In this document: one piece after another, positions 1 through 64,000 of the stretch
Numbering within the stretch: position 1 is the first letter of the stretch
How the letters are laid out: each line of letters opens with the position of its first letter
Assembly (NCBI GenBank): GCA_005406025.1
Contig: BGZK01001455.1
Span: 1 to 64,000 of the forward strand
DNA length: 64,000 nt
Direction: 5' to 3'
From: Eumeta japonica
Lineage: Eukaryota > Arthropoda > Insecta > Lepidoptera > Psychidae
The notes under the pieces: generated by a model
What the model saw: only the letters and a program-made list of their open reading frames with translations
Told to the model about the DNA's origin: nothing
Database searches by the model: none
Made by a program: the position numbers and the translations under genes

Positions 1-1712
1 TGCTTCAAACAGTTTTCCGGATAATTAAGGTAGCAACATGTTCAATTATTGAAAAAAGTATTAACCACAAAAATTGATACCAACGTCACTGATACGAATA
101 AACTGGTTTGGCAACGAGTAATAAACCGTATGTTACAATTATTGAAAATGTTAACATTTTAACACGCAAAAAGTGCAAACAAAACACAAATGCCGGTAAA
201 CGAGCTTGGCAACGGTGTGAGCTTCAAAATAGTTTGGCTAATGCAGGCAGCCTTATGTTACAATTACTGAAAAGAAGTAACCATTTAATATAAGAAAATA
301 ATAATATCACTACAGACGATGAGAATGAACATGTATCTACTTATCTTGTAAATATCGAAAGTGTTCAGCTAATGAAGTCAGCCGTATGTTACAATTATTG
401 AAAAACACAAACCTATTAACACGCAAAAAAACTGATGTCAACGTCAATGGTGCCAGTGAACGAGATTGGCAACGAGTACTTGTGAGATTTAAAATAATTT
501 TTAGCTAATAAAGTCAGCCGTATGTTACAATTATTGAAAAATGTAAACATTTTAACACGCAAAAAAAGTTCAAAACAGTTTCCTGATAATTAAGGTAGTT
601 TCATGTAACAATTATTGAAAATAACAAAAGTATTAATCCACAAAAAAAATTGATGCAACGTCACCGATACGAATAACGAGCTTGGCAACGAGTACTTGTG
701 AGATTTAAAATATTTTCAGCTAATAAAGTCAGCCGTATGTTACAATTATTGAAAAATGTAAACATATTAATACAAAAGTAACGACAACATCACAAATGCC
801 AGTGAACGAGCTTGGCAACGATTACTTGTGTGTAAAACAGTTCCGGATAATTAAGGTAGCAACATGTTACAATTATTGAAAAAAAAAAGTATTAACCCAC
901 AAAAAAATTGATACCAACGTCACCGATACGAATAAACTGGTTTGGCAACGAGTAATAAAGTCAGCCGTATGTTACAATTATTGAAAAATGTAAACATTTT
1001 AACACGCAAAAAAAGTTCAAAACAGTTTCCTAATAATTAAGGTAGTTTCATGTAACAATTATTGAAAAAAAACAAAAGTATTAATCCACAAAAAAATTGA
1101 TGCAACATCACCGATACGAATAACGACCTTGGCAACGAGTACTTGTGAGATTTAAAATATTTTTCAGCTAATAAAGTCAGCCGTATGTTACAATTATTGA
1201 AAAATGTAAACATTTTAACACGCAAAAAAAGTTCAAAACAGTTTCCTGATAATTAAGGTAGTTTCATGTAACAATTATTGAAAAAAACAAAGTATTAATC
1301 CACAAAAAATTGATGCAACGTCACCGATACGCATAACGAGCTTAGCAGCGAGTACTTGTGAGATTTAAAATATTTTTCAGCTAATAAAGTCAGCCGTATG
1401 TTACAATTATTGAAAATGTAAAAACATTTTAATACCAAAAAGTAACGACAACATCCACAAATGCCAGTGAACGGGCTTGGGAACGATTACTTGTGTGCTT
1501 CAAACAGTTTCGGATAATTAAGGTAGCAACATGTTCCAATTATTGAAAAAAAAAAGTATTAACCCACAAAAAAATTGATACCAACGTCACCGATACGAAT
1601 AAACTGGTTTGGCAACAAGTAATAAAGTCAGCCGTATGTTACAATTATTGAAAAATGTAAACATTTTAACACGCAAAAAAAGTTCAAAACAGTTTCCTGA
1701 TAATTAGGGTAG
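1..1712. repeat. Satellite array (about 134-bp monomer), left block
   Basis: A tandem array fills this stretch and continues after the copia insertion. Nearly every monomer carries the core ATGTTACAATTATTGAAAA, followed by an A-rich tract, a 'cgcaaaaaa' block and a 'gcttggcaacga' block. Several monomer subtypes alternate: one with 'gtaaacattttaacacgc', one with 'acaaacctattaacacgc', one with 'ggtagcaacatg...agtattaaccc' and one with 'ggtagtttcatg...agtattaatcc'. The array starts outside the window and is cut at 1713 by the retrotransposon. Minus-strand ORFs in it recur with the repeat period and are not genes. Confidence 0.93.
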
Positions 1713-1894
1713 TGTTAAAATAAAGTAAAGACATTACAATGTAATAAGAGTAGGATAGATAGTATATTGTATATCTCTCTCTCTCTCGTACAAATGTGTC
1801 ATGGCGGATCCTTGCTTGTAACAGAACGATTGTGTGCAATATAAATAAATTCATTTCAAGTTAATTACGCTTATATTCTATTTATATTTCATCT
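1713..1894 (+). repeat. 5' LTR of the copia element
   Basis: 182 bp, starting TGTTAAAATAAAG and ending TTTCATCT. The 3' end does not show the canonical CA, but it is fixed by the primer-binding site after it and by the target duplication at the other LTR. It contains a (CT)n tract near 1773-1786 and should hold the promoter and polyadenylation signals. It differs from the 3' LTR only at the 'ttgtatatct / ttgtaaatat' positions beside the CT tract. Confidence 0.92.
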
Positions 1895-1910
1895 GGTTAT
1901 GGGCCCAGGT
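1895..1910 (+). other. Primer-binding site (initiator tRNA-Met half)
   Basis: The sequence GGTTATGGGCCCAGGT directly after the LTR is complementary to the anticodon stem-loop of insect initiator tRNA-Met (CUGGGCCCAUAACC). Copia elements prime reverse transcription from a tRNA cleaved in the anticodon loop rather than from the tRNA 3' end, so this internal match is diagnostic of the copia priming mode. Confidence 0.85.
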
Positions 1911-2085
1911 CACTAACTAGCTTGGATTAATAAAAGTGTGGCTAAAGGATTGCAAATACATACTGTAGCGAAAATAGTCAGAAATACCGGCGTGGGTTGA
2001 CGCCATTTTGTGGTTAGAACACCGGGAAGGAAAATACTTGTCTACTATCATTGGGCAAGGCAGGAGTCTACAGGAAGGTTGTGAA

Positions 2086-2862
2086 ATGGATTCGACACAG
2101 GGTGGAAGTGGACAACAGAACGTCATGAAGCTGGAGGGTTCCAGGAATTGGAATGTTTGGAAGTTCCAAACGTCCGTGCTGCGAGGTCAAGGTCTTTACA
2201 AAATCGTGGACGGGACAACAGTAAAACCTGAAGATGATACTCAGCGTAGTACTTGGAAACCCAGGATGCGCGAGCTCAAACGCTGATAGTTACGAGGGAT
2301 GACGGAAGAAGTCATGTTGCATATCATCTCGTGCGATACGGCGGCGGCTATGGGAGAAATTATTAAGCGTGTATGAACAAAAATCTGAAACAAGCATTCA
2401 CATTGTGCAACAACGCTTTTCAATTTAAGTTCGAAGAAGGAACAGAGATGTCTGTGTTTTATCAAAAGTACATGAGATGCAGAACCAGTTAAAACAGCTG
2501 GGAGAGAACATGTCTGATAAATTTGTTATCACTAAGGTTCTTATGTCCTTACCAGAAGATTACAAGCATTTCATCTCGGCATGGGAGTCTGCTCTGATGA
2601 CAAGCAGACCTATGATAACCTGGTAGCCAGATTATTGATAGAGGAAGAAAGAATTAAAGAAAAGGCAGGCCAACGCCGTCTACGGCGTTGTGGCAAAGAA
2701 AGTAGATAAAAAGTGTAAAGTGTTATAAGTGTCACCGACTTGGACATTATCAAAGCGAGTGTCGATATAATAATAACAATAATTTTGGTAACTCTAAAGA
2801 CAATCGTTCAGATCTTAGTTATTTTGTAATAAACCGGGTCATATAAAGAGCAGTGCCGTTTT
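2086..2862 (+). pseudogene. gag: copia Gag (nucleocapsid), frame-broken
   Basis: The first methionine opens MDSTQGGSGQQN and leads into a UBN2/gag-like region with 'NWNVWKFQTSVLRGQGLY'. The frame breaks near 2284, 2370, 2470 and 2600, but homology can be followed through all three frames. A CCHC zinc knuckle, C-Y-K-C-H-R-L-G-H-Y-Q-S-E-C (CX2CX4HX4C), lies at 2721-2762. This is the RNA-binding nucleocapsid part of the polyprotein, which packages the element RNA. In copia, Gag and Pol are one ORF, so this continues into the protease below. As it stands no full Gag can be made. Confidence 0.85.
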
Positions 2863-2894
2863 AAAAGGGTAAAAAAGAAAGTAATGCTTTTATA

Positions 2895-4110
2895 GTCAAC
2901 AGTGTTTTGATGAACAGTTACAAAAATCTCAGTGGTTAGTCGATTCGGGTGCAAGCGAGCATATGTGTTGTGATTACAAACTATTCAATTCATACTCGAC
3001 TGTAAAAGATAAATCGGTAATAGTAGGGAACGGAACGAAAATTAATGTCAAGGGTTGCGGCCAGGTGGCGTTGCAAGTTTGGAATGGGAGGTGAATGGAT
3101 TGACACCACCATTGACAACGTACTTCATGTTCCTGAGTTGAAAACAAATTTGTTCTCTGTCAACTGTGCGACAAGCAGAGGTTATGTTATCGTTACGGAA
3201 GAGAATAAATGTAAGTTTTATAAACAAAACAAGGTGATGGCTATTGCTGAGCGACGTGGAAGCATGTATTATTTGGATTTTCGCTATTTTAATGCATATA
3301 CAGCGAACCTTTCTGACGTGTGTTGTGATTTGCGTGAGTGGCATGAAAAATTGGTGCACCAAAACATTGTTTATGTGAAAGATGTTCTGAAGAAAAATAA
3401 TATTAATATTAAAAATGCCAATGTTCAAACATGTGAAAGTTGTCTAAAAGGGAAAATTCACCGATTGCCGTATCCTGTAAGTAACAATGTGACGTCAAGA
3501 GTATGCGAAATTATTCACGCCGATACCTGTGGACCTATGGAGAAGCCATCGATTGGAGGCTCCAGATATTTCGTGGTATTTAAAGATGAATACTCAAAGT
3601 ACAGGCGAGTGTTCTTTGTGAAAACAAAAGACGAAATTAAATCATGTATAAAGAACTTCATATCGCAGGCTGAAAATGAAACAGGAAATAAAATAAAGAT
3701 ATTTCAAGTGACAATGGAACCGAGTTTATAAACAAAGAGGTCAGAGAAGTGTTCCAGAACAAGGGGATTATACATCAAACATCAGTAACTTTTACCCTGA
3801 ACAGAATGGAGTAGCTGAGCGGGAGAATAGGATTTTAGTGGAAGCGGCTAGAACAATGCTGTATGCTAAAGATTTACCTATCAGCTTGTGGGCTGAAAGT
3901 GTTAATACAGCTGCCTATGTGATTAATAGAACTGGTAAAAGCTCAATAGAAGGGAAATCTCCATATGAACTGTGGTCAAGCAAAAGTTATGATATAAATA
4001 ACCTCAAAATATTTGGTACTACTGTTTATGTCCACATACCCAAAGAAAAAGACATAAGTGGGATGCCAAAGGTGAAAAGGGCATTATGGTTGGGTATGGA
4101 GAAACAATAA
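2895..4110 (+). pseudogene. pol: copia Pol: protease, GAG-pre-integrase and integrase, frame-broken
   Basis: The aspartic protease active site is seen as W-L-V-D-S-G-A-S at 2933-2956. The longest clean stretch is 3045-3731. It holds the pre-integrase zinc-binding region (H-E-K-L-V-H near 3342, C-E-S-C near 3432) and the first integrase catalytic Asp in HADTCGPM. After a break near 3720 the second catalytic region (NGTEF-like) and the catalytic Glu in 'QNGVAERENR' follow, then 3838-4110 with the typical copia 'LPISLWAESVNTAAYVINR'. Integrase joins the cDNA to the chromosome. Two or more frameshifts separate the parts. Confidence 0.9.
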
Positions 4111-4514
4111 AAGGTTATAGAGTATATTTTCCACAGAAAAGTGAAGTTGAGACCAAACGAGACATTGTGTTTGTGAACAACAGTCCAGTCAAGCCAATAC
4201 AACAATGTGAGACAATCAATTATATAGAGGATAGTGTGGAGGTTCCAGCTACAGTTGAGGTAGGCGCCAAGCAGAAGATACCAGTGCTGCAGGTATGTCC
4301 AGTCCCCAATCACCGACCATGGATGGTGATGACTCTCAGCGCACCATGCAGAGTGATTCTGAGGGTAGTGTATATGAACCTAGTGATAGTGATGAGTGTG
4401 GTGAGGTTGTGAGACGTGATGTAGATCCTAAAACAAACGTATTAGGAAGCAGACTGTTTTCTATAATTGTAATAATGTAATGTTAGATAACTGTGAGCCA
4501 AAACTTATTGTGAA

Positions 4515-6009
4515 GCTATGAATAGTCCGGATGCATGTAAATGGCAGGAAGCTATTCAAAGGGAGCTAAAACTCTTAAAGATAATAATACTTGAGTATTT
4601 GTGACATACCCGATAATGAAAAAGTTATAAGTAGTAAATGGGTATTTAAAATTAAACGAAATAATAGTAATATTCAGTACAAGGCACGTTTGGTGGCCAG
4701 AGGGTTTGAACAAAATGATATATTAAATCTAAATGATGTATATGCACCTGTTGCAAAGTTGAGTACATTCAGACTATTTTTGGCTATAGCAACTAAGTTA
4801 AAGTTATATGTTTACCAAATGGATGTAACTGGAGCCTTTTGTATGGGAGATTAAAGAAAATGTATACATAAGCTTACCAGATGGCGCTTATGACAATGAT
4901 AAAATATTGTAAAGCTAAATAAATCATTATATGGGCTAAAGAAGTCTCCGAAATATTGGAACGAAAAATTTAACTCTATTATGATCAGGGAAGGTTTTAA
5001 ACGATCTAAATGTGATCCATGTTTGTACTCTAAATGTAACGATTCAGAACAAATATATGTTCTCTTATACGTTGATGACATGTTGATGTTTGGTAGTAAT
5101 GAAGAACATATATCAAATTTAAAGTCAATGCTAAACAAAGAATTTGAAATGAAAGACTTAGGCCTAATTTCAGAATTTTGGGGATAAATGTAAAGCAGAA
5201 TTTAAAAACAAATGTTACAGAATTATGTCAAAAGACTTACCTAGAAAATGTGTTAAAAGATTCCATATGTATGATTGTAAACCTATTTCAACTCCCATGG
5301 ATCAGAATTTTAATTGTAAAGAGCTTGAAAATGATAAATGCAAAGGCAATATGAGAACATCTGTAGAGAGATCGTTGGGTGTTTAATGTATGCAGCATCA
5401 GGCACAAGACCTGATATTTGTGTTGCCGTATCAATATTAAGTAGATATCAAGATTGCGCTAGTAACATGTTATTAATCAACTTAAAGGGTTTTGCGATAC
5501 ATTAAACACACATTGAATTATAGATTAGTTTATAAATGTGATGATAGCAATCTGGTTGGATTTTGTGATGCTGACTGGGAGGGACCTTCGAGACAGGAAG
5601 TCCACTACTGGTTACTGCTTCATGTATTCGAATTGCCTAATATCTTGGTGCTCTAAGAAGCAAAGTACTGTGAGTCTATCATCAGCAGAATCTGAATACG
5701 TGGCAATGAGCATGGCTGGAAGTGAGGCATGCTGGATTGCTAATGTGTTATGTGATTTCAATGTGAGTAATGTTTGTCCTGCTATCATGCATTGCGATAA
5801 TCAAGCTGCCATAACGATTGCCAACACAAATAGTGTTAAACGATTAAAGCACATTGATATCAAATATCATTATATAAGGAACTGATTGAAAATAAAAGAT
5901 ATGTATACAATATGTGACAACAAGAGATCAAATTGCTGATATGTTAACGAAGTCCCTCAATGGTAATACACTTTTAAAGTTTGTGAAGCTATGTGGTATG
6001 AATATGTAG
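4515..6009 (+). pseudogene. pol: copia Pol: reverse transcriptase and RNase H, frame-broken
   Basis: The RVT_2 family is shown by 'KARLVARGFEQ' (about 4681-4713), 'VYQMDVTGAF' (about 4810-4840) and the catalytic 'LYVDDMLMFGS' (about 5065-5097). RNase H follows with 'GFCDADWEG' near 5560 (split by a frame change), 'RKSTTGYCF', 'SSAESEYVA' and 'HCDNQAAITIA' to 5885. The polyprotein end is readable as 'ADMLTKSLNG', with a stop at 6007-6009. At least five frame breaks lie between these motifs. The motif content is complete, so inactivation is by small indels and not by deletion. Confidence 0.9.
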
Positions 6010-6128
6010 ATTATTCTTGGTTCAATGGCTTTCTTATTTTCTTTTGATGTGTAGGATAAATGTAAAAGGGATGATTAAAACATATACCTTTTCAATTGTC
6101 ACATAATTTGTTAATTAATGTTATTACA

Positions 6129-6138
6129 TTGACGGGGG
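6129..6138 (+). other. Polypurine tract
   Basis: A short G-rich tract (TTGACGGGGG) sits directly before the 3' LTR start TGTTAAAATA. This is the expected place for the plus-strand primer of an LTR retrotransposon. Confidence 0.6.
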
Positions 6139-6320
6139 TGTTAAAATAAAGTAAAGACATTACAATGTAATAAGAGTAGGATAGATAGTATATTGTAAAT
6201 ATCTCTCTCTCTCGTACAAATGTGTCATGGCGGATCCTTGCTTGTAACAGAACGATTGTGTGCAATATAAATAAATTCATTTCAAGTTAATTACGCTTAT
6301 ATTCTATTTATATTTCATCT
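6139..6320 (+). repeat. 3' LTR of the copia element
   Basis: 182 bp, same length as the 5' LTR and nearly identical to it, ending TTTCATCT immediately before the GGTAG target duplication at 6321. The near identity of the two LTRs is the evidence for a young insertion. Confidence 0.93.
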
Positions 6321-9300
6321 GGTAGTTTCATGTAACAATTATTGAAAAAAAACAAAAGTATTAATCCACAAAAAAATTGATGCAACATCACCGATACGAA
6401 TAACGACCTTGGCAACGAGTACTTGTGAGATTTAAAATATTTTTCAGCTAATAAAGTCAGCCGTATGTTACAATTATTGAAAAATGTAAACATTTTAATA
6501 CGCAAAAAAAGTGACGACAAAATCACAAATGCCGGTAAAACAGCTTGGCAACGAGTACTTGTGAGATTTAAAATAATTTTCAGCTAATAAAGTCAGCCGT
6601 ATGTTACAATTATTGAAAAATGTAAACATTTTAACACGCAAAAAAAAGTGACGACAACATCACAAATGCCAGTGAACGAACTTGGCAACGAGTACTTGTG
6701 TGCTTCAAAACAGTTTCCGGATAATTAAGGTGGCAACATGTTCCAATTATTGAAAAAAACAAAAGTATTAACCCACAAAAAAAATGATACCAACGTCACC
6801 GATACGAATAAACGAGTTTGGCAACGAGTACTTGTGAGATTTAAAATAATTTTTAGCTAATAAAGTCAGCCGTATGTTACAATTATTGAAAAATGTAAAC
6901 ATTTTAACACGCAAAAAAAGTGCAAACAAAAACACATATGCCGGTAAACGAGCTTGGCAACGATTACTTGAGCTTCAAAATAGTTTTCGGCTAATGCAGG
7001 CAGCCTTATGTTACAATTACTGAAAGAAGTAAGCATTTTAATATGAAAAATAATAATATCACTACAGACGATGAGAATGAACATGTATCTCACCAACTAC
7101 TTGTAAATATCGAAAGTGTTCAGCTAATGAAGTCAGCCGTATGTTACAATTATTGAAAACACAAACCAATTAACACGCAAAAACTGATGTCAACGTCAAT
7201 GGTGCCAGTGAACGAGATTGGCAACGAGTACTTGTGAGATTTAAATAATTTTAGCTAATAGTCAGCCGTATGTTACAATTATTGAAAATGTAAACATTTT
7301 AACACGCAAAAAAGTGCAAACAAAACACATATGCCGGTAAACGAGCAGGCAACGATTACTTGTGAGCTTCAAAATAGTTTTCGGCTAATGCAGGCAGCTT
7401 ATGTTACAATTACTGAAAAGTAACCATTTTAATATGAAAATAATAATATCACTACAGACGATGAGAATGAACATGTATCTCACCAACTACTTGTAAATAT
7501 CAAAAGTGTTCAGCTAATTAAGTCAGCCGTATGTTACAATTAATGAAAAATGTAAACATTTTAACACGCAAAAAAAGTTCAAAACAGTTTCCTGATAATT
7601 AAGGTAGTTTCATGTAACAATTATTGAAAAAAACAAAAGTATTAATCCACAAAAAAATTGATGCAACGTCACCGATACGCATAACGAGCTTGGCAACGAG
7701 TACTTGTGAGATTTAAAATATTTTTCAGCTAATAAAGTCAGCCGTATGTTACAATTATTGAAAAATGTAAACATATTAATACGCAAAAAAGTAACAACAA
7801 CATCACAAATGCCAGTGAACGGAGCTTGGCAACGATTACTTGTGTGCTTCCAAACAGTTTCCTGATAATTAAGGTAGCAACATGTTTCAATTATTGAAAA
7901 AAAAAAGTATTAACCCACAAAAAAATTGATACCAACGTCACCGATACGAATAAACTGGTTTGGCAACGAGTAATAAAGTCAGCCGTATGTTACAATTATT
8001 GAAAAATGTAAACATTTTAACACGCAAAAAAAGTGCAAACAAAAACACATATGCCGGTAAACGAGCTTGGCAACGATTACTTGTGAGCTTCAAAATAGTT
8101 TTCGGCTAATGCAGGCAGCCTTATGTTACAATTACTGAAAGAAGTAACCATTTTAATATGAAAAATAATAATATCACTACAGACGATGAGAATGAACATG
8201 TATCTCACCAACTACTTGTAAATATCAAAAGTGTTCAGCTAATTAAGTCAGCCGTATACACAATTAATGAAAATGTAAACATTTTAACACGCAAAAAGTT
8301 CAAAACAGTTTCCTGATAATTAAGGTAGTTTCATGTAACAATTATTGAAAAACAAAGTATTAATCCACAAAAATTGATGCAACGTCACCGATACGCATAA
8401 CGAGCTTGGCAACAGTACTTGTGAGATTTAAAATATTTTTCAGCTAATAAAGTCAGCCGTATGTTACAATTATTGAAAAATGTAAACATATTAATACGCA
8501 AAAAAGTAACAACAACATCACAAATGCCAGTGAACGGAGCTTGGCAACGATTACTTGTGTGCTTCCAAACAGTTTCCGGATAATTAAGGTAGCAACATGT
8601 TTCAATTATTGAAAAAAAAAAGTATTAACCCACAAAAAAATTGATACCAACGTCACCGATACGAATAAACTGGTTTGGCAACGAGTAATAAAGTCAGCCG
8701 TATGTTACAATTATTGAAAAATGTAAACATTTTAACACGCAAAAAAAGTGCAAACAAAAACACAAATGCCGGTAAACGAGCTTGGCAACGATTACTTGTG
8801 AGCTTCAAAATAGTTTTCGGCTAATGCAGGCAGCCTTATGTTACAATTACTGAAAGAAGTAACCATTTTAATATGAAAAATAATAATATCACTACAGACG
8901 ATGAGAATGAACATGTATCTCACCAACTACTTGTAAATATCGAAAGTGTTCAGCTAATGAAGTCAGCCGTATGTTACAATTATTGAAAAACACAAACCTA
9001 TTAACACGCAAAAAAACTGATGTCAACGTCAATAGTACCAGTGAACGAGATTGGCAACGAGTACTTGTGAGATTTAAAATAATTTTTAGCTAATAAAGTC
9101 AGCCGTATGTTACAATTATTGAAAAATGTAAACATTTTAACACGCAAAAAAAGTGCAAACAAAAACACATATGCCGGTAAACGAGCTTGGCAACGATTAC
9201 TTGTGAGCTTCAAAATAGTTTTCGGCTAATGCAGGCAGCCTTATGTTACAATTACTGAAAGAAGTAACCATTTTAATATGAAAAATAATAATATCACTAC

Positions 9301-11480
9301 AGACGATGAGAATGAACATGTATCTCACCAACTACTTGTAAATATCAAAAGTGTTCAGCTAATTAAGTCAGCCGTATGTTACAATTAATGAAAAATGTAA
9401 ACATTTTAACACGCAAAAAAAGTTCAAAACAGTTTCCTGATAATTAAGGTAGTTTCATGTAACAATTATTGAAAAAAACAAAAGTATTAATCCACAAAAA
9501 AATTGATGCAACGTCACCGATACGAATAACGAGCTTGGCAACGAGTACTTGTGAGATTTAAAATAATTTTCAGCTAATAAAGTCAGCCGTATGTTACAAT
9601 TATTGAAAAATGTAAACATTTTAACACGCAAAAAAAGTGACGACAACATCGCAAATGCCGGTAAATGAGCTTGGCAACGATTACTTGTGAGCTTCAAAAT
9701 AGTTTTCAGCTAATGAAGTCAGCCATATGTTACAATTATTGAAAAACACAAACCTATTAACACGCAAAAAAACTGATGTCAACGTCAATGCTGCCAGTGA
9801 ACGAGCTTGGCAACTAGTACTTGTGAGATTTAAAATAATTTTCAGCTAATAAAGTCAGCCGTATGTTACAATTATTGAAAAATGTAAAGATTTTAACACG
9901 CAAAAAAAGTGACAACAACATCGCAAATGCCGGTAAATGAGCTTGGCAACGATTACTTGTGAGCTTCAAAATAGTTTTCAGCTAATGAAGTCAGCCGTAT
10001 GTTACAATTATTGAAAAACACAAACCTATTAACACGCAAAAAAACTGATGTCAACGTCAATGCTGCCAGTGAACGAGCTTGGCAACTAGTACTTGTGAGA
10101 TTTAAAATAATTTTCAGCTAATAAAGTCAGCCGTATGTTACAATTATTGAAAAATGTAAACATTTTAACACGCAAAAAAAGTGACGACAACATCACAAAT
10201 GCCAGTGAACGAGCTTGGCAACGATTACTTGTGTGCTTCCAAACACTTTCCGGATAATTAAGGTAGCAACATGTTCCAATTATTGAAAAAAAAAAGTATT
10301 AACCCACAAAAAAATTGATACCAACGTCACCGATACGAATAAACTAGTTTGGCAACGAGTAATAAAGTCAGCCGTATGTTACAATTATTGAAAAATGTAA
10401 ACATTTTAACACGCAAAAAAAGTGCAAACAAAAACACAAATGCCGGTAAACGAGCTTGGCAACGATTACTTGTGAGCTTCAAAATAGTTTTCGGCTAATG
10501 CAGGCAGCCTTATGTTACAATTACTGAAAGAAGTAACCATTTTAATATGAAAAATAATAATATCACTACAGACGATGAGAATGAACATGTATCTCATCAA
10601 CTACTTGTAAATATCGAAAGTGTTCAGCTAATGAAGTCAGCCGTATGTTACAATTATTGAAAAACACAAACCTATTAACACGCAAAAAAACTGATGTCAA
10701 CGTCAATGGTACCAGTGAACGAGATTGGCAACGAGTACTTGTGAGATTTAAAATAATTTTTAGCTAATAAAGTCAGCCGTATGTTACAATTATTGAAAAA
10801 TGTAAACATTTTAACACGCAAAAAAAGTGCAAACAAAAACACATATGCCGGTAAACGAGCTTGGCAACGATTACTTGTGAGCTTCAAAATAGTTTTCGGG
10901 TAATGCAGGCAGCTTTATGTTACAATTACTGAAAGAAGTAACCATTTTAATATGAAAAATAATAATATCACTACAGACGATGAGAATGAACATGTATCTC
11001 ACCAACTACTTGTAAATATCGAAAGTGTTCAGCTAATGAAGTCAGCCGTATGTAACAATTATTGAAAAACACAAACCTATTAACACGCAAAAACGATGTC
11101 AACGTCAATGTTGCCAGTGAACGAGCTTGGCAACGATTACTTGTGAACTTGAAAACAGTTTTCGGATAATGAAGGCAGCAGCATGTTACAATTAAAACAA
11201 ACGTATTAACACGCAAAAAAACTGATGTCAATGTCACCGATGCAAACAAACGAGCTTAGCAACGATGACTTGTGAAGTTCAAAACAGTTTCCGGGTAATA
11301 AAGGCAGCAGCATGTTACAATTATTGAAAAAAGCAAACGTATTAACAAGCAAAAAAAAAAACTAATGTCAACGTCACCGATGTTAGTGAACGAGCTCGGC
11401 AACCATTCCTTGTGAACTTAAATACAGTTTCCGGGTAATGAAGCCAGCAGCATGTTACAATTATAATAAAAAAACCAGTG
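6321..11480. repeat. Satellite array, right block, with higher-order repeats
   Basis: This continues the 134-bp satellite (successive cores at about 9589, 9725, 9859 and 9999). Higher-order structure is clear: the stretch around 8690-9300 recurs around 10370-10980, an offset of about 1674 bp, with the same order of subtypes. It includes one variant monomer with 'gcaggcagccttatg' and 'aataatatcactacagacg'. The first 180 bp after the copia element closely match 1041-1220. The array degenerates after about 11100 and ends near 11480 with a last 'agcatgttacaatta'. Two patches (about 7130-7440 and 8255-8420) have shortened homopolymers compared with sister copies. Confidence 0.92.
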
Positions 11481-11499
11481 CATTCATCGTAGCACGCTT

Positions 11500-12745
11500 C
11501 CCGAGAAAATCATCAAATTATTTTTGAAGAAATATGTACTCTTGTAAAAGAGAACGTGATTAAACGTGGGCGATGTTACTTTGTTTCATATTTACATAAA
11601 CAATACAATGACTCATTAAGGGAGCTAGATAACGAAGGAATATCCAATGTTGGATTCACAGCTCATTATTTAGATGACAAAATTCATAATAAATTTAAAG
11701 ATCAAATTCATATATTGCAATCAAATAATAAAAATCTAACCTAAAGGAATTACTGAAATTGATGATCACTGTTTACTCGTTTAAAAGATCGTGATATTTT
11801 ACAAGTTGCAACATCGATTTTGCAAAATGAAATAATAAGCATAATAAAATCTAGATTACCAGATAGCATAAATAGTAAACGATTGATACAAGGTGAATGA
11901 TCGATACCACCAACTGTTTCTAATTTTGTAGCTTTGGTTAGAAGAGGTGATGGTCGTAAGCATCGGAGTCGTGACAATTTTAAGCGGCACGTCAGTTCTT
12001 TGGCTGAAAAATGGTGTACATGGTTCATAATAGTAATATCATAACTTCAAAACATATTTGCTTAGAAATAGACTTGAAAAGTTTGTCAAACATTCGGAAA
12101 GTTATAGATATTACAAAGCGGAATGTTCATTGTATCAGTTATAGTGCTGTTGAAGAATTAGTAACATAAGCCACTTTTACTTCAATTTTACGAACTGAAG
12201 TATGCCTTGAAGTCATGAAAACCTGTCAGCAGGTGTTGCGTATGATATCTACGACAGGTTTATTGAAACAAAAACTGGTAAAGATACTCTCCATGATACC
12301 GTAGACATTATCTATCAGAATATAAAACCTAATGACCTGGAGAATGCTGAGGGACTACCAATAACATTTACAAATAGACGCTGAAGAAGGTCGTTCGAAG
12401 CTATTGACATAGAATTACCTTTTTACGCAAAAAAAAGCTAAGATGATCAGTGGCTTTCAACCCAATATTGAAGAAAATACTGAAGCAAATGAAGATAATA
12501 TTCTAAGTGTGAATCTATACAAACGAATTGATGTTGTTTGGCTGTTAAATCATGCTCAAGGCTTGCCAAACATCACCATATGGGTATGGTTTAATAGTGC
12601 GATTGTAAAAGACGACAGTCCACAACAACGGATATCCTATTTGACCCCAATAAACTCATCACCTACCGTGATTCCAGTAGTTTTAACAACAATGGATCAA
12701 AGTATCACGATTTTGAAAGAGTTAAATCAACCATAAATGCAAGTG
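11500..12745 (+). pseudogene. Decayed ORF of an unplaced multicopy (probably TE) family
   Basis: Three clean stretches (11556-11744, about 11760-12030 in another frame, and 12443-12736) look like pieces of one protein separated by stops. The first reads 'IKRGRCYFVSYLHKQYND'. The last holds 'IDVVWLLNHAQGLPN', then 'SAIVKDDSPQQRISYL' and 'PINSSPT', followed out of frame by 'MQVTYD'. I have the impression of a protein that is multicopy in arthropods and cnidarians, but I cannot name a superfamily and see no catalytic triad. Codon-like continuity with many stops supports a decayed gene. A function is not assigned. Confidence 0.4.
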
Positions 12746-12993
12746 ACATATGATTGGTAATTATATAGAAGTGGAGCTCCACTGTTTTTTGGCTACAAAA
12801 AATCGAAATATTGCGATAATCCATTACTTTTTTTTTAAATGTTCTACTCCGCGGCGGATTTAAGAAAAAAAATATGAAATAAGTGTCAAATAAAATGAAA
12901 CGGGTCATGTCATTGATTAAAAGTTAAAAAAATTAAAATTTTGACTTTTGACTTCAATTTTGAAGGGTTTAAACCCTTTTTTCATTTTCAAAA

Positions 12994-13037
12994 TTTCATA
13001 TCAATGGATATGAAGTTTCATATCAATGGATATGAAA
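12994..13037. repeat. Two 22-bp tandem copies with dyad symmetry
   Basis: Two adjacent copies of TTTCATATCAATGGATATGA plus two bases. Each contains the near-palindrome 'tcatatcaatggatatga'. The copies are identical except the last base. They lie in a long AT-rich stretch (12740-13450) with no recognisable gene. Confidence 0.75.
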
Positions 13038-13170
13038 TTTTTCTATAATTGCGCATTGAAAAACAAACAATTTAATAAAAAAAAGCCCACTAAATTTTTC
13101 ATTTGTCTGGAAGTTATGAATTTTTTAAAAAAATGCAAAAATTTGAAAAATTCCAATAATTTTACTCACT

Positions 13171-13395
13171 TTTAGATAAAAAATATTTAATCCACTTACA
13201 AAAATAATGATAAATCAAGAAAAAAGTAAAAAGTCAATCTTCTAGTATTTTTAAAAATTATTTAATCCACCCACAAAAATGATGATAAATAAAAAAAAAA
13301 TTAAAAAAACAACGCTCTAGTATTTATTTAAATTATTAAATCTACCCACAAAAATCATGATAAATCAGGAAAAAAGTAAAAAATCAATCTTCTAG
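13171..13395. repeat. 75-bp tandem repeat, three copies
   Basis: Three imperfect tandem copies end in 'cttctag', 'gctctag' and 'cttctag' at 13245, 13320 and 13395. Each contains 'ccacaaaaatNatgataaat' and an A-rich tract. Together with 12740-13170 this is AT-rich spacer, and I see no coding potential in it. Confidence 0.75.
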
Positions 13396-13454
13396 CAAGC
13401 AATTCTCATAAATTATGTGAGATGTCGCAGATTATCATATATATATTTATATAT

Positions 13455-14320
13455 AAAGGGCTTAGCCGTGTTTATATGGGACGTTGACCCCAGAAGCCAA
13501 ATCGATTGCCGTTTGGGTATTTTATAGACCCCGATGTAAGATGTTTTTTCATAAAAAAAAACACTTGAATTACTGCAGGTTTTGAGAAATTAAAAAACGA
13601 AAATTGGTTTTAATTTTTTTTATCTAAACAAACAAACCGATTTTATTGTAACTTGCACACATTATGTAAATTATAAAGAAGCATTATTAAAAAAATGGAT
13701 TTTCAAATGCTTTTAAGTGAACATTTTTTATTTTAAGTTTCAAAAATTTTTATATTTCCGTGATAGGGACACCACCAATTTTGGTTATGTATTAACTAAT
13801 ATTCTGTATATACAGGATGTGTCGTAAATCATGGATAATCTTGTACCCTCAGGTTAAGGACTCTTAGCCCTATCACATAAAAATTAACACCTATGTCAGC
13901 CAGTACTTGTAATATTAATTTTTAATTTATTTTTAAAAGTACATGTTTTATTACTTAAACGACCATTTTTATACAAATAGTGTGTTTTTTACAGTTTGAG
14001 CATGGTTTTGAAATCGCTGACGTAAGTATTATTAGAAAAGTCATTAAAGTTTTGAATAACAACTCCATTTATCAGCATTTTACGTTTAAAATTGAAATTT
14101 AATAATTTCTATTTTTTAACATCACAGATTAAGATCAAGTGGTGTAAAAAATCTATGGGAACATGGCTGCCATAAATTAAAAACTTATGCCACTATTGTA
14201 GATTCCAAAACAGTAATTAGAACTTCCATATGTTATTTGGATAAAAGTTATTGCTATTTTAATTACAAAGGGGCTAATTTTATTTTTACTACTTCATTAA
14301 AGTCTCATAAAAGTACTACG
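13455..14320 (+). repeat. Left arm of the long inverted repeat
   Basis: AT-rich arm that pairs with 16009-16875. It contains 'ggttaaggactcttagccc' near 13853 and 'taaagtctcataaaagtac' near 14300, both found in inverse on the right. The differences are small indels, mostly in A/T runs. Confidence 0.85.
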
Positions 14321-14906
14321 CAAATAAATCTAAATCTGAATTCGAATTTATAGTAATAAAGAATTCAGTTGATATTTTTAAAGATTGATGAATACCTTTA
14401 AAATATTTCACACAAGAACTTCTAGTCAACTTGCGTGCTAAGTTGTGCATTCATTGGTACGTCGCAAAAATATTACCTGCTTGACCTTGATTGCGTCGAA
14501 TGGAGACGGAATGTCTCATAAACCGAGAGTTCGAAAGGGACAGCTTGTCTTCATTGTTTCCGATGCCCAGTAAACAAAGTTTGACTGTTTGAGTTTCTTC
14601 TTGCCAGTGATATCATACGTCGTATGCGCTACTGTTGGTCAACATTGTTTTGATTGTGCTGTGCGAATAAGGACTTGATTTGTTTTGCGATTTGGACTTG
14701 TTGAACTAGTGAACCTGACAATTTGGCATACCTCGGACTTCGATTTTGGCTGTGTGATTAAGGACTTGATTTGTTTTGCGATTTGGACTTGTTGAACTGG
14801 TGAACCTGACGACTTGGCATACCTCGGACTTCGATTTTATTTTGGATTGTGTGTGATTTGCACAATTCAATATGCCTCAACCATACTCAGCAGTGGGTAT
14901 GCTAAT

Positions 14907-15925
14907 ATGCATTTGATCTACGGTGAATGCAGAGGCAACGCTAGCCAGGCAGCTGCAGTTTATCGAGAAAGATACCCTAACTTAAATCGATACCCGGACT
15001 ATCGAGTGTTTATAAGACTTCATGCCGCATTACGCGAGGGAAGATTTCCGGGGACCGGCGTGGGCGGTGCTAGCGAGGAAGCCACAGCGAGTCAATCCAG
15101 ATGAAGTGCTTCGTCTAGTTGCTGCAGATTCTTCGATATCGATTCGAGAAATATCGCGTCACACTGGCATATCTACGAGAACCGTAAACAGGATTTTAAA
15201 AAGAGGACTGCATCCATTCCATTTTACAACGTGTACAAACGTTACTCCCTCGTGATTATGCCCAGAGTCACATTTTGCCAAAACATGCTAAGGAGAATAA
15301 GAGAAGATCCAACCTTTTTAACAAAATCATGTGGAGTGACGAGTCAACATGCCGACGACGGATTTTTAATATACAACACCCATAGCTGGCAATTGCAAAA
15401 TCCCAGATTAATCCGGCAAGATCGATCCCAGCATCAATTTAAAATAAATTTTTGGTGGGCATATTAAACCGCCAAATAATAGGTCCCTTCGAATTAGAAG
15501 AAACTTTGAATGCAGAAAGGTACCTACGTTTCCTACAAAATGATCTCCCAGTGTTACTTGAAAACATTTCACCGGAATTAATTCAAACAATGTGGCTCCA
15601 AATGACGGATGTCCCGCACATTACGCACTGAGAGTGAGGGAGCATTTACATAACGTGTACCCAGGCAGATGGATCGGACGTTTAGGACCAATTCTATGGC
15701 CGCGATCGCCAGACCTAAATCCTTTAGATTTTTTATTGGGGATGTTTGAAGGAGAAAGTTTATAAAACAGATGTGACGTCGATAGAACAATTGCGGACAC
15801 GAATAGAAATTGCTGCTCAAGAAATAAATGAAGCAGGCTTCGCTCGTCGTTTGAAGAGATCGTTTATTAGAAGATGTAGAGCCTGTATAGCTGCGGGTGG
15901 AGCTCATTTTGAACATTTATTGTAA
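14907..15925 (+). pseudogene. Tc1/mariner-superfamily transposase, frame-broken
   Basis: The N-terminal region (from Met at 14907) reads 'YGECRGNASQAAAVYRER', a DUF4817-like helix-turn-helix. After a frame change near 15060-15090 comes a second HTH, 'ISIREISRHTGISTRTVNR'. Catalytic motifs follow in shifting frames: 'IMWSDES' near 15330, 'DGCPAHYA' with its Asp at 15604-15606, and 'SPDLNPLDF' with its third acidic residue, an Asp, at 15727-15729. The last two acidic residues are separated by 40 residues. That is longer than mariner DD34D and close to DD41D-type groups (rosa/Visitor). The ORF ends 'AHFEHLL' at 15925. At least four frame breaks are present. It would cut and join the element ends if intact. 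Confidence 0.75.
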
Positions 15926-16008
15926 AATCATTATAATTTTCTTTTAAATTAGATGTTTGTTTTTTTTAAGTACCCTTTAGAACGATATTAAATAATTTCA
16001 AAACAAAT

Positions 16009-16875
16009 ATTAGTACTTTTCATGAGACTTTAATGAAGTAGTAAACAAATAAAATTAGCCCCTTTTGTAATTAAAATAGCAATAACTTTTTATCCAAATA
16101 ACATATGGAAGTTCTAATTACTGTTTTGGAATCTACAATAGTTAATTTATGGGCAGCCATGTTCCCATAGATTTTTACACCACTTGATCTTAATCTGTGA
16201 TGTTAAAAATAGAAATTATTAAATTTCAATTTTAAACGTAAAATGCTGATAAATGGAGTTGTTATTCAAAACTTTAATGACTTTTCTAATAATAATACTT
16301 ACGTCAGCGATTTCAAAACCATGCTCAAACTGTAAAAAAACACACTATTTGTATAAAAAATGGTCGTTTAAGTAATAAAACATGTACTTTTTAAAAAAAT
16401 AAATTAAAAAATTAATATTACAAGTACTGGCTGACATAGGGTGTTAATTTTTTTTTATGTGATAGGGCTAAGAGTCCTTAACCTGAGGGTACAAGATTAT
16501 CCATGATTTACGACACATCCTGTATATATTACAGAATATTAGTTAATACATAACCAAAATTGGTGGGTGTCCCTATCACGGAAATATAAAAATTTTTTTG
16601 AAAACTTAAAATAAAAAAAATGTCTACTAAGCATATTTAAAATCCATTTTTTTAATAATGCTTCTTTATAATCACATAATGTGTGCAGTTACAATAAAAT
16701 CGGTTTGTTTGTTTTAGATAAAAAAAATTAAAACCAATTTCGTTTTTTAATTTCTCAAAACCTGTAATTCAAGTGTTTTTTGAAAAACATCTTACATCAG
16801 ATCTATAAAATACCCAAACGGCAATCGATTTGGCTTCTGGAACCAACGTCCCATATAAACACGGCTAAGCCCTTT
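16009..16875 (-). repeat. Right arm of the long inverted repeat
   Basis: Inverse copy of 13455-14320. It ends TAAGCCCTTT at 16875, directly against a hAT coding fragment whose reading frame runs out of the arm. Confidence 0.85.
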
Positions 16876-17109
16876 GTACCACAAAAAGATTTTCCTACAA
16901 TAACTGACCTGGCCTTTCAATTTTTAAGCAGTTTCGGTTCAACGTATGTTTGCGAAAAGATTTTTTCAAATCTTAATTATATAAAAAATAAATACCGCAC
17001 ATCCCTAACTGAACAACATATTTCTGATTTGTTGTTACTGTCAACATATGATGTGACGCCTAGTATAGAAAACTTATTAAAACAGAAACAATTTCAGAAA
17101 TTACATTAA
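16873..17109 (+). pseudogene. hAT transposase C-terminal dimerisation domain fragment
   Basis: The frame reads 'FVPQKDFPTITDLAFQFLS', then 'VCEKIFSNLNYIKNKYR' and 'LTEQHISDLLLLST', with a stop at 17107-17109. This is the Dimer_Tnp_hAT signature (conserved F-S-x-L-x-x-I-K and R-x-x-L). Only the last 75 or so residues survive, and the upstream half is replaced by the inverted-repeat arm. The 3' flank to about 17280 is AT-rich with no other feature, then CAGTGGCCCGCC at 17283 resembles a hAT terminus. Confidence 0.7.
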
Positions 17110-17339
17110 TTGTCCCATTTTTTTTTATTTGGCAAAAGATGTTATTTATGTTGTTATTTTAATTAAGCTTATAAAACTAATCAACTATATCGGAATGTTG
17201 CATTCATTTTATTACAACGTACCTTAATTTAAGTTAAGCTCAATGTTATAAGAAATAACGAAAATACGAACTGTTAGTGATCAGTGGCCCGCCTGTGATT
17301 TTTGAATCATCCAATTTGCCCGACTGTTGAAAAGGTTGG

Positions 17340-17560
17340 GCAGCCTTGGCATATACCTTACACACCAGACGAAGCTTTAGCACTTATTGTCGGTGCGAGG
17401 CATACCAAGTTCCAATATAATTTAATGAGAAAAACTGCAAGTGATCATAATTGTCAGATTTATCCCCCCTTATGAAAATGGTACTTCTGCAAAGAAACGA
17501 TGCTATCCAAAAAAACATACACCTCAGTGAATCATCTGCTAAATACCTTTACAAGACTTG
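17340..17560 (+). pseudogene. TE protein N-terminal fragment, split by Harbinger element 1
   Basis: The frame reads 'YTPDEALALIVGARHTKFQY' and continues to a lysine/cysteine-rich 'KKRCYPKK'. The style is of an insect TE-encoded N-terminal region, but I cannot place the superfamily. The reading seems to resume as 'DDTSTRRLQ' after 20392, where the Harbinger element ends. That agrees with the Harbinger having inserted into it. Confidence 0.4.
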
Positions 17561-17563
17561 TTA

Positions 17564-17609
17564 GAGCTCGTTCCCACTTGTCGGGTGTCGGATCCGTATA
17601 TTAAACGGA
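17564..17609 (+). repeat. Left TIR of Harbinger 1
   Basis: Starts GAGCTCGTTCCCACTTGTCG and matches the right TIR at 45 of 46 positions. TTA duplication directly to its left. Confidence 0.93.
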
Positions 17610-17924
17610 GATTATAGTGGCAGAACAATACATATGAAGCTATTCACACTTATCGGAAACCGATTTTGTGTCGGCTCCGACAAGAAATGTCGAGTGTTTT
17701 GCCAGCCCTCTACGCCCGGAAAAAAATCGTGTCGGATCTCGCTCGCCTATGATGAAGAATGGCGCTGTTCACATTCGTCTGATGTCGGGGCCGATAGCCC
17801 TCTCCTCGCTACCCCTCATTCCGTTCGTGCGGACATCGTCGCTGTGATCGCGGACACACACATCTCGACGCGCGAGCAGAGTTGTTGTGTTTTTTATTGT
17901 GCGCACGTTTGGTGATTTGTAGTA

Positions 17925-18105
17925 ATGGAAAGAAATATCGACCCCGAACAATTGATCACACTAGTTCAGGAAAGAGGTGTCCTTTGGGACAAAACTCTAA
18001 ATGATTATAAAGATAAGCAACTGAAAATAGCTGCTTGGCGGGAAGTTTGCTGCCTACTCATACCTGATTTTGTCAATTTGGACGAAAAAGAAAGACAATC
18101 ATGTG
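17925..18105 (+). CDS. MADF-domain protein of Harbinger 1, exon 1
   Basis: Starts MERNIDPEQLITLVQERGVL, the first helix of a MADF (Myb/SANT-like) DNA-binding domain, and continues 'AWREVCCLL'. A consensus donor (G|GTAAGTG) ends the exon at 18105 in phase 1. Exon 2 at 19130 fits this phase. In animal PIF/Harbinger elements the second ORF is a SANT/Myb-like partner that helps the transposase reach the nucleus and the TIRs. The intron (18106-19129) contains the transposase's large exon on the other strand. Confidence 0.85.
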
Positions 18106-18160
18106 GTAAGTGTTTGAAGTTATTTATTTAATAATATACGTAAAATTAAAAACATAAATA

Positions 18161-19067
18161 TTAACCATGCGCTTCTGGTTGCCAAGGCACCGAGCCTATT
18201 GTTGAAATGAAGTAGTTTGCAAATTCAGACCGTATATCATTTGCAATAGGACCACCACGTGGATTACAGTTTTGCAGTTGTACTTGTTCTTGCATCGGAT
18301 TTTCTGCCGCATACTGAATATCTTCAAAGTTCAGACCGTCCTTTTCTCTTACAAAATTGTGTAATACTGTACACGCTTTTACAATTTCGATAGATGTATC
18401 TGGGTGGACATCCAGAGGCCGATGAAATATTCTCCATTTATTTGCTAAAATGCCGAATGCGCATTCAACGTACCTTCTTGCCCGACTTAAGCGATAGTTA
18501 AATATTTTTTTCATGTGGTCCAAATGAGTGCCTCCAAAAGGTCTTAACAAATTTGTTGACAGAGGGAAAGCCTCATCGCCCACGAGAACATAAGGCATAT
18601 CATTTTGAAGTGTTGCATGTAGAGGCCTTGGTTTTGGTATATTTAAACTACCATCATTCAGTTTCTTCCACATGGTCGACTCTTTGAATATTGAAGAATC
18701 GCATTCTTTTCCATACGAGCCAACACTCATAAAAATAAAACGATATTCTGCATCAACAACGGCTAGTAAAACAAATGAAAAATAATAATCTTTGTAATTA
18801 AAATACATCGAGCTACTATTATTTGGTTTCACCACTCTTATGTGCTTGCCATCAACAGCTCCTAGACAGTGCGGAAAGTTGGCTTTCATATCAAAACTTT
18901 TTGCAATTTCCAACCATTTGCTCTCATTATCAGGAATTTTCATGAACTCGTCTCTTAATACATCCCAGATAGTGGAACTAATTTCTTTGCAGATTTTACT
19001 AATAGTTGACACACCAACTCTGTAACTATACTGCAATTCTTTGAAGGAACAACCCGATGCGCAATAT
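18161..19067 (-). CDS. Harbinger 1 transposase (HARBI1-like), exon 2
   Basis: Starts after TTTTACAG on the minus strand and gives 'YCASGCSFKELQYSYRVG' as the first residues after the junction. Contains the DDE_Tnp_4 motifs 'CLGAVDGKHIRV' (first Asp), 'VGDEAFPL' (second Asp) and 'RRYVECAFGILANKWRIF' (catalytic Glu), then 'VLHNFVREKDG'. It ends at the stop at 18161. With exon 1 the protein is about 400 residues, normal for HARBI1-like nucleases. The frame is intact across both exons. The enzyme cuts the TIRs and inserts at TWA sites. Confidence 0.92.
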
Positions 19068-19129
19068 CTGTAAAATAATAAAGTAGGTAAGATAATTAAC
19101 TTTTCTATATGTACCTATTGTAATTGCAG

Positions 19130-19820
19130 GTAAACTAGTATCTACAAAGTGGTCGAATCTACGAGATGCCTGGATGCGAGCAAATAAAAATGAAGTCAAA
19201 AAATCCGGACCAGGGGCTAAGTTTTCAAAGCCATATATATATATAAAGAACAGATGAGTTTTTTGCAAAAAGTAGCTGAGCCTAATTCCACTCATGATTC
19301 TGTCAAGAAGCGTCCAACAGATACATCTCCAGAGCCATCAGCGACCAATACAACAGATATCAATTCAGAGCTGCCATTACCAAGTACTTCCAAAAAGCCC
19401 AAGACCCTCGATGATAAAATGAGCCAGTTTTTAGATAGCAGGCTACAGTCAGACAGAAGTAACGATCATCCAATGCTCTCTTTTTTGAAAGGAGTTCTGC
19501 CGAGTGTTACGTCTTTTGACGATAGTGAAACTTTAGAGTTTCAATCAGGCGTGCTGTCACTGATTCAAAACATTAAAAAGCAGCGTGAAAGTCGTTTATA
19601 CTCATCAAATTATGGTTGGCATTCACAGTCAAGAGATCACGTGCAACAATCTGTATATTCGTCACAAAACCAGAATGTGCACTCACCATTAAACCAGAAT
19701 ACCTTACCTTCAATTGGATATGGATATTCGACACGCCAACTCGTTGAACCAGCATCACCTACTTTGTCACAACATTCAAGTATTACTCAAGATTCGGACT
19801 TAGATTTTAGCAATATTTAA
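19130..19820 (+). pseudogene. MADF-domain protein of Harbinger 1, exon 2 (2-bp frame break)
   Basis: Begins after TTGCAG. The spliced frame gives 'LVSTKWSNLRDAWMRANK' and 'KKSGPGAKFSKPYIY', completing the MADF domain. At the TA microsatellite (about 19234-19246) the frame then runs into a stop at 19256. The continuation 'MSFLQKVAEPN' is in another frame, and loss of one TA unit would restore continuity. The rest (to the stop at 19820) is Ser/Thr/Gln-rich and acidic at the end ('QDSDLDFSNI'). The length is typical for MADF partners. The break may be a real repeat-length mutation, a polymorphism or an assembly slip. Confidence 0.8.
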
Positions 19821-19949
19821 CTTCACTAATTTGTTTTCGAAATTATAAAAAAAATTAAAGTTATTTCTTTCAATAAATACTTATATGTGAACTAAAAGTG
19901 ACTGTTTTATCTTTTCCTTTATACAAATTAATATGTATAATTATATTAC

Positions 19950-20248
19950 CTTAGAAATATCGCCAACCTTTCTCCAGTACAAATGCAGTCTCTAAATCTT
20001 GTATTTTGGTAGTTTATGCTCACTGATATTTGAGCCAATAGATGGTTGAATGTAGTTATCGACATTCTAAAATAATTGAAAAACTTAATTTCGTCACTCC
20101 TCAATTCTGTTATTAAATTCTGAAATGTTCCCAAACTAAATCTTTCTCTCAGGATTGGGTGCACCCAATATTTTCTTTCCTTGACTGTCTTTCGTGGTTT
20201 TCTTCTTAAATAATAATAAAGTAATTCGTCGACGTCCATCGTGCACAA
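19950..20248 (-). CDS. Harbinger 1 transposase, exon 1
   Basis: Starts MCTMDVDELLYYYL (a second Met at codon 4 is possible) and holds the typical 'KYWVHPILRERFSLG' and 'FFNYFRMSITTFNHLLAQI'. It ends 'ERLAIFLR' at a donor AAG|GTAATA in phase 2, matching exon 2 at 19067. The intron (19068-19949) contains MADF exon 2 on the plus strand. Start lies about 140 bp inside the right TIR. Confidence 0.9.
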
Positions 20249-20343
20249 TCGCTTCGCGTAGAATGCTTAAAATTGACACTAGCTTCGACCGTGGCCGACA
20301 ACCGATTATTTATTAATCGTGTGTGTGAACAAAGGCGACGACA

Positions 20344-20389
20344 TCCGATTAATATACGGATCCGACACCCGACAAGTGGGAACGAGCTC
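20344..20389 (-). repeat. Right TIR of Harbinger 1
   Basis: Inverse of 17564-17609, ending GTGGGAACGAGCTC, followed by the TTA duplication at 20390-20392. Confidence 0.93.
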
Positions 20390-20479
20390 TTAGATGACAC
20401 ATCGACAAGACGTCTTCAATAGCTTCACCCCTTTCTACGTTCGAAGACAGTAGCGATGATGAAATCGTAAGTCATAATT

Positions 20480-21190
20480 ATTAACACGTTGAACGCCTCC
20501 CGGCCCACGGTGTGGGTCATGTGAGAAAACACGTACGAGCCAAGGCAAAATCTGATTTTCTTCAATTTTTAAAGTACTGTTTTTTTTTATCTAATCGATA
20601 AAAACTATAAAATTTGGCACTATCGATTAAAAATTTTAGATTTTTACGCTATAAATTTGTATTTAGGTAACTTGGCTCATCGGTAGGCCGCGTGGTCTCA
20701 TGAGAAGGAACAGCGATTTTGCTTGCGCATAGGTCGCGGGAGTCACGCTGCGGCCCACCCGTGCACTTTACAGCCCCTGCGCACGTGCGTCAAAATCACG
20801 CGCGTCAACTGGCGTTTGTTTAACGCGCGTCATGACGGTATATAGAAGTAAATGTGTGTCTGCTCATGATCGACAAAATAACGCGCGAGCTTTTACCGAC
20901 GCGAGTCGACTGCCGCCCTGCACGTCGACGCGCTTCATCGCCGAATCTCGCACGGCGTAGCAGTATAGGCTAGTTCGGACTAGGTTAGTGTTTTAGTTGA
21001 GTAGCGAGTAATTTAGTAGCTAAATGTGTCTGAACACCAAAAATTTAGTGGAGTAAATTAGTAAATAATTTAGTCGAGTCGATCCATTTTGTTCTATTTT
21101 TATCGGGCGAGTAGCGCCTCCCACCACGCGTCCGTGCTTACTAGTTCACCGGCTAAACAAGTCGGAACGTGTTGATTAGTCGAGTTCATT
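20480..21190. other. GC-richer promoter-like stretch, no gene recognised
   Basis: Starts beside a TTAA with 'cacgttgaacgcctcccgg', a style seen at some piggyBac-like ends, but no partner end is found. It contains several CG-rich words ('gcgcacgtgcgtc', 'cacgcgcgtc') and leads into the MADF exon at 21204. It could be the promoter and 5' UTR of that exon. Confidence 0.3.
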
Positions 21191-21203
21191 AGTGGCCACA
21201 AAA

Positions 21204-21397
21204 ATGTCGTTTCGCTGGAGCGAAGAAACAACTTGCAAAGTTTCCAAATACATTGAACGTGAATGTTTGTGGAATATTAAGTCCCCGCATTATAAAAACA
21301 AACAAATGAAACAATCCGCATACTTGGATTTAGAAAATTCAATGAAAATACCCGGATTTGATGAAAAGGAAATTAAATTGAAAATTAAAAACATCAG
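21204..21397 (+). pseudogene. Orphan MADF exon
   Basis: Reads MSFRWSEETTCKVSKYIERE, then 'LWNIKSPHYKNKQM' and 'GFDEKEIKLKIKNIR', a full first half of a MADF domain. It ends at a good donor (ATCAG|GTTAGT). It differs from the three Harbinger MADF proteins. No matching exon 2 follows: the next coding sequence (21478 on) is a hAT transposase. It may be the 5' exon of another TE gene or a captured host exon. Confidence 0.55.
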
Positions 21398-21477
21398 GTT
21401 AGTGTATAGTTTTATTAAGTATTTCAAAAGCGTATTTAATATTACGATACAATAAGCTCTTAATTGTTATTAAATGA

Positions 21478-22015
21478 CAGATTTGATTATCTAGAGAGTG
21501 AGGAAACTTTTATTTTATCAACAACACTAGATCCGCGCTATAAATTGCGTACGTTCTTTCTACAAGCCACAAGCATTGAGGCGAAAAGAATAATTATCTC
21601 CTTAATTACAAACGGGGATACACATGTCCCTGTCGAGCTTGTAGAGTCACAAAAAAAGCAAGATGAGACTTTCTCAGGTATCTCGAATGCTTGTGACAGT
21701 TTGTGTAAGCAGAAAAGGAGGAACCTTTATCAAACATGTCTAGTCATCCTGAGCAAGAAGAGGTGGAATCTTATACGAGATGTCCGAATATTCCAATGAA
21801 ACAAGATCCAAAGAACTATTGGAGCAATGAAGATAAATACCCAAAATTGAAAATGCTTGCACAAAATATTTATCTTACCCAATGAGTCTCCAGTTGCCTC
21901 AGAACGTCTTTTTTCAACTGCAGGCCTCATACAAAATTATTTGCAACAGATTATCTCCTAGTAATTTGAATAAACTTTGTTTCCTTAACAAAATCTTCCT
22001 AAAAGTGAACTTTGA
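21478..22015 (+). pseudogene. hAT transposase C-terminal half, frame-broken
   Basis: After a possible acceptor (AATGACAG) the frame reads 'FDYLESEETFILSTTLDPRY', the classical ZBED-type hAT region. It breaks near 21750 and resumes as 'QDPKNYWSNEDKYPKLKMLA', then a dimerisation region readable as 'FFNCRPHTKL' and 'INFVSLTK' in shifting frames. Three or more frame breaks. No DDE core remains in front, so only the C-terminal third is present. Its right terminus is probably at 22321. Confidence 0.75.
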
Positions 22016-22204
22016 TTATTAATATTGATTTAATTTGATTTGATTCCTTGATAAATGTTACCCAAATAAATGTTGATATGATATTTTACCTTTTTTCATT
22101 ATTTTTTTAATTTCCATTTTTGCCACACTTTACAGAATGGGTGTCTATTTATTCTATGTAACATAAGTAGGTAAGTTTATGTATATAAAGTACATCATTC
22201 TTTA

Positions 22205-22321
22205 TTTACTGAGTGTATTTACTACTAAGCCATCGATATCGGTATCGGTATCGCCGATTATTTTCCTCGATAATCGGTATCGGTATCGTATCGGCAAATT
22301 CATGTATCGTTACATCCCTAG
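22205..22321 (+). repeat. Right end of a hAT element (TATCGG-rich)
   Basis: Contains repeated 'tatcggtatcgg' words and a short inverted pair around 'gccgattattttcctcgataatcgg', ending 'gtatcgttacatccctag' at 22321. Read in reverse it begins CTAGGGATGTAACGATAC, which is a common hAT terminus. It probably belongs to the hAT fragment at 21478-22015. No left partner was found. 22322-22667 is AT-rich with no gene. Confidence 0.55.
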
Positions 22322-22927
22322 TTATAGGAAATATGTTTTTTTCCTTTTTTTTGTTTTTATCAAACAGTTCATGCTTAGAATTTTTGGATATATATATATC
22401 CAAAAACTCTAATATCTTTCTATATCTGTGCATCTTGCTTTTATACATATAACCGAGTTTGTTAATTTAAAAAATCTACTTTTTATTTAAATAATAAGAA
22501 ATACTTATAAATGTTCATTGAAGATAAGAAGATATTATGTTGTTTTTTATGTTAATTAGGATAGGTACTAATTTTGTTCAACAAATGTCATAATTATGTT
22601 TTCTTTACAAGCAAGTAATTCTAAAAACTGATTACAAAGGAAAGATTGCTTTACATTTTTTAATGTATAAGCGCTCGTTCAGACACGGCGGGAACCGCGC
22701 GATTATAGAATCGCATGGAAATCGCGCGGGTCTTATTTATATGAGTTAGTTAGTATCGTTCAGACATAACCGCGCGGTTAATCAAGCCGCGCGGTTACCG
22801 CAACCCAACCGCCAGAAAATAGAATCGCGCTGCTCCCGCGCGTTTCTATTACTATGGAGTCTTTACTTCGCGTTCAGTTGCGTTGCGGATACCGCGCGCT
22901 GAGCACGTCACTGTTCTTGAGTTCGCC

Positions 22928-23097
22928 ATGGATCGTTTCGACACTGAACTATTTATTGATGAGGTGGAGAAGAGACCTGCAATATGGGACATTCAGTGTG
23001 ATGATTACTCAAATAAAATTATCAAGAACCGAGCTTGGCAAGAGTTGGTGGAGATATTTGGAAATTGCGAAGACACGGTGGAAAAAGAATATTTTAA
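22928..23097 (+). CDS. MADF-domain protein of Harbinger 2, exon 1
   Basis: Starts MDRFDTELFIDEVEKRPAIW, then 'NRAWQELVEIFGNCED' and 'VEKEYF', ending at a donor AA|GTAAGT. The phase (2) does not match the best exon 2 frame by one base, so an indel or an alternative junction is implied. The upstream Met codons at 22854 and 22883 are in worse context or lie in the iteron region. The intron holds the transposase exon 2 on the minus strand. Confidence 0.75.
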
Positions 23098-23346
23098 GTA
23101 AGTAGGTTTATTCACCAAAAATAATTGACAGAATTATGTTATAATTATTGTTATGAAGCGTATATTATACTCTCCGTATACTTTAGGTACTTAAATAAAT
23201 ATAAACAAACTTCGGCTGCTTTATGCAGACATTTCGAGCATTTTTCAAATGAAGGTCACAACGGTATTACCATATTTCGTTTGTTTACATTTAGTTATGT
23301 ACCTAAACATTACAAGTACGGTATGTTGCAGCTATATCTTTGTGTC

Positions 23347-24212
23347 TTACCATGGAACACGCCCATCGTTCACAAAGTAATGAGCGAATTTATCTCTGAT
23401 ATTCAAAGATGACGGTGTCCCTCTTCCCGCATGCAAGGTATTGAGATTAGTCATGGGTGCATTATATAAAGTATCTTTAAATTTTAGACCATCTCTAGTC
23501 CGCACATAGTTATGTAGAACACAAGAAGCTTTTATTATAACTTCGGCAAAATCTATGTTTACATTTATAGGCCTATGAAAGATGCGCCATTTGCTCGCCA
23601 AAATACCAAAAGTGCACTCAATATTACGTCGGGCTCTCGATAACCTATAGTTAAAAATCCTTTTTTCATATGGTAAACATTTGCCTGAATATGGGCGCAT
23701 TAAATTTTCTGCTAAGCCGAAGGCTTCATCTCCAACTATAACATAAGGCATTGGTGTTAGGTCTACATTAGATATTGGTTTAGGTGTTGGTATGTTTAAT
23801 GATTTTTCTGTCAGGCGTTTATAAAAAACCGAATTTTTAAATATAGCAGAATCACTGCTTTTGCCATAAGCCCCAATATCAACATAAGTAAAGCAATAGT
23901 TGAGGTCGCAAAGTGCTAAGAGCACTATGGAAAAGTAATGTTTATAGTTATGATACAAAGAACCCGAATCAACAGGCTTTATAACTCGGATATGCTTGCC
24001 GTCTATAGCACCAATGCAATTTGGAAAATTTGCATATCTCAAAGTCTCGTGCTATTGTCTTCCAGATATCTTCAGTCGCTTCGGGCATGACTATGTTTAC
24101 CAACTTATTCCACAATGATTTACATACTTCGCGGACAATTCCAGTAATCGTCGATTTTCCTAGGCGATAATTGTAGCTTAGTTCTCCAAATGAACAACCC
24201 GTACCAAGATAT
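23347..24212 (-). pseudogene. Harbinger 2 transposase, exon 2 (one frameshift)
   Basis: Begins after TTTCAG with 'YLGTGCSFGELSYNYRLG' and 'ITGIVREVCKSLWNKLV'. A one-base shift near 24043 separates this from 'YANFPNCIGAIDGKHIRV'. The rest is continuous: second Asp in 'VGDEAFGLAENL', catalytic Glu in 'RRNIECTFGILASKWRIF', then 'VLHNYVRTRDG', ending 'YFVNDGRVPW'. A HARBI1-like DDE nuclease of normal length apart from the shift. Confidence 0.88.
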
Positions 24213-24251
24213 CTGAAACAAGAATATTATTAATAATGTTATTATTTTTAG

Positions 24252-24933
24252 GTACACAACTCCAAAAAAAATGGAAAAACATACGAGATTGCTACAATAA
24301 AGAATACAAAAAAGAAAAAACAACTCCTTCTGGTTCAGGTGCTCGTAAAGGAGCCCGATATATGTATTTTTCAAGATTATCTTCCCTGCAGAATTGTGTA
24401 AGTAATAAAGACACTACAACTAATATTGAAGAACAGAATGAAAGGCAAAGTGAGGAGACAAGTGAACTAAACGCCAATGCAACCGAAGCCACTGAAATAC
24501 GTCCCCTAAACGTAAGAAAACACAAGTGCCAGAAGAAAAAATAGCTGTTTTAATAGAAAAAGTATCGAGTCACGAAAACATTTTCAGAATGAACTTCAAG
24601 AAAATAGTATTACCAGCAAGATGACGACAAACTCTTTGTTTGTCGTTATATAAAGAACTCATAAAAGTACCAGAAAATAGGCGTTTAGCAACCAAAATTG
24701 AATTACTTCAAGTGATACAAAAAGGACATAGCTTACCACCCCCTGTTCGCTACAATACTCAGCAGATGTCACCTACGTATTGGCAAGGACAACAGTATAC
24801 AAGCCCGCAAGGATATTTTACTACATCTGGATCATCTCCTCCTGTTCCGGCACCGTCACCATCGCAATTTAGTTCTGGCTCTCAGTCCTCTACAGTTACA
24901 GAAAATATTTATGCTGATTTTGAAGAACAATAA
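24252..24933 (+). pseudogene. MADF-domain protein of Harbinger 2, exon 2, frame-broken, with BESS motif
   Basis: After TTTTTAG the frame gives 'TQLQKKWKNIRDCYNKEY' and 'GARYMYFSRLSSLQ', completing the MADF domain. A stop at 24541 interrupts. Beyond it the continuation 'LFVLSLYKELIKVPENRRLA' with 'KIELLQVIQKG' is a BESS motif, the usual C-terminal interaction motif of MADF proteins. A Pro/Ser/Gln-rich tail ends 'IYADFEEQ' at 24933. One or two small indels account for the breaks. Confidence 0.75.
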
Positions 24934-24993
24934 AATAAATAAATAAATAAAAAAAATAAATAAATAAATTAATAAACAATAAATAAATCTTAC

Positions 24994-25280
24994 CTTAAAG
25001 TTATTACGAGTTTCTCTTCCGGTGACACGCTTGGCCTCAAATGCGTTTCAGAGCATGAAATATCTTGCCTGATCAGTTCAATTAGTTCATCAAAAGATTT
25101 TATTGACATTCTCAAATAGTCAAAAAATTTGTTATCATACATTCTTAATTTGGGATATAATGTTACGAACTGACCATGTACTAGTCGGTCACGTAATATT
25201 GGATGCACCCAATACCGCCTTTTTCTTTTCTTTTTTTTGAGGAGCAACCACAGTAAACACACTTCTTCGTCGACCTCCAT
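24994..25280 (-). CDS. Harbinger 2 transposase, exon 1
   Basis: Starts MEVDEEVCLLWLLLKKKKRK, contains 'YWVHPILRDRLVHGQF' and 'FFDYLRMSIKSFDELIELI', and ends 'EEKLVITLR' at a donor AAG|GTAAGA in phase 2, fitting exon 2 at 24212. An in-frame upstream Met (25343) exists, but the internal Met matches the other two elements ('MDVDELL', 'MFSSDSD'). The intron contains MADF exon 2 on plus. An (AAAT)n-like tract at 24930-24987 lies between the two genes. Confidence 0.85.
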
Positions 25281-25409
25281 TTTGAAACTGACGCTAACCC
25301 GCACGAAATCGCATACTAACCGCGCGTGTCTGAATAGCTTCACAATTTTGCGGTTTGAAACCGCGCGATTCGTAAACGCACGATTCCCGCATGTCTGAAC
25401 GCAGGCTAA

Positions 25410-25970
25410 GACTGATTATAAAATAAAAAAATTGGTTGCCTGTAAAGTCGGTATACGGGCGAAAGTTTTACGTGACAACGACTTTGAATGGTAAAATCAT
25501 TTTAATGTGAATATTCATTCGTATAGTAGGAAGAAGGATGAAATAATAGTAACAATTTAAAACATTTATTTATACAAAGAATTATATTTAAAACATTAAT
25601 TTATACAAAGAATCTCGCACTGAATTTCATATTAACAAAATTTTATTTTACCTTTACACATACATACGTATTTATATACAAATATACATACAATAACTTG
25701 CAATACATTTGCAAGCTATGCACTAATTCTCTAGTGCTGCGCGCGCGGCAGACCGATCATAGTTGAGTGGGAGAGAGACGCAAGGCATTCGGCGGGCCTC
25801 TCTCTCGTTCGGTGACTCATCGTTACGTTACCGAGCGTTACACTTTTTCATAAGTGACTCCCAGCCGCAACCTAATTTAAGACGTTGTCACGTCAAAAAA
25901 TAATATATAATCAAGGTTTTTATTTCATGTAGTTCCCCCGCATGCATATTATTGAGAAATACATACAACG
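25410..25970. other. Spacer with no gene recognised
   Basis: Contains a 2-copy direct repeat 'aaaacattNatttatacaaagaa' (25559-25610) and a purine/pyrimidine-biased stretch with 'gagtgggagagagacgc' near 25763. No coding potential is seen on either strand. Confidence 0.5.
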
Positions 25971-25974
25971 TAAG

Positions 25975-26082
25975 AAGCCGGATAGTCGGCGCTCTTTGCC
26001 GATTAGTCGCCGACTAATCGACGACTACAATAGTGGCTGGATAGTCGGCTTTGCCGACTAGTCGGGACATCTCTAGTAATAA
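25975..26082 (-). repeat. hAT terminus (solo end)
   Basis: Read on the minus strand from 26082 it begins CTAGAGATGTCCCGACTAGT, followed by alternating 'cggcgactaatcg' words, a well-known style of hAT ends in arthropods. No partner terminus or transposase is adjacent. 26083-26240 shows nothing recognisable. Confidence 0.5.
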
Positions 26083-26241
26083 CTTATTCACTGTCTCACA
26101 ACCATTGGCATATAACATCATTGCTTATCGTATTTGTTGGCCAGTCTAATTCACAAATATATTCAATTTTCTGAGGAATCCAGTTATATAGAAAAGAAAT
26201 TTATTCAAAAAAATGTGAAAACATTGACTCTTGGCCTGGAT

Positions 26242-26255
26242 CAGTGGCGGCGTAA
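26242..26255 (+). repeat. hAT terminus interrupted by Harbinger 3
   Basis: CAGTGGCGGCG followed by TAA. After the Harbinger 3 insertion the sequence resumes at 29228 as TAAGGCGTGGGCGACGTGGG. The joined word (CAGTGGCGGCGTAAGGCG) looks like a hAT 5' end, so the Harbinger inserted 11 bp inside it. The rest of the hAT left end is in 29228-29300. Confidence 0.5.
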
Positions 26256-26500
26256 AGGCGGAAACATACTTACGTGTCGTGGCGTGTCGTGGCGCGCCAG
26301 GAGCATATCGGTTTCATACATTTAATATGGTTAGGGACATATTTGCGTGTCGTGTCGTGACGCAAAGCGTTCTGTCGTGGCGCGGACTGCTCGCCACCGA
26401 TTGCGCCAGAGCGGTGGTGGGGTTATGGCGCGACACGGCACAACAGACAAATGTGTTTCTATACGGCGCGTGGCTCGTGGCGCAAACATCTAGCGGGTTT
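26256..26500 (+). repeat. Harbinger 3 left TIR and TGTCGTGGCG iterons
   Basis: At least six copies of GTGTCGTGGCG or close variants on both strands (near 26275, 26286, 26345, 26372 and 26430). The matching right-end block is 29125-29227. Such subterminal motifs are typical binding sites for the transposase or its Myb-like partner. Confidence 0.7.
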
Positions 26501-26515
26501 AAATTTTAATTTAAA

Positions 26516-26644
26516 ATGACTGACGATCTCATAGAACTCGTACGCCAAAGAAAAGTTATATATGATTCTAAGTGTAAGATTACAAGGATCATTTCATGAG
26601 AAATGCTGCTTGGGAAGAAATCGCTGAAATCTTAGAACAACCAG
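26516..26644 (+). pseudogene. MADF-domain protein of Harbinger 3, exon 1 (one frameshift)
   Basis: Starts MTDDLIELVRQRKVIYDSKC. A one-base loss at about 26578 (a single G where a pair is expected) shifts the frame. Past it the next frame gives 'MRNAAWEEIAEILEQP', ending at donor CCAG|GTAAGT at 26644. The first MADF helix region is the same as in elements 1 and 2. Confidence 0.8.
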
Positions 26645-26761
26645 GTAAGTCAATAAAGTTGTATTTTACTTTATTATTTATTTGAAAAGAGATAATGAAT
26701 AAATATACAAAATTAACAATTAATACTATTTAAGAATTTTGTCTACCTCGGCGAATAATTT

Positions 26762-27653
26762 CTATTTGCCATGGTACTCTCCTTCTGGACTAATAAAATA
26801 CTCTTTGTATTTCTCTGACATAAACAGCGTTTTTGATGGGTTTCTTGGTAAAGATTCAATATTAATTAGACAGTCGATGTTGCTGCTATGGTCAGTAGAA
26901 TCCATCAAATTTTCTTCAGGGAGCAATGTTTCTGTTCTTAAAAAATTATGTAAGCAGCAGGCAGCTAGCACAATCTTGTCTACCATGTCCGGTTGGACTT
27001 GCATAGGTCCATGAAATACACGAAATCGAGCCCGTAAAATACCAAACGCATTTTCTACACACCGGCGTGCACGTGATAAGCGGTAATTAAATATTTTATT
27101 TGCATCATTGTTAACTAGCTTGTCTTTGTGATAAGGTTTTAACAAATATGGTTTCAACGGGAATGCTGCATCAGCAACAATAGTGTATGGCATAGGTTGT
27201 GAGTTTACACTCAGTGGTTCATCCTGTGGTACATTTAATGCTTTTTGCTCAAATAATTTTCCCATCAAAGATTTCTCGTATATGCCACCGTCACTGTTTC
27301 GACCATACGCACCTACGTCAATCATGATAAATTTGTATTGAGCATCAACTAATGCAAGTAAAACTATGGAGTGTTCTTGTTTATAGTTATAGAAAGTAGA
27401 ACCTGCGTTTATAGGACAAATTATGTTAACGTGTTTGCCATCTAATGCTCCAATACAATTTGAAAAATGCCAAAATTGTTTAAAGTTATTTGCAATATCT
27501 TTCCACATTTGTTCAGAAGGTGTAGGCATTACAATAGGTGCCATATTTTTCCAAATGGCTTCACACACTTCTTGTACTATAACTCTCACAGTAGAAAATC
27601 CCATTCGATAGTTGAAGGCCAATGATCGAAAAGTGTTTCCAGTAGCTAAAAAT
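26762..27653 (-). CDS. Harbinger 3 transposase (HARBI1-like), exon 2
   Basis: Starts after TTTTCAG with 'FLATGNTFRSLAFNYRMG'. Carries 'CIGALDGKHVNI' (first Asp), 'VADAAFPLKPYLLKPY' (second Asp) and 'RRCVENAFGILRARFRVF' (catalytic Glu), then 'CCLHNFLRTET', ending 'EGEYHGK' with the stop at 26762. The frame is uninterrupted. The DDE_Tnp_4 fold is the same as in the other two elements, but the sequence is as different from them as they are from each other. Confidence 0.92.
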
Positions 27654-27690
27654 CTGAAAAGAAATAAACAATTATTATTATTTGTTACAG

Positions 27691-28547
27691 TAAATAAATG
27701 CAAGGATGACTGGGCAAAACTAAGGAATGCTTTCGCCAGCGCTTTGAAGCGACGAAGGAATAAGAAAAGTGGGCAGGCTGCGGCGGCGTTGGTGCCCTGG
27801 AAATATGAAGAAAGCTTGAGTTTTCTTCTTCCTTATATGGAATGTAGAAGTACAAAAACAAATGTGACAACTACACCAGAATCACCACCCACAGAAGAGT
27901 CTCCCGACGAAAGTCTTCCAGAAAGTCCCAGTACTTCACGCAGTCAATCACAATCCAGTTCCTCACGTGGAAAACCTAATAAAGAACCCAAATTACAAGA
28001 GTTGTATGATTTGATGAAATCTTCCCAAGATTTAAGACGTCAGAAGCAAAATTTTAGACAAGACATGGACGAAACTGATCTATTTTTCCTTAGCATGAGT
28101 AAAGAATTAAAAGCGCTGCCAAAACTTGAACAAACAAAAATAAAATTAGACTTGCACACCGCTATTTCCCAAGCATTAATACGGCAATTGGAACACAGAG
28201 ACAAAATTTTAAAAACGCCTATAAAAATAACAACTCAAAGATTCATCCAATCAACTCCACAACATCAGTCCTCAACATACATCCAAACTACTGCAAACGC
28301 TGAATTACCAATATACAACCAGTCACCCTCACACGATCAGTCACCCACATATATCGAGTTATCAATTCCTACTACATCTCGCGCACAAAATCATGCTGAT
28401 TCTTCAACATACATCCAAACTACTGCAGACGTTCATCAATCACTAACATGCACCCAGTCACCTATACACGCTCAGTCACCCACATATATCCAGTCATCAT
28501 CATTTCCATCCGATCACACTCAAAACCTGTTGTTTCAGATAACATGA
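27691..28547 (+). CDS. MADF-domain protein of Harbinger 3, exon 2, with BESS motif
   Basis: Begins after TTGTTACAG with 'NKCKDDWAKLRNAFASALKR' and 'WKYEESLSFLLPYM', the rest of the MADF domain. A Ser/Pro-rich linker follows. A BESS motif 'DLFFLSMSKELKALPKLEQT' lies at about 28077-28136. The tail contains about six degenerate repeats around 'QSPTYIQSS/TTAN', seen as 'acatacatccaaactactgc' twice. The frame is open to the stop at 28547. It lies wholly inside the transposase intron. Confidence 0.85.
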
Positions 28548-28770
28548 AAGCATACTATGACAGTATAAATTTTGAAGATGAATAAATTCAAAATAATGGT
28601 TAAACTAATGATTTAATGATAAACAGATAATTTTTAACTAATAAATAAGACAGCAGGTTGTGATTACTTAAACGTTGATTTCATATAAGTTAGTTTCATG
28701 ATAAATGATTGTTAACCTAACTCGTGCAACAGCACAGTCAATTATATTTTTCAAAGAAAATAAAACTTAC

Positions 28771-29079
28771 CTTAAACATAACGCAAGTCTTTCTTTAGTA
28801 CCTATGGGTTCACGAAATTTCGTATGTACTTTTTATGTCTCCTTCAATCAGCGAATGGATTTCCTCATATTGTGCTTGGTTCATCCTAAAGTACTGATGA
28901 AATTTCTCATCGTCACTCTCCAGTTCTCTAACAAGACGATGAAATTCACCTTTGTCTTGTCTCCTCTGTTTATAGGGTGAACCCAGTATCTTCTTTTCTT
29001 TTTTGCTCTTAAGAAGTTTCATTGCTAAGAGAAATTGAAGGTCTTCATCAAAATCACTATCCGAATCAGAAGAAAACAT
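28771..29079 (-). pseudogene. Harbinger 3 transposase, exon 1 (one frameshift)
   Basis: Starts MFSSDSDSDFDEDLQFLLAM, then 'RELESDDEKFHQYFRMNQAQ'. Near 28830, in an A5 run, the frame runs to a stop. The next frame continues 'KFREPIGTKERLALCLR' to the donor AAG|GTAAGT at 28771. The junction with exon 2 (27653) gives the family-typical 'LCLR|FLATG'. Confidence 0.85.
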
Positions 29080-29227
29080 TATTTATGTTTGAACGCTGCA
29101 AAGGTTCGTCAAGTACTGTTCAGAAATAACGCCAGAGTACGCCACGACACGACACTTTAGTGTGCACACTCACCGTCACGACAGTAATCGTCACGACACG
29201 CCACGACACATAAATATGTTTCCGCCT

Positions 29228-29820
29228 TAAGGCGTGGGCGACGTGGGCCACCGCCTATGGCCTCGCGGTACAAGGGGCCTCGCGCCTCCAAAATTTATAT
29301 TATGCATTGCTTAAAAGACATGCTTACAAGCGAGAATAAAATAAAAATATATATAAATTATTTATTATATAATTATTGTGTTATGAAATATGTTTTGTCG
29401 GCAACATTTTCTTACGTGTAACTATCGCGATTCCGCCGCCCGCCGCCGCGCGTGCGCCGCTGCTCGTGGCCGCCGGGGAATCCCTGTTTTATTTGTTTAC
29501 TTTCTTTACTAGGAAGCCAGCCAATCAAATCAAAGTAACAATGCAGTCGCTAGGCGCATAACAATAGAAACGTAATTCAGTCAATATTCTTTTGTTTTTA
29601 TGGCTGCACGTACCTACCTATTTTGAAAAGACTAGTGCGTTCCATGTTTTAATAATATTTAATGAATAAATAGATACCCAGTGTGTGTAGGTATATTGAT
29701 TGCCTGATCCTGTAAGTAAGCTGAACCAAAATTTAAAAACAGTGACTTAGAAATAAATTGTTTTTGTTTTCTTCGTGTTGTATTCCGATACATGTACTTG
29801 TCTAAGGTAAGAAATAATTA
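29228..29820 (+). other. hAT left-end and leader remains
   Basis: After the TAA the sequence continues the interrupted hAT terminus (GGCGTGGGCGACGTGGGCC, then 'ggcctcgcggtacaaggggc'). It passes through a GC-rich stretch near 29430-29490 and an AT-rich region. No ORF of this part is convincing. It probably belongs with the hAT C-terminal fragment at 30199. Confidence 0.45.
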
Positions 29821-29829
29821 ATCCTACTA

Positions 29830-30053
29830 TCCTACTAATATTATAAATGCGAAAGATTGTATGATTATTTATTTGTTTGTTACTCAATCACTCAAAAATT
29901 ACTAAACGGATTTGAAATTTGGCACACAGATAGCTTATAGTATGGATTAACACATAGGCTATAAATTATTCCATTCAAAGTGTTTCCCGTGGGAACGGGT
30001 CTAGAATGTTTTACCCGAATTTTATGCAGACGAAGTCGCGGGCGGAAAGCTAG
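29830..30053 (+). mobile_element. LEP1-type non-autonomous Helitron
   Basis: 224 bp, starting TCCTACTAATATTATAAATG and ending GCGGGCGGAAAGCTAG. It sits between A (29829) and T (30054), the canonical Helitron insertion site, with 5' TC and 3' CTAG. A GC-rich hairpin-capable stretch ('cgaagtcgcgggcgg') lies just before the end. This family is widespread in Lepidoptera, so it also supports the host assignment. Confidence 0.85.
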
Positions 30054-30198
30054 TTGGTAATAAATAAATACCGCAGTAATTACTTTAAAAATATCAAAGC
30101 TTTAACGATAAACAACGTAAGTATCAACTTTTTAAGTTTTATTAAATTTAGGTTTCACAACATGTAGATAAAACCGCAATTTTTTAAAAACTATTGAT

Positions 30199-30718
30199 AT
30201 GAGCTTAAATTATATGATAAAATGGTTTGATTTTAGCGAAGATAACTGGCTTTCAATACTTCCTAACATGCCTTTGAAAAATGAGGTAAAATTTGAACAT
30301 TTTGAAATGGTTATTACAAAGGCCAAATTACAAGACAGATTAAATATTAATATGGACGATATGTATTCCGAATCTATAAGACTTAAAGAGATCCAAAGAA
30401 AATTCACTGATGGTAATCAAGAATTATCAGTGAAAAGTACAGTTGAAAAATGGCAATATATACTTAAAAATGCATCTAATAGCTTACCAAATATAATAAA
30501 AGTTATTATAAGCTTTCATTGAAAGAGTTTTTTCAGTAATGAATCTAAAGTGGCGAGAAGAGAGAAATAGAGCATCAATAAATTTAATTAAAAACGAATT
30601 GTTTATTTATTTAAATTTTGTTTGTCAAACAAGCTTCGCAACATTTAAAGGTAACGAAAAATTGTTAGCATGTGCTAAAAGCACACAAAAATACGTTTTT
30701 AAAGAAATAAAAACATAA
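30199..30718 (+). pseudogene. hAT transposase C-terminal fragment
   Basis: Open from MSLNYMIKWFDFSEDNWLSI to 30522. It then continues in another frame as 'ERVFSVMNLKWREERNRASI' and 'LIKNELFIYLNF', the hAT dimerisation region, ending near 30718. One frame break lies at about 30521. No zinc finger or RNase H-like core is left. The right terminus may be the word 'gttggcaaccctac' at 30804-30817 (read in reverse GTAGGGTTGCCAAC). Confidence 0.7.
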
Positions 30719-31113
30719 AATTTGAAAAATACTTTTTTTTCTTCCTAATACTTTATTTTTTTCTATCCAAACCAGTTTATACTTTTTTTTTTGTCAAAAA
30801 AAGTTGGCAACCCTACAGGTAGTGCCTATTTCGACCCAACAGCCCCTCTACCACCCCGCGCGCCACGCGCTGTCATTGTTTTTCATTGTAAGCACAGGAG
30901 CAGCGGCAGCGAACGATATTTTATGAGACAGCGCTACATGTTGGAAAGAGATGGTTCCCGGCGATCCTTCTAGATGCCATTATTTACTTAGTAGCAGTGT
31001 AGTTTTGTAGCTGTGCTGTACTATCGTCTTTCAAAATTGTTACTCCGCTATTAATTTTTGACGACTTACGCATTCATAAAGGACCCCTGCTTCTACGTTT
31101 ACAACGATCGGCT

Positions 31114-31290
31114 TTGGCTTGTTTTGTGGACTTTGATATTGTTGTAATTATTACTAACTATGGAACATTTTGTGTGACCTGTACTCGGTCTTTGAGACGG
31201 CAGCGAGTGCGACATGAAGTGTCAAGACCCATATTAGAAGCAAGACCACGTTTTGCTGAATATATTTTGGAGCATATGAGAATAGACCAG
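31114..31290 (+). CDS. SWIM-finger TE gene (ISL2EU-like), exon 1
   Basis: From Met at 31114 the exon reads 'NYGTFCVTCTRSLRRQR' with a C-x2-C pair and 'ILEARPRFAEYILEHMR'. It ends at donor CAG|GTATGT in phase 0, which fits exon 2 at 31569. The second C-x2-C pair needed for a zinc site comes in exon 2. Start choice is uncertain, since the first 15 residues look unlike a conserved N-terminus. Confidence 0.6.
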
Positions 31291-31568
31291 GTATGTTTAA
31301 TATAACTATATATTACACATACAACTGTATATTTATAACAACCTTATCTATATCAATAGCAACAATTATTTATGCACTATTATCTTCCGGTTTTATGTGA
31401 TAGCACAATTTAAGACAATCGACTAGTACAATACATTTTATTTAAATAATTAATTTGTATTATTCAATAAATGCAAAACGAGTGTTATCACTAGGATATT
31501 ATTTAATCTCTATAAAGCGAACCAAAGGATTATCATCTATCATTATCAGCATTTTTATTTTTTTGCAG

Positions 31569-32639
31569 GCCCTATTAAATGATCGGCAACACATTTGCCA
31601 TCGTTGCTGGGTGGCTGCTACTCGTCATGAGGCGAGATTAAACGAACTTGACATGGAACCTCAAGATTTACCCCAAAATCCGGAACAACCGTCAGTTGAT
31701 GTTATGTCTATAACTGGTTACAAAAGATCTGCAAATACATCCAACAGCTGTCTTTTCCCGAATTGCAGGGCAGATAATCTAGTAAGAGTACCACGTTTTA
31801 TAAAATCTCGGATGTTAGTGGAATATAAGTTATATATTCCACCAAGTGCCCGCATCTGTCACGTTCATTTGACTTCAAACGAATGGAATGAGTTAGAGGA
31901 GCTGAATAATTCGTCTTTTACGGCTGAACATTTAAAGGACATGCTAGATGTGTTAAGAGATGCCTGCCAACAATCTCGATTTAATTTCGACAATATTGAA
32001 TCTATAACAACATCTGAGCTTCATTTTTGTACGGGTCTAAATCATGAAGAATTCAACAGACTTCTGGAGCAGACGCCTTCTATATCCCAACGCTCGCAAC
32101 GTCCTAAAACTGTTCTCGGAGCTTATTTAATGAAAATAAGAACGGGAGAACCAAATGAACGATTATCAAGCCGTTTAGACATGAGCCGGCGTAGTTTGGA
32201 GCGAAAATTGGAGTTAGCACGTGAATGTTTAACAAATGAGTTTGTTCCTCGTCATCTCGGATGGGACCACATTAGCCGTGAAGAAATTGTAGCAAGAAAG
32301 TCAACAATTCCAAATGCTATATTTGGTGTTGACAATGAAGTGCCACCAGCCATTTTGATATGCGACGGAACCTACATTTACATCCAGGGGCGGATAAAAT
32401 CGCGACACGTATCTGGTAGAATTTATTATTCGTACATTTTGATTAACAATAGAGCAGAAACAGCGAGAGAGTCAATTGCCCATTATTATTGCTCTTGTTT
32501 GACTGGGAAGAGAACAGTAGGTACTTGCGCTCACATAATGAGTATCATTTGGTACCTTGGCTGGGCAAGACACCAGCCAAGCATATTGTTACCGGCGACC
32601 TATTTGGACGACATTGTTGTAGATAATGTCCATTATTAA
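31569..32639 (+). CDS. SWIM-finger TE gene (ISL2EU-like), exon 2
   Basis: Begins after TTTTGCAG with 'ALLNDRQHICHRCWVAATRH' (C-x2-C). Then 'SNSCLFPNCRADNLVRVP', a helical middle, 'ICDGTYIYIQ' (first DDE-like Asp), and abruptly 'SGRIYYSYILINNRAE'. The SWIM finger C-S-C..C-A-H follows ('YYCSCLTGKRTVGTCAH') with 'IIWYLGWARHQPS' and a stop at 32639. About 415 residues with exon 1 and no frame break. The jump after 'YIYIQ' suggests an in-frame internal deletion of most of the nuclease core. I place it in the ISL2EU-like group from memory of the motif pair only. Confidence 0.6.
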   Translation, partial: ALLNDRQHICHRCWVAATRHEARLNELDMEPQDLPQNPEQPSVDVMSITGYKRSANTSNSCLFPNCRADNLVRVPRFIKSRMLVEYKLYIPPSARICHVHLTSNEWNELEELNNSSFTAEHLKDMLDVLRDACQQSRFNFDNIESITTSELHFCTGLNHEEFNRLLEQTPSISQRSQRPKTVLGAYLMKIRTGEPNERLSSRLDMSRRSLERKLELARECLTNEFVPRHLGWDHISREEIVARKSTIPNAIFGVDNEVPPAILICDGTYIYIQGRIKSRHVSGRIYYSYILINNRAETARESIAHYYCSCLTGKRTVGTCAHIMSIIWYLGWARHQPSILLPATYLDDIVVDNVHY

Positions 32640-33810
32640 AAGATAGGTACTGTATATTAACATAAATAAATATAAATACTGTGATACGATAAAGAATCTG
32701 ATTGTTGTAGCACAAGTACCAGTGTATAAAGTGGATTCTTTAAGTTATATAAGAGAATTATTCAGCTATAATTGTACTATTTTCAACTGTGTGTTTATTA
32801 ATAACTGTCTAAAATAACGATTACTGACTCTACAATTATTATGAACGTAAAAAGTATATGAGTACGTAGCACAAAATGTAAAAAAATATGATTAAAGCAT
32901 TATTCAATACAAAAACTCTTTTTTCATTTACACCCCAGAACTTTTGACCTGCACATAATTATAATAAAAACTTGAATTATTTATAAAAATAAAACTTAAG
33001 TGAACATGTTTAAACTAGTCGCAACATGTTACAAGGGTTGGGACGCAACCCATACAATAATGCCCATTGTCCTTTAATAATACATGCTGACATTCACAGT
33101 TGGTGCACAAACATCAATCAAATATTACAAGGAAAATTATTAAAATTTGATAATAATGACTTAGCAAAAGTGCAAGCGGCAAATTATTACATGTTACATA
33201 ATAAAAAATAATAAATAAGTACTGATTATAATTTCTTTTATTTACAAGGCGACATGCTACTTAAAATTTTAGACGAATAAAATCGTATCCATCTGGATTC
33301 TAAGTATTGTGTGTCGTCTTAATATCCCAAATTTGAAATCGAAAAAAGGAGTTTTTTCAAAATAACTTGTGAAATGGTCAGTTGTGAACTGTCAGAAATC
33401 TATTCCTATATAGAGTGTAAATATTGTCAACATTTGTAAAAGAAACATACCTAAATTGTAATTTAATAAACAGTGATGATATCATAAACGTAAAACAAAA
33501 TACTGTACAAAAACAAAATTAATATAACACATCTGTTCAAAATAAAACTACCTCTATGAGGATTTTGCTCAAAAATTAATTTTACTTGCATGTTCATATA
33601 GGATAGGAAATCATATCTTAGGACTAGACAGTTTTTTTAAACTCCCATATGTATTTCCAGTGCTAAATGAAGAGGCTCCTTCTTCGAGAGGTTCTATACC
33701 TTTAGAGAACGTCAATAAGATTTTGCATCTGTGAAGCATACAGGTTTTTATAATTTTAATTAATTTTCACAACATTGTATTCGTTTATAATTATTAATAA
33801 AAGAATTATA
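32640..33810. other. AT-rich spacer with one short ORF
   Basis: The only ORF worth noting is 33026-33211 (+), starting MLQGLGRNPYNNAHCPLII. It has TE-protein flavour but no family I can name. The rest shows no coding signal or clear repeat. Confidence 0.4.
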
Positions 33811-33814
33811 TTTT

Positions 33815-34215
33815 ATAGGTGTGCCTGTTGAACAAAAATGAAAAAAAAACATGTTTGTCACAAAATATCAAATTATAAGCTTAAAATTAAGAAAAAATAT
33901 GGAAAAGTATGTAAAAAGTTACATTCAAGTAAGACAAAAAATTCAAATTTTAAGAAATAAGATTGAAAAAGTAAGAAAATTGGCAAAAAAATAATTTCTC
34001 AAACAGATGGAGAGTAAGATGTCACCAGCTGCAAAATTGTTATTTCACATGCAATATAAAGGATTTAAAAAGTTACCAAAAGGAAGACACTTTACTCAAG
34101 AATAAAAAATAATGTCTTTATCACTTTATAAATAAAGCCTTAAATCCTATAGAGTATTATCAAAGTTGTGTGTGCTTCCATCTTCTAAAACTTTAACAAA
34201 TCTATTAAACTAAAT
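33815..34215 (+). pseudogene. P-element/THAP9-like transposase fragment
   Basis: Across two frames the sequence gives a basic coiled-coil-like start, then 'ESKMSPAAKLLFHMQYKGF', 'KLPKGRHFTQE' and, after a stop, 'KIMSLSLYK', 'ALNPIEYYQ' and 'CVCFHLL'. That order (coiled coil, then 'xxKGRRYT..EKxxxLxLYK..P..Y') is the region after the THAP domain in THAP9 and Drosophila P transposases. No THAP finger and no catalytic part are adjacent. At least four stops. Confidence 0.6.
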
Positions 34216-34224
34216 TCAATTAAA

Positions 34225-35222
34225 ACCTGGTATGACTTTAACCAGTTTGAAAGAAACGAACAAACATTGCACCGATTAAAGCAACATTTATCAAAATTTC
34301 ATAAGGCGGAACACAGATAAGTGTTAAAACGACAGTCAGAAATTTATTTGAGAAAAGACACTAAATTAAAGTGAACCGATTCAAAAATCGCATTAGAACT
34401 ATTGAGTACAGATCAACCGAATCTTGTTCAGTCAACGATCCCAAGTTTGACCGCTAAATCTAAATTTGTACAAAAGCCTGATGATCATTAAATTACAAAA
34501 AGGATTGACAAAGCAATAGTGGGCCTTGTCATTGTGGATATGCTGCCCTATGCATTGGTGGAAGGTGAGGCATTTTGGCGACTCAATTTCACCGATCCCC
34601 TTGCAGTTCACAAATATTGGATGAACTTTGAAAAATATTTTAGTACATCACTGATACCGAAAACATATGAAATAATGAAGTCTAAAGTAGTTGACTTTAA
34701 TTGCAAAGAGCGAGTGGGTGACTGTTACTATCGACATCTGGACCAATGCATGTAAAACATGTTCACTTCTCAGATTTACATCTCATTTTAACGTAAACCA
34801 TCAATGTTTGAAAGTTATCTTGGGTGAATGTTTGTTAGAACAAGATCATATCATTCAATATATTTAGCAAAAATTTACAGAGATTGTGAACGAATGTAGT
34901 TTAAACGGCAAGATTTTTCTGGTCCTAGTGACAATGCAACAATGAAAGTTGAATATGAATCTATAGGTTGTGTTGCACAAACGCTGCAGTTGGTGATAAA
35001 ACAAGGACTATTTTCAGATGAAGAAACCAAAGATTTGTTATAAAAATGCAGAAAATGGTAGGCCATTTCCACCACAGTGAGCCAACAATCAGAAAACTGA
35101 CAGAATATCAAAAACAATACAGACTGCCAGAACATACTTTGGTGCAAAATGTTGATGTGAGTTGGAATAGCACGTACTTGATGTTACAAAAAGTTTTTGA
35201 AACAAAAAATGCAGCTAACTTG
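34225..35222 (+). pseudogene. BED-type hAT transposase, decayed
   Basis: Starts with the second half of a BED finger ('LKQHLSKFHKAEHR', H-x4-H at about 34277-34317). Then 'KAIVGLVIVDMLPYALVEGE' and 'NFEKYFSTSLIPKTYEIM', 'VTIDIWTN' (first Asp region), 'KVILGE', 'FSGPSDNATM' (second region) and 'DVSWNSTYLMLQKVFE'. These are ordered hAT landmarks over about 1 kb with many frame breaks. The C-terminal half is lost at 35222, where LINE sequence begins. Confidence 0.75.
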
Positions 35223-35224
35223 TA

Positions 35225-35808
35225 CACCGTCCGTCGGAGGATTCTGATTCCGATCCTGGGTGGAGTGACGTTTCGGACGATCACTCCGACTTCACTCCAG
35301 TTCAGCGTCGGACAACTTCCCATGCAAAATCCGAACCCGCCTTATTTCTCGCTCAAGCTACCGCTGGGTCTACTTACTTCCGAGTTTCATCCAAAAAAAG
35401 CCAAAAAGGCACCCAATTCTATCGTAACCATTCCCGCCAAATCGACCAAGTCGATTTATGACACCCCAGAGATGGAGGAAGCTATCCCAGCCTTCCGCAG
35501 CATCACAAGAGGCAACACCCGCAACCACGAAAAACACCAACAAAAATAAAAGTGACGAGGCTGACGTCACCCCTCCCACCCCCCAACTCTGCGCCGCGTG
35601 GCCCGAAGCCACCACCTGTGGTCGGACAGAACAAGGATCGGTGGACCGAGCTACGCAGAAAATGCGCAGAAAAGAATATTCAATTCTCGCAAGCACGTAA
35701 TTCTATTCAGGGTTTAAAGTTACAAGCAAAAACCGCTGCAAATTTTATAAATTTGCAAAATCTTCTAGTAACTCAAGGTTACGCCTTCCACACATACTCC
35801 CTTATTTG
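35225..35808 (+). pseudogene. jockey-type LINE ORF1 (gag-like) fragment
   Basis: Acidic start 'SDSDPGWSDVSDDHSDF', Pro/Ser/Thr-rich middle, then 'DRWTELRRKCAEKNIQFSQA', 'NSIQGLKLQAKTAANF' and 'GYAFHTYSL', the typical region before the zinc knuckles of jockey-clade ORF1. GC content is higher than the neighbours. One or two frame changes occur near 35455-35560. It stops after 'HTYSL', before the CCHC knuckles, so it is truncated on both sides. No reverse transcriptase follows. Confidence 0.7.
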
Positions 35809-35809
35809 A

Positions 35810-36050
35810 ATTTGAAGCGGTCTTAAATGTTTTCGCGAGATCTGCGAGTTTAGTTCGTTATAATCAAAGAGATTAAATAATATATATTATACATAGAGAG
35901 AGGACACGGCCACTGTTTTCGTGTCATATGCCGGAGAGGACAATTGTCCTCTTCTTGTCTGTCACTGCAATGCTATCGAGTGAACGGTCGTGCGCGTCAC
36001 ATTGGAAACAAGAGAGCATAAATAGTAAATAAACAGTCGTAAGCTTAAAT
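35810..36050. other. Short spacer, possible promoter of the THAP gene
   Basis: Contains a near-palindrome around 'gagaggacaattgtcctctt' (35933-35952). No gene is seen. It leads directly into the THAP exon. Confidence 0.35.
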
Positions 36051-36125
36051 ATGCCTACTTGTGTGTTACGATATTGCAAAAGTCAACGTTCTAAATCAAC
36101 TGAAGGAGATTTAAGCTTCTTTTCG
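36051..36125 (+). CDS. THAP-domain protein, exon 1
   Basis: Reads MPTCVLRYCKSQRSKSTEGD followed by 'LSFFS' and a donor TCG|TAAGT or TTC|GTAAG near 36125. M-P-x-C-x4-C is the standard start of a THAP zinc finger (C2CH). Exon 2 supplies the rest. Confidence 0.75.
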
Positions 36126-36382
36126 TAAGTTTTTACCATTTTTATACACTTTTGTTTTAAATTTCTCGTCAAGAATCTCCTAGAACAAAGATTTTATTGT
36201 ATTTAGCGCCATCTCGAACTCAATAGCAAAACTACTGAATTAAGGATGTCATCAATTTGTATAGATATGATTTAAAATTTTATTTTAATAAAACTTGTGT
36301 TATAGAAATATTCTATTTACATTAATTAAAGAGTAGAACGTGACGTACTTATAATGTCTTATGCATTTATTATTTTTTTTAG

Positions 36383-36599
36383 ATTTCCTGCTTTGAATAA
36401 AAAAGAACAGGAAACTTGGATCGATTTTGTTCAAGCTGAACGCAAAGAAGATTTCTGGATACCTTCTTCTTCATCAAAATTGTGCATTAAACATTTTAAA
36501 AAAGATGATATAAAAATTTCAAAATCCGGGCGTAAAACTTTAAAAAAAGGAGCATTACCATACAATAAAATCTTGTTCTTGGCGAAAAAAATGTCATAA
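36383..36599 (+). CDS. THAP-domain protein, exon 2
   Basis: After TTTTTTTTAG the frame reads 'FPALNKKEQETWIDFVQAE' and 'SSSSKLCIKHFKKDDI', giving the last Cys and His (C-x2-H) of the C2CH finger, then 'GALPYNKI', the AVPxF-like end. It stops at 36597. A one-base change in the A7 run at about 36583-36589 would join it to the next ORF. THAP fingers bind DNA and are shared by P-type transposases and host regulators. Confidence 0.75.
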
Positions 36600-37192
36600 A
36601 CCAGCCTTTAGTTCCACGAGAAAAAATCATTCTTCCACCTTTGCACATAAAACTAGGGCTCATGACACAATTTGTCAAAGCTCTTGACAAAAATGGTCAA
36701 TGCTTCAAGTTCCTTTCTCAAAAATTTCCGGGATTGAGTACTGAGAAATTGAAGGCTGGAATTTTTGATGGGCCTCAGATACGTCAACTAATAAAAAGTT
36801 CTAAGGATTTTGAAGCTTCTATGACTGAAATAGAAAAACTTGGGTGGAAATCTTTTGTCGCTGTTATACAAAACTTTTTTGGTAACTTTAAAGCAAATAA
36901 CTATAAACAGTTAGTCGAAGAAATGCTCCTGAACTTCAAAAATTTAGGATGTAATATGAGTTTGAAGGTGCACTATCTAAGTAGTCACATTGATCATTTT
37001 GAACATAATTTAGGAGATTTTAGCGAAGAACAAGGTGAACGCTTTCACCAGGATATAAAAACAATGGAACACAGGTACCAAGGCAGATGGGATACTCATA
37101 TGATGGCTGATTATTGCTGGGGAATTATGCGTGATTGTCCAAGACGAGCTCATTCAAGAAAATCATTCAAAAAAAATTTTCTGGATGTATAA
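36600..37192 (+). CDS. Conserved multicopy ORF of unknown function
   Basis: The frame (without its own Met until 36641) reads 'LVPREKIILPPLHIKLGLM', 'FVKALDKNGQCFKFLSQKF', 'KLKAGIFDGPQIRQLI', 'LGCNMSLKVHYLSSHIDHF', 'SEEQGERFHQDIKTMEHRY' and 'MMADYCWGIMRDCPRRAHS', ending at 37192. It looks highly conserved and TE-like, and I recall similar sequences across arthropods. I cannot assign a catalytic fold. It follows the THAP ORF at once and is probably its continuation. No internal stop over 183 codons. Confidence 0.5.
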
Positions 37193-37259
37193 TTTCCAAA
37201 TAAATTAAAATGTTTTTATAAATTTGTTTTTTTCTTCTTTCTTATGAACAAGAGCTGAT

Positions 37260-38580
37260 ATGGAAAATGTGACTAGTTTTCTCGTATCAACTCCCAAAAT
37301 ACATCCAAAATCAGGTATAAACTCTTAGGCACCAAAATGAGTGTAGGCCAGTGTAATATATTTATAAATCAGTTGTTACTATTTTAAAATAGTCACTCTG
37401 TTATCATTTAAATTAAAGATAACAACGCTCTATCCACAGTCGCCACACAGCTCTTACAAATATATGAATACAATGAATTTATTTCTACCACACATGTTTA
37501 ATTGCAAAATATTTGTTACAGGTGTAAGTCAAGGGCTAGTTTCAAAAATTGTTAAAGAGGGCCAAGCAACAGAAGAAGCTGGTACCAAAATTCGGCAGGC
37601 AAGCAGAGAATACGAAAAAGTGGATTTGTTCATGTAGATGATTTTGATCAGGGAGTTATCAGACGAAAAGTCCATGAATTTTATTCTGCCAAAAAGGAGA
37701 TTCCTACCATAAAAAAACTTCTAGAGATATTAGACAGAAATAAATTACACAGGACAGCGAGAAACTCTTCGAAAGCCACTTTACAAGTTGGGATTCCGTT
37801 TTAAAAAAACTAAGTCCAATCGTAAAGTTCTGATGGAACGTAATGAAGTATCGGCTTGGAGAGCAAGGTACTTGCGTGAAGTGGATAAAAATAACAAATC
37901 ACCCAACATCCGGGCCTCTGATTTATTTAGATGAAACTTATATTCACTCTTCACATACATCTGGCAAATGTTGGTAAGGAGAGGGCGTAGAAGGAGTATT
38001 AGAGCCTGTATCAAAAGGTCAAAGATATATTATTGCTAATGCGGGAGAGGATGCAGGATTTTTAAAAAATGCACTTACAGTATTTAACTCAAATACAAAA
38101 AGCGGTGACTATCACGATGATATGAATAGTGCCAATTTCAAAAAATGGATGATTGAAAAATGCTCCTTATCACCGTGTTTGCGTGAATAAAGTCCCAAAT
38201 TCAAATCCTTTAAGGAGAAGATTTAACTAAACCCCAGCTGTTAGAAATAATTAAAAGAAACAAACCTGAGCCCATACGAAATTGAAAGGATTGCGGCAGA
38301 AAATAGTCATAGGTGCTTGTATTTACCCCCCTATCACTGTGACCTTAATCCGATTGAATTAATATGGAGCACAATTAAAAGATATATGGGCAACGTAAAT
38401 ATTGATCACAAAAATGATGAGATCTCTCGTCTGTTACTAGAAGCATTTGAAGCTATTTCCGTTCATGAGTGGAAACAGCATTGTAAACATGTTCATAGGC
38501 TAGGAGGAGAGTGTTTAAAACAGGACTTGTATTTAGATGAACCTTTTATAATAAATGTGACAAGTGTGGCATGGAAGTAG
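37260..38580 (+). pseudogene. IS630-type transposase copy 1 (second Asp region deleted)
   Basis: A first exon MENVTSFLVSTPKIHPKSG ends at a donor near 37314. After TTACAG (37523) come 'VSQGLVSKIVKEGQ' (HTH), 'VIRRKVHEFYSAKKEIPTI', 'YLDETYIHSSHTSGKCW' (first Asp), 'ISKGQRYIIANAGED'-like sequence, 'SGDYHDDMNSANFKKWM', then 'PYHCDLNPIELIWSTIKRYM' with the catalytic Glu. The segment that should hold 'VxDNAxYH' (second Asp) is missing near 38160-38170: 'KWMIEK' runs straight into 'SYHRVCVNK'-like sequence. Several frame breaks too. It is a relative of the better copy at 42076-43505. Confidence 0.75.
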
Positions 38581-38825
38581 AAGGAGTATGGCCTCTCAAC
38601 CAGGATGATGTTGCACATTCTTCAAAAACTGTGTTTGACCACAATTATTGCAAACGTGGTTTTCTATACATCCTAAAATTTTTTTTTTTGTTTTTCTTTT
38701 ACTTACATCCACTAACTAGGCCTACCACTAATATCTAAAGGGGTCTTTTAAAAAGAAGGTTTCAATTTAAACGATCGAATCCCTTAACCTCCTTGTTAAA
38801 AGGCTATCGCAGTAGATAGATACAT

Positions 38826-38827
<2 letters not shown>

Positions 38828-38880
<53 letters not shown>
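38828..38880. repeat. (AT)n microsatellite
   Basis: About 52 bp of uninterrupted AT dinucleotides, directly beside the left TIR of the DUF7869-like element. It may mark the insertion site or have grown from the target. Confidence 0.9.
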
Positions 38881-38883
<3 letters not shown>

Positions 38884-39637
38884 CATATAAAAGCAAAAGC
38901 AGCAATATCCAAAATTATAACAAACGAACTTTTTGATTTATAAAAACATCTAGGCAAACCGTTATTATGTATTAAAAATAATACTGTACTAAATCCCACA
39001 ATATCCCATATAAAATGTCAAGAAAAATCAACAAGTTGTAGCAAACACAGCAAAATCCAATAGTGTAATATTCAAAACTTGCAATATCCAATTCAGCCAA
39101 TCATAGATAAGTAAACATGTAGCAATTAGTATGGCTATTGTTGTCGTCAAAGTAAGAATCCTCCGTGATATTTAATTGTTTTAAACCATATTTGAGTTTA
39201 TCATTAAAATTTAAATGTGCCTTTATGAAGATGGAATGTTTCCCCATCCCTGTAACTGATAATAAAGCTAGAAAACATTTATTACAACCAGAAAAATGGA
39301 AGCGTAACTTGGCCAAAACTGTGAGGTTAGTATAATAAAACTTAATAATTTTGATCATTTATTTAAGCGAAGTGAAGATACTAAGTGAATATACAAGTGA
39401 ATAAGTGAAACATGGAGTTGACGATAAAACTGATAGCATCTAACATAAAATAAAAAGATTATCATATACTATGTTAGATAAATTCTCTTTTATTAATTAA
39501 CTGTACTTATAAATTTCGTACAAGTCTGCCCATGCATCCGTTTTTATTTTATTTATTCTTGATTTCTTACTATCAATGTACTTGTTGGTCTGTAGATGAA
39601 TTAAATAACATTTTTTTTCAGGTATTCGGCCAAAACC

Positions 39638-41315
39638 TTGCCAAGCAGACCAAAATGTCTACATAAAAAGACATTTAGTTGTGCATCTTTGTCAATGGTA
39701 GATATTAAACATTTTTTTGATGGATTTTATAAATATAAAGAAAAATCTAAACAAGATGCTTATATATTAAAGCACTGTTCGGTCAAAAAAGTCTGTCGTC
39801 GTAGACCAACTACGCATAAACACGCAAAAAAAATTTTTCAAACTAAGTATTTCGTGTTCAGTTTGTCCCAAAGAAACGCTTGCAAGTATGTCAGACGTTC
39901 TTTTTAAAAATATTACAGATAACTAAATACCGAGTTCAGACCATAATGAAAGAATATTTTAAGACAGGAACACTACTAAAAGAGAAAAGAGGTGGAGATC
40001 GTGGTTCTCAAAAGTACCAAAAAAAAAAACAATCAATAATGACTTTTATAAAAAAGTTTAATTGTGATGAGCCACACTATTGTCGAGGGAAGACAACACG
40101 TTATTATTTACCTGCGGATTTAAACACCAGTAAGTTATGTAAAATGTATAATGCTGAAGTTAATGATGATTTGAAAGTGAAGCCCTCATATTTTCGCAAT
40201 ATTTTCAACAAAAAGTTCAATCTCGGATTTGGTTCTCCCAGAACGGATGTCTGTTCAACATGCTTACAGTTCAAAGAAAAAATGAAAAATGAACAAAATG
40301 GACGAATACGTAATGAACTAATGATTAGACAAAGAATACATAAATTAAAGGCAAAAGCATTTTTTAATTATGTTAAAGAGGAAAGGGCAGACCTGGTAAC
40401 ACTAACATTTGATTGCCAGAAAAATTTAATTTTACCTAAAGTTCCTGACCAGTCTGCGTACTACTCGCGAGTATTTAACTTATTTAACTGTACCGTCGTG
40501 ACAGGATCTTCTAAAAGCAAATTAGGACCCGAAAATGTTGTTTCATATTGTTGGACTGAAAATATGTTCCCGAAGGCATCAAATCAAATTTCTTCCATAG
40601 TTTACCATAGATTACGGACTTTAAATTTCACTGCTAATATCAGCTCAGTACGTCTTATTGCAGATGGCTGTGGGCAAAACAAGAACAGTACGTTATTGGC
40701 GATGTGTTCAAAGTGGCTAACGGAAGCACCAAGACACGTAAAATGTCTGGAAGTTATCTTCCGGTTGTTGGTCACTCATATATACCACCAGACAGAGTAT
40801 TTGCTTTAATTGAAAAGAAGTGAAGAAGCGAGAGATAATTGCCAACCCTCAAGAATATTTAGAAATTATATCTCAATTTAGTTCCGTAATACATTTAGGT
40901 ACTGATTGTAAAGTGTTTGATTGGAAAGATGCAATGACAAATATTATGAAACCTGTGGGTAAATGGCATTTTAAATTTTCAATGTGCAAAGATACACTTT
41001 AAAGAGATCGAAAAGAATTGGTAATGTATTAATTAAAGGAAATATCCATTACAAAATGGATGACGGAACAGTAAAAATGTAAATATTCCAGGAGCACTTT
41101 CATCTGACATGAATCCTAAAGAAATTCCGGCAGGAAATAATGTTAGTAGCTGTAAAGCAGTAGATGTTCGAAAATTATTAATAGCTCATTATGGCGATGA
41201 GTGGCAAAATATTGCCAAACTGAATTTCTTTGTCCCTTTACTAAGTAACATACAAGTAGCTGATAATGATGAACAATGTGAACCTGAGACCCAGGATATA
41301 TCAAATATTATTTGA
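39638..41315 (+). pseudogene. DUF7869-like transposase gene, frame-broken
   Basis: An exon after TTTTTTTCAG (39622) holds 'CSVKKVCRRRPTTHKHAKK' and 'ALYYVFSLSQRNACKYV'-like sequence, then 40000-40805 reads without break: 'YLPADLNTSKLCKMYN', 'SPRTDVCSTCLQFKEKMK' (C-x2-C), 'VTLTFDCQKNLILPKVPDQS' (first acidic motif), 'RLIADGCGQNKNSTLLAM' (second acidic motif). Then 'LEVIF' and, after two one-base losses (at 40761 and 40817), 'VGHSYIPPDRVFALIEK', 'KKREIIANPQEYLEII', 'FDWKDAM' and 'AVDVRKLLIAHYGDEW'. This is the plan of a widespread insect TE family carrying DUF7869. I infer a DDE/D nuclease but see no proof of the third acid. Confidence 0.65.
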
Positions 41316-41339
41316 GCCGCAAGAAGAAAATGATGAGTT

Positions 41340-41760
41340 GATTGTTTAATAAATTAATAAATTAGCACTTTATAAATTTATTTCACCCATTTATATAATA
41401 TATACCATAACATTGTAAAATATGTCTATATCATTCAAATATTTATATTTGTGTGTGATCTATTTAAAAGTATCAAAATATTTATCGATGTAGTTACGGT
41501 CACCAGTATGGCGTCGTTTGTAGCAAAAACAGCATTATACGGGTATTTGAATTCTATAAACAGCAATATCCACATGTTAAGTACAAACACATCAATATCC
41601 GATATTTTTATCCTTTTTTCTAATTTGAATGATAATTAATTTTAAAAATTCTTTACTAATATTATTCAAAATCAATTGATTTTTCAACTGGATTGATATT
41701 AAGGTGTATCTACAAATACACAGTTGATAAGAATTAATTTATCGGTTTACTCAAAATGTC
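41340..41760. other. 3' non-coding part of the DUF7869-like element
   Basis: AT-rich, with two AGCAATATCCA-like subterminal motifs (about 41562 'agcaatatccacatg' and 41597 'atcaatatccgat'). No gene. Confidence 0.55.
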
Positions 41761-41879
41761 TAAAACTGGATATTGCTACTTTTGCTTTTATATGATTCAT
41801 ATATATATATTTACAGCCTGCTAGACTTATTACGTCCGTGTGGAAAAAATCCCATACTGATATTGCGTCCACCGACTTA

Positions 41880-41913
41880 GAGATAATCTACGATAACATG
41901 GCGCGCCCCTCCA
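41880..41913 (+). repeat. Left TIR of the DD82E element
   Basis: GAGATAATCTACGATAACAT followed by GGCGCGCCCCTCC. The match to the right TIR is perfect over at least 30 bp. Confidence 0.9.
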
Positions 41914-42075
41914 ACTTATTACATTAGTGTAAGTAACAATATCGGAACAAGGCGTTGTGTATGTATTTGTAAGTATTCGTCTTTAGTAACGGGCCAGCAA
42001 TCGTCCGAGACAGTCGAGCTATTGTTTTCGCGTCGGTCAACAATACGAAAGTACTAAATGCAGAAAAAGTATAAC

Positions 42076-42111
42076 ATGGAGAATTCCAGAAAAAAAGTAA
42101 TGCATAGTCAG
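42076..42111 (+). CDS. DD82E transposase, exon 1
   Basis: Short first exon MENSRKKVMHSQ ending at CAG|GTAAAA. Exon 2 begins after TTTTAG at 42194 with 'ARGVIATVYQRMKFEAE'. The 12-residue basic start and the small 82-bp intron are plausible for this element type but rest on splice signals only. Confidence 0.55.
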
Positions 42112-42193
42112 GTAAAACTTTTATTTGTTATTTATTGCTTTATCTCACGTGTTCTGTAGCCGTAGATATTTAAAATAAAATTGTTTATTTTAG

Positions 42194-43505
42194 GCTCGAG
42201 GAGTTATAGCTACTGTGTACCAACGAATGAAGTTCGAAGCTGAAAATGGTGTGGAGCGCGTAACCGATGCGAGGTGGCGCACTTCAAAAGCTGTGGGAGT
42301 AAGCGAAAGAACCGTTACAAGAATTTTGAAGCAAAACGAGAAAGTGATTCAACTGGCGCGGTGTTGAGATCACCACATAAGATGAAGAAACCTCGCAAAT
42401 GCTTGAGACGAGATATCGATAATTTCGATATGGCAGTAGTAAGACGGACTATTAATAATTTTCATAAGGAATATAAGCAATTTCCTACACTGAAAAGTTT
42501 GAAGAAGATATTGAACGAGAAAATTAATTATAAAGGATGTATCGAAACTTTACGACGTTTGCTGTTTGATTTAGGGTATGAATGGATAAATACTGATGAT
42601 AATCGCCGAATGCTTAGCGAGAAACATGACATACAAATGCTTAGGTACAAATATTTAAAGCAGTTGAGAAAATATAGAGAAGAAGGGAGAAATATTGTAT
42701 ATACAGATGAGAGTTACATACACACTACACATGTACAAAACAAGTCATGGGCAAATGAGAACGGATCTATTGCACAAAAAAATTTCTAAGGGCTTAGAAT
42801 TATTATAGTTCATGCTGGCAACAAAATGGATTTGTCCCAAATGCATGTTTAATTTACAAGGCCAGTTCAACAACAGGTGATTACCATGACAACATGAATC
42901 ACGAAAATTACAAAAAATGGTTTAAAACTCAATTACTTCCGAATATACCAAAAAAATCGGTTATCGTTATGGACAACGCGTCTTATCATAACACATTTGC
43001 GGAAAAAGTGCCCAATTCCAACAGCAAGAAAGCGGACATGCAGGAGTGGCTTACCTATAAAAATATTGAATTCCGGGAAGATATGAAAAAGATAGAACTT
43101 TACGACATTATTTTAAAACATAAGGACAACTCTAAAAATTATGCCATAGATGCAATTGCTAAAGAAAATGATATTGATATTTTAAGATTGCCTCCATACC
43201 ACCCAGACTTAAACCCAATAGAAAAAATTTGGGGTGTATTAAAAAACTATGTAGCAAACAGAAATATCGACCAAAACTATACGTCCATCCTGAATTTAAT
43301 TAACGAACGCTTAGCTATGATTAATGTTACAATTTGGGATAAAACTTGCCAACATGTCGAAGAGACAGAAAATAAATACTGGAAAGACTATGATGATGAA
43401 CAAGAATTTACTATTTATGTAGGTGATTCAGAATCTGATAACGACACATCTAGCTTTTATGATAGCGATGAAAATTCTATATCTAGTGCTAATAAAGAGC
43501 ATTGA
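42194..43505 (+). pseudogene. DD82E IS630-type transposase, exon 2 (a few single-base breaks)
   Basis: Reads 'ARGVIATVYQRMKFEAENG', an HTH 'SKAVGVSERTVTRILKQ', then after a frame change 42274-42789: 'MAVVRRTINNFHKEYKQFPT', 'YTDESYIHTTHVQNKSW' (first Asp). The frame slips at about 42785 and at 42833 (an A4 run). From 42894 it is open: 'GDYHDNMNHENYKKWF', 'VIVMDNASYHNTF' (second Asp, codon at 42972), 'LPPYHPDLNPIEKIWGVLKN' (Glu codon at 43221). The second Asp and the Glu are 82 residues apart by direct count. The C-terminus is acidic and Ser-rich. This spacing is the mark of the DD82E/Sailor group of IS630-Tc1-mariner transposons. Confidence 0.85.
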
Positions 43506-43954
43506 TTTGCTTTAGTTCGGAATAAAATTTAATTACGATTTATTTAACTAAGCTTTCCCATAACCATAACATATTTTGATGCAGGCTCAAATTGCTAGCA
43601 CCCATAACGCTTATGTTTGAAATTTTTAATGTCTCAACTTTTGAAATAAACATATTTTAATTTATTTAAAGTAAATATTCATTTTATGCTATCCTTACTC
43701 ACAACATCTTGAGTTTTACCAAATTAGTCGTCGGACTAGTCATAATTCACACAGCTGTGCGACAGTAAGGACGCATTTTTTTCATAGAGTACGCTTATGC
43801 AGAGCTATATTATAACAATGAGCCAACTAGCGACACAATCAGTTGAGCATAAAATCCGTAGATTTGTTTTAGTTTAGCGACACGCACACATCTGCGCAAG
43901 GCTAGGCGGGGCTCTGTTTGTTCTTTCACTCATACATTTAACTGCGATATTTTA

Positions 43955-43988
43955 TGGAGGGGCGCGCCATGTTATCGTAGATTATCTA
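43955..43988 (-). repeat. Right TIR of the DD82E element
   Basis: GGAGGGGCGCGCCATGTTAT running to TCTA at 43988, inverse of the left TIR, followed by TA. Confidence 0.9.
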
Positions 43989-43990
43989 TA

Positions 43991-44429
43991 CTGCGTTTGA
44001 TATACGGACGCAAGATTATTTTCATTCGAAATCAACACTATTCTATAGCTATAAGTACAAGGTACCTCATAGTAAAAAATCGTTCGGGCGCCGTTTTACT
44101 TCCAGAGCGTCTGGACGAGTATATTGTAGTTCACCAATTGTCCGGTAGAGGCGCTGCGTCGCCGAATATTTTTTTAGTGAATATTTATTTACATTTTGCC
44201 AATAATTATGCATCCGGCCTATTTTTTCGCGACGTTGCCCCTTCGTGCTTCCGACGTTGTAGATTTTGTAAGGGAAGGCGACGTTGACATGTGGGCACTT
44301 TGCGACAATAATTTGGTACCTATTTATTTTCTTTATTAAGCGCGTGGATTTTGCGGACGCCACATCTCGTTAGAATTTATGGAAGCAACAAAATATTAAA
44401 TTGTGTTTTGGTGAATACCTACTTCTTGC
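43991..44429. other. Spacer, no gene recognised
   Basis: Moderate GC, with no repeated or coding structure I can support. The left flank of the DD82E element (41829-41877, 'attacgtccgtgtgg') and this right flank ('atatacggacgcaag') show a weak inverted match, so the target may itself have been a small TIR element. Confidence 0.3.
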
Positions 44430-44484
44430 ATGATGAAGCGAACAACAAGGAGTGAACGTATCGTGAATTTAGCGTTACATAAAG
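44430..44484 (+). CDS. Candidate first coding exon, unknown gene
   Basis: Reads MMKRTTRSERIVNLALHK and ends in phase 1 at AAAG|GTTAGT. The next candidate exon (47250-47314) begins in the matching phase. Basic, short N-terminus, no domain. It could be a host gene or the start of a TE protein. Confidence 0.35.
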
Positions 44485-44927
44485 GTTAGTAGTACAAGCT
44501 TGCATTTATCTAGTTTTCTATTCAATTACACACATACATACATTACATTATTGGTACTTATAATTACTTACGATTTACTGATTAACAATTCCATTTCAAG
44601 TCAATTATTTAATCAAAATAGGTTCCTATGTAGGCACAGGTCACATAAAACTTTATGGCGGCAGTGATTCAAGTAAAATTTGGATATCAGCGGGTTGAGG
44701 GACGAGGGGCGTATGATGGCCACGCACTAGAATTGCACTTACATGTGTCTTCCGAGCCGCCATGAAGTTTGGTTCAAATTATAAGTAAGTAGGTAGGTAC
44801 ATACAACCGCTTTTTGATTGTCAAAGAAGCTGCTAGGTACCTACCGTTTCCGATTCTATAGGTATCATAATCAGCCGAACGTTCCCACTGCTAGCCTAAC
44901 ACTAACTTTGACCTCCTTCTCCGCCAA

Positions 44928-45128
44928 GTCCAGGTTAAAGATAGATACTTAACACATAGCTTTCGAATTTTGAGGTTTTAGGACATGGCGGTTTCCTCAC
45001 GATGTTTTCCTTCAAGGTCAGAACGTCCGTATATGTAGAATTTTAATTAGTAGGTACATCGCATGATCTGGTCTCGAACTCGGACCCCATGGCACGGCTC
45101 CGAACTTTCTAGCCACCTATAGGTAGGT
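44928..45128 (-). repeat. tRNA-derived SINE, minus strand
   Basis: Read on the minus strand it has a B-box-like GTCCGAGTTCGAGACCAG (inverse of 45069-45086) and the body word GAAGGAAAACATCGTGAGGA (inverse of 44994-45015), the same body as in the SINE at 45993. It is truncated at the tail. Confidence 0.7.
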
Positions 45129-45992
45129 ATAGCAAATTTAACCGGCAAAGACTCCTTAAACTTTAAGATTGTGTACCTATAACCCCTAGTGTGGCAGTCT
45201 ATTTTGAGATACGTTTATTTTGAGTGAAATACATTAGTAATCATTTATTGGCATTATTGTTTCCATATTACAAGTGTTAAATTAGCTGAAAGCCATCCAT
45301 ATTTATCAGAATAACGAATTAAAATCACGCGACCAGGGTTTATTGACCTCTAAAATGGCGCCAGTCAAACATCTGTGAGGCCTATTATTTTTACTGTAAC
45401 AACAACAATGTTACAAGCTACGTAACAAGAGTCTTAGTTTATGTTTCGTTGATGAACTTATCTTTAGTATAAATAAAAAACATAGGCCACTTACGCTATT
45501 GTAACACGATCCCGAAGGCACTTGAAATATGGGTCTGTTTTTTGTTTACGTTTCGAGGTCGCGCACCGGGCGGCACCCGATTCTTAGAACGTTCATTGTG
45601 TACAAAAAATGTATGAAGTGGTTTGTAAATCTCCAAGTATGGTAAGGAATTGGATATGTTTTGATAAATAAAATACAAATAATTATGAAATATTGTTTTA
45701 TTATAAAAATTATGGGGGGTACATGTTATAATCGGGGTTTTTTTTTATTTGGTCGTGTTTATTATCAAGTATTACAATTATCGTATTAGGTATTCGGTTG
45801 GATGATTTATAAATCTGTAAGCTTTATTAATTAGGATTTCAAAAATACGACATTGGTCACTGTTTCTATACTAAAACATAACAAAATCATTGTTTACATT
45901 AAGGAACAGTGATAATGGCTGCTCACCCCGCGGAACCCTCCAGCACACCCGCCATTTTGTTTTTTAATTAGTCTGCCAATCCAGGGGATAAT

Positions 45993-46305
45993 ATTGCTCG
46001 CTGGCCGAGGGGATAGACTATGCGCCTTCCATTCGTGGAGCGCGGGTTCGATTCCGGGCATGTACCACTGACTTTAATATTTAAAGTTATGTACATTTGT
46101 GAAGTTTAGTAACAACAGCGAACCACGAACGGTGAAGGAAAACATCGTGAGGAAACCGGCATGTCCTACAACTAAAAATTGGATAGACATCTGACATCCC
46201 CAATCCGGACTTGGCACCCATGGTGGATTAATGCCTAATCCCTTTCTGAGAGGAGGCCCGTGTCCCTCGGTGGGAATGTATGTGGCTATGATGATGATGA
46301 TGATG
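45993..46305 (+). repeat. tRNA-derived SINE, full length
   Basis: The head has A-box CTGGCCGAGGGGATAG (46001) and B-box GGGTTCGATTCC (46043). The body contains 'gtgaaggaaaacatcgtgag' (46131) and 'ggcccgtgtccctcggtggg' (46256). It ends in a (GAT)n tail at 46288-46305. This is the usual layout of lepidopteran SINEs mobilised by LINEs. The tRNA head is too diverged to be a functional tRNA gene. Confidence 0.85.
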
Positions 46306-47249
46306 ACCTACAATATTGGCCTATGCTCCGGCTCGAACCCCACTTCATTTCTTAGTTTAGGTAGGTACCTACCTACTTACTTAAATTAAAAACACCGCCG
46401 TTTCAGTCACCGCGTTATTACGTGGCCAGACTGTAAGCCCCGTTTGTTCTAAAAGGAGGCCTCTTTCTCGATATTTAAGAAAAGGCAGAAGGACCACCAC
46501 TTTCTTTCTATAAAATTGGATATACCAAAGTACTTTGCGACAATTACTGCGCCTGTATAATCTATAGCACATCTTGTGTTTCACTCGCACTTCAATAAGT
46601 ACCTAGGTATGAATGTAATCATGATAATAAACAACTTCCTCCATGGGACCCATATCGAAAGATAAATAAAATCACTTCCCCATACAAATGGTCCGATCAA
46701 CTGATCAACTTTGTATGGAAAGTCAAAATTGTTTTTGAACTTTCAGTTATGGGTCGCATGGAGAAAGTTGATACTTAGTTATCATTAGTAGGTACTAATG
46801 ATAACTAATATTAGTACATGGTATGAAAGTAGGTACTTTCACCATGTTATGAAATTCACCATGTTATTAGTGAATTAAAAATAACCCTGTAGTTATAATA
46901 TAAATAGGTAGGAACCCATCTAGCGTCACATTTTGTAAAATAAGTACCTAATTTAACAATATTGAAACGTCATAATGTAAGTAGGTAATACTTAGCGATT
47001 GATCGTATTTTTTAACCGACCAGACACGTTTCTAAAAAAAGAGGTACTTACACGATTTCGTTTTATGTTTGTTAACTCAGAATTCCGTCATAAAACAAAA
47101 TATTTGATAAGATCTGCTTCCAGATCGGCCTCATGAGTTTTTAATTAAATTATTTAGTTGTTTGTTTCTCTCATTACAATAACTGAAATAAGGTGAAAGT
47201 AAAAAAATGTGTAACTATTTTCGTTTAATACCTATTTTTGTTTTTGCAG

Positions 47250-47314
47250 CAGATGGAAAAAGTAAAAAAAATGAAGAAGACTTCCAAAAAGAAGTTCATT
47301 CTTTTATGAACGAG
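47250..47314 (+). CDS. Candidate second coding exon, unknown gene
   Basis: Flanked by TTTTTGCAG and GAG|GTACGT. In the phase set by the exon at 44430 it reads 'ADGKSKKNEEDFQKEVHSFM' plus 'NE' and ends in phase 0. Charged, probably helical. No third exon is recognised before the Helitron at 48.7 kb. The implied 2.8-kb intron carries two SINEs. Confidence 0.35.
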
Positions 47315-47444
47315 GTACGTATTGTGATTTTATTATTCTTACCTTACTTATTAGGTGTACAAACAAAATACATAATAGATTGCTACAAAGTTTGTGAAAT
47401 ATCTTCTTCGTCTTAGCCTTTTTCCGTATCTATCAGGGGGCGTA

Positions 47445-47555
47445 TCAAGCGAGAGGATGAAAATTATTCTGCACATGAGAAATAATAATTTCAATGGTGC
47501 AGACCCGGGGTTTGAACCACCGAACTCGATGAGTGTCGGACGCTCTAATTTAGAT
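47445..47555 (-). repeat. SINE head remnant, minus strand
   Basis: Minus strand shows TCGGTGGTTCAAACCCCGG (inverse of 47507-47525), a good B box, and a degenerate A-box region. The body is not recognisable. Confidence 0.5.
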
Positions 47556-47741
47556 AAATTACTATTAATTTATTTTGAAACTGCGCCTTTTTACACGCTT
47601 TCTATAGAGTTGACTTGTTTGTAAATCTGGGTGGAATTTTCTTTTCAATTTTTCGAGCACTTCCTCTTATCCGAATTAAATGAAACTTTGCATACAAGCT
47701 TGGTTCCGGTGACAATACACGACTAGCTAAGAAACGTCATT

Positions 47742-48050
47742 ACAAATCCAATATGGCGGCCTCCCCAAGATGGCGGACAGGCTGTTTGAAATCCACCCCC
47801 ACGATATGGATATCAAATGAAAGGGTTTTCTGTCAGTAACACGAAAAAAATAGTCTCGTGACTCAAATCCAACATGGTGGACATCCAAGATGGAGGATTG
47901 GCTATTTGAAATGCACCCCCATGATATGGGTATCAAATAAAAGGGTTTGCTGTCAGGAAAACGAACAAGTTAGTCACGTGACTTAAATCCAAAACGGCGG
48001 ACATCCAAGATGGCGGATTGGCTATTTCAAATGCACCCCCATGATATGGG
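47742..48050. repeat. Minisatellite of about 121 bp, 2.6 copies
   Basis: Copies begin at 47743, 47865 and 47985 with AAATCCAA and contain 'catccaagatggcgga', 'ggctatttgaaatgcacccc' and 'gatatgggtatcaaat'. Copies 2 and 3 are closest. This unit is found as a dispersed minisatellite in moth genomes as far as I recall. No gene lies on either strand. Confidence 0.85.
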
Positions 48051-48712
48051 TTAGCTGTTGTTACCAGGTTTTCCCGTGGGAGAGGTATTTTACAGCGGTA
48101 AAAAGTATCCTATGTAGATGCGAAAAGTCGATTCCATACGTGGAAATTGGGGTATACACCAGGTTAATAATACACAAGAAAATTAATAATACACGGGAAA
48201 TACTCTAGGTTTTGAATATATGAAAACTCTATGGTGAGACCCTACGACTGAGTGAAATATTTGTTTTTTTTCCCCCAACTGTAGTGATGATGATTTGCAT
48301 GAAAGATTGGTTTGAATACCAATTTAAACTGGATCATCGAGCGGCAATGGAGTTTTGTGCAATGCTTAAAATACATTCAGTAATTGGACATTTTCGGAAA
48401 GACCACTATGGAGCGAATATGAATTTGTTGTCACAGAATATATTATTCGACTGAAAGGTTGAATATGGAAAACTTATAAAAGATGCCACTTCGCCCCTTT
48501 TCCATTTTGAAATTTTTGCAGAGACCTCCTTAGCTTCTTTTCTGAGAGCTCCTTAGTTTGAAAATTTTGAAATTCAACTGGAGTGTCGAATGTGGGCTCG
48601 AAAAGACTTGACGCGTAATATATAGCCTTTCTTGTCTATTAGCCTAACCTTATCTTCACGTGGTGAGCCTGTATAATTGGACTTTGTCCAAAAACAAACA
48701 AGGTAGGCTCAA
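48051..48712. other. Helitron upstream region, no gene recognised
   Basis: Contains a stop-rich stretch around 48300-48440 with weak coding flavour ('TIGAMEFCAMLKIHSVIGHF'-like in one frame) that I cannot place. No terminal signal of the Helitron could be fixed here. Confidence 0.3.
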
Positions 48713-48872
48713 CACCTATGCCAATATATGCTGCCTACGGCGAGGGCTGAGAGATATGAAGGTGTATAAAATGTCATATCGCTAGTAGGGACCACCTATG
48801 CCAAAATATGCTGCCTACGGCGAGGGCTGAAAGATATGAAGGTGGCTAAAATGTCATATCGCTAGTAGGGAA
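48713..48872. repeat. 80-bp direct repeat, two copies, upstream of the Helitron gene
   Basis: Two adjacent 80-bp copies start CACCTATGCCA at 48713 and 48793, with 'ctgcctacggcgagggctga' and 'aatgtcatatcgctagtagg'. They differ at a handful of positions. They lie just upstream of the Helitron ORF and may be part of its 5' terminal region or promoter. Confidence 0.85.
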
Positions 48873-48973
48873 CCTGAGGGCACCTGGCGCACCCTGTTGT
48901 ATAAATGCCTTATCCTGTTAAGGGGTCACTAGCAGGATGGACAGTTACTTACCGCCATTTTCGTGGGACCAAG

Positions 48974-50948
48974 ATGAGTATTCCAATTTCAACTAACAAA
49001 CCGTCCTCTGGCAATGGAGAAACATCAACACAAAGACAGCGAAGACTGGAGAAAAAGCGAAGAATGAGACAACAGAAGCTAGCTAATGAAACGGAAGCGG
49101 AAAAGAGCTAGATTAGACAAAAGACGTGAAAAACGGAGAAATGAGAGCTCAGCAGCAAACGAAGCACGTCTAACCAAAGACAGAGAAGCTGCAGCAAGAA
49201 GAAGAGCTTTAGAGTCACAACAGGAACATGATGCTAGAATTGTACAAGCTGGAGCATTAATATCACAATATAGAGCTAATGAAACGCAAGAACAGCGTGC
49301 TGCTCGTTTACAAGTTGTTCGTGAAACAATGAGACTACACCGTCAGTCATTGGCTATCGACAAGCAAGCCTTTGACGAAGCAATCAATGAATATCCAAAC
49401 CAAGTATGTGAAGTTTGTAGAAAATGCTGCATGGAGAAGCAAATATCACGCAATGTCTATCCTAGTATAAACGCTAGAGGATATTTGCCAGCCTGCTTGG
49501 CTCAGAAAGATTCATTGAAACTATGCAGTCGTTGCAAAACCCATTTAAGTAGCAACAAAAATAATCCACCGTCAAAAGCTTACTGGAATAAAATGGATCC
49601 TGGCACGATTCCTGATGAGTTGAGCGATCTAACTGATGTTGAGAAACGATTATTGGCACGAGTCATTGTATATGTCAAGATTATTCGTTATGAAGGCAGA
49701 TGGGGCCAGTATGGATTTAAAGGACAAGCAATTTTGTTTGCACAAGATCTGCATGAAGTGACAGAAAAGCTGCCTAATATGCTTCCTCGATCAACCCAAG
49801 ACTGTGGCATGGTTGTCATCACCGAGAATTTAGAAAATATTACAACAAGAGAATTCGAGGTGAATCGAGACAGAGTTTACAGAGCATTAAGATGGTTAAT
49901 TGCCAATAATCCATTATACCAAGACGTGATGATTGATGAAGAAGCTTGTTTGGAACAAGATGATGTCATTAGAGTTGAACAAAGGCTACCGGAACAAACT
50001 GAAAACAACCAAGTTCGTCGGGTATGTTATGAGGAGGCTAATAATGTATCTAGAATATTGCATGGATCTTGGCATCAAGGATACGTGTCAATATTTGGAC
50101 GAAGTTCTGGAAAGCAATGCTGTGCAATGGCTCTAGCAAACATTTTAAGAGCTCATATTTTGGATCCACACCTTTGGAGCAGAAGTATTTTGGATTATAA
50201 TATGCTTGATGGTGATCATATTTATAACAAAATAGTATCATTGCTAACCGTTGCGGAGCTGGATGATAGTGAATATTTGGAAGTTGCAAATTTTCATGTA
50301 ATCAGGGATGAATTGATGGCATTCAATACAGCTTTTAAAATAACGCATGAAGCAAACCCAAGTTGGTGTGGAAGCCTTCAAGATAAAATGAACGATGGCA
50401 TTCAAGGCAAGACATTGGCAATAGCACTTGATGCGCTTTTCACGGACCATAGAGGTGGAATATTGATTGCCAATTCAAGCGCTTATGGTGTGTTGAATTA
50501 TAACAACAAATATTACTTTACAAACTCTCACTCATGTGGTAAAAAAGGTGCTGCTGCTGGGAATGAAGGAAAAGCATGTGTGATTGAGTGTGATACTTTT
50601 GCTGAGTTGCACAGAGTCTGTAAACGAGCAACTGGTTCAGGAAATAAGCAATACTCATTGGACTACATTGATGTGGAATTAATTGGACAGCTGGCACAAC
50701 AAGACATCAATAATCCATTGGAGAATTTGGCATTTAATTATGAAAATGTTACAAATATACCGCAGATACACACATCATGTATGATGCCAATAGATTATGC
50801 CCAACCGGCAGAAGAAGATGTGCTTGAAGTATCTGACAACATCAATGAGATACGCAGAAAAACAAGAGATAACCTGGTAAATGTATCACATGAGGCCAAG
50901 CATGAAGAGTTTGCTTGGTCTCTCTTCCATATGGAATTAATGGACTGA
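48974..50948 (+). pseudogene. Helitron polyprotein N-terminal part (DUF6570-like and cysteine-protease-like)
   Basis: Met at 48974 starts MSIPISTNKPSSGNGETSTQ. A frame change near 49100 joins it to a long Arg/Glu-rich helix ('ARLTKDREAAARRR'). A Cys cluster 'CEVCRKCC' (about 49410) and 'CSRCKTHL' leads to 'GRWGQYGFKGQAILFAQDL' (DUF6570). Then 'GKQCCAMALANILRAHILD' (candidate catalytic Cys), 'LDGDHIYNKI' and 'YYFTNSHSCGKKGAA', the layout of OTU/C76-like cysteine proteases, with N in place of the expected D before S-H. It ends at 50948 because a C-run at 50927 lost one base. The next frame continues. Confidence 0.8.
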
Positions 50949-53131
50949 AGGAAAGACGAGATGTTCGAATAACACCATTGGACTACTTCCAACAACGTAT
51001 ATTAGGAGATGATACACGTTTTCAAATCATTGAGTATCTCTTCTATGCGTTGTCAATGAAAGAATTTTACAACGTCAAGTCCACAATTTCTGCATCTGCA
51101 AAGAAGATTGTCGGTCAACATGGCAATATTGAAGATCTACATTTGATCATGAGAAACATTCGTGGCACAGCAGCGTATTGGAGAACAGCGTTGCTAGATC
51201 TAACTGCAATGATCAAGGCTATCGGTCCACCAACATACTTCGTTACCTTTAGCTGTAACGACATCAACTGGATTGATATGCGAAAGGCACTATTGTATGC
51301 AGATCGAAGAGAAAACGCACATCCTGAGGCATTGTCAATTAATGAAGTCCAAAAATTGATTGAGAAATATCCAGTTGTTGTAGCGAGACAATTTATGAAC
51401 AGATTCAATGCTTTGAAAAAGTTGATGAAAAACAATCATGGTATATTTGGAGGAAAAGTAAAAGATTATTGGTATAGAGTAGAAATGCAAAATCGTGGTA
51501 GTCCACATATCCATATGTTGGTTTGGATTGAAAATCATCCATCCTTTGACACACTTGAAGGTATTGAAGTTCTTGACGAGGTGATAACGTGTCGTTTGCC
51601 TGACGAAAATGACGAATTGTACGATTTGGTGAAAAATTGTCAAAAGCACGCACATAGACCAACGTGTAGAAAACAAGATCGCAATATCCTTTGCCGATTT
51701 GCATTTCCACGTCCACCAAGTACAGAAACCAGAATTGTGGCACAATCATCAGCAGAGTTCTTAAGAAACAACGGAAGAATCTGTGTGCTAAAGAGACGAA
51801 AGGAGGATGAAATGATTAACAACTACAATCGAACATTATTGAAATTTTGGGGCGCAAATATGGATATCCAACCATGTGGATCAAACGATAGCATTGCATA
51901 CTATGTGGCTAAATACATCTCAAAGAATGAGCCTACAGTACTTGATAGATCAATCATTGAAGCTATACAACAAGTGAGACAGGAAGAAGACGATATCTCA
52001 CGGAGAATGTTTAAGATATCTATGAAAATTTTGAATGAACGGCAAGTATCAGCTGTCGAATGTGCTTTTCGTTTATGTGGCCTTCGTTTAAGAGAATCAT
52101 CACGCAAAACACAAATGATAAATACCAGATTGCCTGAACAGAGATATAGAGTCATCAGATTTGACAACGACGACAATGCAGATGGATTCTGTAACAACAT
52201 CATTGATAGATATACCAAGCGTCCACGATCAAATGAAGAATTTGATTTTGACAACATGTGTTTGTTGGAATTTGCAATGCTCTTCGAACCATACTATCGT
52301 AAAAACAACACAAACATCAATGACGATGATGAAAACGTAGATCAAGATGCGTATGGAGATCAAGAAATAAGAACCAAGAAACGCTTGATCACTCTTACTG
52401 ACGAGAAAGGATCTAGAATGGCAGTCCGCAATACTCCAGCTATTGCACGTGCGCCAAACTTTACTATGGCGAAAGATCCTAACAACTACTTCTACTCTCT
52501 CCTCGTACAGTTTCTTCCATTTAGAAATGAGGATGAGATTTTGAATGGATACACTTCACCTCATGAGGCATTCGTTGATCGTGAACAAGAATTGAGAAGA
52601 AGTAATACATTCATGGATGCTTATCTCATACGAGATCAACAGCTTACAGCTGCCTTTAATCAAGTTCATGCTTTTGAATTACTTCAAGATCCAATAGTCG
52701 AGAATGAGGATGTAGAAGAAGCTGAAATGCCAGAAACTGACATGACTAATGAGCAGTTTCAAGCAGTACAACAAGCCTTGAATGTTGAGCAACGTGAACT
52801 GTACAATACTATAACAGCAAGCATCCAACGACAACAACAGGATGAGTCCGGAGCAAAGTTGAGATACTTCATCACTGGTGGTGCTGGTACAGGAAAATCA
52901 TTCACGCTCAAAACACTACGCGAACAAGTCAACAGATGCTATGGCAAGAAGGCTGTAAAAACGTGTGCATTAACAGGAGTGGCTGCACGTTTGATAGGTG
53001 GAAACACAATACACTCATTGCTTAAACTACCAGTTGAAAAGGATAACAGAATGGGTCCTATGCCACTGTTGACTGGAAATTATCTCCGAGTCATGAGAAA
53101 CCAGTGGCGAGATACTGAATTCTCTTTATAG
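50930..53131 (+). pseudogene. Helitron Rep (HUH) and start of helicase
   Basis: Continues as 'PYGINGLKERRDVRITPLDY'. The Helitron_like_N part has 'YFVTFSCNDINWIDMRKALL', the HUH metal site 'GSPHIHMLVWIE' (about 51500-51535) and the tyrosine pair 'AYYVAKYISKNE' (Y-x3-Y, about 51894-51930), which nick DNA and hold the 5' end in rolling-circle transposition. Helicase begins with Walker A GGAGTGKS at 52877-52900 and 'CALTGVAARLIGGNTIHSLL'. The frame ends at 53131, where a T is lost after 'WRDTEF'. Confidence 0.92.
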
Positions 53132-54200
53132 ATGAAATTTCAATGGTTCCATATGAAATGCTTGTCATGATCAATTCACGGTTACAACAATTGAAGAACA
53201 ACGACCGGCTGTTTGGTCGCATCAACATCTTAGTATTTGGTGATTTGATGCAGTTACCACCAGTACATGGAAGACAAGTGTTTGAGCAACCACCTCATAT
53301 GGCTGGAGGAACGCATTTCTGGCAATTATTTACATTGGTTGAATTGACACAAAATATGCGTCAACAGGGAGATAATACATTCATAGATATACTGAATGCA
53401 TTACGTGTTGGTGAAATACGTAGAGAGCATCTTCAGACATTAATGGATAAAGTCAGCAATGATGCGAGTGGTCTATTCGCGATAAATGGTGCCTTGCGAG
53501 TATATCCAACAAACGAACAAGTCAATAAACACAATGAAGCTGTATTGCAGTATTATAGAGAATTGGGCACGGAAATTACTGAAATTAACGCATTTGACCA
53601 GATGGTTGATACATCCGAAAATGACAGAATCGAGAATATTGAAAATGTTACTCCAAAGACATCAACAAGACTGGAGGTTTACCGAAGAAGTTGCAGATAT
53701 TTGTGGGAGCAAAAGTGATGTTGAGATCAAATGTAGATGTTGAGAAAGGTCTAGTCAACGGATCTATTGGAAACATCACTGAGATAAAGTGGCCAGGCTT
53801 TCGAAGAGGTCGGGTTCATGAGCATGACATACCTTCGGTGAAAGTAGATTTTGGAAGAGACAGTGTACATTGGATAATTCCAAAATCTATACAGTTTCCC
53901 GCAACAAACAAGAAACAAATGGAAAGACGTATGCTCCCAATGGTTCTGTCATGGGCATCAACAGTACATAAAATGCAAGGAAGTACTGTTGATGCAGCGG
54001 TCATTTACCTTGGATCAAAACTGTTTGCTCGAGGACAAGCCTATGTAGCCTTGAGTCGTGTTCGTTCTCTTGATGGTCTGCGCATCGAAGAAATGGATTG
54101 TAAAATGCTTATAGGTAATAAACCTGTCAACACTGCTGCATTGAATGAAATGAATCGCATGCGAAATCTTGGTTATGATCCAAATGATGTGGATGAATAA
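53116..54200 (+). pseudogene. Helitron Pif1-type helicase, C-terminal part
   Basis: Walker B 'LFIDEISMVPYEML' at 53125-53166, then 'LVFGDLMQLPPVHGRQVF', 'LTQNMRQQGDNTFID' and 'YPTNEQVNKHNE' to about 53650. One more frame change leads to 'LQIFVGAKVMLRSNVDVEKG' and 'WASTVHKMQGSTVDAAVIYL', 'YVALSRVRSLDGL', ending at 54198-54200. These are the SF1B (Pif1/RecD) motifs II to VI in order. The helicase unwinds the strand during transposition. All motifs are present. Confidence 0.9.
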
Positions 54201-54554
54201 AGCCAAATTTCGCACATTGCATCAGGGAAACCTACCAAGCTACATAGAGGCGGATAGGTGTTACTTGATGTGGTTGTGGAACGGGTTCGAACGCTTTAAG
54301 CCATTCGCTGATTGGCGTCGAACATCAAACTCATCATCATCCACCAAATGACCGCATAAATAATTTATAATGCATATGCATACAGCTTCATGAAGACGCT
54401 TCAATTCTATTGATCATTGCAAAAATCATTGAATAAGTAAGTCAATGAATTTTAATTGCTTCAATAGAAGTGTAACTAATCAACTTTTACTCTATTAATT
54501 AGACAGGTGGTTGCTCTACATCACATTTTTTTACAGTCAAGACTAAAAAGTAGG
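54201..54554. other. Helitron 3' flank, no gene
   Basis: AT-rich, with a short inverted pair around 'cttcaattctattgatc' and 'gcttcaatagaag' (54408-54472) that could belong to the Helitron 3' end. No CTRR terminus is assigned. Confidence 0.3.
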
Positions 54555-55431
54555 AAAATAAAACACCTTTTAAAAAAAATTTTAAAAACACGCTTTCAAA
54601 AAAACCAGTAAAAACTGCAGACTAAAAAGTAAGAAAATAAAAAATTTTTTAATAATTTTTTGACACCCTCCAAATGAATCCAAAATTGTTAAGACTAAAA
54701 AGAAAGCGTGGGGCCCTCATCATACTTCAACCATATCTTTCAAGTATTTCTAAAGTAGTTGATTCTAATAACTTGTGATGACAAAAAAATAAGTGATGTA
54801 GGCTGAGAGAAAAATATTAACAAAACCGACTTTAATACGCAAAGTAGCACAAAAATCTTTGTTACTCATGCAAGTTACATCACGAATCGTTATAATGTAT
54901 CATCTGCAATTGGCTCATGTAAGCGCAAGTCATGCAATTATTTCAATATACATTAATATATCAAAATGAAATAGAAAGATTAAAATTTGGTCACCGAATT
55001 TTCAAATGAAATATTTCTAAGTATAAATACTAAAAAGTATGTAATTTTCTTTCCAAAACTAAAACAACTAGTAAAGATAACAGAGGACACAAACTTTTAA
55101 TAAAATAATATATACGTTGTTAACCATCCATAACTAGTTCGAGTAAGGTGTATAGCGAATAAAAGTTCAAATACGTAGACTTCAGTAGACTTAATATAAT
55201 AAATTATAATTAATAAAATAAATTATAATTTAACAAATTAAAGATGTTACGACAGTATGAATTAAGAAGTATGATGAGGGCCCACGCTTTCTTTTAGTCT
55301 TAACAATTTTGGATTCATTTGAGGTGTCAAAAATTATTAAAAATTTTATTTTCTTACTTTTTAGTCTGCAGTTTTTACTGGTTTTTTTGAAAGCGTGTTT
55401 TTAAAATTTTTTTTAAAAGGTGTTTTATTTT
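54555..55431. mobile_element. Non-coding inverted-repeat element (MITE-like, 877 bp)
   Basis: Arms 54555-54728 and 55267-55431 are near-perfect inverses, starting AAAATAAAACACCTTTTAAA and including 'cacgctttcaaaaaaaccag', 'gtaaaaactgcagact' and 'agaaagcgtggggccctcat'. The 538-bp core has no ORF. The word 'agactaaaaagta' occurs at least twice in the left arm. No sure target duplication and no known superfamily. Confidence 0.8.
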
Positions 55432-55473
55432 AAAACGTATTTTACCCATCCATACAATATTCACAATTTAGCC

Positions 55474-55700
55474 AGAAAAAGAGCTTAACAACTAGATGCG
55501 TTATGTATACATATTTTAACCTGAAAAGAGCTAAAAAAGCAGATGTGTTATGTATGTGTGTATGTTTTAACCTGAAAAAGAGCTTAACAACTAGGTGTGT
55601 TATGAATGTATGTTTTAACCTGAAAAAGAGCTACATGTTGTATATGTGAATGTTTTGAACCTGAAAAAAATATTAACAACTAGATATATGTTATGTGTGA
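55474..55700. repeat. Degenerate 42-57 bp tandem repeat, five copies
   Basis: Units start with CCTGAAAAAGAGCT (about 55475, 55520, 55571, 55619 and 55661), followed by 'taacaactagNtgtgttatg' and 'tatgttttaa'. Unit length varies because of internal deletions. It lies just upstream of the tyrosine recombinase gene. Confidence 0.75.
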
Positions 55701-55819
55701 AAAAATGTTTTTAACCGAGAGGAATATTTTTATACTAAGCTTTCCCGTCCATGTACACAATAACTTGTCCTGTGATTTGTATGAAATATCTGAAAACAAT
55801 TTTTCTTATAGGAATATTC

Positions 55820-58170
55820 GGAATAGGACCCGTTTTCGGCTGATGACGAATGTGATGACTATATACCGTCCGAAGAAGAAAATGAAATCGAAAGCCATGA
55901 TGACATTTTTTGCGAAGATTCAACTAATTGCATTGCGCCAAGTACTAGCAAAGATGAGGCCATTTCAACTACAGTAGAACTACAATCACAAGGAACAGAC
56001 TGCAATAATGTGCCACAAAGAGAAATTATACAAAACAACACAGGATTAGACTCTTGTCAGCCAGAAGAAGATATCATGCTTCCAACTACAGAAGAACAAC
56101 AATCTCAAGGTACAGACTCTATAAAAAAGGTCGCAATAAAGATTTTTGTTTCTATTGTGAAGCACATGTGCTAAACATTGCAAGACATATAATTAGGCAA
56201 CATTACCTTGAAGTTGGTGTCCAAAAGATCCTAGCTTTTCCAAAAAAAAGTAAAACCCGAAGAAGTCTCATAACCGATTTGAAAAAAAAAGGAAACTACA
56301 TCTCGAATGTGGTAAGATGTGAAAGACCAATGAGAATGGAAAAAGGTACAAATGAAAGTGATTACTTGCCATGCCCAAAGTGCCTAGGATTCTACGCACG
56401 GAAACAGTTATGGAAGCATAAAAAGAAATGTAATCCAGGGCCTTCAGGAAAAAATGTGCAAGCTGAGGCACAAAATCTTATGTGTCGTCTCTCGTCGCAT
56501 ACTCCTTCGAAAAAACTCAATGAGGTATTTGGTCGAATGCGCGCTGACAAAATTTCATTTGTGGCGAAACAAGACCCGATAATATGTGAATTTGCAGAAT
56601 ATTACATGAAAGTACATAGAGAAGATGACTTTATACCGGTCACTTCTAGAAAAATGAGAGAGTTGGCGAAACTTTTAATAGAGACACAAAAGAAAAAACC
56701 TGAAATCAAGACATTTTTTGATGCACTCAAGCCTCAAAATTACGACACATTAGTAGCAGCTACCAAAGTTGTAGCTAAATACGACGAAAATACGGATCGT
56801 TACTGTTCTCCGACGTATGCCATGAATATAAGTACGACAATTAAACAATGCTGCAACATTGCCATCAAGAGAATTCTCAAAACAGAATCCAGTGTAAAGC
56901 TGCTGAAATGCAAGCCGATCTAAGAGTTCTCGTCCAATTAATTGAATCAAGCTGGAAGTTTGACGTATCCAGTAATGCGGCGGATGACTTGAACCTTAAA
57001 AAATGGAACAAAGTAACTATTGTCCCACTAGCAAGTGATCTAAAGTTACTAAAGGATCATCTGTGCATAGCCGCTCAAAATGCGTCTGCTCAATTAACAC
57101 AAGAAGGAAATTCTCAAAACACAGCGGCCTACAACGAATTACTAGAAACTGTTTTCTGTCGTGCTCTACTTCTTAACCGAAGACGTCCAGGGGAACTACA
57201 GAGACTTTTGCTTATTACTTATGTAGAGAACGAGCACAATGATTACCAGTACGAAGAATTTGATCGTACTTTGACTGCAGGCGAAAAGATTTTGGTGAAA
57301 CGATTCAAACGAATTGTGATTCGGGGTAAAAGATCAAGAGGGGTCCCGGTACTTTTCAGTACAGACGTTCAGCAAGATTTCGACCTATTGATATCCTTGA
57401 GAAGTAAATACATTGATGCAAACAATAAATTCCTGTTTGCAAAACCATCCAGCATGACAAACTTATGCGGATATAAAGTCATACAAAAACACGTGAAATT
57501 ATCCGGGGCCAAAAATCCTGAAGCTATATCTTCTACAAAATTACGGAAACATTTGGCAACCTTGACACAACTTTTTAATATGACCGAAAATGACATTGAA
57601 CAGCTTTCTAATTTCATGGGTCATACAACAGGAGTACATAGACAAAATTACAGATTGCCTGATGATATATTCCAGACTGCAAAAATATCAAAATTATTAA
57701 TATTGATGGAGGATGGCAAAGCGGATGCATATAAAGGTAAATCTTTAGATGAGATCAATATCGACATGGAAGAAAATCTAGAAGGTGAAGGAGTAGATAC
57801 AGAAGACGTCTTAAACTTTGCTGAAACTCAAATGACATTACCAGAATCAGAAACTGTCATGGCCAAAGACATGCCATATAATACACCTCAAGATCTCGGA
57901 CACCCACAATCTGAAAACGCTACATCCGCCTACCAACCATTGGCGGATGTATCCAACACTTCAAGATCTACAAAAAATAAAAGAGTATTGGTGCCATGGA
58001 CGGCTGAACAAAAAAATGTTGTAATTAGCAAATGGCTAATACAAAAAACACATATTAGAGCCAAAAAGGCTCTAAAGCGGCATGAAGCTGATGCCTTAAA
58101 AGCTCTCCACCCAGAATTACTACATAATAAAGACTGGCTGAAAATTAAAGTTTTTGTCCAAAATAATTAG
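55820..58170 (+). pseudogene. Crypton-like tyrosine recombinase (two single-base breaks)
   Basis: An acidic start ('EEENEIESHDDIFCED') runs to an A6 tract at 56123-56128, where the frame slips. Then two zinc-finger-like pairs 'FCFYCEAHVLNIARHIIRQH' and 'CPKCLGFYARKQLWKHKKKC' follow. A second slip at the A3 at 56896 precedes the recombinase domain: box I 'RRRPGELQRL' (57178-57207), the catalytic Lys strand 'VIRGKRSRGVPV' (about 57316-57351), box II 'TKLRKHLAT' (about 57535-57561), 'FMGHTTG' (57612) and the nucleophile Tyr at 57649-57651. The C-terminus is Myb-like basic ('VPWTAEQKNVVISKW'). Length and order suit a Crypton DNA transposon, which moves by recombination without TIRs. Confidence 0.8.
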
Positions 58171-58440
58171 AAGAATAATTAAAATTGCAGTACTATTCGA
58201 TTCTTTTTTGATTCTATTCTTTTAACTCTTTGACATTTTTAAATAAAATGTTTGGTAATACTAATTTTACTTTGTTTTATTAACAATACACTTAACTTGC
58301 CGTCATACCACCAGGCAGTCTATTCGATCAAATAGTTTGCGCGCTTTGTAACGCTGGTCATCTCAGAGACAAAGAGGCCGCCCACACATGCCAAAAGTCT
58401 GTGTCGATAACTAAAAAGGCAGTACTGCAGACTATTTGAT
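58171..58440. other. Spacer, no gene recognised
   Basis: Holds a word repeated nearly as an inverted pair, 'gtctattcgatcaaatag' (58318) and 'gactatttgatcaaat' (58430). It could be a small hairpin or the ends of an unknown element. Nothing coding. Confidence 0.35.
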
Positions 58441-58449
58441 CAAATGCAC

Positions 58450-58845
58450 TGTACATACCCTGGCCTCGTTTACCCTCTCAGTCAAACCCCTATGCCCCTG
58501 GGAACATCCTCAATCACACCGTCGTTCACTCTTAAACACCCATATTCACATCCCCGTTCACTCTCGAAAAAACCCCCATTCTACCTAGGCCAAACCCCCG
58601 TTGACTCTCAGAAACACCTCTATTCACCCCCGCGACCATTCTCATTTAACACCTTCATTCATCTGAGATCATAATCATGTTCTCTCCCGGGAACACCCAC
58701 TCCCAGCTACACTCCACATTCCATCCAAAACCCCTTTCCCCCAGTCATTCCCCATTAAGCCCTCGTCACACCCCTATTCGGCCCTGGGACACCCCTATAC
58801 AATCCTAGGCAGAGTCCCATTCACACCACTGGTCACATCCCGCTC
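58450..58845. repeat. C-rich degenerate repeat
   Basis: Strongly strand-biased: C and CA rich on plus, very few G. Irregular copies of 'cccccgttcactctc' and 'aacacccNtattcac' occur. The 76-residue ORF in it is Pro/Ser/Thr-rich because of the composition and is not a credible gene. Confidence 0.65.
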
Positions 58846-58954
58846 GTTTCATAATATCAAACTACTTTTCAGTCTCACGTGATAACGTGGACACACTGTC
58901 TAAACAAAGTCACTTTTTCCAGGAGCTTAGTTAGATACGCATAGTAGACCTCTA

Positions 58955-59275
58955 ATGTAGTAAAGAGAAGTTAGGTATATAATATTGAAGACGCGCGATT
59001 GTGCCTATGTAATAAAGACCTAGCAAGTGTACTAACAGAGTAAAGTTCGGTATAGGTATATCAGAGGACGCGCGATTGTACGTAAGTAATAAAGACGTAT
59101 CAAGTGTACTAATGTAGTAAAGAATAATTCGGTATATATCAGAGGACGCGCGATTGTGCGTAAGTAATGAAGACGTACCAAGTGTACTAATATAGTAAAG
59201 AATAATTCGGTATATATCAGAGGACGCGCGATTGTGTGTAAGTAATGAAGACGTACCAAGTGTACCAGTTAAGAA
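58955..59275. repeat. 77-78 bp minisatellite, four copies
   Basis: GACGCGCGATTGT recurs at 58990, 59067, 59145 and 59223. Each copy also has 'gtaagtaatNaagac', 'aagtgtactaa' and 'agtaaagaataattcggtat'. Copies 3 and 4 are nearly identical and copy 1 is most diverged. Minus-strand ORFs through it repeat with the period and are artefacts. Confidence 0.9.
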
Positions 59276-59507
59276 AAAAATATACAAAAAATATACGCAT
59301 GGAAGTGAAAATGTAAATGACGCAATAAGTATATCACAGTAAATGGACTGCGAATATCCACGATCTTACTCTTTTTTAAAAAATAAGTTCTGCATAAACA
59401 TATACGTGGTATAGAAGTCAATATTCACATAGACTTTGTTAATAATGACAGTGGAAGTGATGGACGCCATATGTCGGTTTCTCATCCTGGACGTAATAAG
59501 TATAGCA

Positions 59508-59526
59508 GGATGTATATATATATATA
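59508..59526. repeat. (TA)n microsatellite
   Basis: Short TA run after 'caggatg'. 59280-59700 otherwise shows no gene. Confidence 0.7.
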
Positions 59527-59726
59527 GATTCCTTATGTTACACAGTAGTTTTTTTTCCCTATGAATGCGGTGTTATAATTTATCGTAAATACAAACTAAA
59601 TAATATAAATAAAAATGTGTCGACTTTCCCGACTTTTGTGCAGATTGGAATTTCTGTAAGCGCGTAATATTTTCTGCTGCTGTTTGTGTCAATACATTTG
59701 TGTCATGTGTGTAACTTTAGTGCAAT

Positions 59727-59907
59727 TATTAAACCAAAGACTAGTGTTATTTGGAGCTACTTCGTTGAAATTGACGATGCAAAAGCCAGATGCAAACTAT
59801 GTGATAAAGTGTACTCGCGAAAAGGCCGCACAACTACCGCTTTAAAAAGTCACCTCAAAGTAATACATGCCGAACAGTTTGTAGAGTTTGAGAAGTTAAC
59901 CTTTTGA
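59727..59907 (+). pseudogene. BED zinc-finger exon of a hAT element
   Basis: Reads 'SVIWSYFVEIDDAKARCKLC', then 'DKVYSRKGRTTTALKSHLKV' and 'IHAEQFVEF'. The pattern W-x-x-F, C-x2-C and H-x-x-x-H with aromatic spacing is a BED finger, the DNA-binding start of many hAT transposases. It is cut at about 59897 by TTAACC, which looks like a piggyBac target and end. No hAT core follows. Confidence 0.7.
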
Positions 59908-60000
59908 CCGCCAAGGACTTATATATCAGTCGCCGCTTGCTGTGTGGGCACATACGCCGCCATATGGTACATACGCCGACGACTGATAAATAAGTCGTTT
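59897..60000 (+). repeat. Possible piggyBac left end
   Basis: TTAACCTTTTGACCGCCAAG at 59897 is followed by an internal inverted pair ('gacttatatatcagtcgccg' and 'cgacgactgataaataagtc'). TTAA is the piggyBac target, and the 'ttgaccgcca' start is typical of insect piggyBac-like elements. It is joined by position to the transposase fragment at 60587. The right end was not found. Confidence 0.45.
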
Positions 60001-60586
60001 CTAAAATAAATAAATAAACAATAAATACATAGAATAATTTGTATGCAAGTTTATGCAACCATAGTTTATATCTAAAACTATAATAGAACTATACCTACTA
60101 AAGTAGAATTTTTTCGTATGATATACTAAAAATGATTTTGTTTATGTTTGTTTCATTACGATTTAAACATGATGTATGTCATATTACTAGACGCCAGTGA
60201 CTGATATATTAGACAGTAGTGCTGTAGCTAATATGAGTAAAGAAAATTAATGAAAGTAATATATGTAATTTATTAAATATGTGTTTAAAAAATACTAACG
60301 GCTGGTATAGGGTTTCATTTAGATTAATTTCACTTTGCCTAGTAAGCAGACATATTTTTTTTCATTTTGCGTTTTATGACCGATTTTGGAATAAGTGGAT
60401 TTTCTGGATCAATCTTGCAACACTATGACAATAATTTAAATAAAGGATGGAACCTAGTTTCTCATTATTACATATGAATAAATCAATTAGACACAATAGT
60501 ATTTTTATCGACATTCAATAATATTAGCTAATTGACATCCCTACGTTGATGCGCGTCTGTCGGCGGGGAAATAAACCGGCTTAATA

Positions 60587-61160
60587 TTGAAGATGGTTCC
60601 TTACGTTGGTGACTCAAAAACTATCCAGAGAATAATTATGGAATTGTGCGAACCATACTTTGAAAAACGGCACACCATTTACATGGACAGGTTTTTTACC
60701 AGCCCAATTACTGTTGACTTACTTTGGCTAAGAGAAACCGGTGTTGTTGGTATGGTTATGGCGAATCGGCGTGGTTTGCCTGAGGAACAACGTCAACAGT
60801 CTTTGGAGGTGAATGAAATGACCTTCTGTCATCGTGGTAATCTCACCGCCTGTAAATGGAAGGATAAGCGGGAGGTGCTGATGCTCACAACAAAACACGC
60901 CGCTACCTGGACGGAGGAAACAGCTAAACGCAAGGGAGTTGGAGCAACCAAAAAACTGAAGCCTGATTGCATCGTTGATTACAATCACAATAAAATGGGC
61001 GTGGATCTCAACGATCAGTATGTTTCATACTATTCTTTGATCAGAAAAACAATGAAATGGTGGAAAAGATGTTTTTCAATTTGGTAGCAAGGGCTTTGGT
61101 AAACGCTCACGTCATTTTTAATAAAAGTAGGACCAACAGGCGTCATAAATTGCAATTCTC
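60587..61160 (+). pseudogene. piggyBac transposase, internal to C-terminal fragment
   Basis: From MVPYVGDSKTIQRIIMELCE it has 'KRHTIYMDRFFTSPITVDLL' (second catalytic Asp region, DDE_Tnp_1_7), 'GVVGMVMANRRGLPEEQR', 'KDKREVLMLTTKHAATW' and 'PDCIVDYNHNKMGVDLNDQY' (third Asp). The frame slips in the A4 run at 61064-61067, and 'MFFNLVARALVNAHVIF' follows in the next frame to about 61165. The first catalytic Asp and the C-terminal zinc finger are missing. The preceding 600 bp is AT-rich without coding signal. Confidence 0.85.
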
Positions 61161-61169
61161 CAACTTATT

Positions 61170-61566
61170 AGCTATGTTATTATAGACCACTGGAATTAAT
61201 TTCCTTTATCACACAATAGTGATCTGTACAGTGGACCAGTATCATGTAGCTATGATGTCACCTTCAACATAAGGTGGATTATGTAAATTAGTAGTAGCGG
61301 GAAGGGTATATAATTTTGTTTTTGAAATTTATCATAATGATGAAGGAACAAGTATGTTGAATAAAACATGTCCACTATATGCAAAATCTATTTAGGGATT
61401 CAATCCTATCTTGGTTGTTAATTTTGAGCAACCAAAACATAAGATGTGAAAAATATTAAATATCATCAAATACAACTTATTAGTTATAGCAAAATAATGT
61501 TGTTTTCCCACGAAGTCTAATTCAACATCTCCATGGATAAGTCATGGGCAGGAACTAGTATATATA
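61170..61566. other. AT-rich spacer, no gene
   Basis: No ORF, repeat or terminus is recognised apart from a short TA tract just before the Tigger element. Confidence 0.5.
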
Positions 61567-61568
61567 TA

Positions 61569-61591
61569 CAGTAGGGCCTCGGTAATCCGGA
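61569..61591 (+). repeat. Left TIR of the Tigger element
   Basis: CAGTAGGGCCTCGGTAATCC plus GGA, one mismatch to the right TIR. Confidence 0.93.
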
Positions 61592-61709
61592 TTCCCGTTT
61601 GTTCGGTGATCGCTGTAATCCGGCCGGGGCAATGGGAATGCGCCGTCAGTCTTTTGTTTATCGCTTTTCATGTAATACGTAGTGTCAATTAAGGGCGCTT
61701 GCTAACATC

Positions 61710-63291
61710 ATGGCGCCGCCACGTAAACATTCGACATTAACAATAAAAGACAAATTGCGGATTATAGAAATGTTAGATAAGGGTGACAGCTACCCTGTCA
61801 TTGCTCGGAAGTTTGGTGTAGGCAGGTCAAATGTAGGCGACATAAAGAAAAACAAAGACAAACTCTTGAAGTTTGTTAGCCTAACAGAACGTGGCCCCGG
61901 TGTACGAAAAACACTGAAGAAATCGGAAAATCCTGTTTTAGAAGATGCTTTGTTTACGTGGTTTTTGCAACAAAGGCGATTGCATGTTCCTGTAAATGGT
62001 GATATGATTTGTGAGAAAGCTCGAATTTTTCATCGCCAGATAACAAACTCCAATATCGGATTTAATGCAAGCCGGGGATGGTTAGACAAATTTAAAAACC
62101 GTCACGGAATAAGACGTTTAAAAATGGCCGGTGAAAAACTGTCAAATGATGAAGGCGCTATCGGACCATTCCAACTAGAGTTACAGAAAGTTATTAGAGA
62201 AAAAAAATTAACAGTGGAACAGGTTTACAATGCTGATGAATCTGGTTTGTACTGGCGATTATTGCCAGATCATACATTAGCCTCTGGCAATGAGCAGTCG
62301 GCTTCCGGAAGGAAAATGATGAAGATGAGAGTGACATTCATGCCTTGTGCAAATGCGGCTGGAACTCATAAACTTCAATTGCTTGTTGTCGGAAAATCAA
62401 AAACCCACGGGCATTTAAATCAACATGTCTTCCTGTTTGTTATCGTGCACAAAAAATGCTTGGGTTACGAAAGACTTGTTTCTTGAGTGGTTTAAAACGG
62501 AATTCATTCCCGCGGTCCGCCGCCATCTTTTGTCTGTTAATGTGCCTCCTCAGGCACTGTTATTGTTGGATAATTGTCCTGGGCATCCATCAGCAGATGA
62601 ACTTGTCTCTGAAGACGGCCACATTTTTGCAATGTTCCTGCCACCTAACACCACGGCGTGTATACAACCAATGGATCAGAACGTTATACAAAATGTGAAG
62701 TTAAATTACCGCAAATCACTTTTGGTTAACTGTCTTGCATTATGTTCTGAAAACCTCATGGACTCATTAAAATCGATAACTTTAAAGGACACAGTTTTTC
62801 TTTTGGCTAATTGCTGGGCCAATGTTAAGACATCGCTAATTAACAAATCATGGAAGAATTTGCACCCTGAATTTCTCACTGATAATGACGAACTAGAAGA
62901 TGATGTTCCCAGTTTAGCCCAGCTTTTTAACAGGTTGAGGGGACCCAATGATCCTCAAATAAGTGAGGCAGAAGCTCAAGAATGGGCTGCTGGTGGTGCC
63001 GAAAGCGAGTTACAAAGATATGAAGTGTTAACTGATGAGGAGATTGTGCGAGCGGCTATGTGTGAGGATGATGAGCAAGATGAGGACAATATCGTTGAAA
63101 TTCTAAAAATCACAAAAGTTGCTAATTCAGAGGCAGTAGGAGCTTTAAACACTGCTTTAAAATGGGCTGAAGATAACGAATTTGATAGCCACGAAGTTAT
63201 GTTTCTCCGTCGACTTAGAGACCGGGCTTTCGAAATGAAGTGCGAAAATTATAAACAGAAGAGTATTACAGACTTTTTCAAGAAGAATTAA
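61710..63291 (+). pseudogene. Tigger transposase (two single-base breaks in A-runs)
   Basis: Met at 61710 (MAPPRKHSTLTIKDKLRIIE) opens a CENP-B N-terminal HTH ('YPVIARKFGVGRSNVGDIKK'), then the CENP-B-type HTH ('FTWFLQQRRLHVPVNGDMIC', 'ASRGWLDKFKNRHGIR'). The DDE_1 core has Asp in 'YNADESGLYW', Asp in 'LLLDNCPGHP' and Asp in 'QPMDQNVI', with 34 residues between the last two. Frame slips sit in the A5 run 62399-62403 and the A6 run 62451-62456, each explained by one lost A. The C-terminus ends 'SITDFFKKN', a PCNA-interaction-like QxxIxxFF-type motif, at 63291. Length is normal for jerky/Tigger proteins. Confidence 0.92.
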
Positions 63292-63481
63292 CTAATGTTT
63301 TATTTTAACTTACTGATTTCCTTACATAGTTGTAATTTTGAACATGTACATTTTGTCTTTATGCTATAATTTAAAAATTGATTAAAGAAACTAAGGTTAA
63401 ATATGTGTTTTATTAACATTTAATATGGCATACTATAATCCGGACGCCTCGATAATCCGGAAAGGGTCTTGTTTTTGCCTC

Positions 63482-63504
63482 TCCGGATTAACGAGGCCCT
63501 ACTG
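63482..63504 (-). repeat. Right TIR of the Tigger element
   Basis: Ends GGATTAACGAGGCCCTACTG, followed by TA. Confidence 0.93.
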
Positions 63505-63506
63505 TA

Positions 63507-64000
63507 TACATATATATATATATGAGTTGCTCTCTTGATTAAAATAACTAGATAGCCGAAACAAATTTTGGCACACTGAATAAAAATATCACTGATGGGT
63601 ACTATCCCACAAACAAAAGCTGAATCATCTTCTTCGATAATGTAAATCAAGTGAGAACTTAAGTTTAGGCAAAATTTAACACACATTTTTTTTTTGTGAC
63701 ACTTTCAAGAACAATTGATAATAATAAATCTTTAAAATGTTACATTAAACTTTTTCACATGTAATAAAACTACAATGTTGAATTTTATTGCAAAATCACT
63801 ATGAATTAAAATGCTACATGAATGGATATGAATATGGATTATATGGACACAATGTTAAATACTCATGGTAAATCATTGTTATTATAACTTTCCAGTCTAG
63901 TTAATTATAAATTTACATATTTTAAAACAATGACAATTGGTTGAAGACCTAGCAGCAACCTGATAATAACTAATTACTTATGTTTAACGTATTGAGACAA
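63507..64000. other. AT-rich end of the window, no gene
   Basis: Starts with a short (AT)n run and shows no ORF, terminus or repeat that I can support. Confidence 0.5.

What the first reader, a model, noticed from the sequence alone, without database searches (positions are those of the whole stretch)
17564..29227. Interlocked antisense gene pair with back-to-back 3' splice sites, conserved in three Harbinger elements
In all three Harbinger elements the MADF gene (+) and the transposase gene (-) each have two exons. Each gene's exon 2 lies inside the other's intron. The two 3' splice sites sit back to back across a short segment that is intronic on both strands: 19068-19129 (62 bp), 24213-24251 (39 bp) and 27654-27690 (37 bp). 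The proteins are highly diverged, so the layout appears to be under constraint. It could force mutually exclusive or balanced expression of the two partners, or produce long sense-antisense duplexes that feed small-RNA pathways.
Basis: partly seen in the sequence, partly recalled or inferred. Interest (0 to 1): 0.75.

Follow-up and report, generated by a model that had tools for sequence, protein, structure and literature searches.

The report
Interlocked gene pair in Harbinger transposons
In a moth genome, most PIF/Harbinger jumping genes examined carry their two genes on opposite strands with each gene's second half inside the other's intron, an old layout found even where both introns sit at different places in the proteins.

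Summary
Spliced homologues cross the transposase joint in 16 of 16 and the MADF joint in 10 of 12 aligned proteins. All three copies are frame-broken.

Survey of the same 700-Mb genome (probably Eumeta, a bagworm moth): of 28 Harbinger elements read, 22 are interlocked (18 families), 4 partial but compatible, 2 not interlocked. The short gap between the 3' splice sites is not conserved (29-437 bp).

New: two interlocked classes with both introns at different coding positions. One splits a transposase Arg codon and the MADF domain; the other lies about 43 codons later in the transposase and after the MADF domain. They separate at 100/99 in a tree. Related ISL2EU-like loci are plain tail-to-tail (17 of 17 with a YqaJ-like motif, of 21).

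Most likely meaning: an inherited 'mutual intron lock' keeping two co-required proteins inseparable. Regulatory and small-RNA roles are untested.

The parts
17564..20389 (.). E1, PIF/Harbinger element, TIR GAGCTCGTTCCCAC.., TSD TTA
   Evidence: TIR 47 bp at 98%
17925..18105 (+). E1 MADF gene exon 1, donor G|GTAAGT, phase 1
18161..19067 (-). E1 transposase exon 2 (DDE_Tnp_4)
19068..19129 (.). E1 segment intronic on both strands, 62 bp, CTG..CAG
19130..19820 (+). E1 MADF gene exon 2; frame broken at TA run near 19240
19950..20239 (-). E1 transposase exon 1, donor AG|GTAATA, phase 2 in the Arg codon
22671..25406 (.). E2, PIF/Harbinger element, imperfect TIR, TSD TAA
22928..23097 (+). E2 MADF gene exon 1; donor AA|GTAAGT, phase unclear
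23347..24212 (-). E2 transposase exon 2, one frame break
24213..24251 (.). E2 segment intronic on both strands, 39 bp
24252..24933 (+). E2 MADF gene exon 2, frame broken
24994..25280 (-). E2 transposase exon 1
26256..29227 (.). E3, PIF/Harbinger element, TIR AGGCGGAAACATA.., TSD TAA
26516..26644 (+). E3 MADF gene exon 1, frame broken, donor G|GTAAGT
26762..27653 (-). E3 transposase exon 2 (DDE_Tnp_4)
27654..27690 (.). E3 segment intronic on both strands, 37 bp
27691..28547 (+). E3 MADF gene exon 2 (second half of MADF; BESS hit below Pfam's cut-off)
28771..29079 (-). E3 transposase exon 1, frame broken

Best explanation
Each element is a two-gene PIF/Harbinger transposon read from both ends by convergent transcription. 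The MADF (DNA-binding partner) and transposase pre-mRNAs each span most of the element. Splicing removes an intron that holds the partner's second exon, giving two mRNAs that need hardly overlap. Shown from sequence: exon order, canonical splice sites, intron positions, and recurrence in two deep classes. Inferred: transcription and splicing themselves; that the layout arose from a plain tail-to-tail pair early in the MADF-Harbinger lineage; and that it is kept mainly as a mutual intron lock. Neither intron can be lost, by deletion or by copying from cDNA, without destroying the partner gene, so the two proteins needed together for transposition stay one inseparable unit.
For: Junctions canonical. 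Spliced homologues run without a gap across the transposase joint (16 of 16 aligned) and the class I MADF joint (10 of 12 aligned; P0134 and P0136 skip the start of exon 2). At the class II MADF joint the annotated protein P0137, on a contig of the same length as that of L049, has the same joint, and Leptidea and Adelges proteins align across it. 22 of 28 elements interlocked. Transposase intron phase 2 in the same Arg codon in 17 of 17 complete class I elements (AG|A, AG|G or CG|G). TIRs flank the whole assembly in E1, E3, L029, L030, L031, L034, L042, L045, L047, L050. ISL2EU-like loci are tail-to-tail (17 of 17 with a YqaJ-like motif, of 21). L052 fits what losing the intron would cost: its transposase is one ORF missing 13 residues at the class II intron site and no BESS exon was found. 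Introns retained because of an antisense gene were proposed for Giardia (PMC6545626, abstract read). Both proteins are needed in rice and zebrafish elements (PMC9710019 section 3). The same paper's passages report transposase-only domesticated cockroach genes that keep a two-exon structure, one with an intron of 900-1500 bp in most species, a lead that fits an emptied lock.
Against: No RNA data. L040, complete with TIR and TSD, is plain tail-to-tail, so the lock can be undone. Domesticated Anopheles pairs derived from such elements are adjacent and separate (PMC9710019 section 6). All DNA compared is from one genome. The MADF intron phase could be read in frame in only 11 of 17 complete class I elements. 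Three of the 22 rest on a weak HMM hit for one part (L019 MADF 2, L050 MADF 1, L043 transposase 1; E 0.01-0.03). The lock predicts stability but does not by itself show selection for it.
Confidence: 0.62

Rival explanations
1. Frozen accident: the layout was inherited from one ancestor and has no effect of its own; it persists because rearranging it is hard. (Overlaps with the lock idea, without any benefit.)
For: Intron positions are uniform within each class where they could be read; class II is one side of a branch (100/99); gap length drifts from 29 to 437 bp.
Against: Both introns differ between the two classes while the topology is the same, so more than two frozen introns persisted.
Confidence: 0.45
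2. Regulatory device: convergent transcription through the partner gene makes expression balanced or mutually exclusive, or limits it to cells that splice both introns.
For: By the exon and poly(A) hexamer positions the pre-mRNAs would overlap over about 1.8-2 kb (my estimate); in E1 a transposase poly(A) hexamer lies within 25 bp of the MADF donor.
Against: No expression data; plain tail-to-tail elements exist (L040, ISL2EU-like loci).
Confidence: 0.15
3. Sense-antisense duplexes of the two pre-mRNAs feed piRNA or siRNA pathways, as silencing trigger or titration.
For: Complementary pre-mRNAs follow from the geometry.
Against: Mature mRNAs need hardly overlap; any TE with two converging promoters would do the same; no small-RNA data.
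Confidence: 0.08
4. The two interlocked classes arose independently, each by swapping the 3' exons of a tail-to-tail pair, so the topology was favoured twice.
For: Different intron positions in both genes, and different transposase intron phase (class I phase 2; class II phase 0 where read); tail-to-tail relatives exist.
Against: One origin plus later relocation is fewer topological events; class II is a single clade side; L040 nests inside class II as a loss.
Confidence: 0.25
5. The gene models are illusory and each locus is a pile of nested or neighbouring dead elements.
For: Copies in the window are broken.
Against: TIR/TSD enclose the whole assembly; the same order in 22 of 28 elements; spliced homologues match the joints.
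Confidence: 0.02

Closest known systems
PIF/Harbinger elements with MADF protein (insects; PMC9710019)
   Same: DDE_Tnp_4 transposase plus MADF protein, TIRs, 3-bp duplication
   Different: In what I read (sections 3 and 6 and passages) the domesticated pairs are side by side, not interlocked; the main text has no hit for 'overlap', 'opposite' or 'antisense'. Its figures and supplements were not seen
Plant PIF/Harbinger (Medicago, PMC2213677; Phalaenopsis, PMC6327408; passages read)
   Same: Two genes, TIR, 3-bp TSD, introns in the transposase
   Different: The two ORFs lie one after the other: orf1 upstream of the transposase in five elements and downstream in six; head-to-tail in PePIF1
ISL2EU group (THAP or HTH transposase + YqaJ exonuclease; description from PMC9179366, passage)
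   Same: Harbinger-like transposase and a second gene on the opposite strand
   Different: Plain tail-to-tail, not interlocked, in the 17 of 21 loci where a YqaJ-like motif was found by regular expression; that these loci are ISL2EU rests on that motif and on a THAP-like exon read by eye in L053
Nested and overlapping host gene pairs in Metazoa (PMC2330155, passages) and antisense-overlapped introns of Giardia (PMC6545626, abstract)
   Same: Opposite-strand genes sharing introns; intron kept because of the gene on the other strand
   Different: There one gene lies inside the other or the overlap is single; here nesting is reciprocal, inside a mobile element, and recurs in 18 families of one genome

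Membership tests
PIF/Harbinger superfamily | DDE_Tnp_4 transposase | tested here: met
   PF13359 at 2.7e-33 to 1.6e-34 in E1-E3
PIF/Harbinger superfamily | TIRs and 3-bp TWA target duplication | tested here: met
   E1 TTA, E2 TAA, E3 TAA
PIF/Harbinger superfamily | Second gene with Myb/SANT/MADF domain | tested here: met
   PF10545 in both exons of E1 and E2 and exon 2 of E3; E3 exon 1 weakly by own HMM
PIF/Harbinger superfamily | Both proteins needed and interacting | not testable with these tools
   Reported for rice and zebrafish elements (PMC9710019 section 3)
ISL2EU group | YqaJ exonuclease partner gene | tested here: not met
   No YqaJ family in the Pfam scan of ten ORFs of E1-E3; the partner is MADF
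[quoted passage not shown]
   Only exon 2 of each gene lies in the other's intron
Interlocked Harbinger architecture (as defined here) | Order MADF1+ / T2- / MADF2+ / T1- | tested here: met
   22 of 28 elements, 4 partial, 2 not
Interlocked Harbinger architecture (as defined here) | Junctions used in RNA | not tested
   Only spliced protein models

The most novel reading that the evidence does not exclude
The interlock is a topology that selection preserves or re-creates: it survived relocation of both introns, or evolved twice. One route: a tail-to-tail element formed a tandem dimer, splicing joined exons across the dimer, and complementary loss left MADF exon 1 and transposase exon 2 of one copy with MADF exon 2 and transposase exon 1 of the other. 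Loss of the alternative duplicate of the middle exons would give class I or class II. By parsimony many animal MADF-Harbinger elements, frog and crustacean ones of the class I side included, would be interlocked; none outside this genome was seen.
Probability: 0.3. Interest if true: 0.8.

Novelty: new variant of a known kind. Interest (0 to 1): 0.62.

Why it matters
It would be a reciprocal intron lock between two protein genes, recurring in 18 transposon families of one genome with two different intron sets. It gives a test bed for why introns persist, for how two-gene transposons avoid losing their partner gene, and for how opposite-strand genes trade places without overlapping exons. It may also trip annotation pipelines: some gene models of these genes lack internal stretches (P0001; P0134 and P0136).

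Tried and rejected
Rejected: 'layout only in three close copies'; 'nested insertions of several elements' (TIR/TSD enclose the set); 'short gap is the conserved feature' (29-437 bp); my own first reading that a second class was not interlocked (note 3), corrected when the BESS exon was found inside the transposase intron. A second copy of the transposase middle part or of the MADF second half, as the dimer model might leave: none noticed among the HMM hits; no dedicated search was made.

Led nowhere: viral-contig scans with three alignments and one genome-contig scan found no relative; these hold viral, bacterial and archaeal contigs, so little was to be expected. Casola 2007 and Kapitonov & Jurka 2004 are not held, so prior description there cannot be excluded. 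The genome search answered once and was then busy, so a larger coordinate-only census was not possible.
Full report
OBSERVATION. Three PIF/Harbinger elements lie at 17564-20389 (E1), 22671-25406 (E2) and 26256-29227 (E3), each with TIRs (imperfect in E2) and a 3-bp duplication TTA/TAA/TAA. In each, left to right, come MADF exon 1 (+), transposase exon 2 (-), a short stretch intronic on both strands, MADF exon 2 (+) and transposase exon 1 (-). Pfam finds the two halves of one MADF domain in the two plus exons of E1 and E2 and the second half in E3, and DDE_Tnp_4 in the minus exon (E1 exon 2 was not among the ten ORFs in its MADF frame and rests on alignment and on my HMM). E3 exon 1 is seen weakly by my own HMM. 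The transposase intron splits the same Arg codon (phase 2) in all three. The MADF intron is phase 1 in E1 and E3 and unclear in E2. All three copies carry frame breaks.

SPLICING SUPPORT. With exons joined, E1 transposase aligns without a gap at the joint to 16 of 16 homologues that I chose from the 120 listed of 6323 found, among them an annotated Spodoptera frugiperda protein (96% in the alignment, lacking an internal stretch elsewhere). E1 MADF finds 16 proteins. Of the 12 aligned, 10 run through the joint (Mythimna, Operophtera, Cydia, Diabrotica, Parnassius and others) and two Spodoptera exigua models skip the start of exon 2. These are protein models, not RNA reads, and some may come from intronless copies.

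SURVEY. The window lies in G000, 700 Mb. DDE_Tnp_4 hits there: 150 scored of 1181 candidates. I read 44 loci of those 150 hits besides the three in the window: 20 top-ranked hits, 22 with domain length 492-504 bp taken before their layout was known, and two long-ORF hits. The other hits were not read. The 20 top hits and L053 are ISL2EU-like loci (21). Two of the 20 (L019, L020) also hold a neighbouring Harbinger element. The Harbinger set is 28: E1-E3, L019, L020, L029-L050, L052. By HMMs for both genes: interlocked with all four parts 22 (E1, E2, E3, L019, L020, L029, L030, L031, L032, L034, L035, L036, L039, L041, L042, L043, L045, L046, L047, L048, L049, L050), three of them with one weak part (L019, L043, L050; E 0.01-0.03); partial but compatible 4 (L033 only MADF 1 and T2; L037 no MADF seen; L038 no T1 seen; L044 BESS exon by ORF only); not interlocked 2 (L040, L052). 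Six near-copy pairs reduce the first 27 to 21 families (tree distances), 18 of which have an interlocked element.

TWO CLASSES. Class I (the window's) has the transposase intron in the Arg codon in 17 of 17 complete elements, codon AG|A, AG|G or CG|G. Its MADF intron lies inside the domain; read by eye it is phase 1 in 11 of the 17 (E1, E3, L019, L020, L029, L030, L034, L036, L039, L041, L047), and indels or stops leave it unclear in six (E2, L031, L032, L042, L045, L050). Class II (L035, L037, L040, L043, L044, L046, L048, L049): where the Arg codon could be read the frame runs through it (e.g. L035, L037, L048, L049). Its transposase intron lies about 43 codons later, phase 0 where read (L037, L040, L044, L046, L048; L035 and L043 not resolved; the donor of L049 is not GT). 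Its MADF exons before the lock hold the whole domain (two exons in L040 and probably L046) and the exon with the BESS-like region sits in the transposase intron, except in L040. The class II MADF joint of L049 is the same in the annotated protein P0137 (Eumeta japonica). Its contig length, 520378, equals that of L049's contig, so the genome is probably that bagworm. Leptidea and Adelges proteins align across the joint. Aphid, scorpion, shrimp, ant and crab proteins carry both parts in one chain with a variable linker. In the tree class II is one side of a branch at 100/99; the other side holds the 19 class I rows and 16 database homologues from moths, beetles, aphids, other insects, crustaceans and frogs. 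With L052 added the eight form a group at only 83/60, and together with L052 at 100/99.

GAP. Distance between the two 3' splice sites: class I 35-62 bp in nine copies (E1, E2, E3, L020, L029, L030, L031, L032, L042), 78-102 in three (L019, L036, L045), 199-437 in five (L034, L039, L041, L047, L050). Class II, acceptors chosen by eye, 29-38 in five (L035, L037, L043, L044, L048), 77 and 108 in two (L046, L049). Topology and intron positions are conserved, gap length is not.

EXCEPTIONS AND POLARITY. L040 with its left flank is one element with 41-bp identical TIRs and TSD TTA, all MADF exons on the left and both transposase exons on the right, with a transposase intron of about 460 bp in which no exon was found. 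Its sister L049 is interlocked (100/99), so a loss is simplest. L052 is on the class II side. Its transposase is one ORF lacking 13 residues at the class II intron site and no BESS exon was found, as a deletion through the lock would leave; an ancestral plain state is not excluded. In 17 of 21 ISL2EU-like loci a YqaJ-like motif was found by regular expression, each time on the opposite strand just downstream of the transposase. Plain tail-to-tail is thus the likely starting point, but the tree was rooted at the midpoint only.

MECHANISM. In E1-E3 poly(A) hexamers lie between each stop codon and the partner's donor site, so mature mRNAs need hardly overlap. The overlap is between pre-mRNAs. The simplest lasting effect is a lock: the intron of each gene carries an exon the other cannot lose. 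Balanced or exclusive expression and small-RNA production remain possible and untested.

LITERATURE. Searches (two returned nothing) were seen as listings. Read: PMC9710019 sections 3 and 6 and passages; passages of PMC9179366, PMC11893794, PMC2330155, PMC2528002, PMC10027918, PMC2213677 and PMC6327408; abstract of PMC6545626. None of this describes such a layout. Two key older papers are not held, so novelty is limited to what was searched.

Noticed in passing
window 21180-21799: A lone MADF-like exon (own HMM, E 6e-4) followed at once by an ORF that looks hAT-like (recalled), perhaps an older disrupted element.
   Followed up: no
window 22206-22466: Long ORFs on both strands made of CGATACC-like repeats.
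   Followed up: no
window 25970-26060: Repeats of a gtcggcgact-like motif left of E3, possibly the end of another repeat.
   Followed up: no
G000 contig C51, 595-888 kb: Seven DDE_Tnp_4 hits within about 290 kb of one contig; another transposase N-terminal exon lies just outside the L040 element (L051:7-375).
   Followed up: partly
L049; P0138, P0143: Its MADF protein is 90% identical to a Leptidea and 75% to an Adelges protein, and E1 transposase 66% to a ladybird's, which hints at horizontal transfer.
   Followed up: no
L052 (C1661:48700-52900): Transposase as a single 426-aa ORF after apparent loss of intron and partner exon; also lacks residues inside the DDE domain.
   Followed up: partly
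P0001, P0134, P0136: Gene models of these genes in Spodoptera lack internal stretches, perhaps annotation artefacts of the odd layout.
   Followed up: no
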